Source: an uncultured Frankineae bacterium (GTDB lineage: Bacteria > Actinomycetota > Actinomycetes > Mycobacteriales > SCTD01). From it: a stretch of 42,471 nucleotides of DNA. The notes beneath the pieces are model-generated. The model searched no databases. It was not told where the DNA came from and saw only the letters and a list, made by a program, of their open reading frames with translations. The translations under genes and the position numbers were made by a program. The stretch is taken from NCBI GenBank assembly GCA_902805775.1, contig CADCUB010000055.1, positions 1 to 42,471 on the forward strand, written 5' to 3'. Positions 1 to 42,471 of this stretch are shown piece by piece; within the stretch, counting starts at the first letter, position 1, and every line of letters starts with the position of its first letter.

Positions 1-480
1 CGCAACACCCCGCCCAAGCGCACGACCTCGCGTGCGACGGCCGACGCGCGACCCACCCCCGCGCAGACCGCGGCTCGGCGCGAGCTGGCCGTCGCGACGG
101 CGAAGGCGGACGCCGCCCGGTCGGCCCTCGGCTCGGCCGACACGGCCGCTGAGCGGGCCCGCGCGCGGGCCGCGCTCGACGAGGCCGCACGCGAGCAGCG
201 CGAGGCCCGACGGGACGTCCGCAGGGCCGACCGTCGCGCTCGAGACAGCAACGACTCCCAGGACGGGCTCGTCGCCGCTCCGCCGCCCAACATGCCGCCG
301 GTGCAGGTCGGCAGCGACGGGCCGGCCGCCTCGGTGCGGCAGCGGGCCGCCCAGGCCGTGTCCTTCGTGGACGAGGCGGTCCCCGGTCGGCCGCTGTGGA
401 CGGTGCTCGCACTGATCGCCGGCATCGTCGCGCTCCTGCTGCTCGTCAGCAAGGAGTGGACCGGAGGCTTCCGGCGCTAG
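1..480 (+). CDS. 3' part of a tail-anchored coiled-coil protein (5' end outside window)
   Basis: Reading from base 1 in the frame that ends with TAG at 478-480 there is no stop, so this is the C-terminal 159 residues of a gene that begins upstream. The visible part has an Ala/Arg/Glu-rich helical stretch (about residues 20-85, many ARAALDEA-type heptads, probably coiled coil), a Pro-rich linker (PPPNMPPVQ), and one hydrophobic segment near the C-terminus (LWTVLALIAGIVALLLLV) followed by only about ten residues. That is a tail-anchor layout with the helical part in the cytoplasm. I do not recognise a family. A shorter ATG exists at 292, but the frame stays open and similarly composed before it, so an edge-truncated longer gene is more likely. 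Confidence 0.6.
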   Translation, partial: RNTPPKRTTSRATADARPTPAQTAARRELAVATAKADAARSALGSADTAAERARARAALDEAAREQREARRDVRRADRRARDSNDSQDGLVAAPPPNMPPVQVGSDGPAASVRQRAAQAVSFVDEAVPGRPLWTVLALIAGIVALLLLVSKEWTGGFRR

Positions 481-515
481 CTGCCCGGGCGGACGGGGGG
501 CTCCGGGCACGTCTG

Positions 516-539
516 CCGGCGGTCCCCACCGACCGCCGG
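516..539. terminator. hairpin after the edge gene
   Basis: A perfect inverted repeat with 9-bp arms (ccggcggtc / gaccgccgg) around a 6-nt loop lies 36 bases after the upstream stop codon and before the desaturase promoter. No T-tract follows, as is usual in GC-rich actinobacteria. Its role as a terminator is inferred from position. Confidence 0.5.
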
Positions 540-561
540 GAGGGGGCCGGGGCCGGTGGGT

Positions 562-567
562 TACGGT
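562..567 (+). promoter_or_regulatory. candidate -10 box of the desaturase gene
   Basis: TACGGT fits the actinobacterial TANNNT -10 pattern and lies about 35 bases before the ATG. No convincing -35 box was found. Weak evidence on its own. Confidence 0.3.
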
Positions 568-600
568 CGCGTGCTGCTCGACCCGACCCTGCGAGGTTGC

Positions 601-1599
601 ATGACCGCCACCGTTCCGGACGCCCCGGTCACCACCGTCGACTACGACAGCGACTCGGCCCGCCCGCTGCAGGACCTGCCGCGCACGGAGCTGTGGGCCC
701 GGCTGGAGCAGGTGGCCCTCGCCGCCTTCATCGCGGTCCCCCTGCTGGCCGTCCTGGCCAGCGGCTTCGTGCTGTGGGGCAACGGCCTGTCGTGGCGTGA
801 CGTCGTCATCAGCACGGTGATGTACGCGGTGACCGGGCACGGCATCACGGTCGGCTTCCACCGCTACTTCACGCACGGCTCGTTCAAGGCCGGGCCGCGC
901 CTGCGGGTGGCGCTGGCCATCGCCGGCTCCCTGGCGATCGAGGGGCCGGTCACCCGGTGGGTGGCCGACCATCGTCGCCACCACGCCTTCTCCGACAAGG
1001 AGGGCGACCCGCACAGCCCCTGGCGCTACGGCACCAGCTTCTGGGCCCTGTGCAAGGGCCTGTGGCACGCCCATGTGGGCTGGCTGTTCGACGTCGAGCA
1101 GACCGACCAGAAGCGCTTCGCGCCCGACCTGCTGGCCGACCGCGCCGTGCACCGCGTCAACCGGCTGTTCCCGGTGTGGGTGCTGCTGAGCCTGGCGCTG
1201 CCCGCGCTGGTCGGCGGGGCCTGGGCCGCGGCGGTCGGCGACGCCTTCTGGGCCGGCGCGGCCACCGCGTTCTTCTGGGGCAGCCTGGTGCGCGTCGCCG
1301 TCCTGCACCACGTCACGTGGTCGATCAACTCGATCTGCCACGCCTTCGGCAGCAAGCCGTTCTCGACGCGCGACCAGTCGCGCAACGTGTGGCCGCTCGC
1401 CGTCATCTCGATGGGCGAGTCCTGGCACAACCTGCACCACGCCGACCCCACCGCGGCACGCCACGGCGTCGACCGGTGGCAGGTCGACAGCAGCGCCGAG
1501 CTGATCCGCGGCTTCGAGAAGCTCGGATGGGCGTACGACGTGCGCTGGCCCAGGCGTGAGCGGATCGAGGCCCGCCGGGTCGCCTCCGGTGCGGCCTGA
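601..1599 (+). CDS. acyl-CoA / fatty-acid desaturase, membrane di-iron
   Basis: Integral-membrane fatty-acid desaturase of the stearoyl-CoA delta-9 type, inserting a cis double bond into acyl chains with O2 and an electron donor. All three histidine boxes are visible: HRYFTH (about residue 88), HRRHH (about 125) and HNLHH (about 280), separated by hydrophobic pairs of membrane helices. The 332-residue length is normal for bacterial members. I chose ATG 601 because it has a GAGG Shine-Dalgarno at the right distance; an in-frame ATG 15 codons upstream lacks one. It ends 3 bases from the convergent eutC stop. It most likely helps set membrane fluidity; the exact regiospecificity cannot be read from sequence. 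Confidence 0.9.
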   Translation: MTATVPDAPVTTVDYDSDSARPLQDLPRTELWARLEQVALAAFIAVPLLAVLASGFVLWGNGLSWRDVVISTVMYAVTGHGITVGFHRYFTHGSFKAGPRLRVALAIAGSLAIEGPVTRWVADHRRHHAFSDKEGDPHSPWRYGTSFWALCKGLWHAHVGWLFDVEQTDQKRFAPDLLADRAVHRVNRLFPVWVLLSLALPALVGGAWAAAVGDAFWAGAATAFFWGSLVRVAVLHHVTWSINSICHAFGSKPFSTRDQSRNVWPLAVISMGESWHNLHHADPTAARHGVDRWQVDSSAELIRGFEKLGWAYDVRWPRRERIEARRVASGAA

Positions 1600-1602
1600 C
1601 CG

Positions 1603-2346
1603 TCAGCCGGCACCGGGCGGGAGAGCTCTCCCCTCGTCCTTGAGGACGACGCCCGAGGCGCCCAGCTCCCGCGCCGCGCCCAGCAGCGCGACCAGCGTGT
1701 CCGCCGCCTGCGCGTAGCCCTGACCGTGCGGCGGGCGGACGTTGGAGACGCAGTTGCGCTCGGAGTCGGCCCGACCCGGGCGCGGGTCCCAGGTGAGGTA
1801 GAGCCCGAGGCTGTCGGCCGACGACAGACCGGGGCGCTCACCGATCAGGACGACGACGGCGCGGGCACCGAGCGCGGCGCCGACCTCGTCGCCCAGGGCC
1901 ACCCGTGCCTGGTGCGCGAGCACGAGCGGAGCGACGGTCCAGCCGGGCAGCCGCTCGAGCACCGCCCTCACCGTGCCGGCGGCGTGCTCGTGCACCGCAC
2001 GCGGCGACAGCCCGTCGGCGACGACCAGCGCCAGGTCGTGCGGCCCGGGCGGCAGGCAGCTGCCGGGGGCGAGGCGCCGGCCGAGGTCGGGCCGCTGCAG
2101 GTAGGTCGGGCGTTCGGGCGCGGCGGAGTGCACCTCGAGCAGCTCGAGGCCGTCGAGCTGCGCCCGTACCAGGTCTGGGTCGAGCGGGGTGTGCACGGCG
2201 TCGCGGGCCGCCGCGTGCGCCGCCCGGAACTCCAGCTCACGGGCCGTCGGCAGCCCGTCCCCGGCCCGGCCGAGCGCGACGCGCGCCCGGGTGGCCCCTC
2301 GCAGCACCTGCCAGGGGTCGTCGGCGACCGTCGTCGGCCCGGTCAC
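1603..2346 (-). CDS. eutC: ethanolamine ammonia-lyase small subunit
   Basis: Small subunit of the adenosylcobalamin-dependent enzyme that splits ethanolamine to acetaldehyde and ammonia. Typical EutC segments are seen: an N-terminal LRGATRARVALGRAG with TARELEFRAAHAAARDAV, then LVVADGLSPRAVHEHA, VLIGERPGLSSADSLGLYLTW, and the C-terminal ERNCVSNVRPPHGQGY. The 247 residues are somewhat shorter than the enterobacterial subunit, mainly at the N-terminus, as in other actinobacteria. The GTG start overlaps the eutB stop as GTGA, so the two subunits are translationally coupled. No microcompartment genes (eutM, eutN, eutL and so on) or reactivase eutA are in the window. Confidence 0.95.
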   Translation of the reverse strand: MTGPTTVADDPWQVLRGATRARVALGRAGDGLPTARELEFRAAHAAARDAVHTPLDPDLVRAQLDGLELLEVHSAAPERPTYLQRPDLGRRLAPGSCLPPGPHDLALVVADGLSPRAVHEHAAGTVRAVLERLPGWTVAPLVLAHQARVALGDEVGAALGARAVVVLIGERPGLSSADSLGLYLTWDPRPGRADSERNCVSNVRPPHGQGYAQAADTLVALLGAARELGASGVVLKDEGRALPPGAG

Positions 2347-3755
2347 CGCGCGGCCGCCAGCAGCGCCCGCGCCGCAGGCGCGTCGGGGGTGAGCTCACGG
2401 ACCCGGCCGTCGTCGCCCAGCAGGTCCATCCGGGCGAGCCAGGCCTCGAACTCGGGTGCCGGACGCAGGTCGAGCACCTGCCGGGCGGTCAGCACGTCGT
2501 GGAACGACAGCGACTGGTAGTGCAGCATCACGTCGTCGGAGCCGGGCACCGCGATGACGAACGCGCAGCCGGCCGCCCCGAGCAGCAGGGTGAGGGTGTC
2601 GGTGTCGTCCCCGTCGACGTCGGTGTGGTTGGTGTAGCAGACGTCGACGCCCATCGGCAGGCCCAGCAGCTTGCCGCAGAAGTGGTCCTCCAGCCCGGCG
2701 CGGACCACCTGCTTGCCGTCGTAGAGGTACTCCGGTCCGATGAAGCCCACGACCGTGTTCACCAGCAGCGGGTCGTAGGCGCGCGCCACGCCGTACGCCC
2801 GGCACTCGAGCGTCTGCTGGTCGACCGGACGGCCACCCACCCCGTGGTGGGCGTCGGCGGACAGCGCCGATCCCTGGCCGGTCTCGAAGTAGGTCACGTT
2901 GCTGCCGACGGTGCCGCGGCCGAGTGCGAGCGCACCGGCTCGGGCCTCGGCGAGCTGGTCGAGCGTGACGCCGAAGCCGCGGTTGCCCGCCTGCGTGCCC
3001 GCGACCGACTGGAAGACCAGGTCGACCGGGGCACCGGCCTCGAGCACCCGCAGCGTGGTCGTCACGTGGGCGAGGACGCAGGACTGGGTCGGGATCTCGT
3101 AGCGGGAGATGATCGCGTCGACGAGGTCGAGCAGCGCGCGGGTCTGCGCGGGCGAGTCGGTGGCGGGGTTGATGCCGATGACGGCGTCGCCGCAGCCGTG
3201 CAGCAGCCCGTCGAGGATCGAGGCGGTGACGCCGACGGGGTCGTCGGTCGGGGAGTTCGGCTGCAGCCGCGAGGCGAGCCGGCCCGGCAGGCCCAGCGTC
3301 CCGCGCAGACCGGTGACCACACGCGTGCGCCGGGCGACCGCGATCAGGTCGGCGTTGCGCATGAGCTTCGAGGTGGCGGCGACCATCTCGGGTGTCAGGC
3401 CTCGGGCCAGCCCGCTGATCGCCGCCTCGTCCCGCTCCGCCGCGCGGGCCAGCAGCCACTCGCGCAAGGCCCCGACGGTCAGCCCGGCGACCGGGGCGAA
3501 CGCCACCGGGTCGTGGGTGTCGAGGATCAGCCGGGTGACGTCGTCGTCCTCGGGCGCCACGACGTGCTCGTCGAGGAACACGGTGAGCGGCAGATCGGCG
3601 AGGACCGTCTGCGCGGCGACCCGCTCGGCCTGCGACTCGGCGGCGCAGCCGGCCAGCACGTCGCCCGAGCGGGCGGGGGTCGCCTTGGCGAGCAGGTCCG
3701 ACAGGGCGGCGAACTCGTACGTCCGGCCGCCCAGGGTGGTCCGGCGGACGGTCAC
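2343..3755 (-). CDS. eutB: ethanolamine ammonia-lyase large subunit
   Basis: Catalytic TIM-barrel subunit of B12-dependent ethanolamine ammonia-lyase. The 470-residue product carries characteristic EutB stretches: FLDEHVVAPEDDDVTRLI near residue 60, then GLTPEMVAATSKLMRNADLI, a GINPATDS segment, SNVTYFETGQGSALSADAHHG, and GFIGPEYLYDGKQVVRAGLEDHFCGKLLGLPMGVDVCYTNH in overlapping pieces. The start is GTG inside a GTGA overlap with the small ORF upstream, and the stop overlaps the eutC start, giving a tightly coupled three-cistron unit. The normal actinobacterial partner, an ethanolamine permease gene, is missing as a full-length gene; see the preceding small ORF. I found no B12 riboswitch in the short leader. 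Confidence 0.95.
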   Translation of the reverse strand: MTVRRTTLGGRTYEFAALSDLLAKATPARSGDVLAGCAAESQAERVAAQTVLADLPLTVFLDEHVVAPEDDDVTRLILDTHDPVAFAPVAGLTVGALREWLLARAAERDEAAISGLARGLTPEMVAATSKLMRNADLIAVARRTRVVTGLRGTLGLPGRLASRLQPNSPTDDPVGVTASILDGLLHGCGDAVIGINPATDSPAQTRALLDLVDAIISRYEIPTQSCVLAHVTTTLRVLEAGAPVDLVFQSVAGTQAGNRGFGVTLDQLAEARAGALALGRGTVGSNVTYFETGQGSALSADAHHGVGGRPVDQQTLECRAYGVARAYDPLLVNTVVGFIGPEYLYDGKQVVRAGLEDHFCGKLLGLPMGVDVCYTNHTDVDGDDTDTLTLLLGAAGCAFVIAVPGSDDVMLHYQSLSFHDVLTARQVLDLRPAPEFEAWLARMDLLGDDGRVRELTPDAPAARALLAAAR

Positions 3756-3868
3756 CGCACGTCCCGGGCGGCGGTGGCCAGCGCCTCGAACTCCTCCTCG
3801 GGCGCCGACGCGACGAGGTGGTGGCGGCTGTAGAGGCCGAAGTAGGTCGTGCGCGGCTCGGTCGTCAT
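3752..3868 (-). CDS. 38-residue ORF coupled to eutB; probable remnant of ethanolamine permease C-terminus
   Basis: ATG start (or the adjoining GTG one codon earlier) preceded by GAAGGG, and a TGA that overlaps the eutB GTG by four bases. The product ends in YFGLYSRHHLVASAPEEEFE followed by ALATAARDVR. From memory, this is the kind of cytoplasmic tail that follows the last membrane helix of APC-type ethanolamine permeases (Eat), whose gene normally precedes eutB in actinobacteria. No membrane helix is encoded upstream in any frame, so the permease body is absent here. It may be a deletion remnant kept because it delivers ribosomes to eutB, or a real microprotein or leader. The Eat resemblance is recall and needs an alignment. 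Confidence 0.55.
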   Translation of the reverse strand: MTTEPRTTYFGLYSRHHLVASAPEEEFEALATAARDVR

Positions 3869-3920
3869 CACGGCCCTTCGGCGAGGGTCCCGGCGGCGCG
3901 GGAGGCCCAACCTCTCGCTC

Positions 3921-3947
3921 GCCGGGCCCGTGGTCAACGGGCCCGGC
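3921..3947. terminator. perfect 11-bp hairpin downstream of the DUF4383 gene
   Basis: Arms gccgggcccgt and acgggcccggc match perfectly around the loop ggtca. It lies 35 bases beyond the DUF4383 stop and about 50 bases before the small eut ORF, so it could end the DUF4383 transcript or act as an attenuator or operator for the eut operon. Confidence 0.6.
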
Positions 3948-3981
3948 GTTGCGAGGCCGAGAAGAGCGTGTCGCCCCGGTG

Positions 3982-4392
3982 TCAGACGCGCGTGCGCGTG
4001 TGCTTGTCCGTCCCGAGCGCGACGCCCACCAGCACGGCGCCCGAGGCCAGGTGGAGCAGGTGGTCGGCCTCGTTGAGCGCCACGATGTTGACGGCGGTGT
4101 CCTGGATGAACCAGCCGATCACGCCGAGCACCAGGTAGGTGCCGCCGATGAGCAGGTTCAGCCGGCGGGCCGTCTCGGTGCGCCGGGAGGCTCCGATCAG
4201 GGCCAGGCCGATCAGCAGGTGCACGATGTTGTGCAGGTGGTTGACCTCGAAGCCGAGCAGGGTGTTGTCGTCGGTGCCGGCGAAGGTCTCGCTGACCAGG
4301 AAGCCGGCCAGACCGACCAGGGTGTAGACGGCTCCGAAGACGAGAGCGACGGTGGAGTTGACGGAGCGGGCGCCGGTGCGGGAGTCGGCCAT
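3982..4392 (-). CDS. DUF4383 four-helix membrane protein
   Basis: A 136-residue protein with four hydrophobic helices: VALVFGAVYTLVGLAGFLV, a segment ending NHLHNIVHLLIGLALIGAS, LNLLIGGTYLVLGVIGWFI, and ADHLLHLASGAVLVGVALG. The histidine-rich HNIVHL and DHLLHLASG signatures are those of the DUF4383 family of actinobacterial membrane proteins, whose function is unknown. ATG 4392 is preceded by GAGGACC. The gene is monocistronic, flanked by a hairpin downstream and a sigma-B-type promoter match upstream, which would fit a stress-induced membrane protein; that role is inference. Confidence 0.85.
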   Translation of the reverse strand: MADSRTGARSVNSTVALVFGAVYTLVGLAGFLVSETFAGTDDNTLLGFEVNHLHNIVHLLIGLALIGASRRTETARRLNLLIGGTYLVLGVIGWFIQDTAVNIVALNEADHLLHLASGAVLVGVALGTDKHTRTRV

Positions 4393-4456
4393 GTGAGGTC
4401 CTCGAGGGGTGCAGTCCGTCGGGTGGGACGGAGGGTTCTGGTCGGTGTGGGGACGG

Positions 4457-4493
4457 AGTACCCCGTTGCCGCTGGACCACGCAGAACGGGGTA
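4457..4493 (-). promoter_or_regulatory. sigma-B-like promoter and inverted repeat between DUF4383 and DUF72 genes
   Basis: On the minus strand GCGT, 15 bases, then GGGTAC fits the GNNT-N14-16-GGGTAC pattern known for Streptomyces sigma-B promoters. The -10-like element sits in one arm of an inverted repeat, taccccgtt at 4459-4467 and aacggggta at 4485-4493. The second arm places a GGGTA on the plus strand 6 bases short of the DUF72 leader. Pattern match only. Confidence 0.4.
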
Positions 4494-4503
4494 GACGCAC
4501 GAG

Positions 4504-5322
4504 ATGCCCGTGCGCGTCGGCACGTCCGGCTGGCAGTACCGCGACTGGCGAGGACGCTTCTACCCCGCCTCGTTGCCCCAGCGGCTGTGGCTGGAGCACC
4601 ACGCCGCCGCCTTCGCCACGACCGAGGTCAACAACTCCTTCTACCGCCTGCCGGCGCGAGAGGTGTTCGAGGCCTGGGCCGCCCGCACCCCGGCTGACTA
4701 CATCGTCACGGTCAAGGCCTCGCGCTTCCTGTCGCACATCAAGCGGTTGCGCGAGCCCGAGGAGCCGGTGGCGCGGCTGATGGAGCGGGTCGCCGGTCTG
4801 GGCCGCAAGACGGGACCGGTGCTGCTGCAGCTCCCCCCCGATCTGCAGTGCGAGATCGAGCGCCTGGACGCCTGTCTCGCCTGCTTCCCACCGGATGTCC
4901 GGGTGGCCGTGGAGCCGCGGCACCCCTCGTGGTGGAACGCCGACCTGCGCGACGTGCTGACGGCGCACCAGGCAGCGCTGGTCTGGGCCGACCGCGGCAG
5001 CACGCCGGTCGCACCGCTGTGGCGCACCGCCGACTGGGGTTACCTGCGGCTGCACGCGGGCGGCGGCGAGGCGGTGTGGCCGTACGCCGAGCACGTCCTG
5101 CGCGACTGGGCCGTCCGGCTGGCCGAGACGTGGGCCGACGACGAGAACGCCTACGTCTACACCAACAACGACCCGGGCGGCGCGGCGCTGCGCGACGCCG
5201 TGACACTCGCGCGGCTGCTCCGCGACTGCGGCCGGGCACCGACCCGGGTGCCTGCGATGGACGAGGTCAACGGCCCCCTGCACGAAGGGACCCGCCGTCA
5301 GCGCCGGGCGGCGTCGGGCTGA
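4504..5322 (+). CDS. DUF72 (YecE-like) TIM-barrel protein
   Basis: The 272-residue product shows the DUF72 signatures in order: GTSGWQYRDWRGRFYP at the N-terminus, EVNNSFYRLP near residue 40, VKASRFLSHIKRL, LLQLPP, VEPRHPSWW near 138, YLRLHAGG and YVYTNNDPGGAALRDA. The family folds as a TIM barrel and its biochemical role is not established. The ATG lies 11 bases after a TAGAC motif, so the transcript may have almost no leader. Its 3' end overlaps the convergent FkbM gene by 25 bases, so the last residues of both proteins share DNA. Confidence 0.9.
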   Translation: MPVRVGTSGWQYRDWRGRFYPASLPQRLWLEHHAAAFATTEVNNSFYRLPAREVFEAWAARTPADYIVTVKASRFLSHIKRLREPEEPVARLMERVAGLGRKTGPVLLQLPPDLQCEIERLDACLACFPPDVRVAVEPRHPSWWNADLRDVLTAHQAALVWADRGSTPVAPLWRTADWGYLRLHAGGGEAVWPYAEHVLRDWAVRLAETWADDENAYVYTNNDPGGAALRDAVTLARLLRDCGRAPTRVPAMDEVNGPLHEGTRRQRRAASG

Positions 5323-6215
5323 CCGTCGAGCCGCCGGGGTGCGGCGAAGACGTCCTTGCCAGGCGGCACGTCCCCGTCCAGCACGAAGGGGCGCCCCTGG
5401 TCGTCGAGGCGGTGCAGGACGTAGCCGTGTGCGCGCAGCAGCGCTGCGACGGCGTCGCGGGTCTCCCCGAGGGTGCGCTCGGCCATGCCCTCGCTCCACT
5501 CGCACTGCAGCAGGGCGATGCGCTGCTCGCGCAGCGCGCGCTCGGCACCCGCCAGGACCAGCCGTTCGGCGCCCTCGACGTCGACCTTGAGGCCGGCGGC
5601 GCACCGGTCCCCCAGCACGCTGTCGAGCGCGACGGTCTCCACCTCGACGGCGCCGGCGGCCGCGGGCGGATCGAGCAGGAGGTGGTTGAAGCTGTCGAGC
5701 CCGCGCGTCAGGCGCAGGACGCCGGGGCGGTCGGCGACCGCCTTGTTGTGCACCTCGCCGATGTAGCCGTTGGAGCCGAGGTTCTCGAGCAGCCGGGCGC
5801 AGTTGCGGCGGTCGGGCTCGAAGCTGATCGTCCTCGCTCCGAGGTCCTGCGCCAGGACGGTGTAGATGCCGATGTTGCTGCCGACGTCGACGAACAGGTC
5901 CCCCGGGCGCAGCCGCTGCTGCCAGAACGCCATCTCCGGCCAGTTCGGCGGGTTGTGGTTGACCGACTTGCGGGCGTTGGTCTCGTCGGCGTAGACCGTC
6001 AGGTGGGACCGCTCGCCCAGTGGCACCCGGGTGGGCCGCCCGAGGACGCTGCACACGAGCTCGAAGCGGACCAGTCGGCCGACGGCGCGCACGCGGTGCT
6101 GCCGGTTGAGCGGATGGCGGTAGACGTGCAGGACGCGGTAGGCCAGCGGTGCTGCCCGGAACAGCACCCGCCCGGCGCGCTGCCTGATCGTCGGCTCGCG
6201 GCTCCCGACCGCCAT
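5298..6215 (-). CDS. FkbM-family SAM-dependent methyltransferase
   Basis: A 305-residue protein with a Rossmann methyltransferase domain from about residue 95. Motif I is LFVDVGSNIGIYTVLAQ, followed by an acidic ribose-binding EPDRRN and the FkbM hallmark LKVDVEGAE with the acidic pair at the end of a strand. The N-terminal 90 residues are basic and probably bind the substrate. Members O-methylate sugars, lipids or polyketides; the acceptor here is unknown. No glycosyltransferase or secondary-metabolite genes adjoin it. The ATG is at the start of a short intergenic stretch that contains a GCGATCGC palindrome. Confidence 0.85.
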   Translation of the reverse strand: MAVGSREPTIRQRAGRVLFRAAPLAYRVLHVYRHPLNRQHRVRAVGRLVRFELVCSVLGRPTRVPLGERSHLTVYADETNARKSVNHNPPNWPEMAFWQQRLRPGDLFVDVGSNIGIYTVLAQDLGARTISFEPDRRNCARLLENLGSNGYIGEVHNKAVADRPGVLRLTRGLDSFNHLLLDPPAAAGAVEVETVALDSVLGDRCAAGLKVDVEGAERLVLAGAERALREQRIALLQCEWSEGMAERTLGETRDAVAALLRAHGYVLHRLDDQGRPFVLDGDVPPGKDVFAAPRRLDGQPDAARR

Positions 6216-6258
6216 GGCAGGTCAGTCTGCTCCGCTCCCGCGGGCCCGTCCAGGGGGT

Positions 6259-6274
6259 CCCGGCGATCGCCGGG
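6259..6274. repeat. 16-bp perfect palindrome with GCGATCGC core
   Basis: The sequence cccggcgatcgccggg is identical to its reverse complement. It lies between the end of the ABC-F gene (37 bases before the palindrome on the minus strand) and the FkbM start, so it could be a terminator stem for the long housekeeping operon or an operator. No loop is required for an operator, and the uninterrupted dyad makes a poor terminator. Confidence 0.35.
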
Positions 6275-6310
6275 GATCTCGCCCGGACGCCGGCCGCGCC
6301 GCTCGGGCGC

Positions 6311-8065
6311 TCAGACCTGGTCGAGCTGCTCCGACAGCTCGAGCCACGTGTCCTCGAGCGCAGCCTTCTCCGTGCGCAGCGCGCGCAGCTGCTCGTCGAG
6401 CGCTGCGACGGCCGCGAAGTCGGAGGCCTGCGCGGCCATGGCGGCGTGGATCTCGGCCTCCCGCCGATCGAGGCGGGCGATGTCGCGCTCCACGCGGGAC
6501 AGCTCCTTCCTCGCGGCGCGCGAGTCGCCTGCCCGAGCCGCCTTGGGAGCGACGGCGGGCGACGACCTGACCCGCTGGGCGAGGTACTGGTCGACGCCTC
6601 CGGGCAGGGCGGCGAGGCGACCGTCACCCATGAGCGATGCCGTCGTCGTCGTCACCCGCTCGAGGAAGTAGCGGTCGTGACTGACCACGACGAGGGTGCC
6701 GGGCCAGCCGTCGAGCAGGTCCTCCAGAGCCGTCAGCGTGTCGATGTCGAGGTCGTTGGTCGGCTCGTCGAGCAGGATGACGTTCGGCTCGCCCATGAGC
6801 AGGCGCAGGATCTGCAGCCGGCGGCGCTCCCCGCCCGACAGGTCGCCGACACGCGTCCACTGCGCGTTGCCGGTGAAGCCGAAGCGGTCGGCCAGCGTCG
6901 AGGCGCCCACCGTCCTGCCGCCGCCGAGGTCGACCACCTTCGCCACCTGCTCGACGGCCTCGAGCACCCGCAGCGCCGGGTCGAGCTCGGCGACCTCCTG
7001 CGACAGGTACGCCGGCTTCACCGTCTGCCCGACGACGACCCGGCCGCTGTCGGACGGCTGCTGACCGACGAGCAGCTTGAGCAGGGTCGACTTGCCGGCG
7101 CCGTTGACCCCCACGATGCCGACCCGGTCACCGGGGCCGAGGTTCCAGTCGACACCCGCGAGGAGCGTCTTCTTGCCGAAGGCGAGCGTCACCCCGTGCA
7201 GCTCGTAGACCGTCCTGCCGAGCCGGGCGGCGGAGAAGCGCTGCAGCGAGACGTCGTCGCGCGCCGGCGGCTCGTCGGCGATGAGGGCGTTGGCCGCGTC
7301 GATGCGGAACTGCGGCTTGCTGGTGCGCGCGGGCGGACCGCGCCGGAGCCAGGCCAGCTCCTTCTTCACGAGCTGCAGGCGCTTCTGCTCCGCCGTCGAG
7401 GCGATGCGGTCACGCTCCGCCCGAGCCAGGACGTACGCCGAGTAGCCGCCCTCGTAGGCGTCGACGACGCCGTCGTGGACCTCCCAGGTGCGGCTGTTGA
7501 CCTCGTCGAGGAACCACCGGTCGTGGGTGACGACGAGGTGGGCCTGGGACGACGTGCGGCTCTTGAGGTGAGCGGCGAGCCAGGCGACGCCCTCGACGTC
7601 GAGGTGGTTCGTCGGCTCGTCGAGCACGAGCAGGTCCCACTCCTGCACCAGCAGGGACGCCAGCGCCACCCGGCGCCGCTCCCCGCCGGACATCGTCCCG
7701 ACGACGCTGTCGAGGCCGATGCCGTGCAGCCCGAGGCCGTCGAGCACCTCCCGGACCCGCGCGTCACCGGCCCACGTGTGCTCGGCGGTCTCCCCCAGGA
7801 CGGCCGAGTGTGCCGTCAGCGCGGTGTCGACGCGGACGTCCTGGGTCAGCACCCCGACCCGCAGGCCGCCGGTGTGCGTCACGCGTCCGGAGTGCGGTTC
7901 CTCCGCCTTGACCAGCGTCTTCAGCAGCGTGGTCTTGCCGCCGCCGTTGCGGCCGACCACTCCGATGCGGTCGCCCTCGGAGACGCCCAGGGACGCGCCG
8001 TCCAGGAGCAGGCGGCTGCCGTGCGCCACGGTGACGTTCTCGAGGTTGACCAGGTTGACGGCCAT
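6311..8065 (-). CDS. ABC-F family ATPase (Uup-like)
   Basis: Soluble twin-ATPase protein of 584 residues with no membrane domain. Domain 1 has Walker A GRNGGGKTT (about 33-41), signature MSGGERRRVALASL and Walker B LLVLDEPTNHLDV. Domain 2 has GVNGAGKSTLL, LSGGERRRLQILRLL and VILLDEPTNDLDI. A charged linker lies between them and a C-terminal coiled coil (RVERDIARLDRREAE onward) resembles the Uup branch. ABC-F proteins act on ribosomes, and Uup-like ones also bind DNA structures. The ATG overlaps the ispE stop by one base (TGATG), so it is the last gene of the metG-to-ABC-F run. Confidence 0.9.
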   Translation of the reverse strand: MAVNLVNLENVTVAHGSRLLLDGASLGVSEGDRIGVVGRNGGGKTTLLKTLVKAEEPHSGRVTHTGGLRVGVLTQDVRVDTALTAHSAVLGETAEHTWAGDARVREVLDGLGLHGIGLDSVVGTMSGGERRRVALASLLVQEWDLLVLDEPTNHLDVEGVAWLAAHLKSRTSSQAHLVVTHDRWFLDEVNSRTWEVHDGVVDAYEGGYSAYVLARAERDRIASTAEQKRLQLVKKELAWLRRGPPARTSKPQFRIDAANALIADEPPARDDVSLQRFSAARLGRTVYELHGVTLAFGKKTLLAGVDWNLGPGDRVGIVGVNGAGKSTLLKLLVGQQPSDSGRVVVGQTVKPAYLSQEVAELDPALRVLEAVEQVAKVVDLGGGRTVGASTLADRFGFTGNAQWTRVGDLSGGERRRLQILRLLMGEPNVILLDEPTNDLDIDTLTALEDLLDGWPGTLVVVSHDRYFLERVTTTTASLMGDGRLAALPGGVDQYLAQRVRSSPAVAPKAARAGDSRAARKELSRVERDIARLDRREAEIHAAMAAQASDFAAVAALDEQLRALRTEKAALEDTWLELSEQLDQV

Positions 8066-8967
8066 CACAGGGCCGAGACGACGCGCGCGCCCGCGACGGG
8101 GCCGCACGCCCGACGCGCGTCGGAGCAGACGCCCGAGCTCGCGAGGGCGGAGGCGAGGGCCGCGGCGTGCGCGTCGTCGCGGGCGAGCACCGCGACGGTC
8201 GGGCCCGATCCGGAGACCAGTGCGCCGAGGGCTCCCAGGGAGCGGGCGCCCTCGAGCACGCCGCGCAGGGACGGGCGCAGGGTGAGCGCCGCCTGCTGCA
8301 GGTCGTTGCCGAGCGCCCGGCCGAGCGCGACGGCGTCGCCCTGCCGCAGCGCCGAGAGCACCGCGTCGGGATCGGCGTCGACGACGGCGGTCCCGTCCTC
8401 CCGCTGGCGGTCGAGCTCGGCGTAGACCGCAGGGGTCGACAGCCCGCCCTCGGAGACGGCCAGCACCCAGGAGTAGTCGCCCTGCTCGAGCACCTCGGTC
8501 AGCTGGTGGCCGCGTCCCGTCCCGAGGGCCGTGCCGCCGTGCACCGAGAACGGCACGTCGCTGCCCAGCTGGGCCGCCAGCTCGATGAGCTCCTCACGGC
8601 CCAGACCCGTCCCCCAGAGCGCGTCGCAGCCGACCAGAGCGGCAGCGGCGTCCGCCGACCCGCCCGCGCAGCCGCCCGACACGGGGATGCCCTTGGTGAT
8701 GTGCACCGCCACGCGGGGGTCCTGTCCGGTGGTGGCGGCCGCCAGCGCGACGGCCCGCACGGCCAGGTTGCTGGCGTCGAGCGGCACGTCGGCGGCGCCC
8801 GAGGCGCCCGGGCCGTCCTGCACGACGACGCTGAGCTCGTCCGCGCGGGTCAGCACGACCTCGTCGTACAGCCCGACGGCCTGGAACACGGTCGTCAGCT
8901 CGTGGAAGCCGTCCTCCCGCACGTCCCCGACCGACAGCGAGAGGTTGAGCTTGGCCGGGGCGCGCAC
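8065..8967 (-). CDS. ispE: 4-diphosphocytidyl-2-C-methyl-D-erythritol kinase
   Basis: GHMP kinase that phosphorylates CDP-ME in the MEP isoprenoid pathway. The N-terminus RAPAKLNLSLSVGDVREDGFHEL is the IspE signature (shown here in part), the ATP-binding GHMP motif is IPVSGGCAGGSADAAAAL near residue 90, and a C-terminal GALVSGSGPTVAVLA loop completes the active site. GTG 8967 is the first start that keeps the RAPAKLNL motif; the upstream frame has no ATG or GTG close by and the ribosome site is weak, so the start could be off by a few residues. A 78-base gap separates it from ksgA. Confidence 0.93.
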   Translation of the reverse strand: MRAPAKLNLSLSVGDVREDGFHELTTVFQAVGLYDEVVLTRADELSVVVQDGPGASGAADVPLDASNLAVRAVALAAATTGQDPRVAVHITKGIPVSGGCAGGSADAAAALVGCDALWGTGLGREELIELAAQLGSDVPFSVHGGTALGTGRGHQLTEVLEQGDYSWVLAVSEGGLSTPAVYAELDRQREDGTAVVDADPDAVLSALRQGDAVALGRALGNDLQQAALTLRPSLRGVLEGARSLGALGALVSGSGPTVAVLARDDAHAAALASALASSGVCSDARRACGPVAGARVVSAL

Positions 8968-9045
8968 CGTGACGCTGTCGTGCGGGCGGGGCGGAGGCAG
9001 GACCAGCTCCTGGGCTGCGGCGGGCGGGGGCAGGTGAGGTCCAGC

Positions 9046-9918
9046 CTACGGGCGGGCCGTCGCGGCGAGCCGGGCGAAGTCCGCGACGGAGAGCACCTCT
9101 CCGCGGGCGCCGGGGTCGATCCCGGCCTGACGCAGCCGCTGCTCCGCGAGGGCGGCCGACCCTGCCCAGCCCGCCAGCGCTGCCCGCAGCGTCTTGCGGC
9201 GCTGGGCGAAGGCGGCGTCGACGACCTCGAAGGTGGCGCGCCGGTCACCGGCCGGTGGAGTGCGCCGCTGGAAGGCGACCAGGCCGGAGTCGACGTGCGG
9301 CGCCGGCCAGAAGACGGTGCGGCCGACGGCACCGGCCCGGCGCACGTCGGCGTACCAGGCGGCCTTCACCGACGGGACACCGTAGGTGCGGCTGCCGGGA
9401 GGCGCCACGAGGCGGTCGGCGACCTCGGCCTGCACCATGACCAGGCCGGTCCGCACCGACGGGAGGTGCTCGAGCAGCCGCAGCAGCACCGGGACCGCCA
9501 CGTTGTAGGGCAGGTTCGCCACGAACGCCGTCGGCGCCGGGCCGGGCACGCCGGTGAGCGTGAGCGCGTCCTGCAGCACGACCTCGAGACGGTCGGCCCG
9601 GTCGGGCAGCCGGGCCGCGACCGTGCTCGGCAGGGCGCCTGCGAGGGCCGGGTCGACCTCGACCGCCACCACCCGGGCGGCGACCTCGAGCAGGCCGAGG
9701 GTGAGCGAGCCGAGTCCGGGGCCGACCTCCACCACGACGTCGTCGACCCCGACGTCGGCGGTGCGCACGAGGCGCCGCACGGTGTTGGGGTCGACGACGA
9801 AGTTCTGCCCGAGGGTCTTGGTCGGGCGCAGCTGCAGCCCGTCGGCGAGGGCCCGGACGTCCGCTGCGCTCAGCAGTCCCGAGGCGGCCACCGCACGAGT
9901 GTCACCGACGGCGTCCAC
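9046..9918 (-). CDS. rsmA: 16S rRNA dimethyladenosine transferase (RsmA/KsgA)
   Basis: Dimethylates the two adjacent adenosines in the 3'-terminal helix of 16S rRNA during 30S maturation. Visible motifs are [15 protein letters not shown] near the N-terminus, SAM motif [11 protein letters not shown], acidic VEVDPAL, the catalytic [10 protein letters not shown] and the C-terminal [15 protein letters not shown] 9918 gives 290 residues and lies 3 bases after the rpfB stop, implying coupling. Longer in-frame extensions run into the rpfB coding sequence and lack family similarity. Confidence 0.94.
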
Positions 9919-9920
9919 CG

Positions 9921-11081
9921 CTAGCGCAGGTGGCGACCGCACTCCGGCCACTGCCCGGCGCCGGAGCGCTCGTACAGCATCTGCGCACGCCGGGTCTGCT
10001 CGGCCGGGGACGCGGCGGCGGGGTCGCCGGTCCCACCGACGCTGCGCCAGGTCTCCCTCGAGAACTGGTACAGGCCGCGGTACTTGCCGGTGGCGCTGAC
10101 AGCCCTCGGGTTGCCGCCGGACTCGCACTGCGCCAGTGCAGCCCAGCCGCCTCCGGCCGGCGCGCCGGAGGACGATCCGCCCGACGCGGAGGACGAACCG
10201 CCCGCGTTGGCGCGGGGAGCGACCGGCGCCGGCCTGGTGCCGACCGCGACGACGCGCGCCACCGGGGCGGCGAGCGTCTCGCTCTTGACCAGCGCCCGCT
10301 TCTCCAGCCTGCCGTCGGCGAAGGTCCGCTCGACGGTGCGACGGAGCCGTCCGGCCGAGCCGGCACGGACCACGCGGGTGGTGCCCTCGACCAGGCTGCT
10401 GTCCGCGCGACGCTGCGTGGCGAACGGCAGGGAAGCGGCCTCGTGCACGCGGTCCTTGCGGACCTCGACGACCTTCACCTTCAGGCCCTCGACCACGCGC
10501 TGCGTCGCGGGGTGGGTCACGCGGTCGTCCGCGTCGACGGTGAGGCCGAGCTGCCGCAGGGCGACCCCGACGGTCGGCGCCGTCGTCGTGCGCACGATCG
10601 GACGGCCACCGGCGACGACGGTCAGCCGCTTGGGCGTGCTCACCGCCAGCTGCATGCCGTCGAGCGGGATGCCGCGGGAGCGGCTCGCCGACAGGGCGAG
10701 TCCGCGCTCGGTGAGCCCCACCTGGGTGAGCGCCTCGTCGACGGAGGCGGCGGTGACCCAGACGGTGCGGGGGGCGCCGTCGACCACGAGCTCGACCTGG
10801 CGGGCCCGGCGCAGGGCGACGGTGTCACCGTCGGCCACCTCGCTCGAGGGGGCGGGGACGAGCACGTCGCGGCGACCCGCGTCGACCCCCGCGGCGGCGA
10901 GGACGTCGGCGGCGGTGCTCCCGCGGAAGTCGACCTGCCGTGGCTGGCCGTCCACGGTGAGGGTGGCGGTCTTCCCGGTCGCCGCCCAGGCGGCTCCACC
11001 GACGACGGCGGCGGTCACGGCGACGGCTGCGAGGGGCAGGGCGGGCTTGCGGGTGGCACGGGCGAACAGCGAGGCGGTCAC
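9921..11081 (-). CDS. rpfB: resuscitation-promoting factor RpfB
   Basis: Secreted or membrane-anchored peptidoglycan lytic enzyme that promotes regrowth from dormancy. The 386-residue product has an N-terminal membrane/signal segment (about 14-34), three DUF348 repeats, each opening with a TVDG/VDG-type strand (about 38-200), a G5 domain (about 205-285, containing [12 protein letters not shown]), a Gly/Ser linker, and the Rpf catalytic domain from about 310: [13 protein letters not shown] with the catalytic Glu, [13 protein letters not shown] and a closing QWPECGRHL. The domain order matches mycobacterial RpfB. GTG 11081 has GGAG eight bases upstream; the in-frame TTG at 11252 would add a non-signal-like extension. 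Confidence 0.95.
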
Positions 11082-11404
11082 GGAGCTCCGATGGTGAGGC
11101 GTCCCGGGCACACGGGCGACCGCAGCCTCGGCCTGTACAGGTGCCAGGTCCGTGCCGGGAGCCGTGTCGGGGTCCCGCAGCGCTGCGGCCGGGGTGCATC
11201 GTGATCCCGGCGTCTTGCCGTCGACCGTACGGGGCGCTGCTCCGTCACACAACCGTCACAGTGGGGGACGGGCACGCCTCCGGCGTCCGTCGTCGGGCCG
11301 GAGTGGGGGATCTCCGCAGGTCGCAGCGTCACGCACGCGGCGCTGGTGATCCCCCTCACGTCCCTGCTCGGACCCGTCCCCGACGTGCGGTCCGGCGGCG
11401 GGGC
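11082..11404. other. 323-base intergenic region upstream of rpfB
   Basis: No gene is supported here. It contains a candidate MtrA box (11242-11260), a -10-like TACGGT on the minus strand (plus-strand accgta at 11224-11229) and, if that promoter is used, a leader of roughly 135 bases. I looked for the ydaO/c-di-AMP riboswitch that controls some actinobacterial rpf genes and could not see its conserved pattern. Confidence 0.6.
11242..11260 (-). promoter_or_regulatory. candidate MtrA binding site upstream of rpfB
   Basis: Two perfect 8-bp direct repeats CCGTCACA are separated by CAA, an 11-bp period, as expected for an OmpR-family response regulator bound on one face of DNA. MtrA of the MtrAB system is known from corynebacteria and mycobacteria to bind 8-bp direct repeats spaced by 3 bp with GTCACA/GTAAC-type halves, and rpf genes are among its reported targets. 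The site overlaps where the -35 box of the TACGGT promoter would lie. Confidence 0.5.
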
Positions 11405-12259
11405 TCAGGCGCCGGGGGTGGCGGTGGCGGCGGCGGCGGCGAAGGCGCGGCGGCCGTTGTCCGCGATGGCCGAGCACAGCGCGGCCAGGTCGAGGTCCTT
11501 CACCTGCGCCAGCGCCCGTACGGTCAGCGGGACGAGGGAGGGCGCGTTCGGCCGCCCCCGGAACGGCATCGGCGTCAGGAACGGCGCGTCGGTCTCGACG
11601 AGCAGCAGCTCGACCGGCGCCACCCGCGCTGCGGCACGCAACCCGTCGTTGGGCTTGAAGGTCACCGGCCCGGCGAAGCTGAGGTAGAAGCCGTGCTCTG
11701 CGCAGGTCCGGGCCAGAGCGGCGTCTCCGGAGAAGCAGTGGAAGACGACCCGCTCGGGCGGTCCCTCGTCGAGCAGCACGCGCAGGACCTCGTCGTGCGC
11801 GTCCCGGTCGTGGATGACCAGCGCCGTGCCGGTGCGCTTGGCGATCGCGATGTGGGCGCGGAACGCCTCCTCCTGCAGGCGCCGGCCGTCGGGTGTCGTC
11901 GTGCGGAAGTGGTCCAGGCCCGTCTCGCCCACGGCCCGGACCTGCGGCAGCGCGGCCAGCGCCTCGATCTCGCGCAGGGCCTCGTCGGTCGCGGTCCCGC
12001 GGCCGGCCTCGTTGGGGTGGATCGCCACCGCCGCGTGCACCGGGTCGTGCCGAGCGGCGAGCTCGGCCGACCACCGGCTCGAGGGCAGGTCGACGCCGAC
12101 CTGCACGACGGTCGCGACCCCCACGAGACGTGCCGCGGCCAGCGCCGCCTCGACCTCGACCTCCATCAGGTCGAGGTGCGCGTGGCTGTCGAGCACGTCG
12201 ACGGGCAGCGGCTCGGGCAGGGGCGGCGGCTCACCGGTCCGCCCCGCGGCTCGGCTCAC
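11405..12259 (-). CDS. tatD: TatD family metal-dependent hydrolase (DNase)
   Basis: TIM-barrel amidohydrolase-fold nuclease of 284 residues. Metal-site motifs are DSHAHLDL, VGETGLDHF with the bridging Glu, VIHDRDA, VFHCFSG and LVETDAPFLTP. It sits between metG and rpfB as in mycobacteria and streptomycetes. GTG 12259 (VSRAAGRTGE) is the likely start since upstream in-frame sequence has no similarity; 73 bases separate it from metG. TatD proteins have 3'-5' exonuclease and deoxyribonuclease activity and are not part of the Tat translocon. Confidence 0.92.
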   Translation of the reverse strand: MSRAAGRTGEPPPLPEPLPVDVLDSHAHLDLMEVEVEAALAAARLVGVATVVQVGVDLPSSRWSAELAARHDPVHAAVAIHPNEAGRGTATDEALREIEALAALPQVRAVGETGLDHFRTTTPDGRRLQEEAFRAHIAIAKRTGTALVIHDRDAHDEVLRVLLDEGPPERVVFHCFSGDAALARTCAEHGFYLSFAGPVTFKPNDGLRAAARVAPVELLLVETDAPFLTPMPFRGRPNAPSLVPLTVRALAQVKDLDLAALCSAIADNGRRAFAAAAATATPGA

Positions 12260-12332
12260 CGGGCCCCACCACCCCGCTCGGACCGCGCGCTCGGGATGCC
12301 CGGAGGGACGGTCCGGTCGGGGTGGTGCCCGG

Positions 12333-14141
12333 TCACCGGCCGCCCTCCTCCATCCGCCGACGCTCCTCTTCGACGACGGAGGGGTCCAGCTTGGCGAACA
12401 GCGGTGTGGGAGCGGCGATCGGCTGGCCCACGCGGACCGGACGGGACTGCCAGACAGCGGCGGTCTCGTAGTCGCCGGTGAGCACCGGGTAGCCCGGTCC
12501 GCCGTCGAGGTCGTCGACCTCCCGCAGCTCGGGCAGGCCCGCCCAGGGCCGGTCGCCACCGAGCATGCGGTCGACCGCGTCGCAGGACGCGGGCAGGAAC
12601 GGCGTGAGCAGCGCCTTGGCGTCGTCGACGAGCTGCAGCGCGACGTGCAGCACGGTGTCGCGTCGGGCGTCGGACGCGGCGGTGCCGTCCTTGAGCTTCC
12701 ACGGCGCCTGCTCCGACAGGTACTTGTTGGCCTCGCCCACCACGCGCATCGCCTCGGTGATGGCTGCCTTCTGCTGCGACCGCTCGAGGTGCGCACCCAC
12801 CGTGGCGAACGCCTCCCGGGACGCCTGCAGCACGGCGGTGTCGGCGCCGGTGAGCTCGCCCGCGGGCGGGACCGCCCCGGTGCTCCGGTGCACCAGCGAC
12901 AGGGACCGGTTGACGAGATTGCCCCAGCCGGCGACGAGCTCGGTGTTGTTGCGGGTGACGAACTGGTCCCACGTGAAGTCGGTGTCGCTGCTCTCCGGAC
13001 CCGCGACCGAGAGGTAGTAGCGCAGCGGGTCGGCGCCGTACCGCTCCAGCACGTCACGCACGTAGATGACGTGGCTGCGCGAGCTGGAGAACTTCCTGCT
13101 CTCCATCGTGAGGAACTCGCTGCTCACGACCTCCGAGGGCAGCGCGAGATCGCCGTACGGGCCGGGTGTCCCGTGCGGCTTGCCGCTCGCGCCGAGCAGG
13201 ATCGCCGGCCAGATGACCGAGTGGAAGACGACGTTGTCCTTGCCCATGAAGTAGCGGCCGTCGGGGGCGCGTCCGTCGGGGTCGGGCGACCAGAACGGGC
13301 GCCACGCGTCGGGATCGCCGGTGCGGCGGGCCCATTCGACACTGGCCGACAGGTAGCCGATGACCGCGTCGAACCAGACGTAGATGCGCTTGTCCGTGCG
13401 GTCGGACCAGCCCGGCAGCGGGATCGGCACGCCCCAGTCGAGGTCGCGCGTGATGGCGCGCGGCTTGAGGTCGTCGAGCAGGTTCTGGCTGAACTTCAGG
13501 ACGTTCGGCCGCCAGCCGCTGCGCGTCTGCAGCCAGCCGCCCAGCGCCTCGGCGAAGGCGGGCAGCTCGAGGAAGAACTGCGCGCTCTCGACGAACTGCG
13601 GCGCCTTGCCGTCGATCTTCGACCGCGGGTCGATCAGGTCCTGCGGGTCGAGCTGGTTGCCGCAGTTGTCGCACTGGTCGCCGCGGGCGCCGTCGTAGCC
13701 GCAGATCGGGCAGGTGCCCTCGACGTAGCGGTCGGGCAGCCCGCGGCCGGTCGTCGGGTCGATGGCCGACAGCTGCGACCGCTCGACGACGTAGCCGTTC
13801 GCGTGCAGGGCCGTGAACAGCTCCTGCACGACGGCGTAGTGGTTGCGCGTCGTCGTGCGCGTGAACAGGTCGTAGGACAGCCCGAGCCCCTGCAGGTCCT
13901 CGGCGATGACCCGGTTGTAGCGGTCGGCGAGCTCGCGGGCGGTGACGCCCTCGCGGTCGGCCTGCACCTGGATGGGCGTCCCGTGCTCGTCCGTGCCGCT
14001 GACCATCAGCACCCGGTCGCCCCGCATGCGGCTGTAGCGCGAGAACACGTCGCTGGGCACGCCGAAGCCGGCGACGTGGCCGATGTGGCGCGGGCCGTTG
14101 GCGTAGGGCCAGGCGACCGCGGTGAGCACGTGACGGGGCAT
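12333..14141 (-). CDS. metG: methionyl-tRNA synthetase
   Basis: Class I aminoacyl-tRNA synthetase of 602 residues. The HIGH motif appears as [10 protein letters not shown] near residue 20, a zinc knuckle as [18 protein letters not shown] near 143-160, and the KMSKS loop as KFSSSR near 352. The anticodon-binding helical domain follows ([20 protein letters not shown] and [15 protein letters not shown], both typical). It starts at ATG 14141 and heads the block that continues through tatD and rpfB. No EMAP-like C-terminal tRNA-binding domain is present. Confidence 0.96.
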
Positions 14142-14236
14142 GCGGACGAGCCTAGTGAGCGCAGGCCCTGCCCCTTCCCCGAGCGACGGGGTGGAGCCGG
14201 GTGCGGAACACCGCGGACGGCGACCGCCCGAGGTCG

Positions 14237-15094
14237 TCAGCGGGCGGCGTGCTTGGCGGCGACGACGGCGTCGTAGACGGTGCTCCTGGGGACGCCGGTC
14301 TCGGCGGCGACGGCAGCCAGCGCCTCCTTGCGCGTGAGGCCCGCCGCCTCACGGACGCCGACGAGGCGCACGAGCTCGGAGGGAGTGCTGTCGACGGCCG
14401 GCTCCGCAGCGCCCTCCAGCACGAGGGTGACCTCGCCGCGGACACCCGCGGCGGCCCAGTCGGCCAGCTCGGGCAGGGTGCCACGGACGACCTCCTCGTA
14501 GGTCTTGGTCAGCTCGCGGCAGACGACGGCCCGGCGCTCCGGACCGAGGACGGCGGCCATGTCGGCCAGCGCGTCGGCCAGGCGGTGCGGCGCCTCGAAC
14601 AGCACGCACGTGCGGCGCTCGGCCTGCAGCCCCGCCAGCCGGGCCCGCCGCTCGCCCGGCTTGCGGGGCAGGAAGCCCTCGAAGCAGAAGCGGTCGGTGG
14701 GCAGCCCGCTCACGGCCAGGGCGGTCGTCACCGCCGACGGCCCGGGCACGCAGGTGACCGGCAGGCCCTGCTCGACGGCGGCGACCACGAGGCGGTAGCC
14801 CGGGTCCGAGACGGTCGGCATGCCGGCGTCGGTCACGACGACCACCCGCTCGCCGGCGTGCAGCGCCTCGAGCAGCGACGCCGTGCGCTGCGCCTCGTTG
14901 CCGTCGAAGTAGCTGACGACCCGCCCGCTCAGCACCACACCCAGGTCGGCGCACAGCCGCTGCAGCCGGCGGGTGTCCTCGGCGGCGACGACGTCGGCCG
15001 ACGCGAGCGCCGCCACCAGCCGAGGGCTGGCGTCGTCGGCACGGCCGATGGGCGCTCCGGCCAGGACGAGGGGCACCGCACCAGTCTGGTGCAC
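14237..15094 (-). CDS. rsmI: 16S rRNA 2'-O-ribose C1402 methyltransferase
   Basis: Tetrapyrrole-methylase-fold enzyme modifying C1402 in the ribosomal P site. The 285-residue product shows [17 protein letters not shown] (family consensus ATPIGN; here the Asn is Arg), [61 protein letters not shown] in overlapping pieces, and [16 protein letters not shown] 15094 is assumed; an in-frame GTG seven codons later is an alternative. It is divergent from the PMT gene with about 50 bases between, the same arrangement as in mycobacteria. Confidence 0.93.
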
Positions 15095-15132
15095 GGCGGC
15101 GCCGCAGCCGGGCCCGACCGGACCCCGGCTCG

Positions 15133-15138
15133 TAGGGT
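15133..15138 (+). promoter_or_regulatory. -10 box for a possibly leaderless PMT transcript
   Basis: TAGGGT followed by six bases and the ATG is the spacing seen for leaderless actinobacterial transcripts. A GGTGGAG that could serve as ribosome site overlaps the same bases, so the reading is not unique. Confidence 0.35.
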
Positions 15139-15144
15139 GGAGCG

Positions 15145-16704
15145 ATGACCGCGACGCTCGCCGCCGCTGCGTCGTCGCGGGTCGCGGTCCCGGCTCCCTG
15201 GCGGACCCGCATCCTGCCGCCGACCGACGGTCGCGGCGGGTGGGCAGCGACGGTGGTGGTCGGTCTGCTCGCCGGACTGCTGCGCGTGCTGCGGCTCGAC
15301 ACGCCCTCCGGCCGCATCTTCGACGAGATCTACTACGTCTGCGACGCCCAGAACCTGCTCCGCTTCGGGGTCGAGGCGGCGACCGAGGGCGGCTCCCAGG
15401 AGGCCCAGGCCCGCTGCGAGCCGACCGGCGAGCCGGGGTTCATCGTCCACCCGCCGCTGGGCAAGTGGCTGATCGCGCTCGGCATGCGCATGTTCGGCGT
15501 CGACGAGTTCGGCTGGCGCATCGCGGCGGCGGTGGTCGGCACGCTCACCGTGGTCGTGCTGGTGCGGGTGACCCGCCGGATGACCGGCTCGACGGTCCTG
15601 GGCTGCGTCGCCGGCCTGCTGCTGACCTTCGACGGCCTGCACTTCGTGCTCAGCCGGGTGGCGCTGCTCGACGTGTTCCTCGCCTTCTGGGTGCTCGCCG
15701 CCTTCGCCTGCGCGGTGGCCGACCGCGACGCGGTGCGGCGGCGCCTCGCGGCGACCGACGACGCGGCGCTGCGGCGGGGGCCGCGCCTGGGCCCGCGGCC
15801 GTGGCGGATCGCCGCCGGGCTGTGCCTCGGGGCAGCGGTCGCCACCAAGTGGAGCGGGCTCTACGCCTTGGCGGCCCTCGTGCTGCTGTCGTTCGCGTGG
15901 GAGGTCGGGGCGCAGCGGACGGCAGGGGTGCCGGCTCCGGTGCGCTCGGTCCTGCGCGGAGGGGTCCCCGGCGGCCTCGGCGTGCTGGTCGTGCTGCCGG
16001 CAGCGGTGTACGTGCTGTCGTGGACGGGCTGGTTCCTGAGCGACGACGGCTACGACCGCGCCTGGGCGCAGGACCACCCGGCCGCAGGCCCGGTCGGGCT
16101 GGTCCCGGACGCGCTGCGCTCGTGGTGGGAGTACCACCGGGCGATCTTCTCGTTCCACGACGAGCTGCGGCAGCCGCACACCTACCAGTCGCACCCCGCG
16201 GGCTGGCTGCTGCTGGCCCGCCCGGTGTCGTTCTACTACCCGCAGGACATCGGCCCCGGGGAGTACGGCTGCACCGTCAGCTCGTGCTCGCGCGAGGTCC
16301 TCGCGGTCGGCACTCCCGCCCTGTGGTGGGGCTTCGTCGTGGTCGCGGTCCTGCTGCTGTGGCTGTGGCTCGCCCGTCGCGACTGGCGGCCAGCTGCGGC
16401 CCTGGTCATGGTGGCCACCACGATCGTGCCGTGGGTCCGGGACGACCTCGACGGGCGCACGATGTTCCTGTTCTACGCCCTGCCGGCCGTGCCGTTCATG
16501 TGCCTGGGCCTGGCCCTGGTGGCGGGCTGGGCGACGGGCGGCCCGGACGCCTCGCCCGGCCGGCGCCGGGCGGCGACGCTGGGGACCGGGGTCTACCTCG
16601 CCGGAGTGCTGGCCAACTTCGCCTGGCTCTACCCGCTGCTCGCCGCGCAGACGATCCCCTACGAGGACTGGCGCGCCCGCATCCTGTTCAGCTCCTGGAT
16701 CTGA
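15145..16704 (+). CDS. polyprenol-phosphate-mannose protein O-mannosyltransferase
   Basis: GT39/PMT-family membrane glycosyltransferase that transfers mannose from polyprenyl-phosphate mannose to exported proteins during Sec translocation. The 519-residue protein has about ten membrane helices. The first large periplasmic loop has RIFDEIYYVCDAQNLL with the Asp-Glu pair needed for catalysis, then HPPLGKWLIALGMRMFG and a DGLHFVLSRVALLDVFLAFW helix. Later loops contain the conserved QPHTYQSHPAGWLLL and SFYYPQD. The rsmI neighbour and length match Rv1002c-type PMTs. Secreted lipoproteins or RpfB-like proteins could be substrates; that is inference. Confidence 0.93.
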   Translation: MTATLAAAASSRVAVPAPWRTRILPPTDGRGGWAATVVVGLLAGLLRVLRLDTPSGRIFDEIYYVCDAQNLLRFGVEAATEGGSQEAQARCEPTGEPGFIVHPPLGKWLIALGMRMFGVDEFGWRIAAAVVGTLTVVVLVRVTRRMTGSTVLGCVAGLLLTFDGLHFVLSRVALLDVFLAFWVLAAFACAVADRDAVRRRLAATDDAALRRGPRLGPRPWRIAAGLCLGAAVATKWSGLYALAALVLLSFAWEVGAQRTAGVPAPVRSVLRGGVPGGLGVLVVLPAAVYVLSWTGWFLSDDGYDRAWAQDHPAAGPVGLVPDALRSWWEYHRAIFSFHDELRQPHTYQSHPAGWLLLARPVSFYYPQDIGPGEYGCTVSSCSREVLAVGTPALWWGFVVVAVLLLWLWLARRDWRPAAALVMVATTIVPWVRDDLDGRTMFLFYALPAVPFMCLGLALVAGWATGGPDASPGRRRAATLGTGVYLAGVLANFAWLYPLLAAQTIPYEDWRARILFSSWI

Positions 16705-16708
16705 CGGC

Positions 16709-16758
16709 GCCGAGGTCCCTGACCGCTGCGTCCGCCGAGGTCCCCGACCGCTGCGTCC
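16709..16758 (+). repeat. two tandem 25-bp copies after the PMT gene
   Basis: Copies at 16709-16733 and 16734-16758 differ at one base (ccctg versus ccccg). They are adjacent without a spacer and start 4 bases after the PMT stop. Looks like a short slippage duplication in the 3' untranslated part. Confidence 0.8.
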
Positions 16759-16771
16759 GCCGGCATGACGA

Positions 16772-16808
16772 AGGGCCCCGGCCGGACCGGTCGGTCCGTC
16801 GGGGCCCT
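16772..16808. terminator. bidirectional terminator between PMT and tRNA-Ala
   Basis: Outer arms agggccccg and cggggccct (9 bp) enclose an inner stem cggacc/ggtccg with loop ggtc. It lies 67 bases after the PMT stop and about 10 bases from the 3' end of the minus-strand tRNA, so it can serve both transcripts. Confidence 0.8.
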
Positions 16809-16816
16809 GCGGTGCG

Positions 16817-16892
<76 letters not shown>

Positions 16893-16993
16893 GCACCGCG
16901 AACGCTACCAGCCGGCCGGGGTCCGAGCCGCCCGCGCCGACCACGACCGCAGCCTGCCCACGCCCGCCCGCCGCAGCGCCGGCTGCGACCGGC

Positions 16994-17854
16994 TCAGTCG
17001 CCCACCGCGCGGCGGCCGAGGATGTGGTCGAGCTCCACCGAGCGGGCGTCGTGGTCGTGCCCGCGCTCCGCCGAGGCCCGCGCCGCGGGGGCGGCCGGCC
17101 CGGACGCGAGCGGCGTGGGCACGAGGCGGGGCGTGCGGGCGGCAGTGACGTAGGTCGGGACCGGCACCGGCACGGGCTGCCACGGTGCCCCCTGCGCGCC
17201 CCGGGCGCGCGTCGGGGCGTCGGCTCCCGGCAGCCCGCCAGCGGCCGCAGCTGCAAGAGCAGCAGGCGCAGGGACAGCAGGTGCGGGGACCGGCGCCGCG
17301 GGGACGCTCTCCTGGTCGAAGACGACCTCCTCGCGCTGCCGCGGCGCGACGACCGGCACCGGCACCGCCGCGGGCACCTCGGCCGCCTCCTCGCGGCGGC
17401 GGGGCGCTGCCCGGCCCGTCCCGGCCCGCCGCTGCACCTGCGCCCGCTCCTGCAGCTGCACCCGCGCCGCGGCGGAGCGGGAACGTCGGAGCCAGGCGAG
17501 CACGCCGACGAGCAGGAGGTCGGCGACCAGGTGCGGGACGAGCAGCCACACCGGGCCGACGACGACGCCGGCCAGCGTCGCCACCGCCAGCAGCACCAGC
17601 ACGCCGAGGACCCGTCGCCGGCGGGCCGCCGGGGTGAGGGCCCGCGGCTCGCGCGGTGCCCGGGCGGGGACCAGCGGGACGTCGTCCACCGGTGCCGGCA
17701 GGCCGGCACTGCGGCGCGACAGGACCCGCATCGCGTCGGAGAAGCGGTCGACCGTGCTGGCCGCGCTCGCGGTGTCGTGCGACCGCAGCGCCATGGGCAC
17801 CAGGACGGCGAGCCACGCACCGACGATGAGAAGGAGGATCAGACCGCTGCCCAC
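16994..17854 (-). CDS. sepX: SepX/GlpR-like actinobacterial division membrane protein
   Basis: A 286-residue protein with an N-terminal membrane helix (GLILLLIVGAWLAVLVPMAL), a cytoplasmic segment containing DRFSDAMRVLSRRS, two more helices at about 84-125 (RVLGVLVLLAVATLAGVVV and WLLVPHLVADLLLVGVLAWL), and a long Pro/Ala/Arg-rich cytoplasmic tail. This layout and the position immediately after moeA and rimJ match the actinobacteria-specific SepX of Streptomyces and GlpR of Corynebacterium, which anchors the gephyrin-like Glp at the divisome. A TACCGT box 8 bases before the GTG suggests its own, possibly leaderless, promoter. Identification rests on topology and synteny, not on a catalytic motif. 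Confidence 0.7.
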   Translation of the reverse strand: MGSGLILLLIVGAWLAVLVPMALRSHDTASAASTVDRFSDAMRVLSRRSAGLPAPVDDVPLVPARAPREPRALTPAARRRRVLGVLVLLAVATLAGVVVGPVWLLVPHLVADLLLVGVLAWLRRSRSAAARVQLQERAQVQRRAGTGRAAPRRREEAAEVPAAVPVPVVAPRQREEVVFDQESVPAAPVPAPAVPAPAALAAAAAGGLPGADAPTRARGAQGAPWQPVPVPVPTYVTAARTPRLVPTPLASGPAAPAARASAERGHDHDARSVELDHILGRRAVGD

Positions 17855-17934
17855 GGTGCGCGACGGTAGTGACGATCATCCCCGGAGTGGGGGCGGCGCG
17901 CCGACCGGATCGCCGCTGGGTGTCGAGATCGCCT

Positions 17935-18552
17935 CTAGGACCGGCTGTCCAGCAGCCCGCGCAGGACGCCTCCCGGGACGTCCTCGGCGAGCAGGGCGAA
18001 GCCGACGTGGTCGCGCCACGCCTCGTCGATGAACAGGTACCGGCGGTGCAGCGCCTCCCGCGTGAAGCCCAGCTTCTGCACGACGCGCAGCGACGCGGCG
18101 TTCTCCGGGCGGACGTTGGCCTCGACGCGGTGCAGCCCCACCGGGCCGAAGCAGTGGTCGAGCACCAGCGCGAGCGCCGTGGGCATCACCCCTCGACCGG
18201 CGGCCGCCTCGTCGAGCCAGTAGCCGACGTGGGCGCTGTCGAACGCGCCGCGGGTGAGGCCGGCGACCGTGACCGCACCGCGCAGCTCGCCCGCCACCGC
18301 GATCGCGAAGGGCAGCTGGCGTCCGGCCCGTGCCTCCTTGCGCTGCGCGCGCAGCATGGAGCTGAAGACCGCCGGGCTGTTGCGCTCGCGCCAGCCGGCC
18401 GGCCGCTGCGTCGGCGCCCGGCCCTCCCAGGGCGAGAGCCACCTCTCGTTGCGTGTCCGCACCTCGCACCACGCCCACAGGTCGCGGCTGCGCAGGGGCC
18501 GGACCTCGACCGTCCCGTGGGCGAGCCGGGCGGGCCACCCCGGTGCGGTCAT
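17935..18552 (-). CDS. rimJ: GNAT acetyltransferase, RimJ type
   Basis: GCN5-family N-acetyltransferase of 205 residues. RimJ/RimL-like features are an N-terminal VRPLRSRDLWAWCEVRTRNERWLSPWE, the acetyl-CoA loop DEAAAGRGVMPTALALVLDHCF, and RVEANVRPENAASLRVVQKLGF, the hallmark of ribosomal-protein N-terminal acetyltransferases. The ATG overlaps the mog stop (ATGA). The same gene lies between moeA and sepX/glpR in other actinobacteria. The real substrate of this branch is not known. Confidence 0.88.
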   Translation of the reverse strand: MTAPGWPARLAHGTVEVRPLRSRDLWAWCEVRTRNERWLSPWEGRAPTQRPAGWRERNSPAVFSSMLRAQRKEARAGRQLPFAIAVAGELRGAVTVAGLTRGAFDSAHVGYWLDEAAAGRGVMPTALALVLDHCFGPVGLHRVEANVRPENAASLRVVQKLGFTREALHRRYLFIDEAWRDHVGFALLAEDVPGGVLRGLLDSRS

Positions 18553-19070
18553 CCGCCGGGCGGACCGTGGTCGCCGCCGCCGCGCAGCTGGGCCAGCGCG
18601 TGCTCCAGCACCGGCGCCAGGACGGCGACGCCGTCCCGGACGCCACCGGTCGAGCCGGGGAGGTTCACGACGAGCGTCGAGCCGATCGTGCCGACCAGGC
18701 CGCGGGACAGGACCGCGGTGGGCACGGTGTCGGCGCCGCGCGCCCGCAGCGCCTCCGCCAGTCCCGGCACGGTGCGGTCGAGCAGCGGCGCGGTGGCCTC
18801 CGGCGTCACGTCCCGCGGGGCCAGTCCGGTCCCGCCGGTCGTGACGACCAGGTCGTACGCCTCGCGCGCCGCGGCGCGCAGCGCCTCCTGCACGGCCTCG
18901 ACCTCGTCGGGCACCAGCACCACCTCGCCGACGTCGAGGCCGATCCCCCGCAGCAGCTCCGCGAGCAGCGGTCCGCTGGTGTCCGGCCGCGCGCCGCGGG
19001 ACGAGCGGTCGGAGACGGTGACCACGCGGGCCCGCCGGGCGGGGGCCGGTGTCGGTCTGCCGGAGCTCAC
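18549..19070 (-). CDS. mog: molybdopterin adenylyltransferase / MogA-MoaB family
   Basis: 173-residue protein that adenylylates molybdopterin before metal insertion by MoeA. Motifs are RVVTVSDRSSRG at the N-terminus, LVVTTGGTGLAPRDVTPEAT for pterin binding near residue 80, and VVNLPGSTGGVRDG. The GTG start overlaps the moaC stop and its stop overlaps rimJ, putting it within the coupled moeA-moaC-mog-rimJ unit. MoaB-type proteins without enzymatic activity exist, but the motifs here are intact. Confidence 0.88.
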   Translation of the reverse strand: MSSGRPTPAPARRARVVTVSDRSSRGARPDTSGPLLAELLRGIGLDVGEVVLVPDEVEAVQEALRAAAREAYDLVVTTGGTGLAPRDVTPEATAPLLDRTVPGLAEALRARGADTVPTAVLSRGLVGTIGSTLVVNLPGSTGGVRDGVAVLAPVLEHALAQLRGGGDHGPPGG

Positions 19071-19537
19071 CGCGCCCAGTCGCCCTTCTTGCCGCCGGTC
19101 TTGGTCTCGACCCGCACCGCCGTGATGGTGCTGCGGGGGTCGACCGCCTTGGTCATGTCGACGAGCGTCAGGCAGGCCACGCTGACCGCGGTGAGCGCCT
19201 CCATCTCGACGCCCGTGCGGTCGGCCGTGCGCGCCGTCGCGGTCACCGCCACCCCCGTGTCGTCGACGGCGAGGTCCACGGTGACGCCCGACAGGCCGAT
19301 GGGGTGGCACAGCGGTACGAGGTCGGGGGTGCGCTTGGCGCCCATGATCCCGGCGACGCGGGCGACCGCCAGCGCGTCGCCCTTGGGGACCCCCTCCCCC
19401 CGCAGGAGCGCCACGCACTCGGCCGACAGGTCGACCCGCCCGGTCGCTGTGGCGGACCGCACCGTGACGTCCTTGCCCCCCACGTCGACCATCCGGGCGG
19501 CGCCGGCGTCGTCGAGGTGGGTGAAGCGCTCGCTCAC
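19067..19537 (-). CDS. moaC: cyclic pyranopterin monophosphate synthase
   Basis: Acts with MoaA in the first step of molybdenum-cofactor synthesis. The 156-residue product has THLDDAGAARMVDVGGK, GIMGAKRTPDLVPLCHPIGL, GVEMEALTAVSVACLTLVDM (consensus YDM, here VDM) and the C-terminal KTGGKKGDW. Its GTG overlaps the moeA stop. No moaA, moaE or moaD is in the window, so the rest of the pathway must be elsewhere. Confidence 0.93.
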   Translation of the reverse strand: MSERFTHLDDAGAARMVDVGGKDVTVRSATATGRVDLSAECVALLRGEGVPKGDALAVARVAGIMGAKRTPDLVPLCHPIGLSGVTVDLAVDDTGVAVTATARTADRTGVEMEALTAVSVACLTLVDMTKAVDPRSTITAVRVETKTGGKKGDWAR

Positions 19538-20757
19538 CGTCCGCGCCGCTCGAGCACCAGCACCTCGACCGGGTCTCCGGGCGCCACGCGCTCCACGCCC
19601 TCGGGGATCACGGCGAGGGCGCTGGCGCGGGACATGCCGGCCAGCAGGTGGGAGCCGGTGCCGCTGACGGGAGTCACGACGTGCTGGCCCTTCTCGAGCG
19701 AGAGCCCCACCCGCAGGTACGACGTCTTGGCCAGCGGGCTGCGCAGCTCGAAGCGCGTCACCGCCTGCACGCGCGGGCGCTCGAGCGGGGTGACCCCCAG
19801 CATCTTGCGCAGCGCCGGCCGCACGAAGGTCTCGAAGCTGACCAGCGCGCTGACCGGGTTGCCGGGCAGGCCGAACACCGGTGTGGACTCCGGGCCGATG
19901 GTCCCGAAGCCCTGGGGCATGCCGGGCTGCATGGCCACCTTGTCGAAGGACACGGTGCCCAGGCGGGAGAGCACCTCCTTGACGACGTCGTACGCGCCCA
20001 CGGACACGCCGCCGGAGGTGACCAGGACGTCGGCGCGCACGAGCTGGTCCTCCAGCGTGGCCTCGAGCGCCCGGGGGTCGTCGGGGACGATGCCCACGCG
20101 GTAGGCGATGGCGCCGGCCTCGACGGCGGCGGCGGTGAGCGCGGGGCTGTTGGCGTCGGCGATGCGGCCGGGACCGAGCGGCTGACCGGCCTCGACCAGT
20201 TCGCTGCCGGTCGACACGACGACCACGCGCGGGCGGGGGCGCACGAGGACCCGGGAGCGCCCGACCGCTGCGGCGAGGCCGATCTGGACCGCACCGAGGC
20301 GCGAGCCGGCGGCCAGCACCGTGTCCCCCGAGGCGACGTCCTCCCCCACGCGCCGGACGTTGGCGCCCTCGACGGGCGCTCGTCGGATCACGACGGTGGC
20401 GACGCCGCCGTCGGTCCACTCGACGGGGATCACCGAGTCGGCGCCGGCCGGCACCGCAGCGCCGGTCATGATGCGCACGCACGACCCTGCCGAGACCCGC
20501 AGCGGGGACGCAGGTCCCGCGGCGACGTCCCCGGTGACGGGCAGGACCACCGGGTCGTCCGCGGTCGCCGAGGCGACGTCGGCGACGCGGACGGCGTAGC
20601 CGTCGACCGCCGAGTTGTCGAAGCCAGGCAGCGGCGCAGGTGCGACGACGTCCTCGGTGAGCACGCAGCCGTGGGCCTCGAGCAGGTTCATGGCCAGCGG
20701 TGACAGCGGCTGGACGACGTCCAGGATCCGTCCCAGGTGCTGGGCGACCGAGATCAC
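19534..20757 (-). CDS. moeA: MoeA/gephyrin-like protein (Glp-locus member)
   Basis: A 407-residue MoeA-fold protein. Motifs are PLPGFDNSAVDGYAVR, VRIMTGAAVPAGAD, VVVSTGSELVE, IADANSPAL, VTSGGVSVGAYDVVKEVL, AMQPGMPQGFG and FGLPGNPVSALVSFE. MoeA inserts molybdate into adenylylated molybdopterin. In corynebacteria the homologue at this locus (Glp) binds FtsZ and the membrane protein GlpR. The usual PGKP segment reads PGMP here, a substitution that deserves comparison with Glp versus catalytic MoeA. It is followed by moaC and mog in overlapping frames, suggesting a Moco role, and farther on by rimJ and sepX, suggesting a division role. GTG 20757 was chosen by motif position. Confidence 0.88.
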   Translation of the reverse strand: MISVAQHLGRILDVVQPLSPLAMNLLEAHGCVLTEDVVAPAPLPGFDNSAVDGYAVRVADVASATADDPVVLPVTGDVAAGPASPLRVSAGSCVRIMTGAAVPAGADSVIPVEWTDGGVATVVIRRAPVEGANVRRVGEDVASGDTVLAAGSRLGAVQIGLAAAVGRSRVLVRPRPRVVVVSTGSELVEAGQPLGPGRIADANSPALTAAAVEAGAIAYRVGIVPDDPRALEATLEDQLVRADVLVTSGGVSVGAYDVVKEVLSRLGTVSFDKVAMQPGMPQGFGTIGPESTPVFGLPGNPVSALVSFETFVRPALRKMLGVTPLERPRVQAVTRFELRSPLAKTSYLRVGLSLEKGQHVVTPVSGTGSHLLAGMSRASALAVIPEGVERVAPGDPVEVLVLERRGR

Positions 20758-20798
20758 GGGCGTGCGTCGAGCGGGTCGCGCAGGCCGATCGGGGTCAT
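20754..20798 (-). CDS. possible 14-codon leader ORF coupled to moeA
   Basis: ATG 20798 opens a short frame (MTPIGLRDPLDARP) that stops with a TGA sharing four bases (GTGA) with the moeA start and begins 10 bases after the GGDEF gene stop. The layout imitates the coupled junctions of the rest of this block, so it could carry ribosomes into moeA. It may equally be chance; no homologue is known to me. Confidence 0.25.
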   Translation of the reverse strand: MTPIGLRDPLDARP

Positions 20799-20807
20799 GT
20801 GCCGACC

Positions 20808-22838
20808 CTACGACGAGCGCAGGCCGGGCTCGGCCGCGACGTCCGGCAGCGTCCGGGCGGGCGGCGCCTGGGGAGGCGGCGTCTCGGCGGGCGCGACCTG
20901 CCAGCCGTCGCGCCCGGCCGCCTTGGCGGCGTACAGCGCCTCGTCGGCGCGGCGCAGCAGCGTCGTGGCCGTCGTGCCGTGGTCGGGGAAGACGGCGACG
21001 CCGATGCTGACCGTCACGTCGAGCGAGGTCTCGTCCGCGTCGCCGAACGGCCTGCGGCGCACGGCGGCCAGGATGCGCTCGGCGGCCTGCACCGCCCCCG
21101 CCGGGCCGGTCTCGGGCAGGACGACCACGAACTCCTCGCCGCCGTAGCGGGCACAGGTGTCGACGTCGCGCACCTGGGCGCGCACGCGCGCGGCGAGCTC
21201 GACGAGCACGGCGTCGCCGCGTTGGTGGCCCCAGACGTCGTTGACGAGCTTGAAGTGGTCGAGGTCGAGCAGCAGCAGCGCCAGCGGACGGCCGAACCGG
21301 GCGGCACGCTCGATCTCCTTGCCCACCGTGACCGTGAAGCCCCGGTAGTTCGTCAGGCCGGTCATGGCGTCGGTCACGGACAGCCGGCGGGCCTCCTCGT
21401 GCAGCAGCACGTTGTCGACCGCGACCGTCGCCTGGCTGGTGAAGGTCTTGAGCAGCGCGAGGTCGTCCTCGGTGAAGTCCGCGTCGCCGGCCCGGTCCCA
21501 CAGCAGCAGCACGCCCACCACCTGCCCCGAGCTCATGAGCGGCAGCGCCACGAACGGGACACCGGCGGGCTCGCCCGGCGCCGGTGCGCGCTCGCCGGGA
21601 CCCGTGCCGGACCGGCCTCGCAGGGGCGCGCGGGTGCGCGCCACCTCTCCGCTCAGGCCGACGCCGACCGGGACCCGCAGCCCTTCGGGGACGCCGCGCG
21701 CGGCCAGCTCGTGCCCGACCGACAGGACCAGCTCGTCGGCCACCGCACCGCCCATGAGCACCGCTCCGGAGCGGGCGCCGGTCGTGGCACGTGCCGTCTC
21801 GAGCACCACGGCGAGGATGCGGTCGAGGTCGTGGGTGCCGGACAGCGCGTCGCCGAGGCGGCCCACGCCGGCGCGCAGCTGCTGGCCGCTGCGCTCCAGC
21901 GCCTCGACGTGCACCCGCAGCTCCTCGGTCATGACGTTGAACGACTGGGCGAGGCGGCCGACCTCGTCACGACTGCGCACGGGGATGGTCGTCGCGAGGT
22001 CACCGCCCGCGACCCGGCTGGCCGCCGACCCCAGCTCCTCGAGCGGGCGGGTGGTGGCGCGGGCCAGGCCCGCGCCGATGACGGCGGCGAGCACCCCCGC
22101 ACCGACGACGAGCAGGGGGTAGAGCATCTGCGCCGTCCGCAGGTCGAGCCGGGCGGCCTGCGCCACCAGGGCGCCGGAGGAGGAGCCCGGCGCCGACGGG
22201 ACGGCCACCGCCACCTGGCCGTCGCGCTCGACCAGCCTGCCGAGCTCGGACAGTGCGGCACGGACCAGGGCCGGGGCCACCGTCGCGCTGGCCGCGACCG
22301 GCTCCCCGTCGGCGAACAGGACGACGTCGGCCCTGCCGGCCCTGGCTCCCAGTCCGCGCACCCACGCGTCGTCGAGGTCCAGCGCCGCCACGACCGAGCC
22401 GGCGGGTTCCCCGTCCGCCGAGCGCAGCTGCTGCGTGACCACCAGCTGCCCACCGGTCGGCGTGCGCGCCACCGCGCCGGCCGTGCACTGGGGCGCCTGC
22501 TGGGCGGGCTCGCTCCCGGCGCCGGCGCGCAGCCGGCCGGCGGCGTCGAGGACCTGCACGCCACTGACCGCCTCGACCTCCACCAGCCGCGTCAGGGCCG
22601 GGCCGAGAGCGGCTCCCGGCTGCCCGGCGGCACGGGCTGCGGTCGCGGCAGCGCTGACCACCCGCGAACAGCGCTCCTCGATGCTGGAGACGGCGAGCGC
22701 CGCGCTCGAGGTGAGGTTCTCCGCCTGCAGCCGCGCGACCTCCCGCGGGAGCAGCGCGAAGACCAGGACGCCGGCGACCAGCAGCGGCACGAGGACGAGC
22801 AGCAGGAAGGCGGCCGTCAGCCGGGTCCGCAGGGTCAC
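20808..22838 (-). CDS. membrane diguanylate cyclase (sensor-HAMP-GAF-GGDEF)
   Basis: 676 residues: TM1 (about 7-30), an extracytoplasmic sensor (31-238) with two cysteines (57, 118), TM2 (239-260), HAMP (about 258-312), GAF (about 325-480) and GGDEF (485-650). The active site is intact: DLDHFKLVND...GH and YGGEEF at 565-570. The product-inhibition I-site RxxD is present as RDVD (557-560), exactly five residues before GGEEF. It should make c-di-GMP from GTP in response to an external and a cytoplasmic signal. GTG 22838 has a strong AGGAGG. It occupies the place where galU usually sits in related synteny, next to moeA. No EAL or HD-GYP partner is near. Confidence 0.92.
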   Translation of the reverse strand: MTLRTRLTAAFLLLVLVPLLVAGVLVFALLPREVARLQAENLTSSAALAVSSIEERCSRVVSAAATAARAAGQPGAALGPALTRLVEVEAVSGVQVLDAAGRLRAGAGSEPAQQAPQCTAGAVARTPTGGQLVVTQQLRSADGEPAGSVVAALDLDDAWVRGLGARAGRADVVLFADGEPVAASATVAPALVRAALSELGRLVERDGQVAVAVPSAPGSSSGALVAQAARLDLRTAQMLYPLLVVGAGVLAAVIGAGLARATTRPLEELGSAASRVAGGDLATTIPVRSRDEVGRLAQSFNVMTEELRVHVEALERSGQQLRAGVGRLGDALSGTHDLDRILAVVLETARATTGARSGAVLMGGAVADELVLSVGHELAARGVPEGLRVPVGVGLSGEVARTRAPLRGRSGTGPGERAPAPGEPAGVPFVALPLMSSGQVVGVLLLWDRAGDADFTEDDLALLKTFTSQATVAVDNVLLHEEARRLSVTDAMTGLTNYRGFTVTVGKEIERAARFGRPLALLLLDLDHFKLVNDVWGHQRGDAVLVELAARVRAQVRDVDTCARYGGEEFVVVLPETGPAGAVQAAERILAAVRRRPFGDADETSLDVTVSIGVAVFPDHGTTATTLLRRADEALYAAKAAGRDGWQVAPAETPPPQAPPARTLPDVAAEPGLRSS

Positions 22839-22893
22839 ACGCTCCTCCTGAGCGCCGCGGGGCCTTCACACCGCGTGAGGGGGCCGGTGCACC

Positions 22894-23487
22894 ATGGTCC
22901 CACGACCTACCCGTGAGGTGGACATCGACAAGCAGGCGTGGCGGGCGGCGCTCCTGTCGCGCCGGGCCCGGATCGGCGCCCGGGAGCGGGCGGACACCGC
23001 CGCCGCCCTGGTGGCCGCCCTGCGCCCGCTGTCCGGCGGCGGACCGGTCGCGGCGTACGCCTCGGTGGGCACCGAACCGGACACCGGGCCGCTGCTGGCG
23101 GTCCTGCCGGAGGTCCTGCTGCCGGTGCTGCTGCCCGACGGCGACCTCGACTGGGTCCGTTGGGAGGGGGAGCTGGTCCAGGGGCCGCGCGGGCTGCGGC
23201 AGCCCCCGGGGCCGCGCCTCGGCCGCGACGCCGTCGCGGACTGCGCGGTGGTGCTCGTCCCCGCACTGGCCGTCGACGCCGAGGGCACGCGCCTGGGGCG
23301 GGGCGGCGGCTCGTACGACCGGGCCCTGGCGCGGGCCGCAGGCCTGACCGTGGCGGCGCTGCACGCCGGCGAGCTGGTGGCCCGGCTGCCGCGCGAGGCG
23401 CACGACCGGCCGGTCGGCGCCGCGGTGCTCCCGGGTCAGGGCCTGGTGCCGCTCCCGGCTCCCGACCCTGCGACGATGCCCGCGTGA
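22894..23487 (+). CDS. 5-formyltetrahydrofolate cyclo-ligase
   Basis: ATP-dependent enzyme converting 5-formyl-THF to 5,10-methenyl-THF. The 197-residue product has KQAWRAALLSRRARI at the N-terminus, AYASVGTEPDTGPLL, and the signature VPALAVDAEGTRLGRGGGSYDRAL (given across its two halves). ATG 22894 follows a GAGGGGG; GTG 22918 is an alternative start closer to the conserved helix. Its last four bases overlap the carbonic anhydrase GTG. Divergent from the GGDEF gene. The same gene neighbours ruc (Rv0991c) in Mycobacterium. Confidence 0.92.
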   Translation: MVPRPTREVDIDKQAWRAALLSRRARIGARERADTAAALVAALRPLSGGGPVAAYASVGTEPDTGPLLAVLPEVLLPVLLPDGDLDWVRWEGELVQGPRGLRQPPGPRLGRDAVADCAVVLVPALAVDAEGTRLGRGGGSYDRALARAAGLTVAALHAGELVARLPREAHDRPVGAAVLPGQGLVPLPAPDPATMPA

Positions 23488-23987
23488 GCATCGGCTTCGA
23501 CGACCTCCTGTCCGCCAACCGCGAGTACGCCGCACGTCCCCGCGCGCCCCTGGCCGGGCGCGCCGCACGCGGCCTCGCGGTCGTCACGTGCATGGACTCG
23601 CGCATCGAGCCCCTGCAGATGCTGGGGCTGTCGCCCGGCGACGCGAAGATCCTGCGCAACGCCGGAGCTCGGGTGACCGACGACGTCCTGCGCACGCTGG
23701 TGCTGGCTGTGCACCTGCTCGGGGTCGACCGGGTGATGGTGGTGGCCCACACCGACTGCCGGATGGCCACGGTCACCGACGAGCAGGTGCACGCGTCGAT
23801 CGGCGAGCAGTCGGGCATCGACACCCGCAGCCTGCAGTTCGCCACGATGGCCGACCAGCTGGCCAGCCTGGCGCACGACGTGCAGCGGGTGCGCAGCTGG
23901 CCGTACCTGCCGTCCGGGCTGCCGGTGCTGGGCTGCCGCTACGACGTGGCGACCGGTGCGCTGGAGGTCGCCGTCCCGGCGCAGTGA
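23484..23987 (+). CDS. beta-class carbonic anhydrase
   Basis: Interconverts CO2 and bicarbonate. The 167-residue protein has the zinc ligands of a compact beta-CA: CMDSR (C36, with the D38-R40 dyad) and HTDC (H89, C92), plus the RNAGARVTDDVLRTL helix. Length and motifs resemble the Rv1284-type branch. Starts with GTG overlapping the cyclo-ligase stop (GTGA), so the two are co-translated, an unusual pairing that may only reflect shared housekeeping expression. Ends one base from the convergent STAS gene. Confidence 0.92.
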   Translation: MSIGFDDLLSANREYAARPRAPLAGRAARGLAVVTCMDSRIEPLQMLGLSPGDAKILRNAGARVTDDVLRTLVLAVHLLGVDRVMVVAHTDCRMATVTDEQVHASIGEQSGIDTRSLQFATMADQLASLAHDVQRVRSWPYLPSGLPVLGCRYDVATGALEVAVPAQ

Positions 23988-23988
23988 G

Positions 23989-24432
23989 CTACCCGCGCTC
24001 GGGCGGGTCGACCGCGATCACGCGGTGCAGTCCGCTGATCCGCAGCTCGCGGACGACGGCGGCGCTCGGGGCGCGGACCACCATCTCCCCGCCGCCGTCC
24101 CGCAGTCGTCGGTGCCCCGACACGAGGACGGCCAGCGCCGCGGACGACAGGTGGGCGACCCGCGACAGGTCGAGCACGACGCGGCGGCGCGGGGCGACGG
24201 CGTCCTCGAGCAGCGCCCGCAGCCGGTCGGCGCCCGCGGTGTCGAGATCGCTGTCGACGTCGAGGACGACCTCCTGCCGGTCGGGACGGGACGGAGGCGC
24301 CGGGGTCGGCTCCGGCCGGTCGGGACGGGACGGAGGCGCCGGGGTCGGCTCCGGCCGGGCGGCGGCGCGACGGCTCCCGGACACCGGCGCCGGGCGGGCC
24401 CTGCCGCCGCGCCCTGCCGGCGACTCGCTCAC
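23989..24432 (-). CDS. STAS-domain protein (anti-sigma antagonist-like)
   Basis: 147 residues: a Pro/Arg-rich N-terminal segment holding two perfect copies of a 13-residue unit (RPEPTPAPPSRPD), then a STAS domain from about residue 50 (VVLDVDSDLDTAGADRL, RRVVLDLSRVAHLSSAALAVL). In SpoIIAA-type antagonists the phospho-site reads D-S-x-G; here the loop is L-S-S-A-A-L, so a serine is retained while the Asp and Gly are replaced. It may still be kinase-regulated or be a constitutive binder. GTG 24432 has AGGAGG at ideal spacing; the longer ATG 24507 does not. No adjacent anti-sigma kinase or sigma factor. Confidence 0.8.
   Translation of the reverse strand: MSESPAGRGGRARPAPVSGSRRAAARPEPTPAPPSRPDRPEPTPAPPSRPDRQEVVLDVDSDLDTAGADRLRALLEDAVAPRRRVVLDLSRVAHLSSAALAVLVSGHRRLRDGGGEMVVRAPSAAVVRELRISGLHRVIAVDPPERG
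24277..24354. repeat. perfect tandem 39-bp duplication inside the STAS gene
   Basis: Copies 24277-24315 and 24316-24354 are identical and in frame, encoding the doubled 13-residue Pro-rich unit. Identity at every base, including third positions, points to a recent duplication. Confidence 0.95.
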
Positions 24433-24486
24433 GGCGACCTCCTTCCCCGGGCCGCGGACCCTACCGTCGCAGGACCGGCCTGCGCC

Positions 24487-24492
24487 GTACAC
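24487..24492 (+). promoter_or_regulatory. -10 box of the ruc/fmdB gene
   Basis: TACACT fits TANNNT. It directly abuts the CIRCE element, so a bound HrcA would cover the transcription start. No clear -35 box. Confidence 0.5.
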
Positions 24493-24518
24493 TGGCACTC
24501 CCGCCACTCGAGTGCCAG
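24492..24518 (+). promoter_or_regulatory. CIRCE element (HrcA operator)
   Basis: CTGGCACTC, nine bases, GAGTGCCAG: 9-bp arms and N9 spacer exactly as in the CIRCE consensus (TTAGCACTC-N9-GAGTGCTAA), with GC-biased outer bases as in actinobacterial groESL operators. It lies 16 bases before the GTG of the zinc-ribbon gene. Confidence 0.9.
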
Positions 24519-24534
24519 CCGTCGAGGAGAGACC

Positions 24535-24903
24535 GTGCCGACCTACCAGTACGCCTGCACCGCGTGCGACGAGCGACTGGAGGCGGTGCAGTCCTTCTCC
24601 GCCGCGCCGCTGACGCAGTGCCCGGCCTGCGGGGGCAGGCTGCGCAAGGTCTTCAGCGCGGTCGGTGTCGTCTTCAAGGGCTCGGGCTTCTACAAGAACG
24701 ACAGCCGCAGCAGCGCCAAGGCGAACGGGTCGTCCGACGGTGCGGGCTCGGGCGACAAGGCCTCGAGCGGCGCGGCTGCCTCGACCTCGTCGGACTCGTC
24801 GTCGGGTTCGACGGCCAGCGGTTCGTCGTCGGGATCGTCGACGTCGTCGTCCGGCGGTGGGTCGTCGGCGGCTCCGGCTGCGGCCGGGAGCAAGACCGCC
24901 TGA
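24535..24903 (+). CDS. ruc: FmdB-family zinc-ribbon chaperone, Ruc (Rv0991c) type
   Basis: 122 residues. The N-terminal half is an FmdB/CxxC zinc ribbon with C8-x2-C11 and C29-x2-C32 (PTYQYACTACDERLE, QCPACGGRLRKVFSAVG), followed by VVFKGSGFYKND. The C-terminal 70 residues are Ser/Gly/Ala-rich and surely disordered. Mycobacterial Ruc has the same build and is reported as a redox-regulated holdase whose gene is under HrcA control next to the formyl-THF cyclo-ligase. The CIRCE element and neighbourhood here reproduce that situation. GTG start with GAGGAGAG upstream. Confidence 0.85.
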   Translation: MPTYQYACTACDERLEAVQSFSAAPLTQCPACGGRLRKVFSAVGVVFKGSGFYKNDSRSSAKANGSSDGAGSGDKASSGAAASTSSDSSSGSTASGSSSGSSTSSSGGGSSAAPAAAGSKTA

Positions 24904-24946
24904 CCGGTCTGTGGACGGGCGCTGACCGCCCTCGGTCCTGCCGGTC

Positions 24947-24963
24947 GCCGACCTAGGGTCGGC
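24947..24963. terminator. short hairpin after ruc
   Basis: gccgacc-tag-ggtcggc: 7-bp perfect arms with a 3-nt loop, 44 bases after the stop. No T-tract. Confidence 0.4.
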
Positions 24964-25078
24964 CTCCGCAGAGGGAGCGGGAGGTCGGAGTGGACGAGGT
25001 CGGAGCGGCCGGAGGGTCAGCGGGACACGGACGGCCCGGCCCGGGCGTCACGAGCCTGCTCCCGTGCGGAGCCCTCGC

Positions 25079-25708
25079 GTGAACCCGCCCGGCGCGGCTC
25101 CCGCGGCGGCCCGCGACCTGCGCCGCGCGCTGGCCCGGCACCGGGTGCTGCTGGCGTCCGGCCTGGCCGCAGGCGCCGTCGCGGCCGGCCTGACGACGCT
25201 CGCACCGACGCCGACCCCGACGACGCCGGTCGTCGCGGCCGCCCGTGACGTCGGCGGCGGAGCGGTGCTGTCGGCGGACGACCTGACCGTGGTCGCCGTC
25301 CCCTCCGGCCTGGCGCCGGCGGGGGCCCTGCGCGACCCGGCGCTCGCGGTGGGCCGCTCGCCGGCCGGCCCGGTGCGCCAGGGGGAGGCCCTGACCGACG
25401 TGCGCCTGCTGGGCTCCGGGCTCCTGCCGGAGGGCCCCGAGGTCGCGGCGCCGGTACGCGTCGCCGAACCCGCCATGAGCGCCCTGGTGCGGGCCGGAGA
25501 CCTGGTCGACGTGCTCGCCGCGGCGCCCGAGGGCGGCCCGGCCGCGGCGACCGTCGTGTCAGCCGTGCGCGTGCTGTCGGTGCCGCTCGCCGACGACGAC
25601 ACCGGCGAGGGGGCGCTGCTCGTCGTCGCGGCCACCCGGGCGGCCGCCGCGCGGCTGGCCGCCGCCGCCGTCACGGGTCGCCTCTCGGTGGTCGTCCACG
25701 GCCGGTGA
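25079..25708 (+). CDS. SAF-domain protein (CpaB/RcpC-like), membrane-anchored
   Basis: 209 residues with a short cytoplasmic N-terminus, one membrane helix (VLLASGLAAGAVAAGLTTL), and an extracytoplasmic part with a SAF domain (VVAAARDVGGGAVLSADDL, VGRSPAGPVRQGEALTDVRL) followed by a CpaB-like C-terminal domain (VRAGDLVDVLAAAP). CpaB/RcpC proteins belong to Flp-type pilus machines, but no pilus genes are nearby; orphan SAF proteins are common at this actinobacterial locus. GTG 25079 has GGAG eight bases upstream, better than GTG 25064. Confidence 0.8.
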   Translation: MNPPGAAPAAARDLRRALARHRVLLASGLAAGAVAAGLTTLAPTPTPTTPVVAAARDVGGGAVLSADDLTVVAVPSGLAPAGALRDPALAVGRSPAGPVRQGEALTDVRLLGSGLLPEGPEVAAPVRVAEPAMSALVRAGDLVDVLAAAPEGGPAAATVVSAVRVLSVPLADDDTGEGALLVVAATRAAAARLAAAAVTGRLSVVVHGR

Positions 25709-25753
25709 CCCGCACGGGTCGGCCCGAGGGCGGGCGCGGCGGGCCGCACACCG

Positions 25754-26086
25754 TCAGGAGCGGTCGGCCGGGCGCTTGGGAGGCTTGCCCCGCCAGGCGA
25801 GCGAGCGGGCGTCGAGCTCCCGCAGCAGCGGGTCCCCCTCCTCGAGCAGCCGCTCCGCGAGCGCCACGGCGCCCGCGAGCTGCGCGTCGTCGAGCTGGAT
25901 GAAGGCGGTCCGCCGGCGGTCCAGCACGTCGTACCAGCAGCCGCCGACGGCGTCGTCGAGCAGGACGCGGCCGAAGCAGTGGTCGTCGCGCAGCACCCAC
26001 CCCTGCTCGCGGGCGGCGGCCGGCAGCAGCCGACGCACGAGCGTCCGGTAGCGGGCCTCGAGCTCGGTGCGACCGCTCACCGTCAC
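25754..26086 (-). CDS. conserved hypothetical protein, 110 residues
   Basis: A small soluble protein, mixed alpha/beta by appearance: LEARYRTLVRRLLPAAAREQ helix, DDHCFGRVLLDDAVGGCWYDVL strands (split here at DDHCF and GGCWYDVL), IQLDDAQLAGAVALAERLLEEGDP helix and a basic tail (SLAWRGKPPKR). I recall similar proteins as uncharacterised in actinobacteria and know no function. First GTG is placed after a GGAGAGG; a GTG two codons later is possible. It lies downstream of two minus-strand genes and converges on the SAF gene. Confidence 0.7.
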   Translation of the reverse strand: MTVSGRTELEARYRTLVRRLLPAAAREQGWVLRDDHCFGRVLLDDAVGGCWYDVLDRRRTAFIQLDDAQLAGAVALAERLLEEGDPLLRELDARSLAWRGKPPKRPADRS

Positions 26087-26138
26087 GTCCTCTCCTCGAC
26101 CGGCGCCCGGCCGTGGCGCTCGCTCACCCCGCCCGCAC

Positions 26139-26339
26139 TCACCCGTGGTGCGGCGGCACCTCCCGCAGGAGGCGCTCGTCGTCGTCGGGGCGGACGGGCT
26201 CCGGGGCGTCGTCGAGCAGGTCGACGCTCGGGTCGACCTCCGGCCGCGCCCCCGGCGGCCCGACGGCACGGCGACGCCGGCGCGCGGGGGCGGCGTGCCC
26301 CTGCGCGCCGGCGTCGGTCGCGTCCTGCGGAGCGGTCAG
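26139..26339 (-). CDS. small acidic-tail protein, possible CTG start
   Basis: The frame is open through an Arg-rich middle to a distinctive C-terminus, VDPSVDLLDDAPEPVRPDDD followed by ERLLREVPPHHG; a DDER-L...PPHHG ending is a pattern I recall in many small actinobacterial proteins. No ATG, GTG or TTG lies between it and the coding region of the upstream gene. The only plausible start is CTG at 26339, which overlaps the upstream TGA as CTGA and has GGGGAG eight bases before it. That gives 66 residues. Composition supports real coding; the start is uncertain. Confidence 0.45.
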   Translation of the reverse strand: MTAPQDATDAGAQGHAAPARRRRRAVGPPGARPEVDPSVDLLDDAPEPVRPDDDERLLREVPPHHG

Positions 26340-28081
26340 CCCCGGTGCTCCCCGCGGCGGCCGAACAGCGACGCGGCCTGCTGCTGGACCGTCACCAGCA
26401 GGTCCGAGCGACGCTCGGGGTCCTTCACGGCTGCCGTCGCCGACTGCACCTGCGGGCTGGCCGCCACGGCGGTCGCGACCTGGCTGAGCTCGTCGTAGCG
26501 CTCGCGCCCGGCCTTGGCGCCCAGGACGTAGCCGCCACCGGCCGTCGACAGGACCACGAGGTCCCACACCTTGCGAGCCACGGACCTGCGCGCCTTGCGT
26601 CCCCGCCGAGCGACCCGCGTCGGGACGGCGGCGACCGCGCCGGCCTTGCGGCGGCGGCTGCGCCGCGAGCCGCCGCTCGTGGCCTTGCTGAGCGAGGAGG
26701 ACGCGTCGCGCGCCGACTTCGACGCGGCGGCCGACGCGGCAGACACCGACGCCGACGCCTTGCGCGTGCTCTGCTGCGCGCTCCGGGACGCCGCCGCGAG
26801 CGCCGCAGCGGCCTGCCGCTTCTGCCGCCGGCTCGTCTTGGAGGCGGTCGTGGAGACCGCGGACAGCGTGGCGGCGGCCTGCCGCTTCTGCTTGCGCGAC
26901 CTGCGCGCAGCCGTGCTGGAGGCCTGCGCCTGGCGCCGTGCGGCCTCGCGCGCGGCCTTCGCCGCCGCGTCCGCGGCCTGCCGACGGACCAGCTCGGCCG
27001 CGGTCTGCGCTCCGGCCAGCGTCGTGCCGGCCGAGGACAGCGCCGACGCCGACCCGGACTGCAGGGTCTTGCGGAGGCGGTCGGCCCGTGCGGCCGGCGC
27101 GTTGCGGCGACGGGCGCGGGCGTCGCGGGCCCGCAGGGCCAGCCCGACGGCCGCCACGATGCCGGCGATCACACCCAGGGGGGTCAGCGCCGGTCCGGTG
27201 CCCGACGAGGAGGGGCTCGAGCTCGCCGGCGTCGGGGCGGGCGCGCTGGTCTGCGTGGTCCCCTGGCTCACCCGGCGCAGGGTGGGCGGCGGCAGCGACG
27301 GCTCGGGTGTCGCGACGGGCGGGGCTGCCGGGGCGGGGGCGTCGGCGGTCTCGGGGACGTCGGCGGCGTCGTCAGCCTCGTCGGTGACGAAGGCCTCCGG
27401 CTGGTCGACGTAGGTGACCTCGCCCTCGGGCACCGTCGTGGAGGCCGCGGAGGGGTCGAGCACGGGCAGGTCCTCCCCCGTCTCCACCAGCCCCGCGGGC
27501 TGCGCGTCGGCCGGGCCGAGCCCCTCGGTGGCGGTGTCGAGCCGGGTGTCGTCGTCGCCCGTCGTCCCGGTGTCGAGGTCGCTGCGCGTGTTGTCGCTGC
27601 TCCCGACCGCAGCGGTGGTCGCTGCCACGCCGGCCACGGCTCCTCCGCCCGCCGCAACCGCCGTGCTGGTCGTCGACGTGCTGGTGGTCGAGGTCCCGGT
27701 GTCGGACGTGCCGAGGTCCGCGCCCGACGCGCTGTCGGTCGGCAGCAGGCTGCCCGAGTCGCTGGTCTCGACCGGCACGCCGTAGTGCCGGTACAGCTCG
27801 AGCTCCTCGGCCTTGCTCAGCTGGTCGTCGTCGCCCACGGTCGGCGCGGCGAGGACCTCGTCGCGGCTGAAGCGCACCCGCACGCTGCCGTCGGTGTCGG
27901 TCGCCTCCAGCGCCGGGATGAAGCGGCGGCCGCCGCCCTCGACCTCGACGTCGAGCCACTCCGCGACCCCCGTGGCGGTGTCGGCGAACACGCCGACGCA
28001 GCGCCCGAGGGCCTGCCCCGTGCGGTCGGAGACGTCACGCCCCTCCCAGGACTTGGCCTGCGTACGGTCCGGCAGCTCCAT
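26336..28081 (-). CDS. PRC-barrel protein with histone-H1-like basic domain and two hydrophobic segments
   Basis: 581 residues: N-terminal PRC-barrel (about 8-82, GRDVSDRTGQALGRCVGVFA, EWLDVEVEGGGRRFIPALEA), acidic Ser/Thr-rich low complexity (105-295), a hydrophobic helix (about 299-317), then a 185-residue Lys/Arg/Ala/Ser region (318-504) built of loose repeats around RKQKRQAAATLSA, RRQKRQAAAALAA and KSARDASSS that resembles histone H1 tails, and a second hydrophobic stretch, a glycine zipper VLSTAGGGYVLGAKAGRERY (511-530), before a helical C-terminus. The basic part could bind DNA or polyphosphate near the membrane. ATG 28081 has GAGGGAG upstream. Function unknown; each part is recognisable but the combination is not one I know. 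Confidence 0.75.
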   Translation of the reverse strand: MELPDRTQAKSWEGRDVSDRTGQALGRCVGVFADTATGVAEWLDVEVEGGGRRFIPALEATDTDGSVRVRFSRDEVLAAPTVGDDDQLSKAEELELYRHYGVPVETSDSGSLLPTDSASGADLGTSDTGTSTTSTSTTSTAVAAGGGAVAGVAATTAAVGSSDNTRSDLDTGTTGDDDTRLDTATEGLGPADAQPAGLVETGEDLPVLDPSAASTTVPEGEVTYVDQPEAFVTDEADDAADVPETADAPAPAAPPVATPEPSLPPPTLRRVSQGTTQTSAPAPTPASSSPSSSGTGPALTPLGVIAGIVAAVGLALRARDARARRRNAPAARADRLRKTLQSGSASALSSAGTTLAGAQTAAELVRRQAADAAAKAAREAARRQAQASSTAARRSRKQKRQAAATLSAVSTTASKTSRRQKRQAAAALAAASRSAQQSTRKASASVSAASAAASKSARDASSSLSKATSGGSRRSRRRKAGAVAAVPTRVARRGRKARRSVARKVWDLVVLSTAGGGYVLGAKAGRERYDELSQVATAVAASPQVQSATAAVKDPERRSDLLVTVQQQAASLFGRRGEHRG

Positions 28082-28135
28082 GTGCACTCCCTCGTCTTGC
28101 CCGACGCACGACGCGTGCGTGACTGGTCTCCGGCC

Positions 28136-28160
28136 GTACCCCGGGAACGGTCGTCGCAAC
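28136..28160 (-). promoter_or_regulatory. sigma-B/F-like promoter of the PRC-barrel gene
   Basis: On the minus strand GTTG, 15 bases, GGGTAC matches the stress-sigma pattern (GTTT/GNNT-N14-17-GGGTA). It lies 55 bases before the ATG. One mismatch in the -35 box. Confidence 0.45.
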
Positions 28161-28223
28161 AACAGCACGCCGGATCGGCCCGCCACGTGGTCGGGGCGGG
28201 TCCCAGGGGGTAGGCCGACCTGC

Positions 28224-29561
28224 ATGCCGATCGCGCGCGCCGCCCTCGACCTGGCGCTGTGGCCGGTGGGGCTCGCCTTCGCCGCCCCCGGCCTGGCGCT
28301 GTCCGCCGCGAGCGGGCTGGTGCGCGTCGCGCTGCGGGGACCGGAGGAGCTGCGCCGCTTCGGCGACGTCCTCGACCGGGCGCAGGCGCTGCTGTCAGCA
28401 GTGGAGCCGCCGGTCCTGCGGGCCGCCTCCCAGCTGGACCGGCAGGTCGTCGACGACCTGGTCCTGTCGGCCCGGGCCGCACCTGCGCTGGTGACGACCG
28501 CGTCGTCGGCGGTGGCCCAGTTCGAGCTGTTCGTCGACTACGCGCAAGGCGCGCGGGCGGCGGCCGACCGGCTGCTGCTCGACGTCTCGGCGCTGCTGGA
28601 GCGCACCGACGCAGCGGTCTCCCGCACCGAGCAGCTGGTGACCGCCGCGACACCGGTCGTCGCGGCGGCCGACCGCACGGTCGGGCGGGCGGACGCCGTC
28701 GCGGCCGGTGCGGAGAGTCTGCTGGGGCGGGTCGACGAGATCGCGGAGCGCGCGGCCGGGACGGTGGGCAGCGCCGACGCCCTGATGGGCACCGTCGACG
28801 GGCTCGTGGCCCGGGTGTCGCTCGTGGTCGAGCTCGCCGAGGCGCTGGCCGGGACCGCGCGGGGAGCCGTCGACGACGCGGTCAGCCTGGTCAGCGCCGC
28901 CCGACCCGTCCTCGAGGACGCGGTGTCGCTCGTCGACCGGGCGCGGCCGACGGTCGGTGACGCCGCCGCCCTGGTCGAGCGCGTGCGGCCGGTGGTGGAC
29001 GAGGCCGTCGACGCGGCCGAGCGCGCGCGGCCGGCCGTGGAGCAGCTCGTCGACCTCGCCGCGCAGGCCCGGCCCGCCGTGGAGCAGGCCGTCGCCCTCG
29101 GGGAGCAGCTCGTCGAGCCCGCACGCGTGCTCGTCCCCGTCCTGCACACGCAGGCTCCCGCCTTCGCAGCCCTGCTGCCGGAGCTCGTGGCGGCGCTGGG
29201 TGACCTGCTCGCCGACCTGCCCGAGCTGCTGCGGCGCATCGACGTCGACGTGCTCCCGACGCTGCGCCAGCTGCGCAGCACCCCCGGCGACGTGCGGGCG
29301 CTGCGCGACACGGTCGCCGACATCGAGCCGCTCGTCGGAGAGGTGGAGGCGGAGCTCGCCGGGCTCCCCGGCTCCACGCTGCTGCGCCGGCGCGGCCGCA
29401 AGCAGGAGCCGGCCCAGGCCCCGGCAGCCCGGTCGGCGCGGACCGGTCCGGCGCCCGCCGAGCCCGCGCCCGTGCCCGTGCCCGTGCCCGTCGAGCCGGT
29501 CGCCCTCGAGCCCTCGGCCGGCTCCGCTCCGGTGGCCCCGGGCTCGACGCCCGGGCAGTAG
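28224..29561 (+). CDS. long helical protein with five 14-residue repeats, membrane-associated N-terminus
   Basis: 445 residues. A hydrophobic N-terminal segment (LALWPVGLAFAAPGLALSAA) is followed by about 340 residues of almost pure amphipathic helix rich in Ala, Val, Leu, Asp, Glu and Arg without Gly breaks, then a Pro/Arg-rich tail (PVPVPVPVEPVALEPSAGSA). Residues 226-295 are five consecutive 14-residue units, for example ARPVLEDAVSLVDR, ARPTVGDAAALVER and ARPAVEQLVDLAAQ, consistent with a two-heptad coiled-coil or apolipoprotein-like surface helix. It is divergent from the PRC/H1-like gene with 142 bases between. No family recognised; a phasin-like or membrane-lining role is a guess. Confidence 0.75.
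   Translation: MPIARAALDLALWPVGLAFAAPGLALSAASGLVRVALRGPEELRRFGDVLDRAQALLSAVEPPVLRAASQLDRQVVDDLVLSARAAPALVTTASSAVAQFELFVDYAQGARAAADRLLLDVSALLERTDAAVSRTEQLVTAATPVVAAADRTVGRADAVAAGAESLLGRVDEIAERAAGTVGSADALMGTVDGLVARVSLVVELAEALAGTARGAVDDAVSLVSAARPVLEDAVSLVDRARPTVGDAAALVERVRPVVDEAVDAAERARPAVEQLVDLAAQARPAVEQAVALGEQLVEPARVLVPVLHTQAPAFAALLPELVAALGDLLADLPELLRRIDVDVLPTLRQLRSTPGDVRALRDTVADIEPLVGEVEAELAGLPGSTLLRRRGRKQEPAQAPAARSARTGPAPAEPAPVPVPVPVEPVALEPSAGSAPVAPGSTPGQ
28899..29108 (+). repeat. five tandem 42-bp units encoding 14-residue repeats
   Basis: Each unit begins with Ala/Val-Arg-Pro-(V/T/A) and ends with Arg or Gln; the codons have diverged, so selection keeps the period at protein level rather than the DNA being freshly duplicated. 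Confidence 0.85.
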
Positions 29562-29573
29562 GCTGCCGGGGCC
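29534..29573. terminator. hairpin over the end of the helical-protein gene, before tRNA-Arg
   Basis: Outer arms ggccccgg/ccggggcc enclose an inner stem cccgggc-tcgac-gcccggg. It spans the TAG stop and ends 2 bases before the tRNA 5' end, so it may end the mRNA or mark the tRNA processing point. Confidence 0.45.
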
Positions 29574-29575
29574 TT

Positions 29576-29651
29576 GCCTCCGTAGCTCAGTGGACAGAGC
29601 GCCTCCGTCCTAAGGAGGGCGTCGGGAGTTCGATTCTCTCCGGGGGCACCA
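29576..29651 (+). tRNA. tRNA-Arg, anticodon CCT
   Basis: Cloverleaf: acceptor GCCTCCG/CGGGGGC with a U-G pair, D arm GCTC-AGTGGACA-GAGC, anticodon stem CCTCC/GGAGG with loop GTCCTAA (anticodon CCT, reading AGG), T arm GGGAG-TTCGATT-CTCTC/C region, discriminator A and an encoded CCA. Confidence 0.95.
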
Positions 29652-29759
29652 GCGCGACGAGCGGCTCGAGCAGCCGGCCCGCGCGCCGTCCGAGGACCGC
29701 CTCCCGCCGGCACCGGGGTTGCTGCTAGACAGCACAGGCACCTCGACGACTGGAGAACC

Positions 29760-30368
29760 ATGGCCACCGCTGCACCGATGCCCCTCCGCCTGCCCGTGCT
29801 GGCCGACGTCGTGCCGGGCGCACGGGTGCGGGACGCCGTCCTGGTGACCGGAGCCGCGCTGCTGACGGCCGTGCTCGCCCAGGTCTCGGTGCCCGTCGCC
29901 GGATCGCCGGTGCCGATCACCGGCCAGACGCTGGCCGTGGTCCTGACCGCCGCGGCACTGGGGCCGGCCCGGGGCGTCGCCGGGCAGGCGCTCTACGTGC
30001 TGCTGGGCGCCGTGGGGCTGCCGTTCTACTCCGACGCCTCGAGCGGCTTCGACGTCGTGGTCGGGGCCACCGGGGGCTACCTGCTCGGCTTCCTGCCCGC
30101 CGCGCTGCTCATCGGGCTCGCCGCCCGGCAGGGCCACGACCGGCGCGTGACGCGGGCCCTTCCGCTGTTCCTCGCCGGGCAGCTCGTCATCTTCGCCGTC
30201 GGGGTCCCGTGGCTGGCCGTCGCCGCGGGCCTGTCCCCGGCGCAGGCCCTCGACGCGGGCTTCTACCCCTTCATCGTCGGCGGCGTCGTCAAGGCGGCGA
30301 TCGCCGGCCTGCTCCTGCCGGCGGCGTGGCGGCTCGTCGGGACCGGGCGCCCCGGCGCGAGCGACTGA
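29760..30368 (+). CDS. bioY: biotin transporter substrate-binding protein
   Basis: S-component of the ECF biotin transporter, 202 residues and six membrane helices. Typical sequence: VSVPVAGSPVPITGQTLAVVL, ARGVAGQALYVLLGAVGLPFY, the glycine-rich GATGGYLLGFLPAALLIG, and YPFIVGGVVKAAIAGLLLPA. GGAGAACC precedes the ATG. No bioM/bioN (energizing modules) are in the window, so it either works alone or shares modules encoded elsewhere. I saw no clear BioQ or BirA operator upstream. Confidence 0.94.
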   Translation: MATAAPMPLRLPVLADVVPGARVRDAVLVTGAALLTAVLAQVSVPVAGSPVPITGQTLAVVLTAAALGPARGVAGQALYVLLGAVGLPFYSDASSGFDVVVGATGGYLLGFLPAALLIGLAARQGHDRRVTRALPLFLAGQLVIFAVGVPWLAVAAGLSPAQALDAGFYPFIVGGVVKAAIAGLLLPAAWRLVGTGRPGASD

Positions 30369-30401
30369 CTCCGCGACCTACGGCCCCCGACCCCCGACGC
30401 G

Positions 30402-30438
30402 CCGGAGCCCGGCCCCTCGTCGAGGGGCCGGGCTCCGG
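30402..30438. terminator. strong bidirectional terminator between bioY and the TM-helix gene
   Basis: Two perfectly complementary 18-base arms (beginning ccggagcccggcccctcg) meet across a single T; the effective loop is a few bases. It lies between two convergent genes, 33 bases after the bioY stop. Confidence 0.85.
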
Positions 30439-30454
30439 ACTGCCTGCGCTGCGA

Positions 30455-31285
30455 CTACCGGCGGGTGCTGGTGCCGTACGTCGCGGTGGGGGCGTCGTCC
30501 GAGGCGGCGACGGTGCGGCCCGTCGGCGCGCTCGTGTAGGTCGGCTCGCTCGGGTAGGCGTCCGAGGCGGGAGCGCCAGCAGCCGGGCCGCTCGCGGCCT
30601 GCGCCCGGACGTTGGCGCTCTCGGACTCGGCGCGGTTGAGCATGCTCTCCCAGCGGCTCTGCATGGGCTTGATCAGACCGCCGCCCGCGCCGATGATGAT
30701 CACACCGGCGACGGTGCCGAGGATCGTGTACAGCAGCGGGCCGGTGACCGTGGTGGCGATGCCGACCTGGTCGAGCGCCGACTTCACGAAGCCGAGCAGG
30801 ATGAGGATGCTCGCGACGTTGGCGAGCACCTTGCCGTAGGACAGCCCGCCCAGCGCGTTCTCGATGAACGACTTGACCGTGCCGGCGATGACCGCCCCGA
30901 TGACGACCAGCACGATCGCCACGATGATCCGCGGGATGAGCGCGATGAACGCGGCGAGCGGCTCCTGCAGGGCGTTGATGCCCAGCGTGCCGACGGCCGC
31001 GGACAGGAACGGGATGAAGATGGCGAAGAAGACGAGCTTGGCGACGATGTCGCTGGCGTCGTACGAGCTGCGGGACAGCGCCTTCTTGATGCCGCCGCGC
31101 TCGACCGCGCGGTCGAAGCCGGCCTTCTCCAGGCCCTTGTCCACCAGCTTGGCGATGATCTTGGCGACGAAGTAGCCGATGAGCAGGATGACCAGGAAGC
31201 CGAGCAGCTTCGGGACGAAGGTGGCGAAGGTCGAGATGCCGTCCCTGACGGGCGTCTCGAGGTCGAGCGCGAGCGGTGCAGCCAT
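30455..31285 (-). CDS. TM-helix-repeat membrane protein (mechanosensitive-channel-like)
   Basis: 276 residues with about five membrane helices arranged as conserved 'TM_helix' repeats: LLGFLVILLIGYFVAKIIAKLVDKGLEKAGF (in overlapping pieces), KLVFFAIFIPFLSAAVGTLG, PRIIVAIVLVVIGAVIAGTVKSF, a fourth amphipathic helix and LLYTILGTVAGVIIIGAGGG. This repeat is found in MscS-like and CmpX-type proteins; the MscS beta-domain itself is missing, so channel activity is uncertain. The tail is Ser/Ala/Tyr-rich and soluble. ATG has a strong GGAGG upstream. Confidence 0.85.
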   Translation of the reverse strand: MAAPLALDLETPVRDGISTFATFVPKLLGFLVILLIGYFVAKIIAKLVDKGLEKAGFDRAVERGGIKKALSRSSYDASDIVAKLVFFAIFIPFLSAAVGTLGINALQEPLAAFIALIPRIIVAIVLVVIGAVIAGTVKSFIENALGGLSYGKVLANVASILILLGFVKSALDQVGIATTVTGPLLYTILGTVAGVIIIGAGGGLIKPMQSRWESMLNRAESESANVRAQAASGPAAGAPASDAYPSEPTYTSAPTGRTVAASDDAPTATYGTSTRR

Positions 31286-31478
31286 GTGGTTTCCTCCGGT
31301 ACGGGACAGTGTCCGGAGCGTGCGCCGCCCCGGTGTTGCCCCCTGTGTGCCCGTTCGCGCGGATCTGATCGCGTCCAGTGATCGTCGATGTGGCCACCGC
31401 TGCGTGACCGTTCGACAGCCATCAGTGGCCAGGCGTCACGTTTGACGGGCTGAGCGGGCGTGCTCGGTCGCCGCGTCC

Positions 31479-31484
31479 TACGGT
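31479..31484 (+). promoter_or_regulatory. -10 box, possible leaderless start of the photolyase gene
   Basis: TACGGT followed by seven bases and GTG 31492, which supports that start over the in-frame GTG 31483 (overlapped by this box). Confidence 0.35.
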
Positions 31485-31491
31485 GCCCGGC

Positions 31492-32850
31492 GTGACGACC
31501 GCCGTCCTGTGGTTCCGCCGCGACCTGCGCCTCGCCGACCACCCCGCCCTGCTGGCCGCCCGTGACGAGGCCGACCAGGTGCTGCCGCTGTTCGTCCTGG
31601 ACGACGTGCTGCGCGGGACGTCCGGTGCGCCCCGCCTGGCGTTCCTCTACCGCTGCCTGCGCGAGCTGGAGGAGCGCACCGACGGCCGGCTGCGCGTGCT
31701 CACCGGGCGGCCCGAGCAGGTGGTGCCGCACGTCGCGGCCCAGGTCGGGGCCAGCGGTGTGCACGTCAGCAGTGACCACGCGCCGTACGGCCGCGAGCGC
31801 GACCGGCGCGTCCGGGAGGCGCTCGGCGAGGTGCCGCTCGTCGCCACCGGATCGCCGTACGGCGTGACGCCCGGGACGCTCCACAAGGCCGACGGCACGC
31901 CGTTCAAGGTCTACTCGCCGTTCGCGCGGGCCTGGTCCGCACGCGGCCTGCACAGCCCGGCGCCCGCCCCGGGGACCGTGCGCTGGACCGACGGCGGCCT
32001 GCCGACCGACGGCGTGCCGGCCGACCCGGACCTGCACGGCGTGGTGCTGCCCGCCGCCGGCGAGACGGCGGCCCTGGACCGGTGGCGCACGTTCGTCGGC
32101 GAGGGCGTGGCCGGCTACGCGCGCACCCGCAACCGCCCCGGCGCGGACGGCACCAGCGGCATGTCGGTGCACCTGAAGTACGGCACGGTGCACCCCCGCA
32201 CCCTGCACGCGGCCCTGGGCGGTGAGGGCGCGGGCGAGGGCGGCGGCAAGCTGGCCGGCGAGCTGGTCTGGCGCGACTTCTACGCCGACGTCCTGTGGCA
32301 CGCGCCCGGGTCCGCCCGCCACGAGCTGCAGCCGGCGATGGCCTCGCTGCAGTACGACGAGGGGCCCGAGGCCGACCGGCGCTTCGAGCGCTGGGCGACC
32401 GGGACGACCGGCTACCCGATCGTCGACGCCGGGATGCGGCAGCTGCGGCACGAGGCGTACGTCCACAACCGGGTGCGCATGATCGTCGGGTCGTTCCTGT
32501 GCAAGGACCTGCACCTGCACTGGCGCCGCGGTGCCCGCCACTTCATGCAGCACCTGCGCGACGGCGACCTGGCCAGCAACCAGCACGGCTGGCAGTGGAT
32601 CGCGGGGACGGGCACCGACCCCTCGCCGTACTTCCGGGTCTTCAACCCGGTCAAGCAGGGCCGCGACCACGACCCCGACGGCGAGTACGTCCGCCGCTGG
32701 GTGCCCGAGCTGCGCGGGCTGTCGGCCCGGCACGTGCACGAGCCCTGGCTGCTGCCGGGCGGTCCGCCCGACGGCTATCCGCTGCCCGTCGTCGACCACG
32801 CCAGCGAGCGCGCGGAGGCTCTGCGCCGCTACGCGGCCGTCAAGGGCTGA
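31492..32850 (+). CDS. phr: deoxyribodipyrimidine photolyase (class I)
   Basis: Light-driven flavoprotein splitting cyclobutane pyrimidine dimers. The 452-residue product has the N-terminal antenna Rossmann domain (TTAVLWFRRDLRLADHPALL) and the FAD-binding helical domain with GYARTRNRPGADGTSGMSVH, LVWRDFYADVLWHAPG, GYPIVDAGMRQLRHEAYVHN, RVRMIVGSFLCKDLHLHWRR and NQHGWQWIAGTGTDPSPYFR. All FAD and dimer-binding landmarks are in place. A 6-4 photolyase or cryptochrome is less likely from these motifs. Confidence 0.93.
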   Translation: MTTAVLWFRRDLRLADHPALLAARDEADQVLPLFVLDDVLRGTSGAPRLAFLYRCLRELEERTDGRLRVLTGRPEQVVPHVAAQVGASGVHVSSDHAPYGRERDRRVREALGEVPLVATGSPYGVTPGTLHKADGTPFKVYSPFARAWSARGLHSPAPAPGTVRWTDGGLPTDGVPADPDLHGVVLPAAGETAALDRWRTFVGEGVAGYARTRNRPGADGTSGMSVHLKYGTVHPRTLHAALGGEGAGEGGGKLAGELVWRDFYADVLWHAPGSARHELQPAMASLQYDEGPEADRRFERWATGTTGYPIVDAGMRQLRHEAYVHNRVRMIVGSFLCKDLHLHWRRGARHFMQHLRDGDLASNQHGWQWIAGTGTDPSPYFRVFNPVKQGRDHDPDGEYVRRWVPELRGLSARHVHEPWLLPGGPPDGYPLPVVDHASERAEALRRYAAVKG

Positions 32851-32919
32851 CGCTCGTCCGCCCCCCGCCGGGGTAGGGAGGGGGCTCGGCGCAGGTCGGA
32901 CGACGAGGACGGGGACGAC

Positions 32920-34014
32920 GTGACGGGCACGCGGCACGACGAGCACGAGCACAAGGCGCAGCGCCTGCGCGGGCTGATGGACGCACAGGAGCTCGACACC
33001 GTGCTGCTGCGCTCGCCCGGAGGTGCGGCCTGGTGGTCGTGCGGCGGGGCCACGCACATCGTGGCCACGCCCGAGGTGGGTGTCGCCACGCTCGTGGTGA
33101 CCCGGGACGGCGACGCGCTGCGGACGACCGTGGTGACCGCGGTGATCGAGGCGCCACGCCTGCGAGCCGAGGAGCTCGCCGGGATCGAGGCGCAGTGGCA
33201 GGTCCTGCCGTGGGCGACCCCGGTCGAGTCGGTCCTGCCGACCGGCCCGCGGGTCGGCACCGACGTGCCCCTCGCCGGCTGCCGTGACGTCGGCGCGGAG
33301 CTGGCCCGGCTGCGGTGGTCGCTGCTGCCGCCCGAGGTGGACCGGGTCCGGGCGCTGGGCGGCGAGGCGGCCTCGGCGCTGACGCAGGCCTGCTCGACGC
33401 TGGCGCCGAGCGACACCGAGTGGCACGCGGCGGCGGTCGCGGACGCCGCGCTGCGCGAGCGGGGGATCGACCCGGTCGTGCTCCTGGTCGCGGGCGGCGA
33501 CCGGCTGCCGGTCCACCGGCACCCGCTCCCCACGGGCGGCCCGCTCGGCGGGCTGGCGATGCTCGTCGCCTGCGGCCGGCGTGCGGGCCTGATCGTCTCG
33601 CTGACCCGCTTCGTCGGCACGCCCAGCGCCGAGGGCGCGGACGCCTTCGAGCGGATCCTGCGGGTCGACGCCGCCGTCAACGCGGCCACCCGCCCGGGGC
33701 GTCAGGTGCGGGAGGTCTTCGCCGACCTCCAGGCGGCGTACGTCGCGCAGGGCTTCGCGGACGACGAGTGGACGCGGCACCACCAGGGCGGGCCCGCCGG
33801 GTACGCGCCGCGCGACTTCCTGGGCGACCCGACGCGCACCGAGGTGGTCGAGCCGTCCCAGCTGTTCGCCTGGAACCCCAGCGCACCGGGGGTCAAGAGC
33901 GAGGACACGGTCCTGGCGACGGACTCGGGCCCGGAGGTGGTCACGGTCGACCCGGCCTGGCCGTCCCGGGAGGTCGACGGCCTGCTCCGCCCGCTCCCCC
34001 GCCCGTACGGCTGA
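32920..34014 (+). CDS. M24-like 'pita-bread' protein, probably lacking the full metal site
   Basis: 364 residues related to aminopeptidase P/creatinase-fold proteins: N-terminal creatinase-like domain (DTVLLRSPGGAAWWSCGG, PRVGTDVPLAG), then an M24-like domain with TEWHAAAVADAALRERGI, TRPGRQVREVFADLQAAYVA, HHQGGPAGYAPRDF and LFAWNPSAPGVKSEDTVL. M24 enzymes use two Asp, one His and two Glu; I can place the His and the last Glu but not the Asp pair (that region reads GLIVSLTRFVG). It may therefore be a non-catalytic binder or a divergent hydrolase. GTG 32920 follows GAGGACGGGG. It runs in the same direction as phr. Confidence 0.75.
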   Translation: MTGTRHDEHEHKAQRLRGLMDAQELDTVLLRSPGGAAWWSCGGATHIVATPEVGVATLVVTRDGDALRTTVVTAVIEAPRLRAEELAGIEAQWQVLPWATPVESVLPTGPRVGTDVPLAGCRDVGAELARLRWSLLPPEVDRVRALGGEAASALTQACSTLAPSDTEWHAAAVADAALRERGIDPVVLLVAGGDRLPVHRHPLPTGGPLGGLAMLVACGRRAGLIVSLTRFVGTPSAEGADAFERILRVDAAVNAATRPGRQVREVFADLQAAYVAQGFADDEWTRHHQGGPAGYAPRDFLGDPTRTEVVEPSQLFAWNPSAPGVKSEDTVLATDSGPEVVTVDPAWPSREVDGLLRPLPRPYG

Positions 34015-34023
34015 GCCCGGAGA

Positions 34024-34060
34024 CGGCACGCCGCCCGACCCGAGGTCGGACGGCGTGCCG
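34024..34060. terminator. bidirectional terminator between the M24-like and PhyH genes
   Basis: Arms cggcacgccg and cggcgtgccg (10 bp), one mismatch, then an inner stem ccgacc/ggtcgg with loop cga. Between convergent genes, 10 bases after the M24-like stop. Confidence 0.8.
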
Positions 34061-34077
34061 GGCGCAGGAGGCGGAGG

Positions 34078-34956
34078 TCAGCCGCCCATCGAGGGGCCGC
34101 CCGTCGACGGCGGGTCGCCGGGGTCGCCCATCACGAGGCCCTCGATGTTGTGCTTCTGGACGATCGGCGTCAGCTCGTCGACGATCGGGCACTTCAGGTG
34201 GTCGCGGACGACCTGCGGGAGGCTCTCGTAGAAGGCCCGGGTGACCCGCGGGGAGTGCTCGACGGCCTTGCTGTCGCTGGGCGCGTCGAGGCCGAAGACG
34301 AGCACCGGGCGGGCGAGCTGCGACCGGTTCCTCGTCCCGCGGTGGATCGTCAGGGCCGAGCGGATGGAGATGTCGCCGCGCTGCGGGTACTTGCGCACCG
34401 CCCGCTCGACGTAGCGGGGGTAGTGCGACCGGGGCGGGAACATGCCGTGGTCGAACTCGGGGCTGTCGTCCCACTGCGTGCCCGGCGCGATCTCGAACGG
34501 CCCCATCTCGTCGGTGGTGTCGACGCAGGTGACGTTGACCGCCAGGGACGTCAGGCGCCGGTCGCGGCGGGTCTCCTCCGGCATCGGGAAGTCGCGGTGC
34601 CAGGGCTGGTCCATCGCGCCGGCGAACGGGATGTCGAAGCCGACCTCGACGATCTCGTAGTCCGGGCCGAGCACCTCGGTGGCGATGTCGACGATCCACG
34701 GGTGGGACGCCAGGTCGGTGAAGCCCCGGATCTGCTCCGGGTGCAGCTCGACGTACCAGCGCTGCGGCCCCCGTCCGATGGCGCCGCCCTCTCGCGAGCG
34801 CGCCTCCTCGAAGGCGGCCATCACGTCCTCGCCGAGGCGGTCGGCCCACTCGGGCGAGAAGGCGCCCTTCAGACCGATGATCCCGTCGGTCGTCAGGGTG
34901 CGCAGCAGCTCGTCGCGGCGCGTGTCGTCCAGGGGCTGGACGGCGGTCGTGGTCAT
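34078..34956 (-). CDS. PhyH-family Fe(II)/2-oxoglutarate dioxygenase
   Basis: 292 residues of the phytanoyl-CoA dioxygenase fold. The facial triad is visible as H120-x-D122 (QPWHRDFP) and H205 (TIHRGTRNRS), with nearby Arg residues to hold 2-oxoglutarate. N-terminal TTDGIIGLKGAFSPEWADRL is typical. Members hydroxylate small molecules such as ectoine, phosphonates or lipid-derived acids; here the substrate is unknown. GGAGG precedes the ATG. Divergent from a LacI regulator with which it shares a palindromic operator, so it is likely induced by the ligand of that regulator. Confidence 0.88.
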   Translation of the reverse strand: MTTTAVQPLDDTRRDELLRTLTTDGIIGLKGAFSPEWADRLGEDVMAAFEEARSREGGAIGRGPQRWYVELHPEQIRGFTDLASHPWIVDIATEVLGPDYEIVEVGFDIPFAGAMDQPWHRDFPMPEETRRDRRLTSLAVNVTCVDTTDEMGPFEIAPGTQWDDSPEFDHGMFPPRSHYPRYVERAVRKYPQRGDISIRSALTIHRGTRNRSQLARPVLVFGLDAPSDSKAVEHSPRVTRAFYESLPQVVRDHLKCPIVDELTPIVQKHNIEGLVMGDPGDPPSTGGPSMGG

Positions 34957-35001
34957 CGGTCCTCCGCGGGCGGCGTTCCAGGTCGGGCAGGTGTCGTACA
35001 C

Positions 35002-35015
35002 CAGGGTGCACCCTG
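35002..35015. promoter_or_regulatory. 14-bp palindrome next to the LacI operator
   Basis: cagggtgcaccctg is its own reverse complement and shares its last base with the 20-bp operator. A related ggtgcacc recurs at 35048-35055. Could be a second regulator site. Confidence 0.4.
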
Positions 35016-35034
35016 TCTTGCAACGTTGCAAGAC
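35015..35034. promoter_or_regulatory. 20-bp perfect palindrome, predicted LacI-family operator
   Basis: GTCTTGCAACGTTGCAAGAC is perfectly symmetrical with the central CG expected of LacI/GalR operators. It includes TTGCAA (35018-35023), which with TAGGGT (35040-35045) and a 16-base gap makes a plausible promoter for the regulator gene, so binding would repress both directions. Confidence 0.8.
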
Positions 35035-35070
35035 CCCGATAGGGTCAGGTGCACCGGAAGGGGGCGCGGG

Positions 35071-36069
35071 ATGGCCAGCAGCCTCAGGGACGTGGCGCAG
35101 CGCGCCGGCGTCTCCGTGCGCACGGTCTCCAACGTCGTCAACGACGCGCCGTACGTCTCGCCGGCCACCCGGGCGCGGGTGCAGTCGGCGCTCGAGGAGC
35201 TCGACTACCGGCCCAACCTCGCCGCCCGGACGCTGCGGCAGGGCCGGTCGGGACTGCTGGGACTCGTCGTCCCGGAGATCGACTCGCCCTACTTCGCCGA
35301 GCTCGCCGGCCTGGTCGCCGACGCGGCCGAGCGCTCCGGCGCCACGCTCGTCGTCGACCAGACCCGCGGCGACGCCGACCGCGAGCGGCGGCTGCTCTCG
35401 GGGCCGTCCGGCCAGTTCGTCGACGGCCTGCTGCTCAGCCCCTGGGCGCTGTCGCCGGCAGAGGTGGCGGGCCGCCGGCAGGGCGTGCCCCTGGTGCTGC
35501 TCGGGGAGCGGTACGACCCGAGCGTCGACCACGTCGGCGTGGACAACGTCGCCGCCGCGCGGACCGCCACGGCCCACCTCATCGCCCTCGGGCGCCGACG
35601 GGTCGCCGCCCTGGGGCTGCAGCCCCACCTGGTCAACTCGACGGCGCTGCAACGGGTGACGGGCTACCGGCAGGCCCTGGCCGCCGCCGGCCGGCCGGCC
35701 GAGCCGCAGCTGGAGGTGCCGGTCGAGCGGCTGCACCGCGTCGACGGCGCTCGGGCGATGCGGCACCTGCTCGCGCTGCCCGACCCGCCGGACGCCGTCT
35801 TCTGCTTCACCGACGAGCTCGCCCTCGGCGCGATGCGGGTCGCCTGGGAGCGCGGTGTGCGCGTCCCCGACGACCTCGCGCTCGTGGGCTTCGACGACGT
35901 CGAGGACGGCCGCTGGTCGCGCCCGTCGCTGAGCACCGTCTCGCCCGACAAGGCGACCCTGGCCGAGGTGGCGGTCGCCCGGCTGCTGGCGCGGGTCGGC
36001 GGCAGCGACGAGCCGGCGCTCAGCACGACCACCCCGCACGCGTTGCTCGTGCGCGAGTCCAGCGCCTGA
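35071..36069 (+). CDS. LacI-family transcriptional regulator
   Basis: 332 residues: N-terminal helix-turn-helix (SLRDVAQRAGVSVRTVSNVV), hinge helix RPNLAARTLRQGRSGLLGLVV (split at RTL) and a periplasmic-binding-protein-like sensor domain (DGLLLSPWALSP, VGVDNVAAARTATAHLI, PDAVFCFTDELALGAMRVA, LVGFDDVEDG). The effector is probably a sugar or a small metabolite linked to the PhyH reaction. GGAAGGGGG precedes the ATG. The 20-bp palindrome 37 bases upstream is its likely binding site. Confidence 0.93.
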   Translation: MASSLRDVAQRAGVSVRTVSNVVNDAPYVSPATRARVQSALEELDYRPNLAARTLRQGRSGLLGLVVPEIDSPYFAELAGLVADAAERSGATLVVDQTRGDADRERRLLSGPSGQFVDGLLLSPWALSPAEVAGRRQGVPLVLLGERYDPSVDHVGVDNVAAARTATAHLIALGRRRVAALGLQPHLVNSTALQRVTGYRQALAAAGRPAEPQLEVPVERLHRVDGARAMRHLLALPDPPDAVFCFTDELALGAMRVAWERGVRVPDDLALVGFDDVEDGRWSRPSLSTVSPDKATLAEVAVARLLARVGGSDEPALSTTTPHALLVRESSA

Positions 36070-36136
36070 GCCGGGCGGGCAGCGGGCGCAGGTGCCGGCG
36101 GCCGGTCGTCGCGCCCAGCGGGGGTAGTGGCCCGTC

Positions 36137-36781
36137 ATGCCGCGACCCGACTGGCCGACCGCCGCCCCGTACGTCCCCGCGACCGCGTCGCTGGCCGAGC
36201 TCGCCGCGGCGATGGACGGCTGCCGCGGCTGTCCCCTGTGGGAGCCCGCGACGCAGGCGGTCCCGGGCGCCGGCCCGGACGGGGCACGGGTCGTGCTCGT
36301 CGGTGAGCAGCCCGGCGACGTGGAGGACGTGCAGGGCCGCCCCTTCGTCGGGCCGGCCGGGCGGCTGCTCGACGAGGCCCTGCAGGAGGCGGGCGTCGAC
36401 CGCGCCTCGGCCTACGTCACCAACGCGGTCAAGCACTTCAAGTTCCGCGCCTCGGGCAAGCGGCGCATCCACGCCTCCCCCGACACCTGGGAGGTCCGGG
36501 CCTGCACGCCGTGGCTGCAGGCGGAGATGGCGCTGCTGAAGCCGGAGGTCGTGGTGCTGCTGGGCGCCACGGCCGGCAAGGCGGTGTTCGGCCCGTCGTT
36601 CCGGGTGACGCAGAGCCGCGGCGTGCTGATGCCCTGGCCGCCGTCCGGCGACGACGCCCGCTTCGGCGCGGGGCAGGCGCTCGCGACGCTGCACCCCTCG
36701 GCGGTCCTGCGCGCCGACGACCGCGACGCCGCCTTCGCCGGGCTGGTCGCCGACCTGCGGGTGGTCGCCGGGGTCCTGTGA
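36137..36781 (+). CDS. udgX: UdgX-type uracil-DNA glycosylase / covalent uracil-DNA binder
   Basis: 214 residues. Family-4-like glycosylase core with GEQPGD (56-61), C29-x2-C32 and C123 as Fe-S ligands, and the UdgX-specific KRRIH loop (108-112) whose His forms a covalent bond with the uracil-derived sugar in mycobacterial UdgX. KHFKF near residue 100 replaces the Cys-containing segment of ordinary family-4 enzymes. It binds uracil in DNA irreversibly rather than simply excising it. Start ATG 36137; no strong ribosome site. Downstream of the LacI gene but probably independent of it. Confidence 0.9.
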   Translation: MPRPDWPTAAPYVPATASLAELAAAMDGCRGCPLWEPATQAVPGAGPDGARVVLVGEQPGDVEDVQGRPFVGPAGRLLDEALQEAGVDRASAYVTNAVKHFKFRASGKRRIHASPDTWEVRACTPWLQAEMALLKPEVVVLLGATAGKAVFGPSFRVTQSRGVLMPWPPSGDDARFGAGQALATLHPSAVLRADDRDAAFAGLVADLRVVAGVL

Positions 36782-36826
36782 CCGGCGGGGCCGACGGCCC
36801 CGCTCGTCCCTGCAGCCGGATCGGCC

Positions 36827-36832
36827 TACCGT
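36827..36832 (+). promoter_or_regulatory. -10 box, possible leaderless transcript
   Basis: TACCGT, six bases, then GTG 36839. Same geometry as before the PMT gene. Confidence 0.35.
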
Positions 36833-36838
36833 CGGGGG

Positions 36839-37834
36839 GTGGACCAGCGGCCGCGGCCCGAGGTGACGGTCACCGATCCGTCGCAGCCCGGTGTGCGCTT
36901 CGTGGCCGCGCCGGCCGAGCCGGACGACCTCGAGCCGCCCCCCGAGCACCGGCGCCGCTGGTGGGCGCTGGCCGCCGCGCTGGTCGTGGGCGCCGCCGCG
37001 GTGCTCGCGGGGCAGAACGTCGCCGAGCAGCGCCGGCTCGACCGGGTCGTCGACCTGGTCCTGGCCGGGCCGCTGCTGCCGCCGGCGAGCTGGACGTACG
37101 ACCGGGCGACCGCGACGGCGACGCTCGAGACCTTCCTGCGCCTGCGCAACGTCGGACCGCGGCCGGTGCGGGTGCGGTCGGCCCGGCTGGGCCAGCTGCG
37201 CTTCTCCGGCGACGCCGCGCTCCAGGCCCGGTCGGGCACGGCCGTCGTCGCGCTCACCCGCACCGTCCGCTGCCCGGACGACGGGTCGCGCCCGCCGCCC
37301 GAGCCGGAGGTCGGCGACACCGTCGGCCTGGAGGTCCAGACACCCGCCGGCCTGCGGCGGGTGGACCTGCAGACGCAGCTGCCCGAGGGGGCCACCGCCC
37401 GCTTCAGCTCGTCGAGCGCGTGCGGCTTCTCGGCGCTCGAGGACGCCGTCCGCGTGTTCGGGACGGTCCTGGGGCCGGCCGACGCCCGAGGACGGGTGCC
37501 GGTGCGGGTCGCGGTCATCACGACCTCGCAGCGCCGGACGCAGCTGCTGTCGCTCGCCTTCGCGCGCGGCCTGGAGGTGCTGCGGCTCGACGGCGGGTCG
37601 ACGCGGCTGCCGGTGCCCCTGGAGGGTGCGAGCCTGGGCCGGCGGGCGGTGCGCACCCTCGACGTGACGGTCGGCATCAACTGCAGCGCCCTGATCGCGA
37701 CCGGCGGCATCCGGCTGGGTGACCTGGACGTGCTGGTCGAGGACGTCGACCAGCGCGACCTCGCCCAGGTGACCGGACGCATCACCGACCCGGCCGTGCT
37801 GCGTCAGGCCGTGCGGCGCACCTGCTCGGGCTGA
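36839..37834 (+). CDS. single-TM hypothetical protein with extracytoplasmic domain
   Basis: 331 residues: a Pro/charged N-terminus, one membrane helix (WWALAAALVVGAAAVLAG, about 40-58), then an exported beta-rich domain (TATLETFLRLRNVGPRPVRV, RSARLGQLRFSGDAAL) with three cysteines (CPDDG, SACGF, NCSALIA) and a final Cys in RRTCSG. I do not recognise a family. GTG start directly downstream of a -10-like box. Its end overlaps the convergent MFS gene by 31 bases. Confidence 0.7.
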   Translation: MDQRPRPEVTVTDPSQPGVRFVAAPAEPDDLEPPPEHRRRWWALAAALVVGAAAVLAGQNVAEQRRLDRVVDLVLAGPLLPPASWTYDRATATATLETFLRLRNVGPRPVRVRSARLGQLRFSGDAALQARSGTAVVALTRTVRCPDDGSRPPPEPEVGDTVGLEVQTPAGLRRVDLQTQLPEGATARFSSSSACGFSALEDAVRVFGTVLGPADARGRVPVRVAVITTSQRRTQLLSLAFARGLEVLRLDGGSTRLPVPLEGASLGRRAVRTLDVTVGINCSALIATGGIRLGDLDVLVEDVDQRDLAQVTGRITDPAVLRQAVRRTCSG

Positions 37835-39084
37835 CGGGCGTCGTACGCGCGGAACCGCGACGCGCCCGCCGCGACGGCCGCGGTCACCCCGAGCACGGCG
37901 AGCCCGCCGGCGATGCTGGAGCCCTGCAGGCCCACGACCTCGGCGCCGGCGCCGGCCCGCGCGTCGCCGAGCCGGGGCCCGCCGGCCACCACCACGATGA
38001 ACACCCCGCCCAGGCGCCCGCGCATGTCGTCGGGTGCGGCGGCCTGCAGGATCGCCGTCCGGAAGACCGCCGACACCATGTCGGAGGCGCCCGCGGCCGC
38101 GAGGCACAGCAGCCCCAGCCCCAGCACGTCGGTCAGCCCGAACAGCGTGATCGACACCCCCCAGGCCCCGATGGCCGCGAGCACCGCCACCCCGTGCCGG
38201 TGGACGCGGCCGAACCACCCCGAGAACAGCGCGCCGACCAGCGCCCCGGCCGCGAGCGCCGAGTAGAGCAGCCCGGCGGTCTGCGCCCCGCCGCCGTAGA
38301 CCTGCTCGGCCAGCGCGGGGAACAGCGCCCGCGGCATGGCGAAGACCATGGCGACGAGGTCGACGACGAAGGTCATGAGCAGCACCTGACGGGTGCGCAG
38401 GAACGCCAGGCCCTCCAGGACGCTGGCCGTGCCGGCGCGCCGCCCGCCGCCCTCGGGCGGCATCGCCGGCAGCCCGACGACCGCCAGCAGCGCGGCCGCG
38501 AAGGACAGGGCGTCCAGGCCGTACGCCGCGCCGTAGCCGAACCGCGCGACGAGCACGCCCGCGAGCAGCGGGCCGACGGTGACGCCCAGGTTGAACTCCA
38601 CCTGCTTGAGCGCGTTGGCGGCGGGGAGCAGGCTGACGGGCAGCAGCCGCGGGACGAACGCCTGCCGGGCCGGCGAGTCGACGGCGAACAGCGCAGCCTG
38701 CACCGCGACCACGGCGTACAGCAGCCCCACCCGCTCCAGCCCGAGCACCGCCTGCAGCACCAGCACGAGCGCGAGCAGCGCCTGCCCGGAGGTGGTGAGC
38801 AGCACCAGGGAGCGGCGGTCGACGGCGTCGGCGATCGCGCCTCCGTAGAGGCCGAACACGATCAGGGGCAGCAGCCCGGCGAGCCCCACCAGGCCGACCG
38901 CCGCCGCGGAGCCGGTCAGGTCGTAGACCTGGATCGGCACCGCGACCATCGTCACCTGCGTGCCGATCACCGAGACCGCGTCGCCGAACAGCAGCCGGCG
39001 GTACGGCCGGGACACGCGCAGCGGAGTGAGGTCGAGGGTCGCCCCCCGCAGTCGCGCTCGCAGCCCCGACGGGGTCGGTGTCAC
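37804..39084 (-). CDS. MFS transporter, EntS-like
   Basis: 426 residues with twelve predicted helices; the first reads RRLLFGDAVSVIGTQVTMVA, a common start of the EntS/MFS_3 group of drug and siderophore exporters, and the loop between helices 2 and 3 has the GGAIADAVDRRSL motif A. A second-half loop has FSGWFGRVHRHG. Substrate unknown. GTG start overlaps the pdxH stop (GTGA), so the two are coupled although no functional link is evident. Confidence 0.88.
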   Translation of the reverse strand: MTPTPSGLRARLRGATLDLTPLRVSRPYRRLLFGDAVSVIGTQVTMVAVPIQVYDLTGSAAAVGLVGLAGLLPLIVFGLYGGAIADAVDRRSLVLLTTSGQALLALVLVLQAVLGLERVGLLYAVVAVQAALFAVDSPARQAFVPRLLPVSLLPAANALKQVEFNLGVTVGPLLAGVLVARFGYGAAYGLDALSFAAALLAVVGLPAMPPEGGGRRAGTASVLEGLAFLRTRQVLLMTFVVDLVAMVFAMPRALFPALAEQVYGGGAQTAGLLYSALAAGALVGALFSGWFGRVHRHGVAVLAAIGAWGVSITLFGLTDVLGLGLLCLAAAGASDMVSAVFRTAILQAAAPDDMRGRLGGVFIVVVAGGPRLGDARAGAGAEVVGLQGSSIAGGLAVLGVTAAVAAGASRFRAYDARQPEQVRRTA

Positions 39085-39722
39085 GGCGCCAGGCGCTCCA
39101 CGATCCAGACGGCGTCCTGCCTGCGGTAGCGCAGCCGGTCGTGCAGCCGGCTGGGCCGGCCCTGCCAGAACTCGACGGACGACGGCACGACCCGCAGGCC
39201 GCCCCAGAAGTCGGGCACCGGCACCTCCGCCCCGGCGAAGCGCTCCTCCAGCTCGGCCCGGCGCCGCTCGAGCACCTCGCGTCCAGGCAGCACCGAGGAC
39301 TGGCGCGAGACCCAGGCGCCGATCTGCGAGCCGCGGGGCCGGGAGCGGAAGTAGGCCTCGGTGTCCGACCGCGGCACCTGCTCGACGCGCCCCTCGACCG
39401 TCACCTGGCGCTCCAGGTCGATCCACGGGAACAGCAGGGTGGCGACGGGGTTGGTCAGCGCCTCCCGGCCCTTGCGCGAGCCGAGGTTGCTGAAGACGAC
39501 CAGCCCGCGCTCGTCGTAGGCCTTGAGCAGCACCGTGCGCGCGCTCGGCACGCCCTGCGGGGTGGCCGTGGCCAGCACGACGGCGTTCGGCTCGGTCAGG
39601 TCGGCGGCCTGGGCGAACCAGCGGTCGAACTGCTCCAGCCACGTCGGCGCGAGGTCCTGCTCCGACAGGCCGGCACGGGTGTAGTCGCGGCGCAGGTCGG
39701 CGACCAGCCGCGGGCGTTCCAC
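39081..39722 (-). CDS. pdxH: pyridoxamine 5'-phosphate oxidase
   Basis: FMN enzyme forming pyridoxal 5'-phosphate. The 213-residue product has SARTVLLKAYDERGLVVFSN for FMN binding, ALTNPVATLLFPWIDLERQV, SRPRGSQIGAWVSRQSSVLP and the C-terminal FWGGLRVVPSSVEFWQGRPS, RLHDRLRY. GTG 39722 matches family length; longer in-frame starts reach into the citA leader. Divergent from citA. Confidence 0.95.
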   Translation of the reverse strand: MERPRLVADLRRDYTRAGLSEQDLAPTWLEQFDRWFAQAADLTEPNAVVLATATPQGVPSARTVLLKAYDERGLVVFSNLGSRKGREALTNPVATLLFPWIDLERQVTVEGRVEQVPRSDTEAYFRSRPRGSQIGAWVSRQSSVLPGREVLERRRAELEERFAGAEVPVPDFWGGLRVVPSSVEFWQGRPSRLHDRLRYRRQDAVWIVERLAP

Positions 39723-39813
39723 TCCCGCAACAGTAGGGGCGGCGCGGGTCCGGCAGGATGGCGACCGCCCACCCGCGCGCGAGCCGCCCGTCCCGAGCCG
39801 AGGAGCCCCACCC

Positions 39814-42073
<2,260 letters not shown>

Positions 42074-42099
42074 CCCAGCCACCGCTGCCGCAGTCGTGG

Positions 42100-42315
42100 G
42101 TGCCGCGCGTCCTGAACGTCGCGCTGGCCGTGCTGCTGCTCCTGCTGGTCGCGCCGGTCGTGACGAACTTCGCCGGCAAGCCGGTGTACGTCCAGGTCGT
42201 GCTGGTGCTGGTCACCGTGCCGGTGGCACTGCTGGCGCTGGCCTGCCTGGCCTCGGCGGCCCGGCCCGGGTCGCTGGGCCGCGCGGTGCGCCGGCGCCGG
42301 CGGGCGCGGCGATGA
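42100..42315 (+). CDS. small two-helix membrane protein
   Basis: 71 residues from GTG 42100: VPRVLNVALAVLLLLLVAPV and a second helix VQVVLVLVTVPVALLALACL, then a strongly basic end RAVRRRRRARR. The frame extends back to a CTG at 42070 that overlaps the serC TGA (CTGA); that would give 81 residues. No strong ribosome site for either. Function unknown; placed after serC, and coupled to it if CTG is used. Confidence 0.6.
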   Translation: MPRVLNVALAVLLLLLVAPVVTNFAGKPVYVQVVLVLVTVPVALLALACLASAARPGSLGRAVRRRRRARR

Positions 42316-42450
42316 GCCCGGCGGGTGCCGCGGTGCCGACGGGCGGGGGCGGCGAGGGTCGCGACGAGACCGAGCTGCAGCGCGGTGTTCACCGTGGGCA
42401 CCGCCCTGCTGTGGGGCGTGCCGGCCCTGCGCGAGCGGCGCGCGGGCTGA
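42312..42450 (+). other. unresolved small ORF at window edge, possible frameshift
   Basis: An ATG at 42312 overlaps the stop of the preceding gene (ATGA) and opens a Gly-rich hydrophilic frame (MSPAGAAVPTGGGGEGRDET). After about 42384 the membrane-protein-like sequence VFTVGTALLWGVPALRERRAG, ending in TGA at 42448-42450, lies in a different frame. The two parts would join into one sensible small membrane protein if one base were added or two lost near 42380. Either a sequencing error, a real frameshift or chance. Confidence 0.25.
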
Positions 42451-42471
42451 CTCAGCCGGCCAGCGGGGGGG

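What the first reader, a model, noticed from the sequence alone, without database searches (positions are those of the whole stretch)
24492..24903. HrcA-controlled redox chaperone Ruc outside mycobacteria
A full CIRCE (9-9-9) directly before a four-cysteine FmdB zinc ribbon with a long disordered Ser-rich tail, beside the formyl-THF cyclo-ligase, reproduces the Rv0991c situation. It extends the heat/oxidation-linked holdase to another actinobacterial lineage with a different tail composition.
Basis: partly seen in the sequence, partly recalled or inferred. Interest (0 to 1): 0.6.

Follow-up and report, generated by a model that had tools for sequence, protein, structure and literature searches.

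The report
HrcA-controlled Ruc chaperone gene, widely conserved
The gene is a normal relative of the tuberculosis heat- and oxidation-linked chaperone Ruc, with the operator of the heat-shock repressor HrcA in front of it; this pairing is found across most of the actinobacteria sampled, so it is real but not unusual, although this lineage appears to lack the second (oxidative-stress, SigH) switch that the tuberculosis gene has.

Summary
A perfect-arm CIRCE (CTGGCACTC-N9-GAGTGCCAG, 24492-24518) lies 16 bp before a 122-aa FmdB/Ruc-type zinc ribbon with a disordered, Ser-rich tail (24535-24903). The genome has hrcA; its other convincing CIRCE copies precede hrcA-dnaJ, groES and groEL2, so fmdB belongs to a classical HrcA regulon. 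About 0.0003 such sites are expected by chance in the genome. The gene is a Ruc ortholog by sequence, Cys spacing and operator. But HrcA control outside mycobacteria is general: 200 of 297 sampled genomes of the class (77 of 106 genera), and named Streptomyces genomes, have a CIRCE just before fmdB (reversed-pattern control: 0). The tail is not distinctive; Rv0991c itself is listed as serine-rich. The locus does not fully reproduce Rv0991c: the SigH promoter that overlaps CIRCE in mycobacteria-like genomes and Streptomyces is absent here and in all 20 family loci examined, although sigH-rsrA is present. Best model: HrcA-repressed, heat-derepressed synthesis of an oxidation-activated holdase without direct SigH input. 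Chaperone activity and induction are inferred, not shown. A new member of a known kind.

The parts
24492..24518 (+). CIRCE, operator of the heat-shock repressor HrcA (9-bp arms, 9-bp spacer, perfect arms)
   Evidence: position and arms conserved in all 20 family loci
24535..24903 (+). fmdB/ruc: FmdB-type zinc ribbon (C8, C11, C29, C32) with Ser-rich disordered tail, 122 aa, GTG start
   Evidence: PF09723 and TIGR02605 above cut-off; 65% identity over 62 aa to a mycobacteria-like ortholog; AlphaFold
24525..24529 (+). Shine-Dalgarno AGGAG of fmdB
   Evidence: sequence
24488..24493 (+). tentative -10 hexamer TACACT overlapping the first two bases of CIRCE (its -35 is poor)
   Evidence: comparison with relatives, which have CACACT/CATCAT/CACAAT at the same place; not found by the generic promoter scan; inference
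25064..25708 (+). SAF/CpaB-like gene, conserved downstream neighbour, possibly co-transcribed
   Evidence: no terminator found in the gap
23989..24432 (-). divergent STAS-domain gene; possible but unconserved second target of the operator
22894..23487 (+). 5-formyltetrahydrofolate cyclo-ligase
   Evidence: TIGR02727 107.8 bits

Best explanation
This is an ordinary ortholog of Ruc (Rv0991c). HrcA bound to the CIRCE, which lies between the likely promoter and the start codon, represses fmdB at normal temperature together with hrcA-dnaJ, groES(L) and groEL2. Heat or protein-folding stress that inactivates or removes HrcA (possibly through the Pup-proteasome, since Pup is encoded) derepresses it. 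The protein holds zinc through C8/C11/C29/C32 in a small ribbon with a disordered Ser-rich tail. By homology, oxidation of the cysteines releases zinc and makes it a holdase that hands clients to DnaK/DnaJ. Unlike in M. tuberculosis, direct SigH activation of the gene is probably absent. Shown here: operator, gene, regulon members, presence of HrcA, SigH and Pup genes, and conservation. Inferred: HrcA binding, heat induction, zinc binding, redox-switched chaperone activity, and lack of SigH input.
For: Perfect CIRCE 16 bp before fmdB; hrcA with its own CIRCE and dnaJ behind it; CIRCE before groES and groEL2 in the same genome. CIRCE stays with fmdB in 200 of 297 class genomes, reversed control 0, while neighbours change. 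Same four Cys positions and 17-residue spacing in 211 of 211 homologs, as in the Ruc residues mutated by Becker et al. (PMC7448276). HrcA repression, heat induction and oxidation-dependent holdase activity are experimentally shown for Rv0991c in that paper. No SigH box in the window or in 20 family loci, against 62 of 116 named loci.
Against: No expression, binding or biochemical data for this organism (a draft genome, 91.6% complete). Ruc function is tested only for the M. tuberculosis protein. A degenerate SigH promoter cannot be excluded, since non-consensus SigH promoters exist (PMC4803200).
Confidence: 0.8

Rival explanations
1. The HrcA operator is real, but the FmdB protein here is not a redox-switched holdase. 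It could be a zinc-ribbon regulator or zinc buffer (the older 'FmdB regulatory protein' label) that merely belongs to the heat regulon.
For: FmdB-family zinc ribbons are very widespread, and only one (Rv0991c) has been tested as a chaperone in the papers found.
Against: It is the CIRCE-bearing ortholog with the same Cys positions and a tail of the type required for Ruc activity. The second FmdB-type gene of the genome has a short different tail and no CIRCE match.
Confidence: 0.15
2. The operator mainly serves the divergent STAS gene (anti-sigma-factor antagonist), linking HrcA to a sigma-factor partner switch; fmdB is a bystander.
For: The STAS start (24432) is only 60 bp from CIRCE on the other side.
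Against: A STAS neighbour was found in only 3 of 20 other family loci, and in none of 118 named loci, all of which keep CIRCE-fmdB. The operator abuts the fmdB ribosome-binding region.
Confidence: 0.04
3. The palindrome is a chance inverted repeat in GC-rich DNA.
For: The window is 76% G+C, and GC-rich DNA is rich in inverted repeats.
Against: 0.0001-0.0003 expected per genome against 3 found. Arms are conserved while the 9-bp spacer varies. The reversed control pattern has 0 hits in 297 genomes.
Confidence: 0.01

Closest known systems
Ruc (Rv0991c), redox-regulated chaperone of Mycobacterium tuberculosis (Becker et al. 2020, PMC7448276)
   Same: Same zinc-ribbon domain, Cys 8/11/29/32, disordered Ser-rich tail, HrcA operator just before the gene, SAF-type gene downstream as in the mycobacteria-like locus examined.
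   Different: No SigH promoter overlapping CIRCE; perfect CIRCE arms instead of the CTAGCACTt left arm seen in mycobacteria-like genomes; 5-FCL two genes away; tail slightly longer (73 aa after residue 49, against about 7-61 stated in the paper).
HrcA/CIRCE (class I heat-shock) regulon
   Same: hrcA-dnaJ, groES and groEL2 carry the same operator in this genome.
   Different: fmdB is the non-chaperonin member, as already known in M. tuberculosis.
FmdB-type zinc ribbon family (TIGR02605 CxxC_CxxC_SSSS; PF09723)
   Same: Full-length domain match above cut-off, Ser-rich end as the family name says.
   Different: Nothing notable.

Membership tests
Ruc (Rv0991c) redox chaperone | N-terminal zinc ribbon with CX2C-N17-CX2C | tested here: met
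   C8, C11, C29, C32 with 17 residues between the pairs
Ruc (Rv0991c) redox chaperone | Disordered hydrophilic C-terminal tail | tested here: met
   AlphaFold pLDDT about 46-64 after residue 40; Ser/Ala/Gly-rich; prediction only
Ruc (Rv0991c) redox chaperone | HrcA binding site upstream | tested here: met
   hrcA present
Ruc (Rv0991c) redox chaperone | SigH promoter overlapping the HrcA site (M. tuberculosis control region; not a defining feature of the protein) | tested here: not met
   No GGAAYR-N16-18-GTT within 300 bp upstream; 0 of 20 family loci
Ruc (Rv0991c) redox chaperone | Oxidation-activated holdase activity, zinc binding | not testable with these tools
   needs purified protein
HrcA/CIRCE regulon | CIRCE TTAGCACTC-N9-GAGTGCTAA or its actinobacterial form at the promoter | tested here: met
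   Perfect actinobacterial form; the TTAGCACTC form does not match within 3 mismatches
HrcA/CIRCE regulon | HrcA encoded in the genome, other CIRCEs at groE/hrcA | tested here: met
HrcA/CIRCE regulon | HrcA binding and heat derepression of the gene | not testable with these tools
   needs footprint and expression data
FmdB family (TIGR02605) | Score above the curated cut-off over the full domain | tested here: met
   72.9 bits against 31.3, positions 1-52 of 52

The most novel reading that the evidence does not exclude
HrcA control of ruc is ancestral in Actinomycetota and close to general in the class, while the SigH/SigR input is an optional overlay (its -10 GTT sits on the first bases of CIRCE). 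The window's family has an HrcA-only version, so that synthesis of the redox chaperone follows protein-folding stress and redox acts only on the protein. In other lineages the fmdB CIRCE carries a recurrent single left-arm change (GCAGTC or GCAATC; GCACTT in mycobacteria-like genomes) while the right arm stays intact, perhaps tuning operator strength or giving a purine transcription start.
Probability: 0.5. Interest if true: 0.4.

Novelty: new member of a known kind. Interest (0 to 1): 0.28.

Why it matters
It moves Ruc from a mycobacterial case to a common member of the actinobacterial HrcA regulon, co-regulated with GroE. It also gives a natural comparison (HrcA plus SigH against HrcA only) for asking whether the chaperone is mainly a heat or an oxidation protein, testable in laboratory Streptomyces strains.

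Tried and rejected
The consensus TTAGCACTC-N9-GAGTGCTAA gives no hit in the window at up to 3 mismatches; the actinobacterial form is needed. The idea that the tail composition is unusual was rejected: its 38% Ser is below the 44% median of 211 homologs. STAS as the main target was rejected because it is rarely conserved beside the site. A sigma-70 promoter/terminator scan gave nothing, and the 160-nt gap to the SAF gene shows no significant fold. The solved-structure search gave only chance-level zinc-ribbon hits. Papers joining FmdB and HrcA: none in the held open-access library; curated regulon databases could not be consulted, so CIRCE-fmdB outside mycobacteria may already be listed there. 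Two failed calls were a frame error for the STAS gene, corrected.

Full report
Observation. The sequence at 24492-24518 is CTGGCACTC CCGCCACTC GAGTGCCAG, an exact 9-9-9 palindrome of the actinobacterial CIRCE form. The TTAGCACTC-type consensus does not match at up to 3 mismatches. With the window's base composition, 0.0001 (exact) to 0.0003 (Y/R-degenerate) such sites are expected in the 3.46-Mb genome. The gene starts with GTG at 24535, 16 bp after the palindrome, with AGGAG at 24525-24529, and ends at 24903. It encodes 122 aa and scores well above cut-off for Zn_ribbon_8 (PF09723) and CxxC_CxxC_SSSS (TIGR02605).

Own genome. A single hrcA (E 4e-58) has its start codon just after its own perfect CIRCE and is followed by dnaJ (by inspection of its J-domain sequence). 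The other convincing CIRCEs lie before groES (C138) and, as two neighbouring copies with GCACTC/GAGTGC cores (3 mismatches to the G-form), before groEL2. The remaining 3-mismatch hits lack intact cores and are close in number to the reversed control. A second FmdB-type gene exists (C120; MPAYDYRCRTC..., CCGGGCCG tail) with no CIRCE match near it in the genome-wide scan. The genome also carries sigH (363 bits) with an RsrA-like anti-sigma frame behind it, and Pup.

Conservation. In 297 genomes drawn from the class, HrcA is found in 295 and TIGR02605 in 294. A CIRCE with exact GCACTC/GAGTGC cores within about 65 bp of an FmdB start occurs in 82 genomes and 37 of 106 genera. Letting two left-core bases vary (GCANTY) raises this to 200 genomes and 77 genera, with 0 hits of the reversed control. 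In the window's family all 20 loci examined have it. The claim of an extension to 'another actinobacterial lineage' is therefore true but understates a general pattern.

Protein. All 211 distinct homologs collected have cysteines at 8, 11, 29 and 32 with 17 residues between the pairs (the search motif fixed C8/C11 but allowed 10-22 residues between pairs), the numbering mutated in M. tuberculosis Ruc (PMC7448276). The N-terminal part is 65% identical over 62 aa to the ruc product of G131, a mycobacteria-like genome of the same order. The 73 residues after position 49 (Ser 38%, Ala 19%, Gly 18%) hold less Ser than the family median of 44%; Rv0991c itself is listed as 'Conserved serine rich protein' (PMC4803200). 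AlphaFold gives three short strands with pLDDT 81-88 in the ribbon and a low-confidence, presumably disordered tail.

Promoter. In M. tuberculosis, HrcA and SigH sites overlap at ruc (PMC7448276), and the SigH consensus is GGAAYR-N17-18-GTT (PMC4803200). I find that box in 3 of 3 f2 (mycobacteria-like) loci and in 62 of 116 named loci (shuffle expectation 0.5); the named set is dominated by Streptomyces, so the fraction is not a phylogenetically weighted one. In 59 cases its GTT starts exactly 1 bp before CIRCE, so that the two T's are CIRCE bases. No such box is present in the 300 bp upstream of the window's gene, nor in any of 20 family loci. The same genome's sigH has a matching GGAACA-N-GTT at the 5' edge of its longest frame, upstream of its likely start, so the motif appears to be in use there. 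Instead, many family loci have a TTGGAC-like element and a CACACT/CATCAT/TACACT -10-like hexamer ending on the first T of CIRCE. The window's own -35 is poor, so this promoter is tentative.

Left-arm variation. Outside the window's family the fmdB CIRCE often departs from consensus at one left-arm base (TTGGCAgTC, TTAGCAaTC; CTAGCACTt in f2), with the right arm intact. Genomes of family f18 with this change keep 3-4 perfect sites elsewhere. The cause is not known; overlap with the transcription start is one possibility (inference).

Neighbourhood. 5-FCL is a frequent upstream neighbour in relatives and a SAF/CpaB-like gene the frequent downstream one, also in the mycobacteria-like locus, where an MscL-like gene follows (by inspection). 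In the window a carbonic-anhydrase-like gene and a divergent STAS gene stand between 5-FCL and fmdB.

Conclusion. An HrcA-controlled Ruc ortholog, by sequence a new member of a known kind. HrcA binding, heat induction and redox-chaperone function are inferred from homology. The modest new points are the class-wide conservation of the operator and the apparent absence of the SigH limb in this family.

Noticed in passing
L069-L088 and L208-L230, 27-bp CIRCE before fmdB: Recurrent single left-arm deviation (GCAGTC, GCAATC or GCACTT instead of GCACTC) with an intact right arm, in several families, while other CIRCEs of such genomes can be perfect.
   Followed up: partly
L089-L207 (named loci), immediately upstream of CIRCE: A SigH/SigR-type promoter GGAAYR-N17-GTT whose GTT overlaps the first two bases of CIRCE, common in Streptomyces and some Pseudonocardiaceae; suggests competing HrcA and SigH/SigR control there.
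   Followed up: partly
window 25064-25708; L235 2884-3543: A SAF/CpaB-like gene is a conserved downstream neighbour of fmdB in many actinobacteria, including a mycobacteria-like genome; it may be co-transcribed and so under HrcA.
   Followed up: partly
L236 908-1153 (G000:C120), minus strand: A second FmdB-type zinc ribbon with a short Cys/Gly end (CCGGGCCG) and no CIRCE; function unknown.
   Followed up: no
window 24286-24359: A near-exact tandem duplication of about 38 bp (ccggtcgggacgggacggaggcgccggggtcggctc) inside the N-terminal linker of the STAS gene.
   Followed up: no
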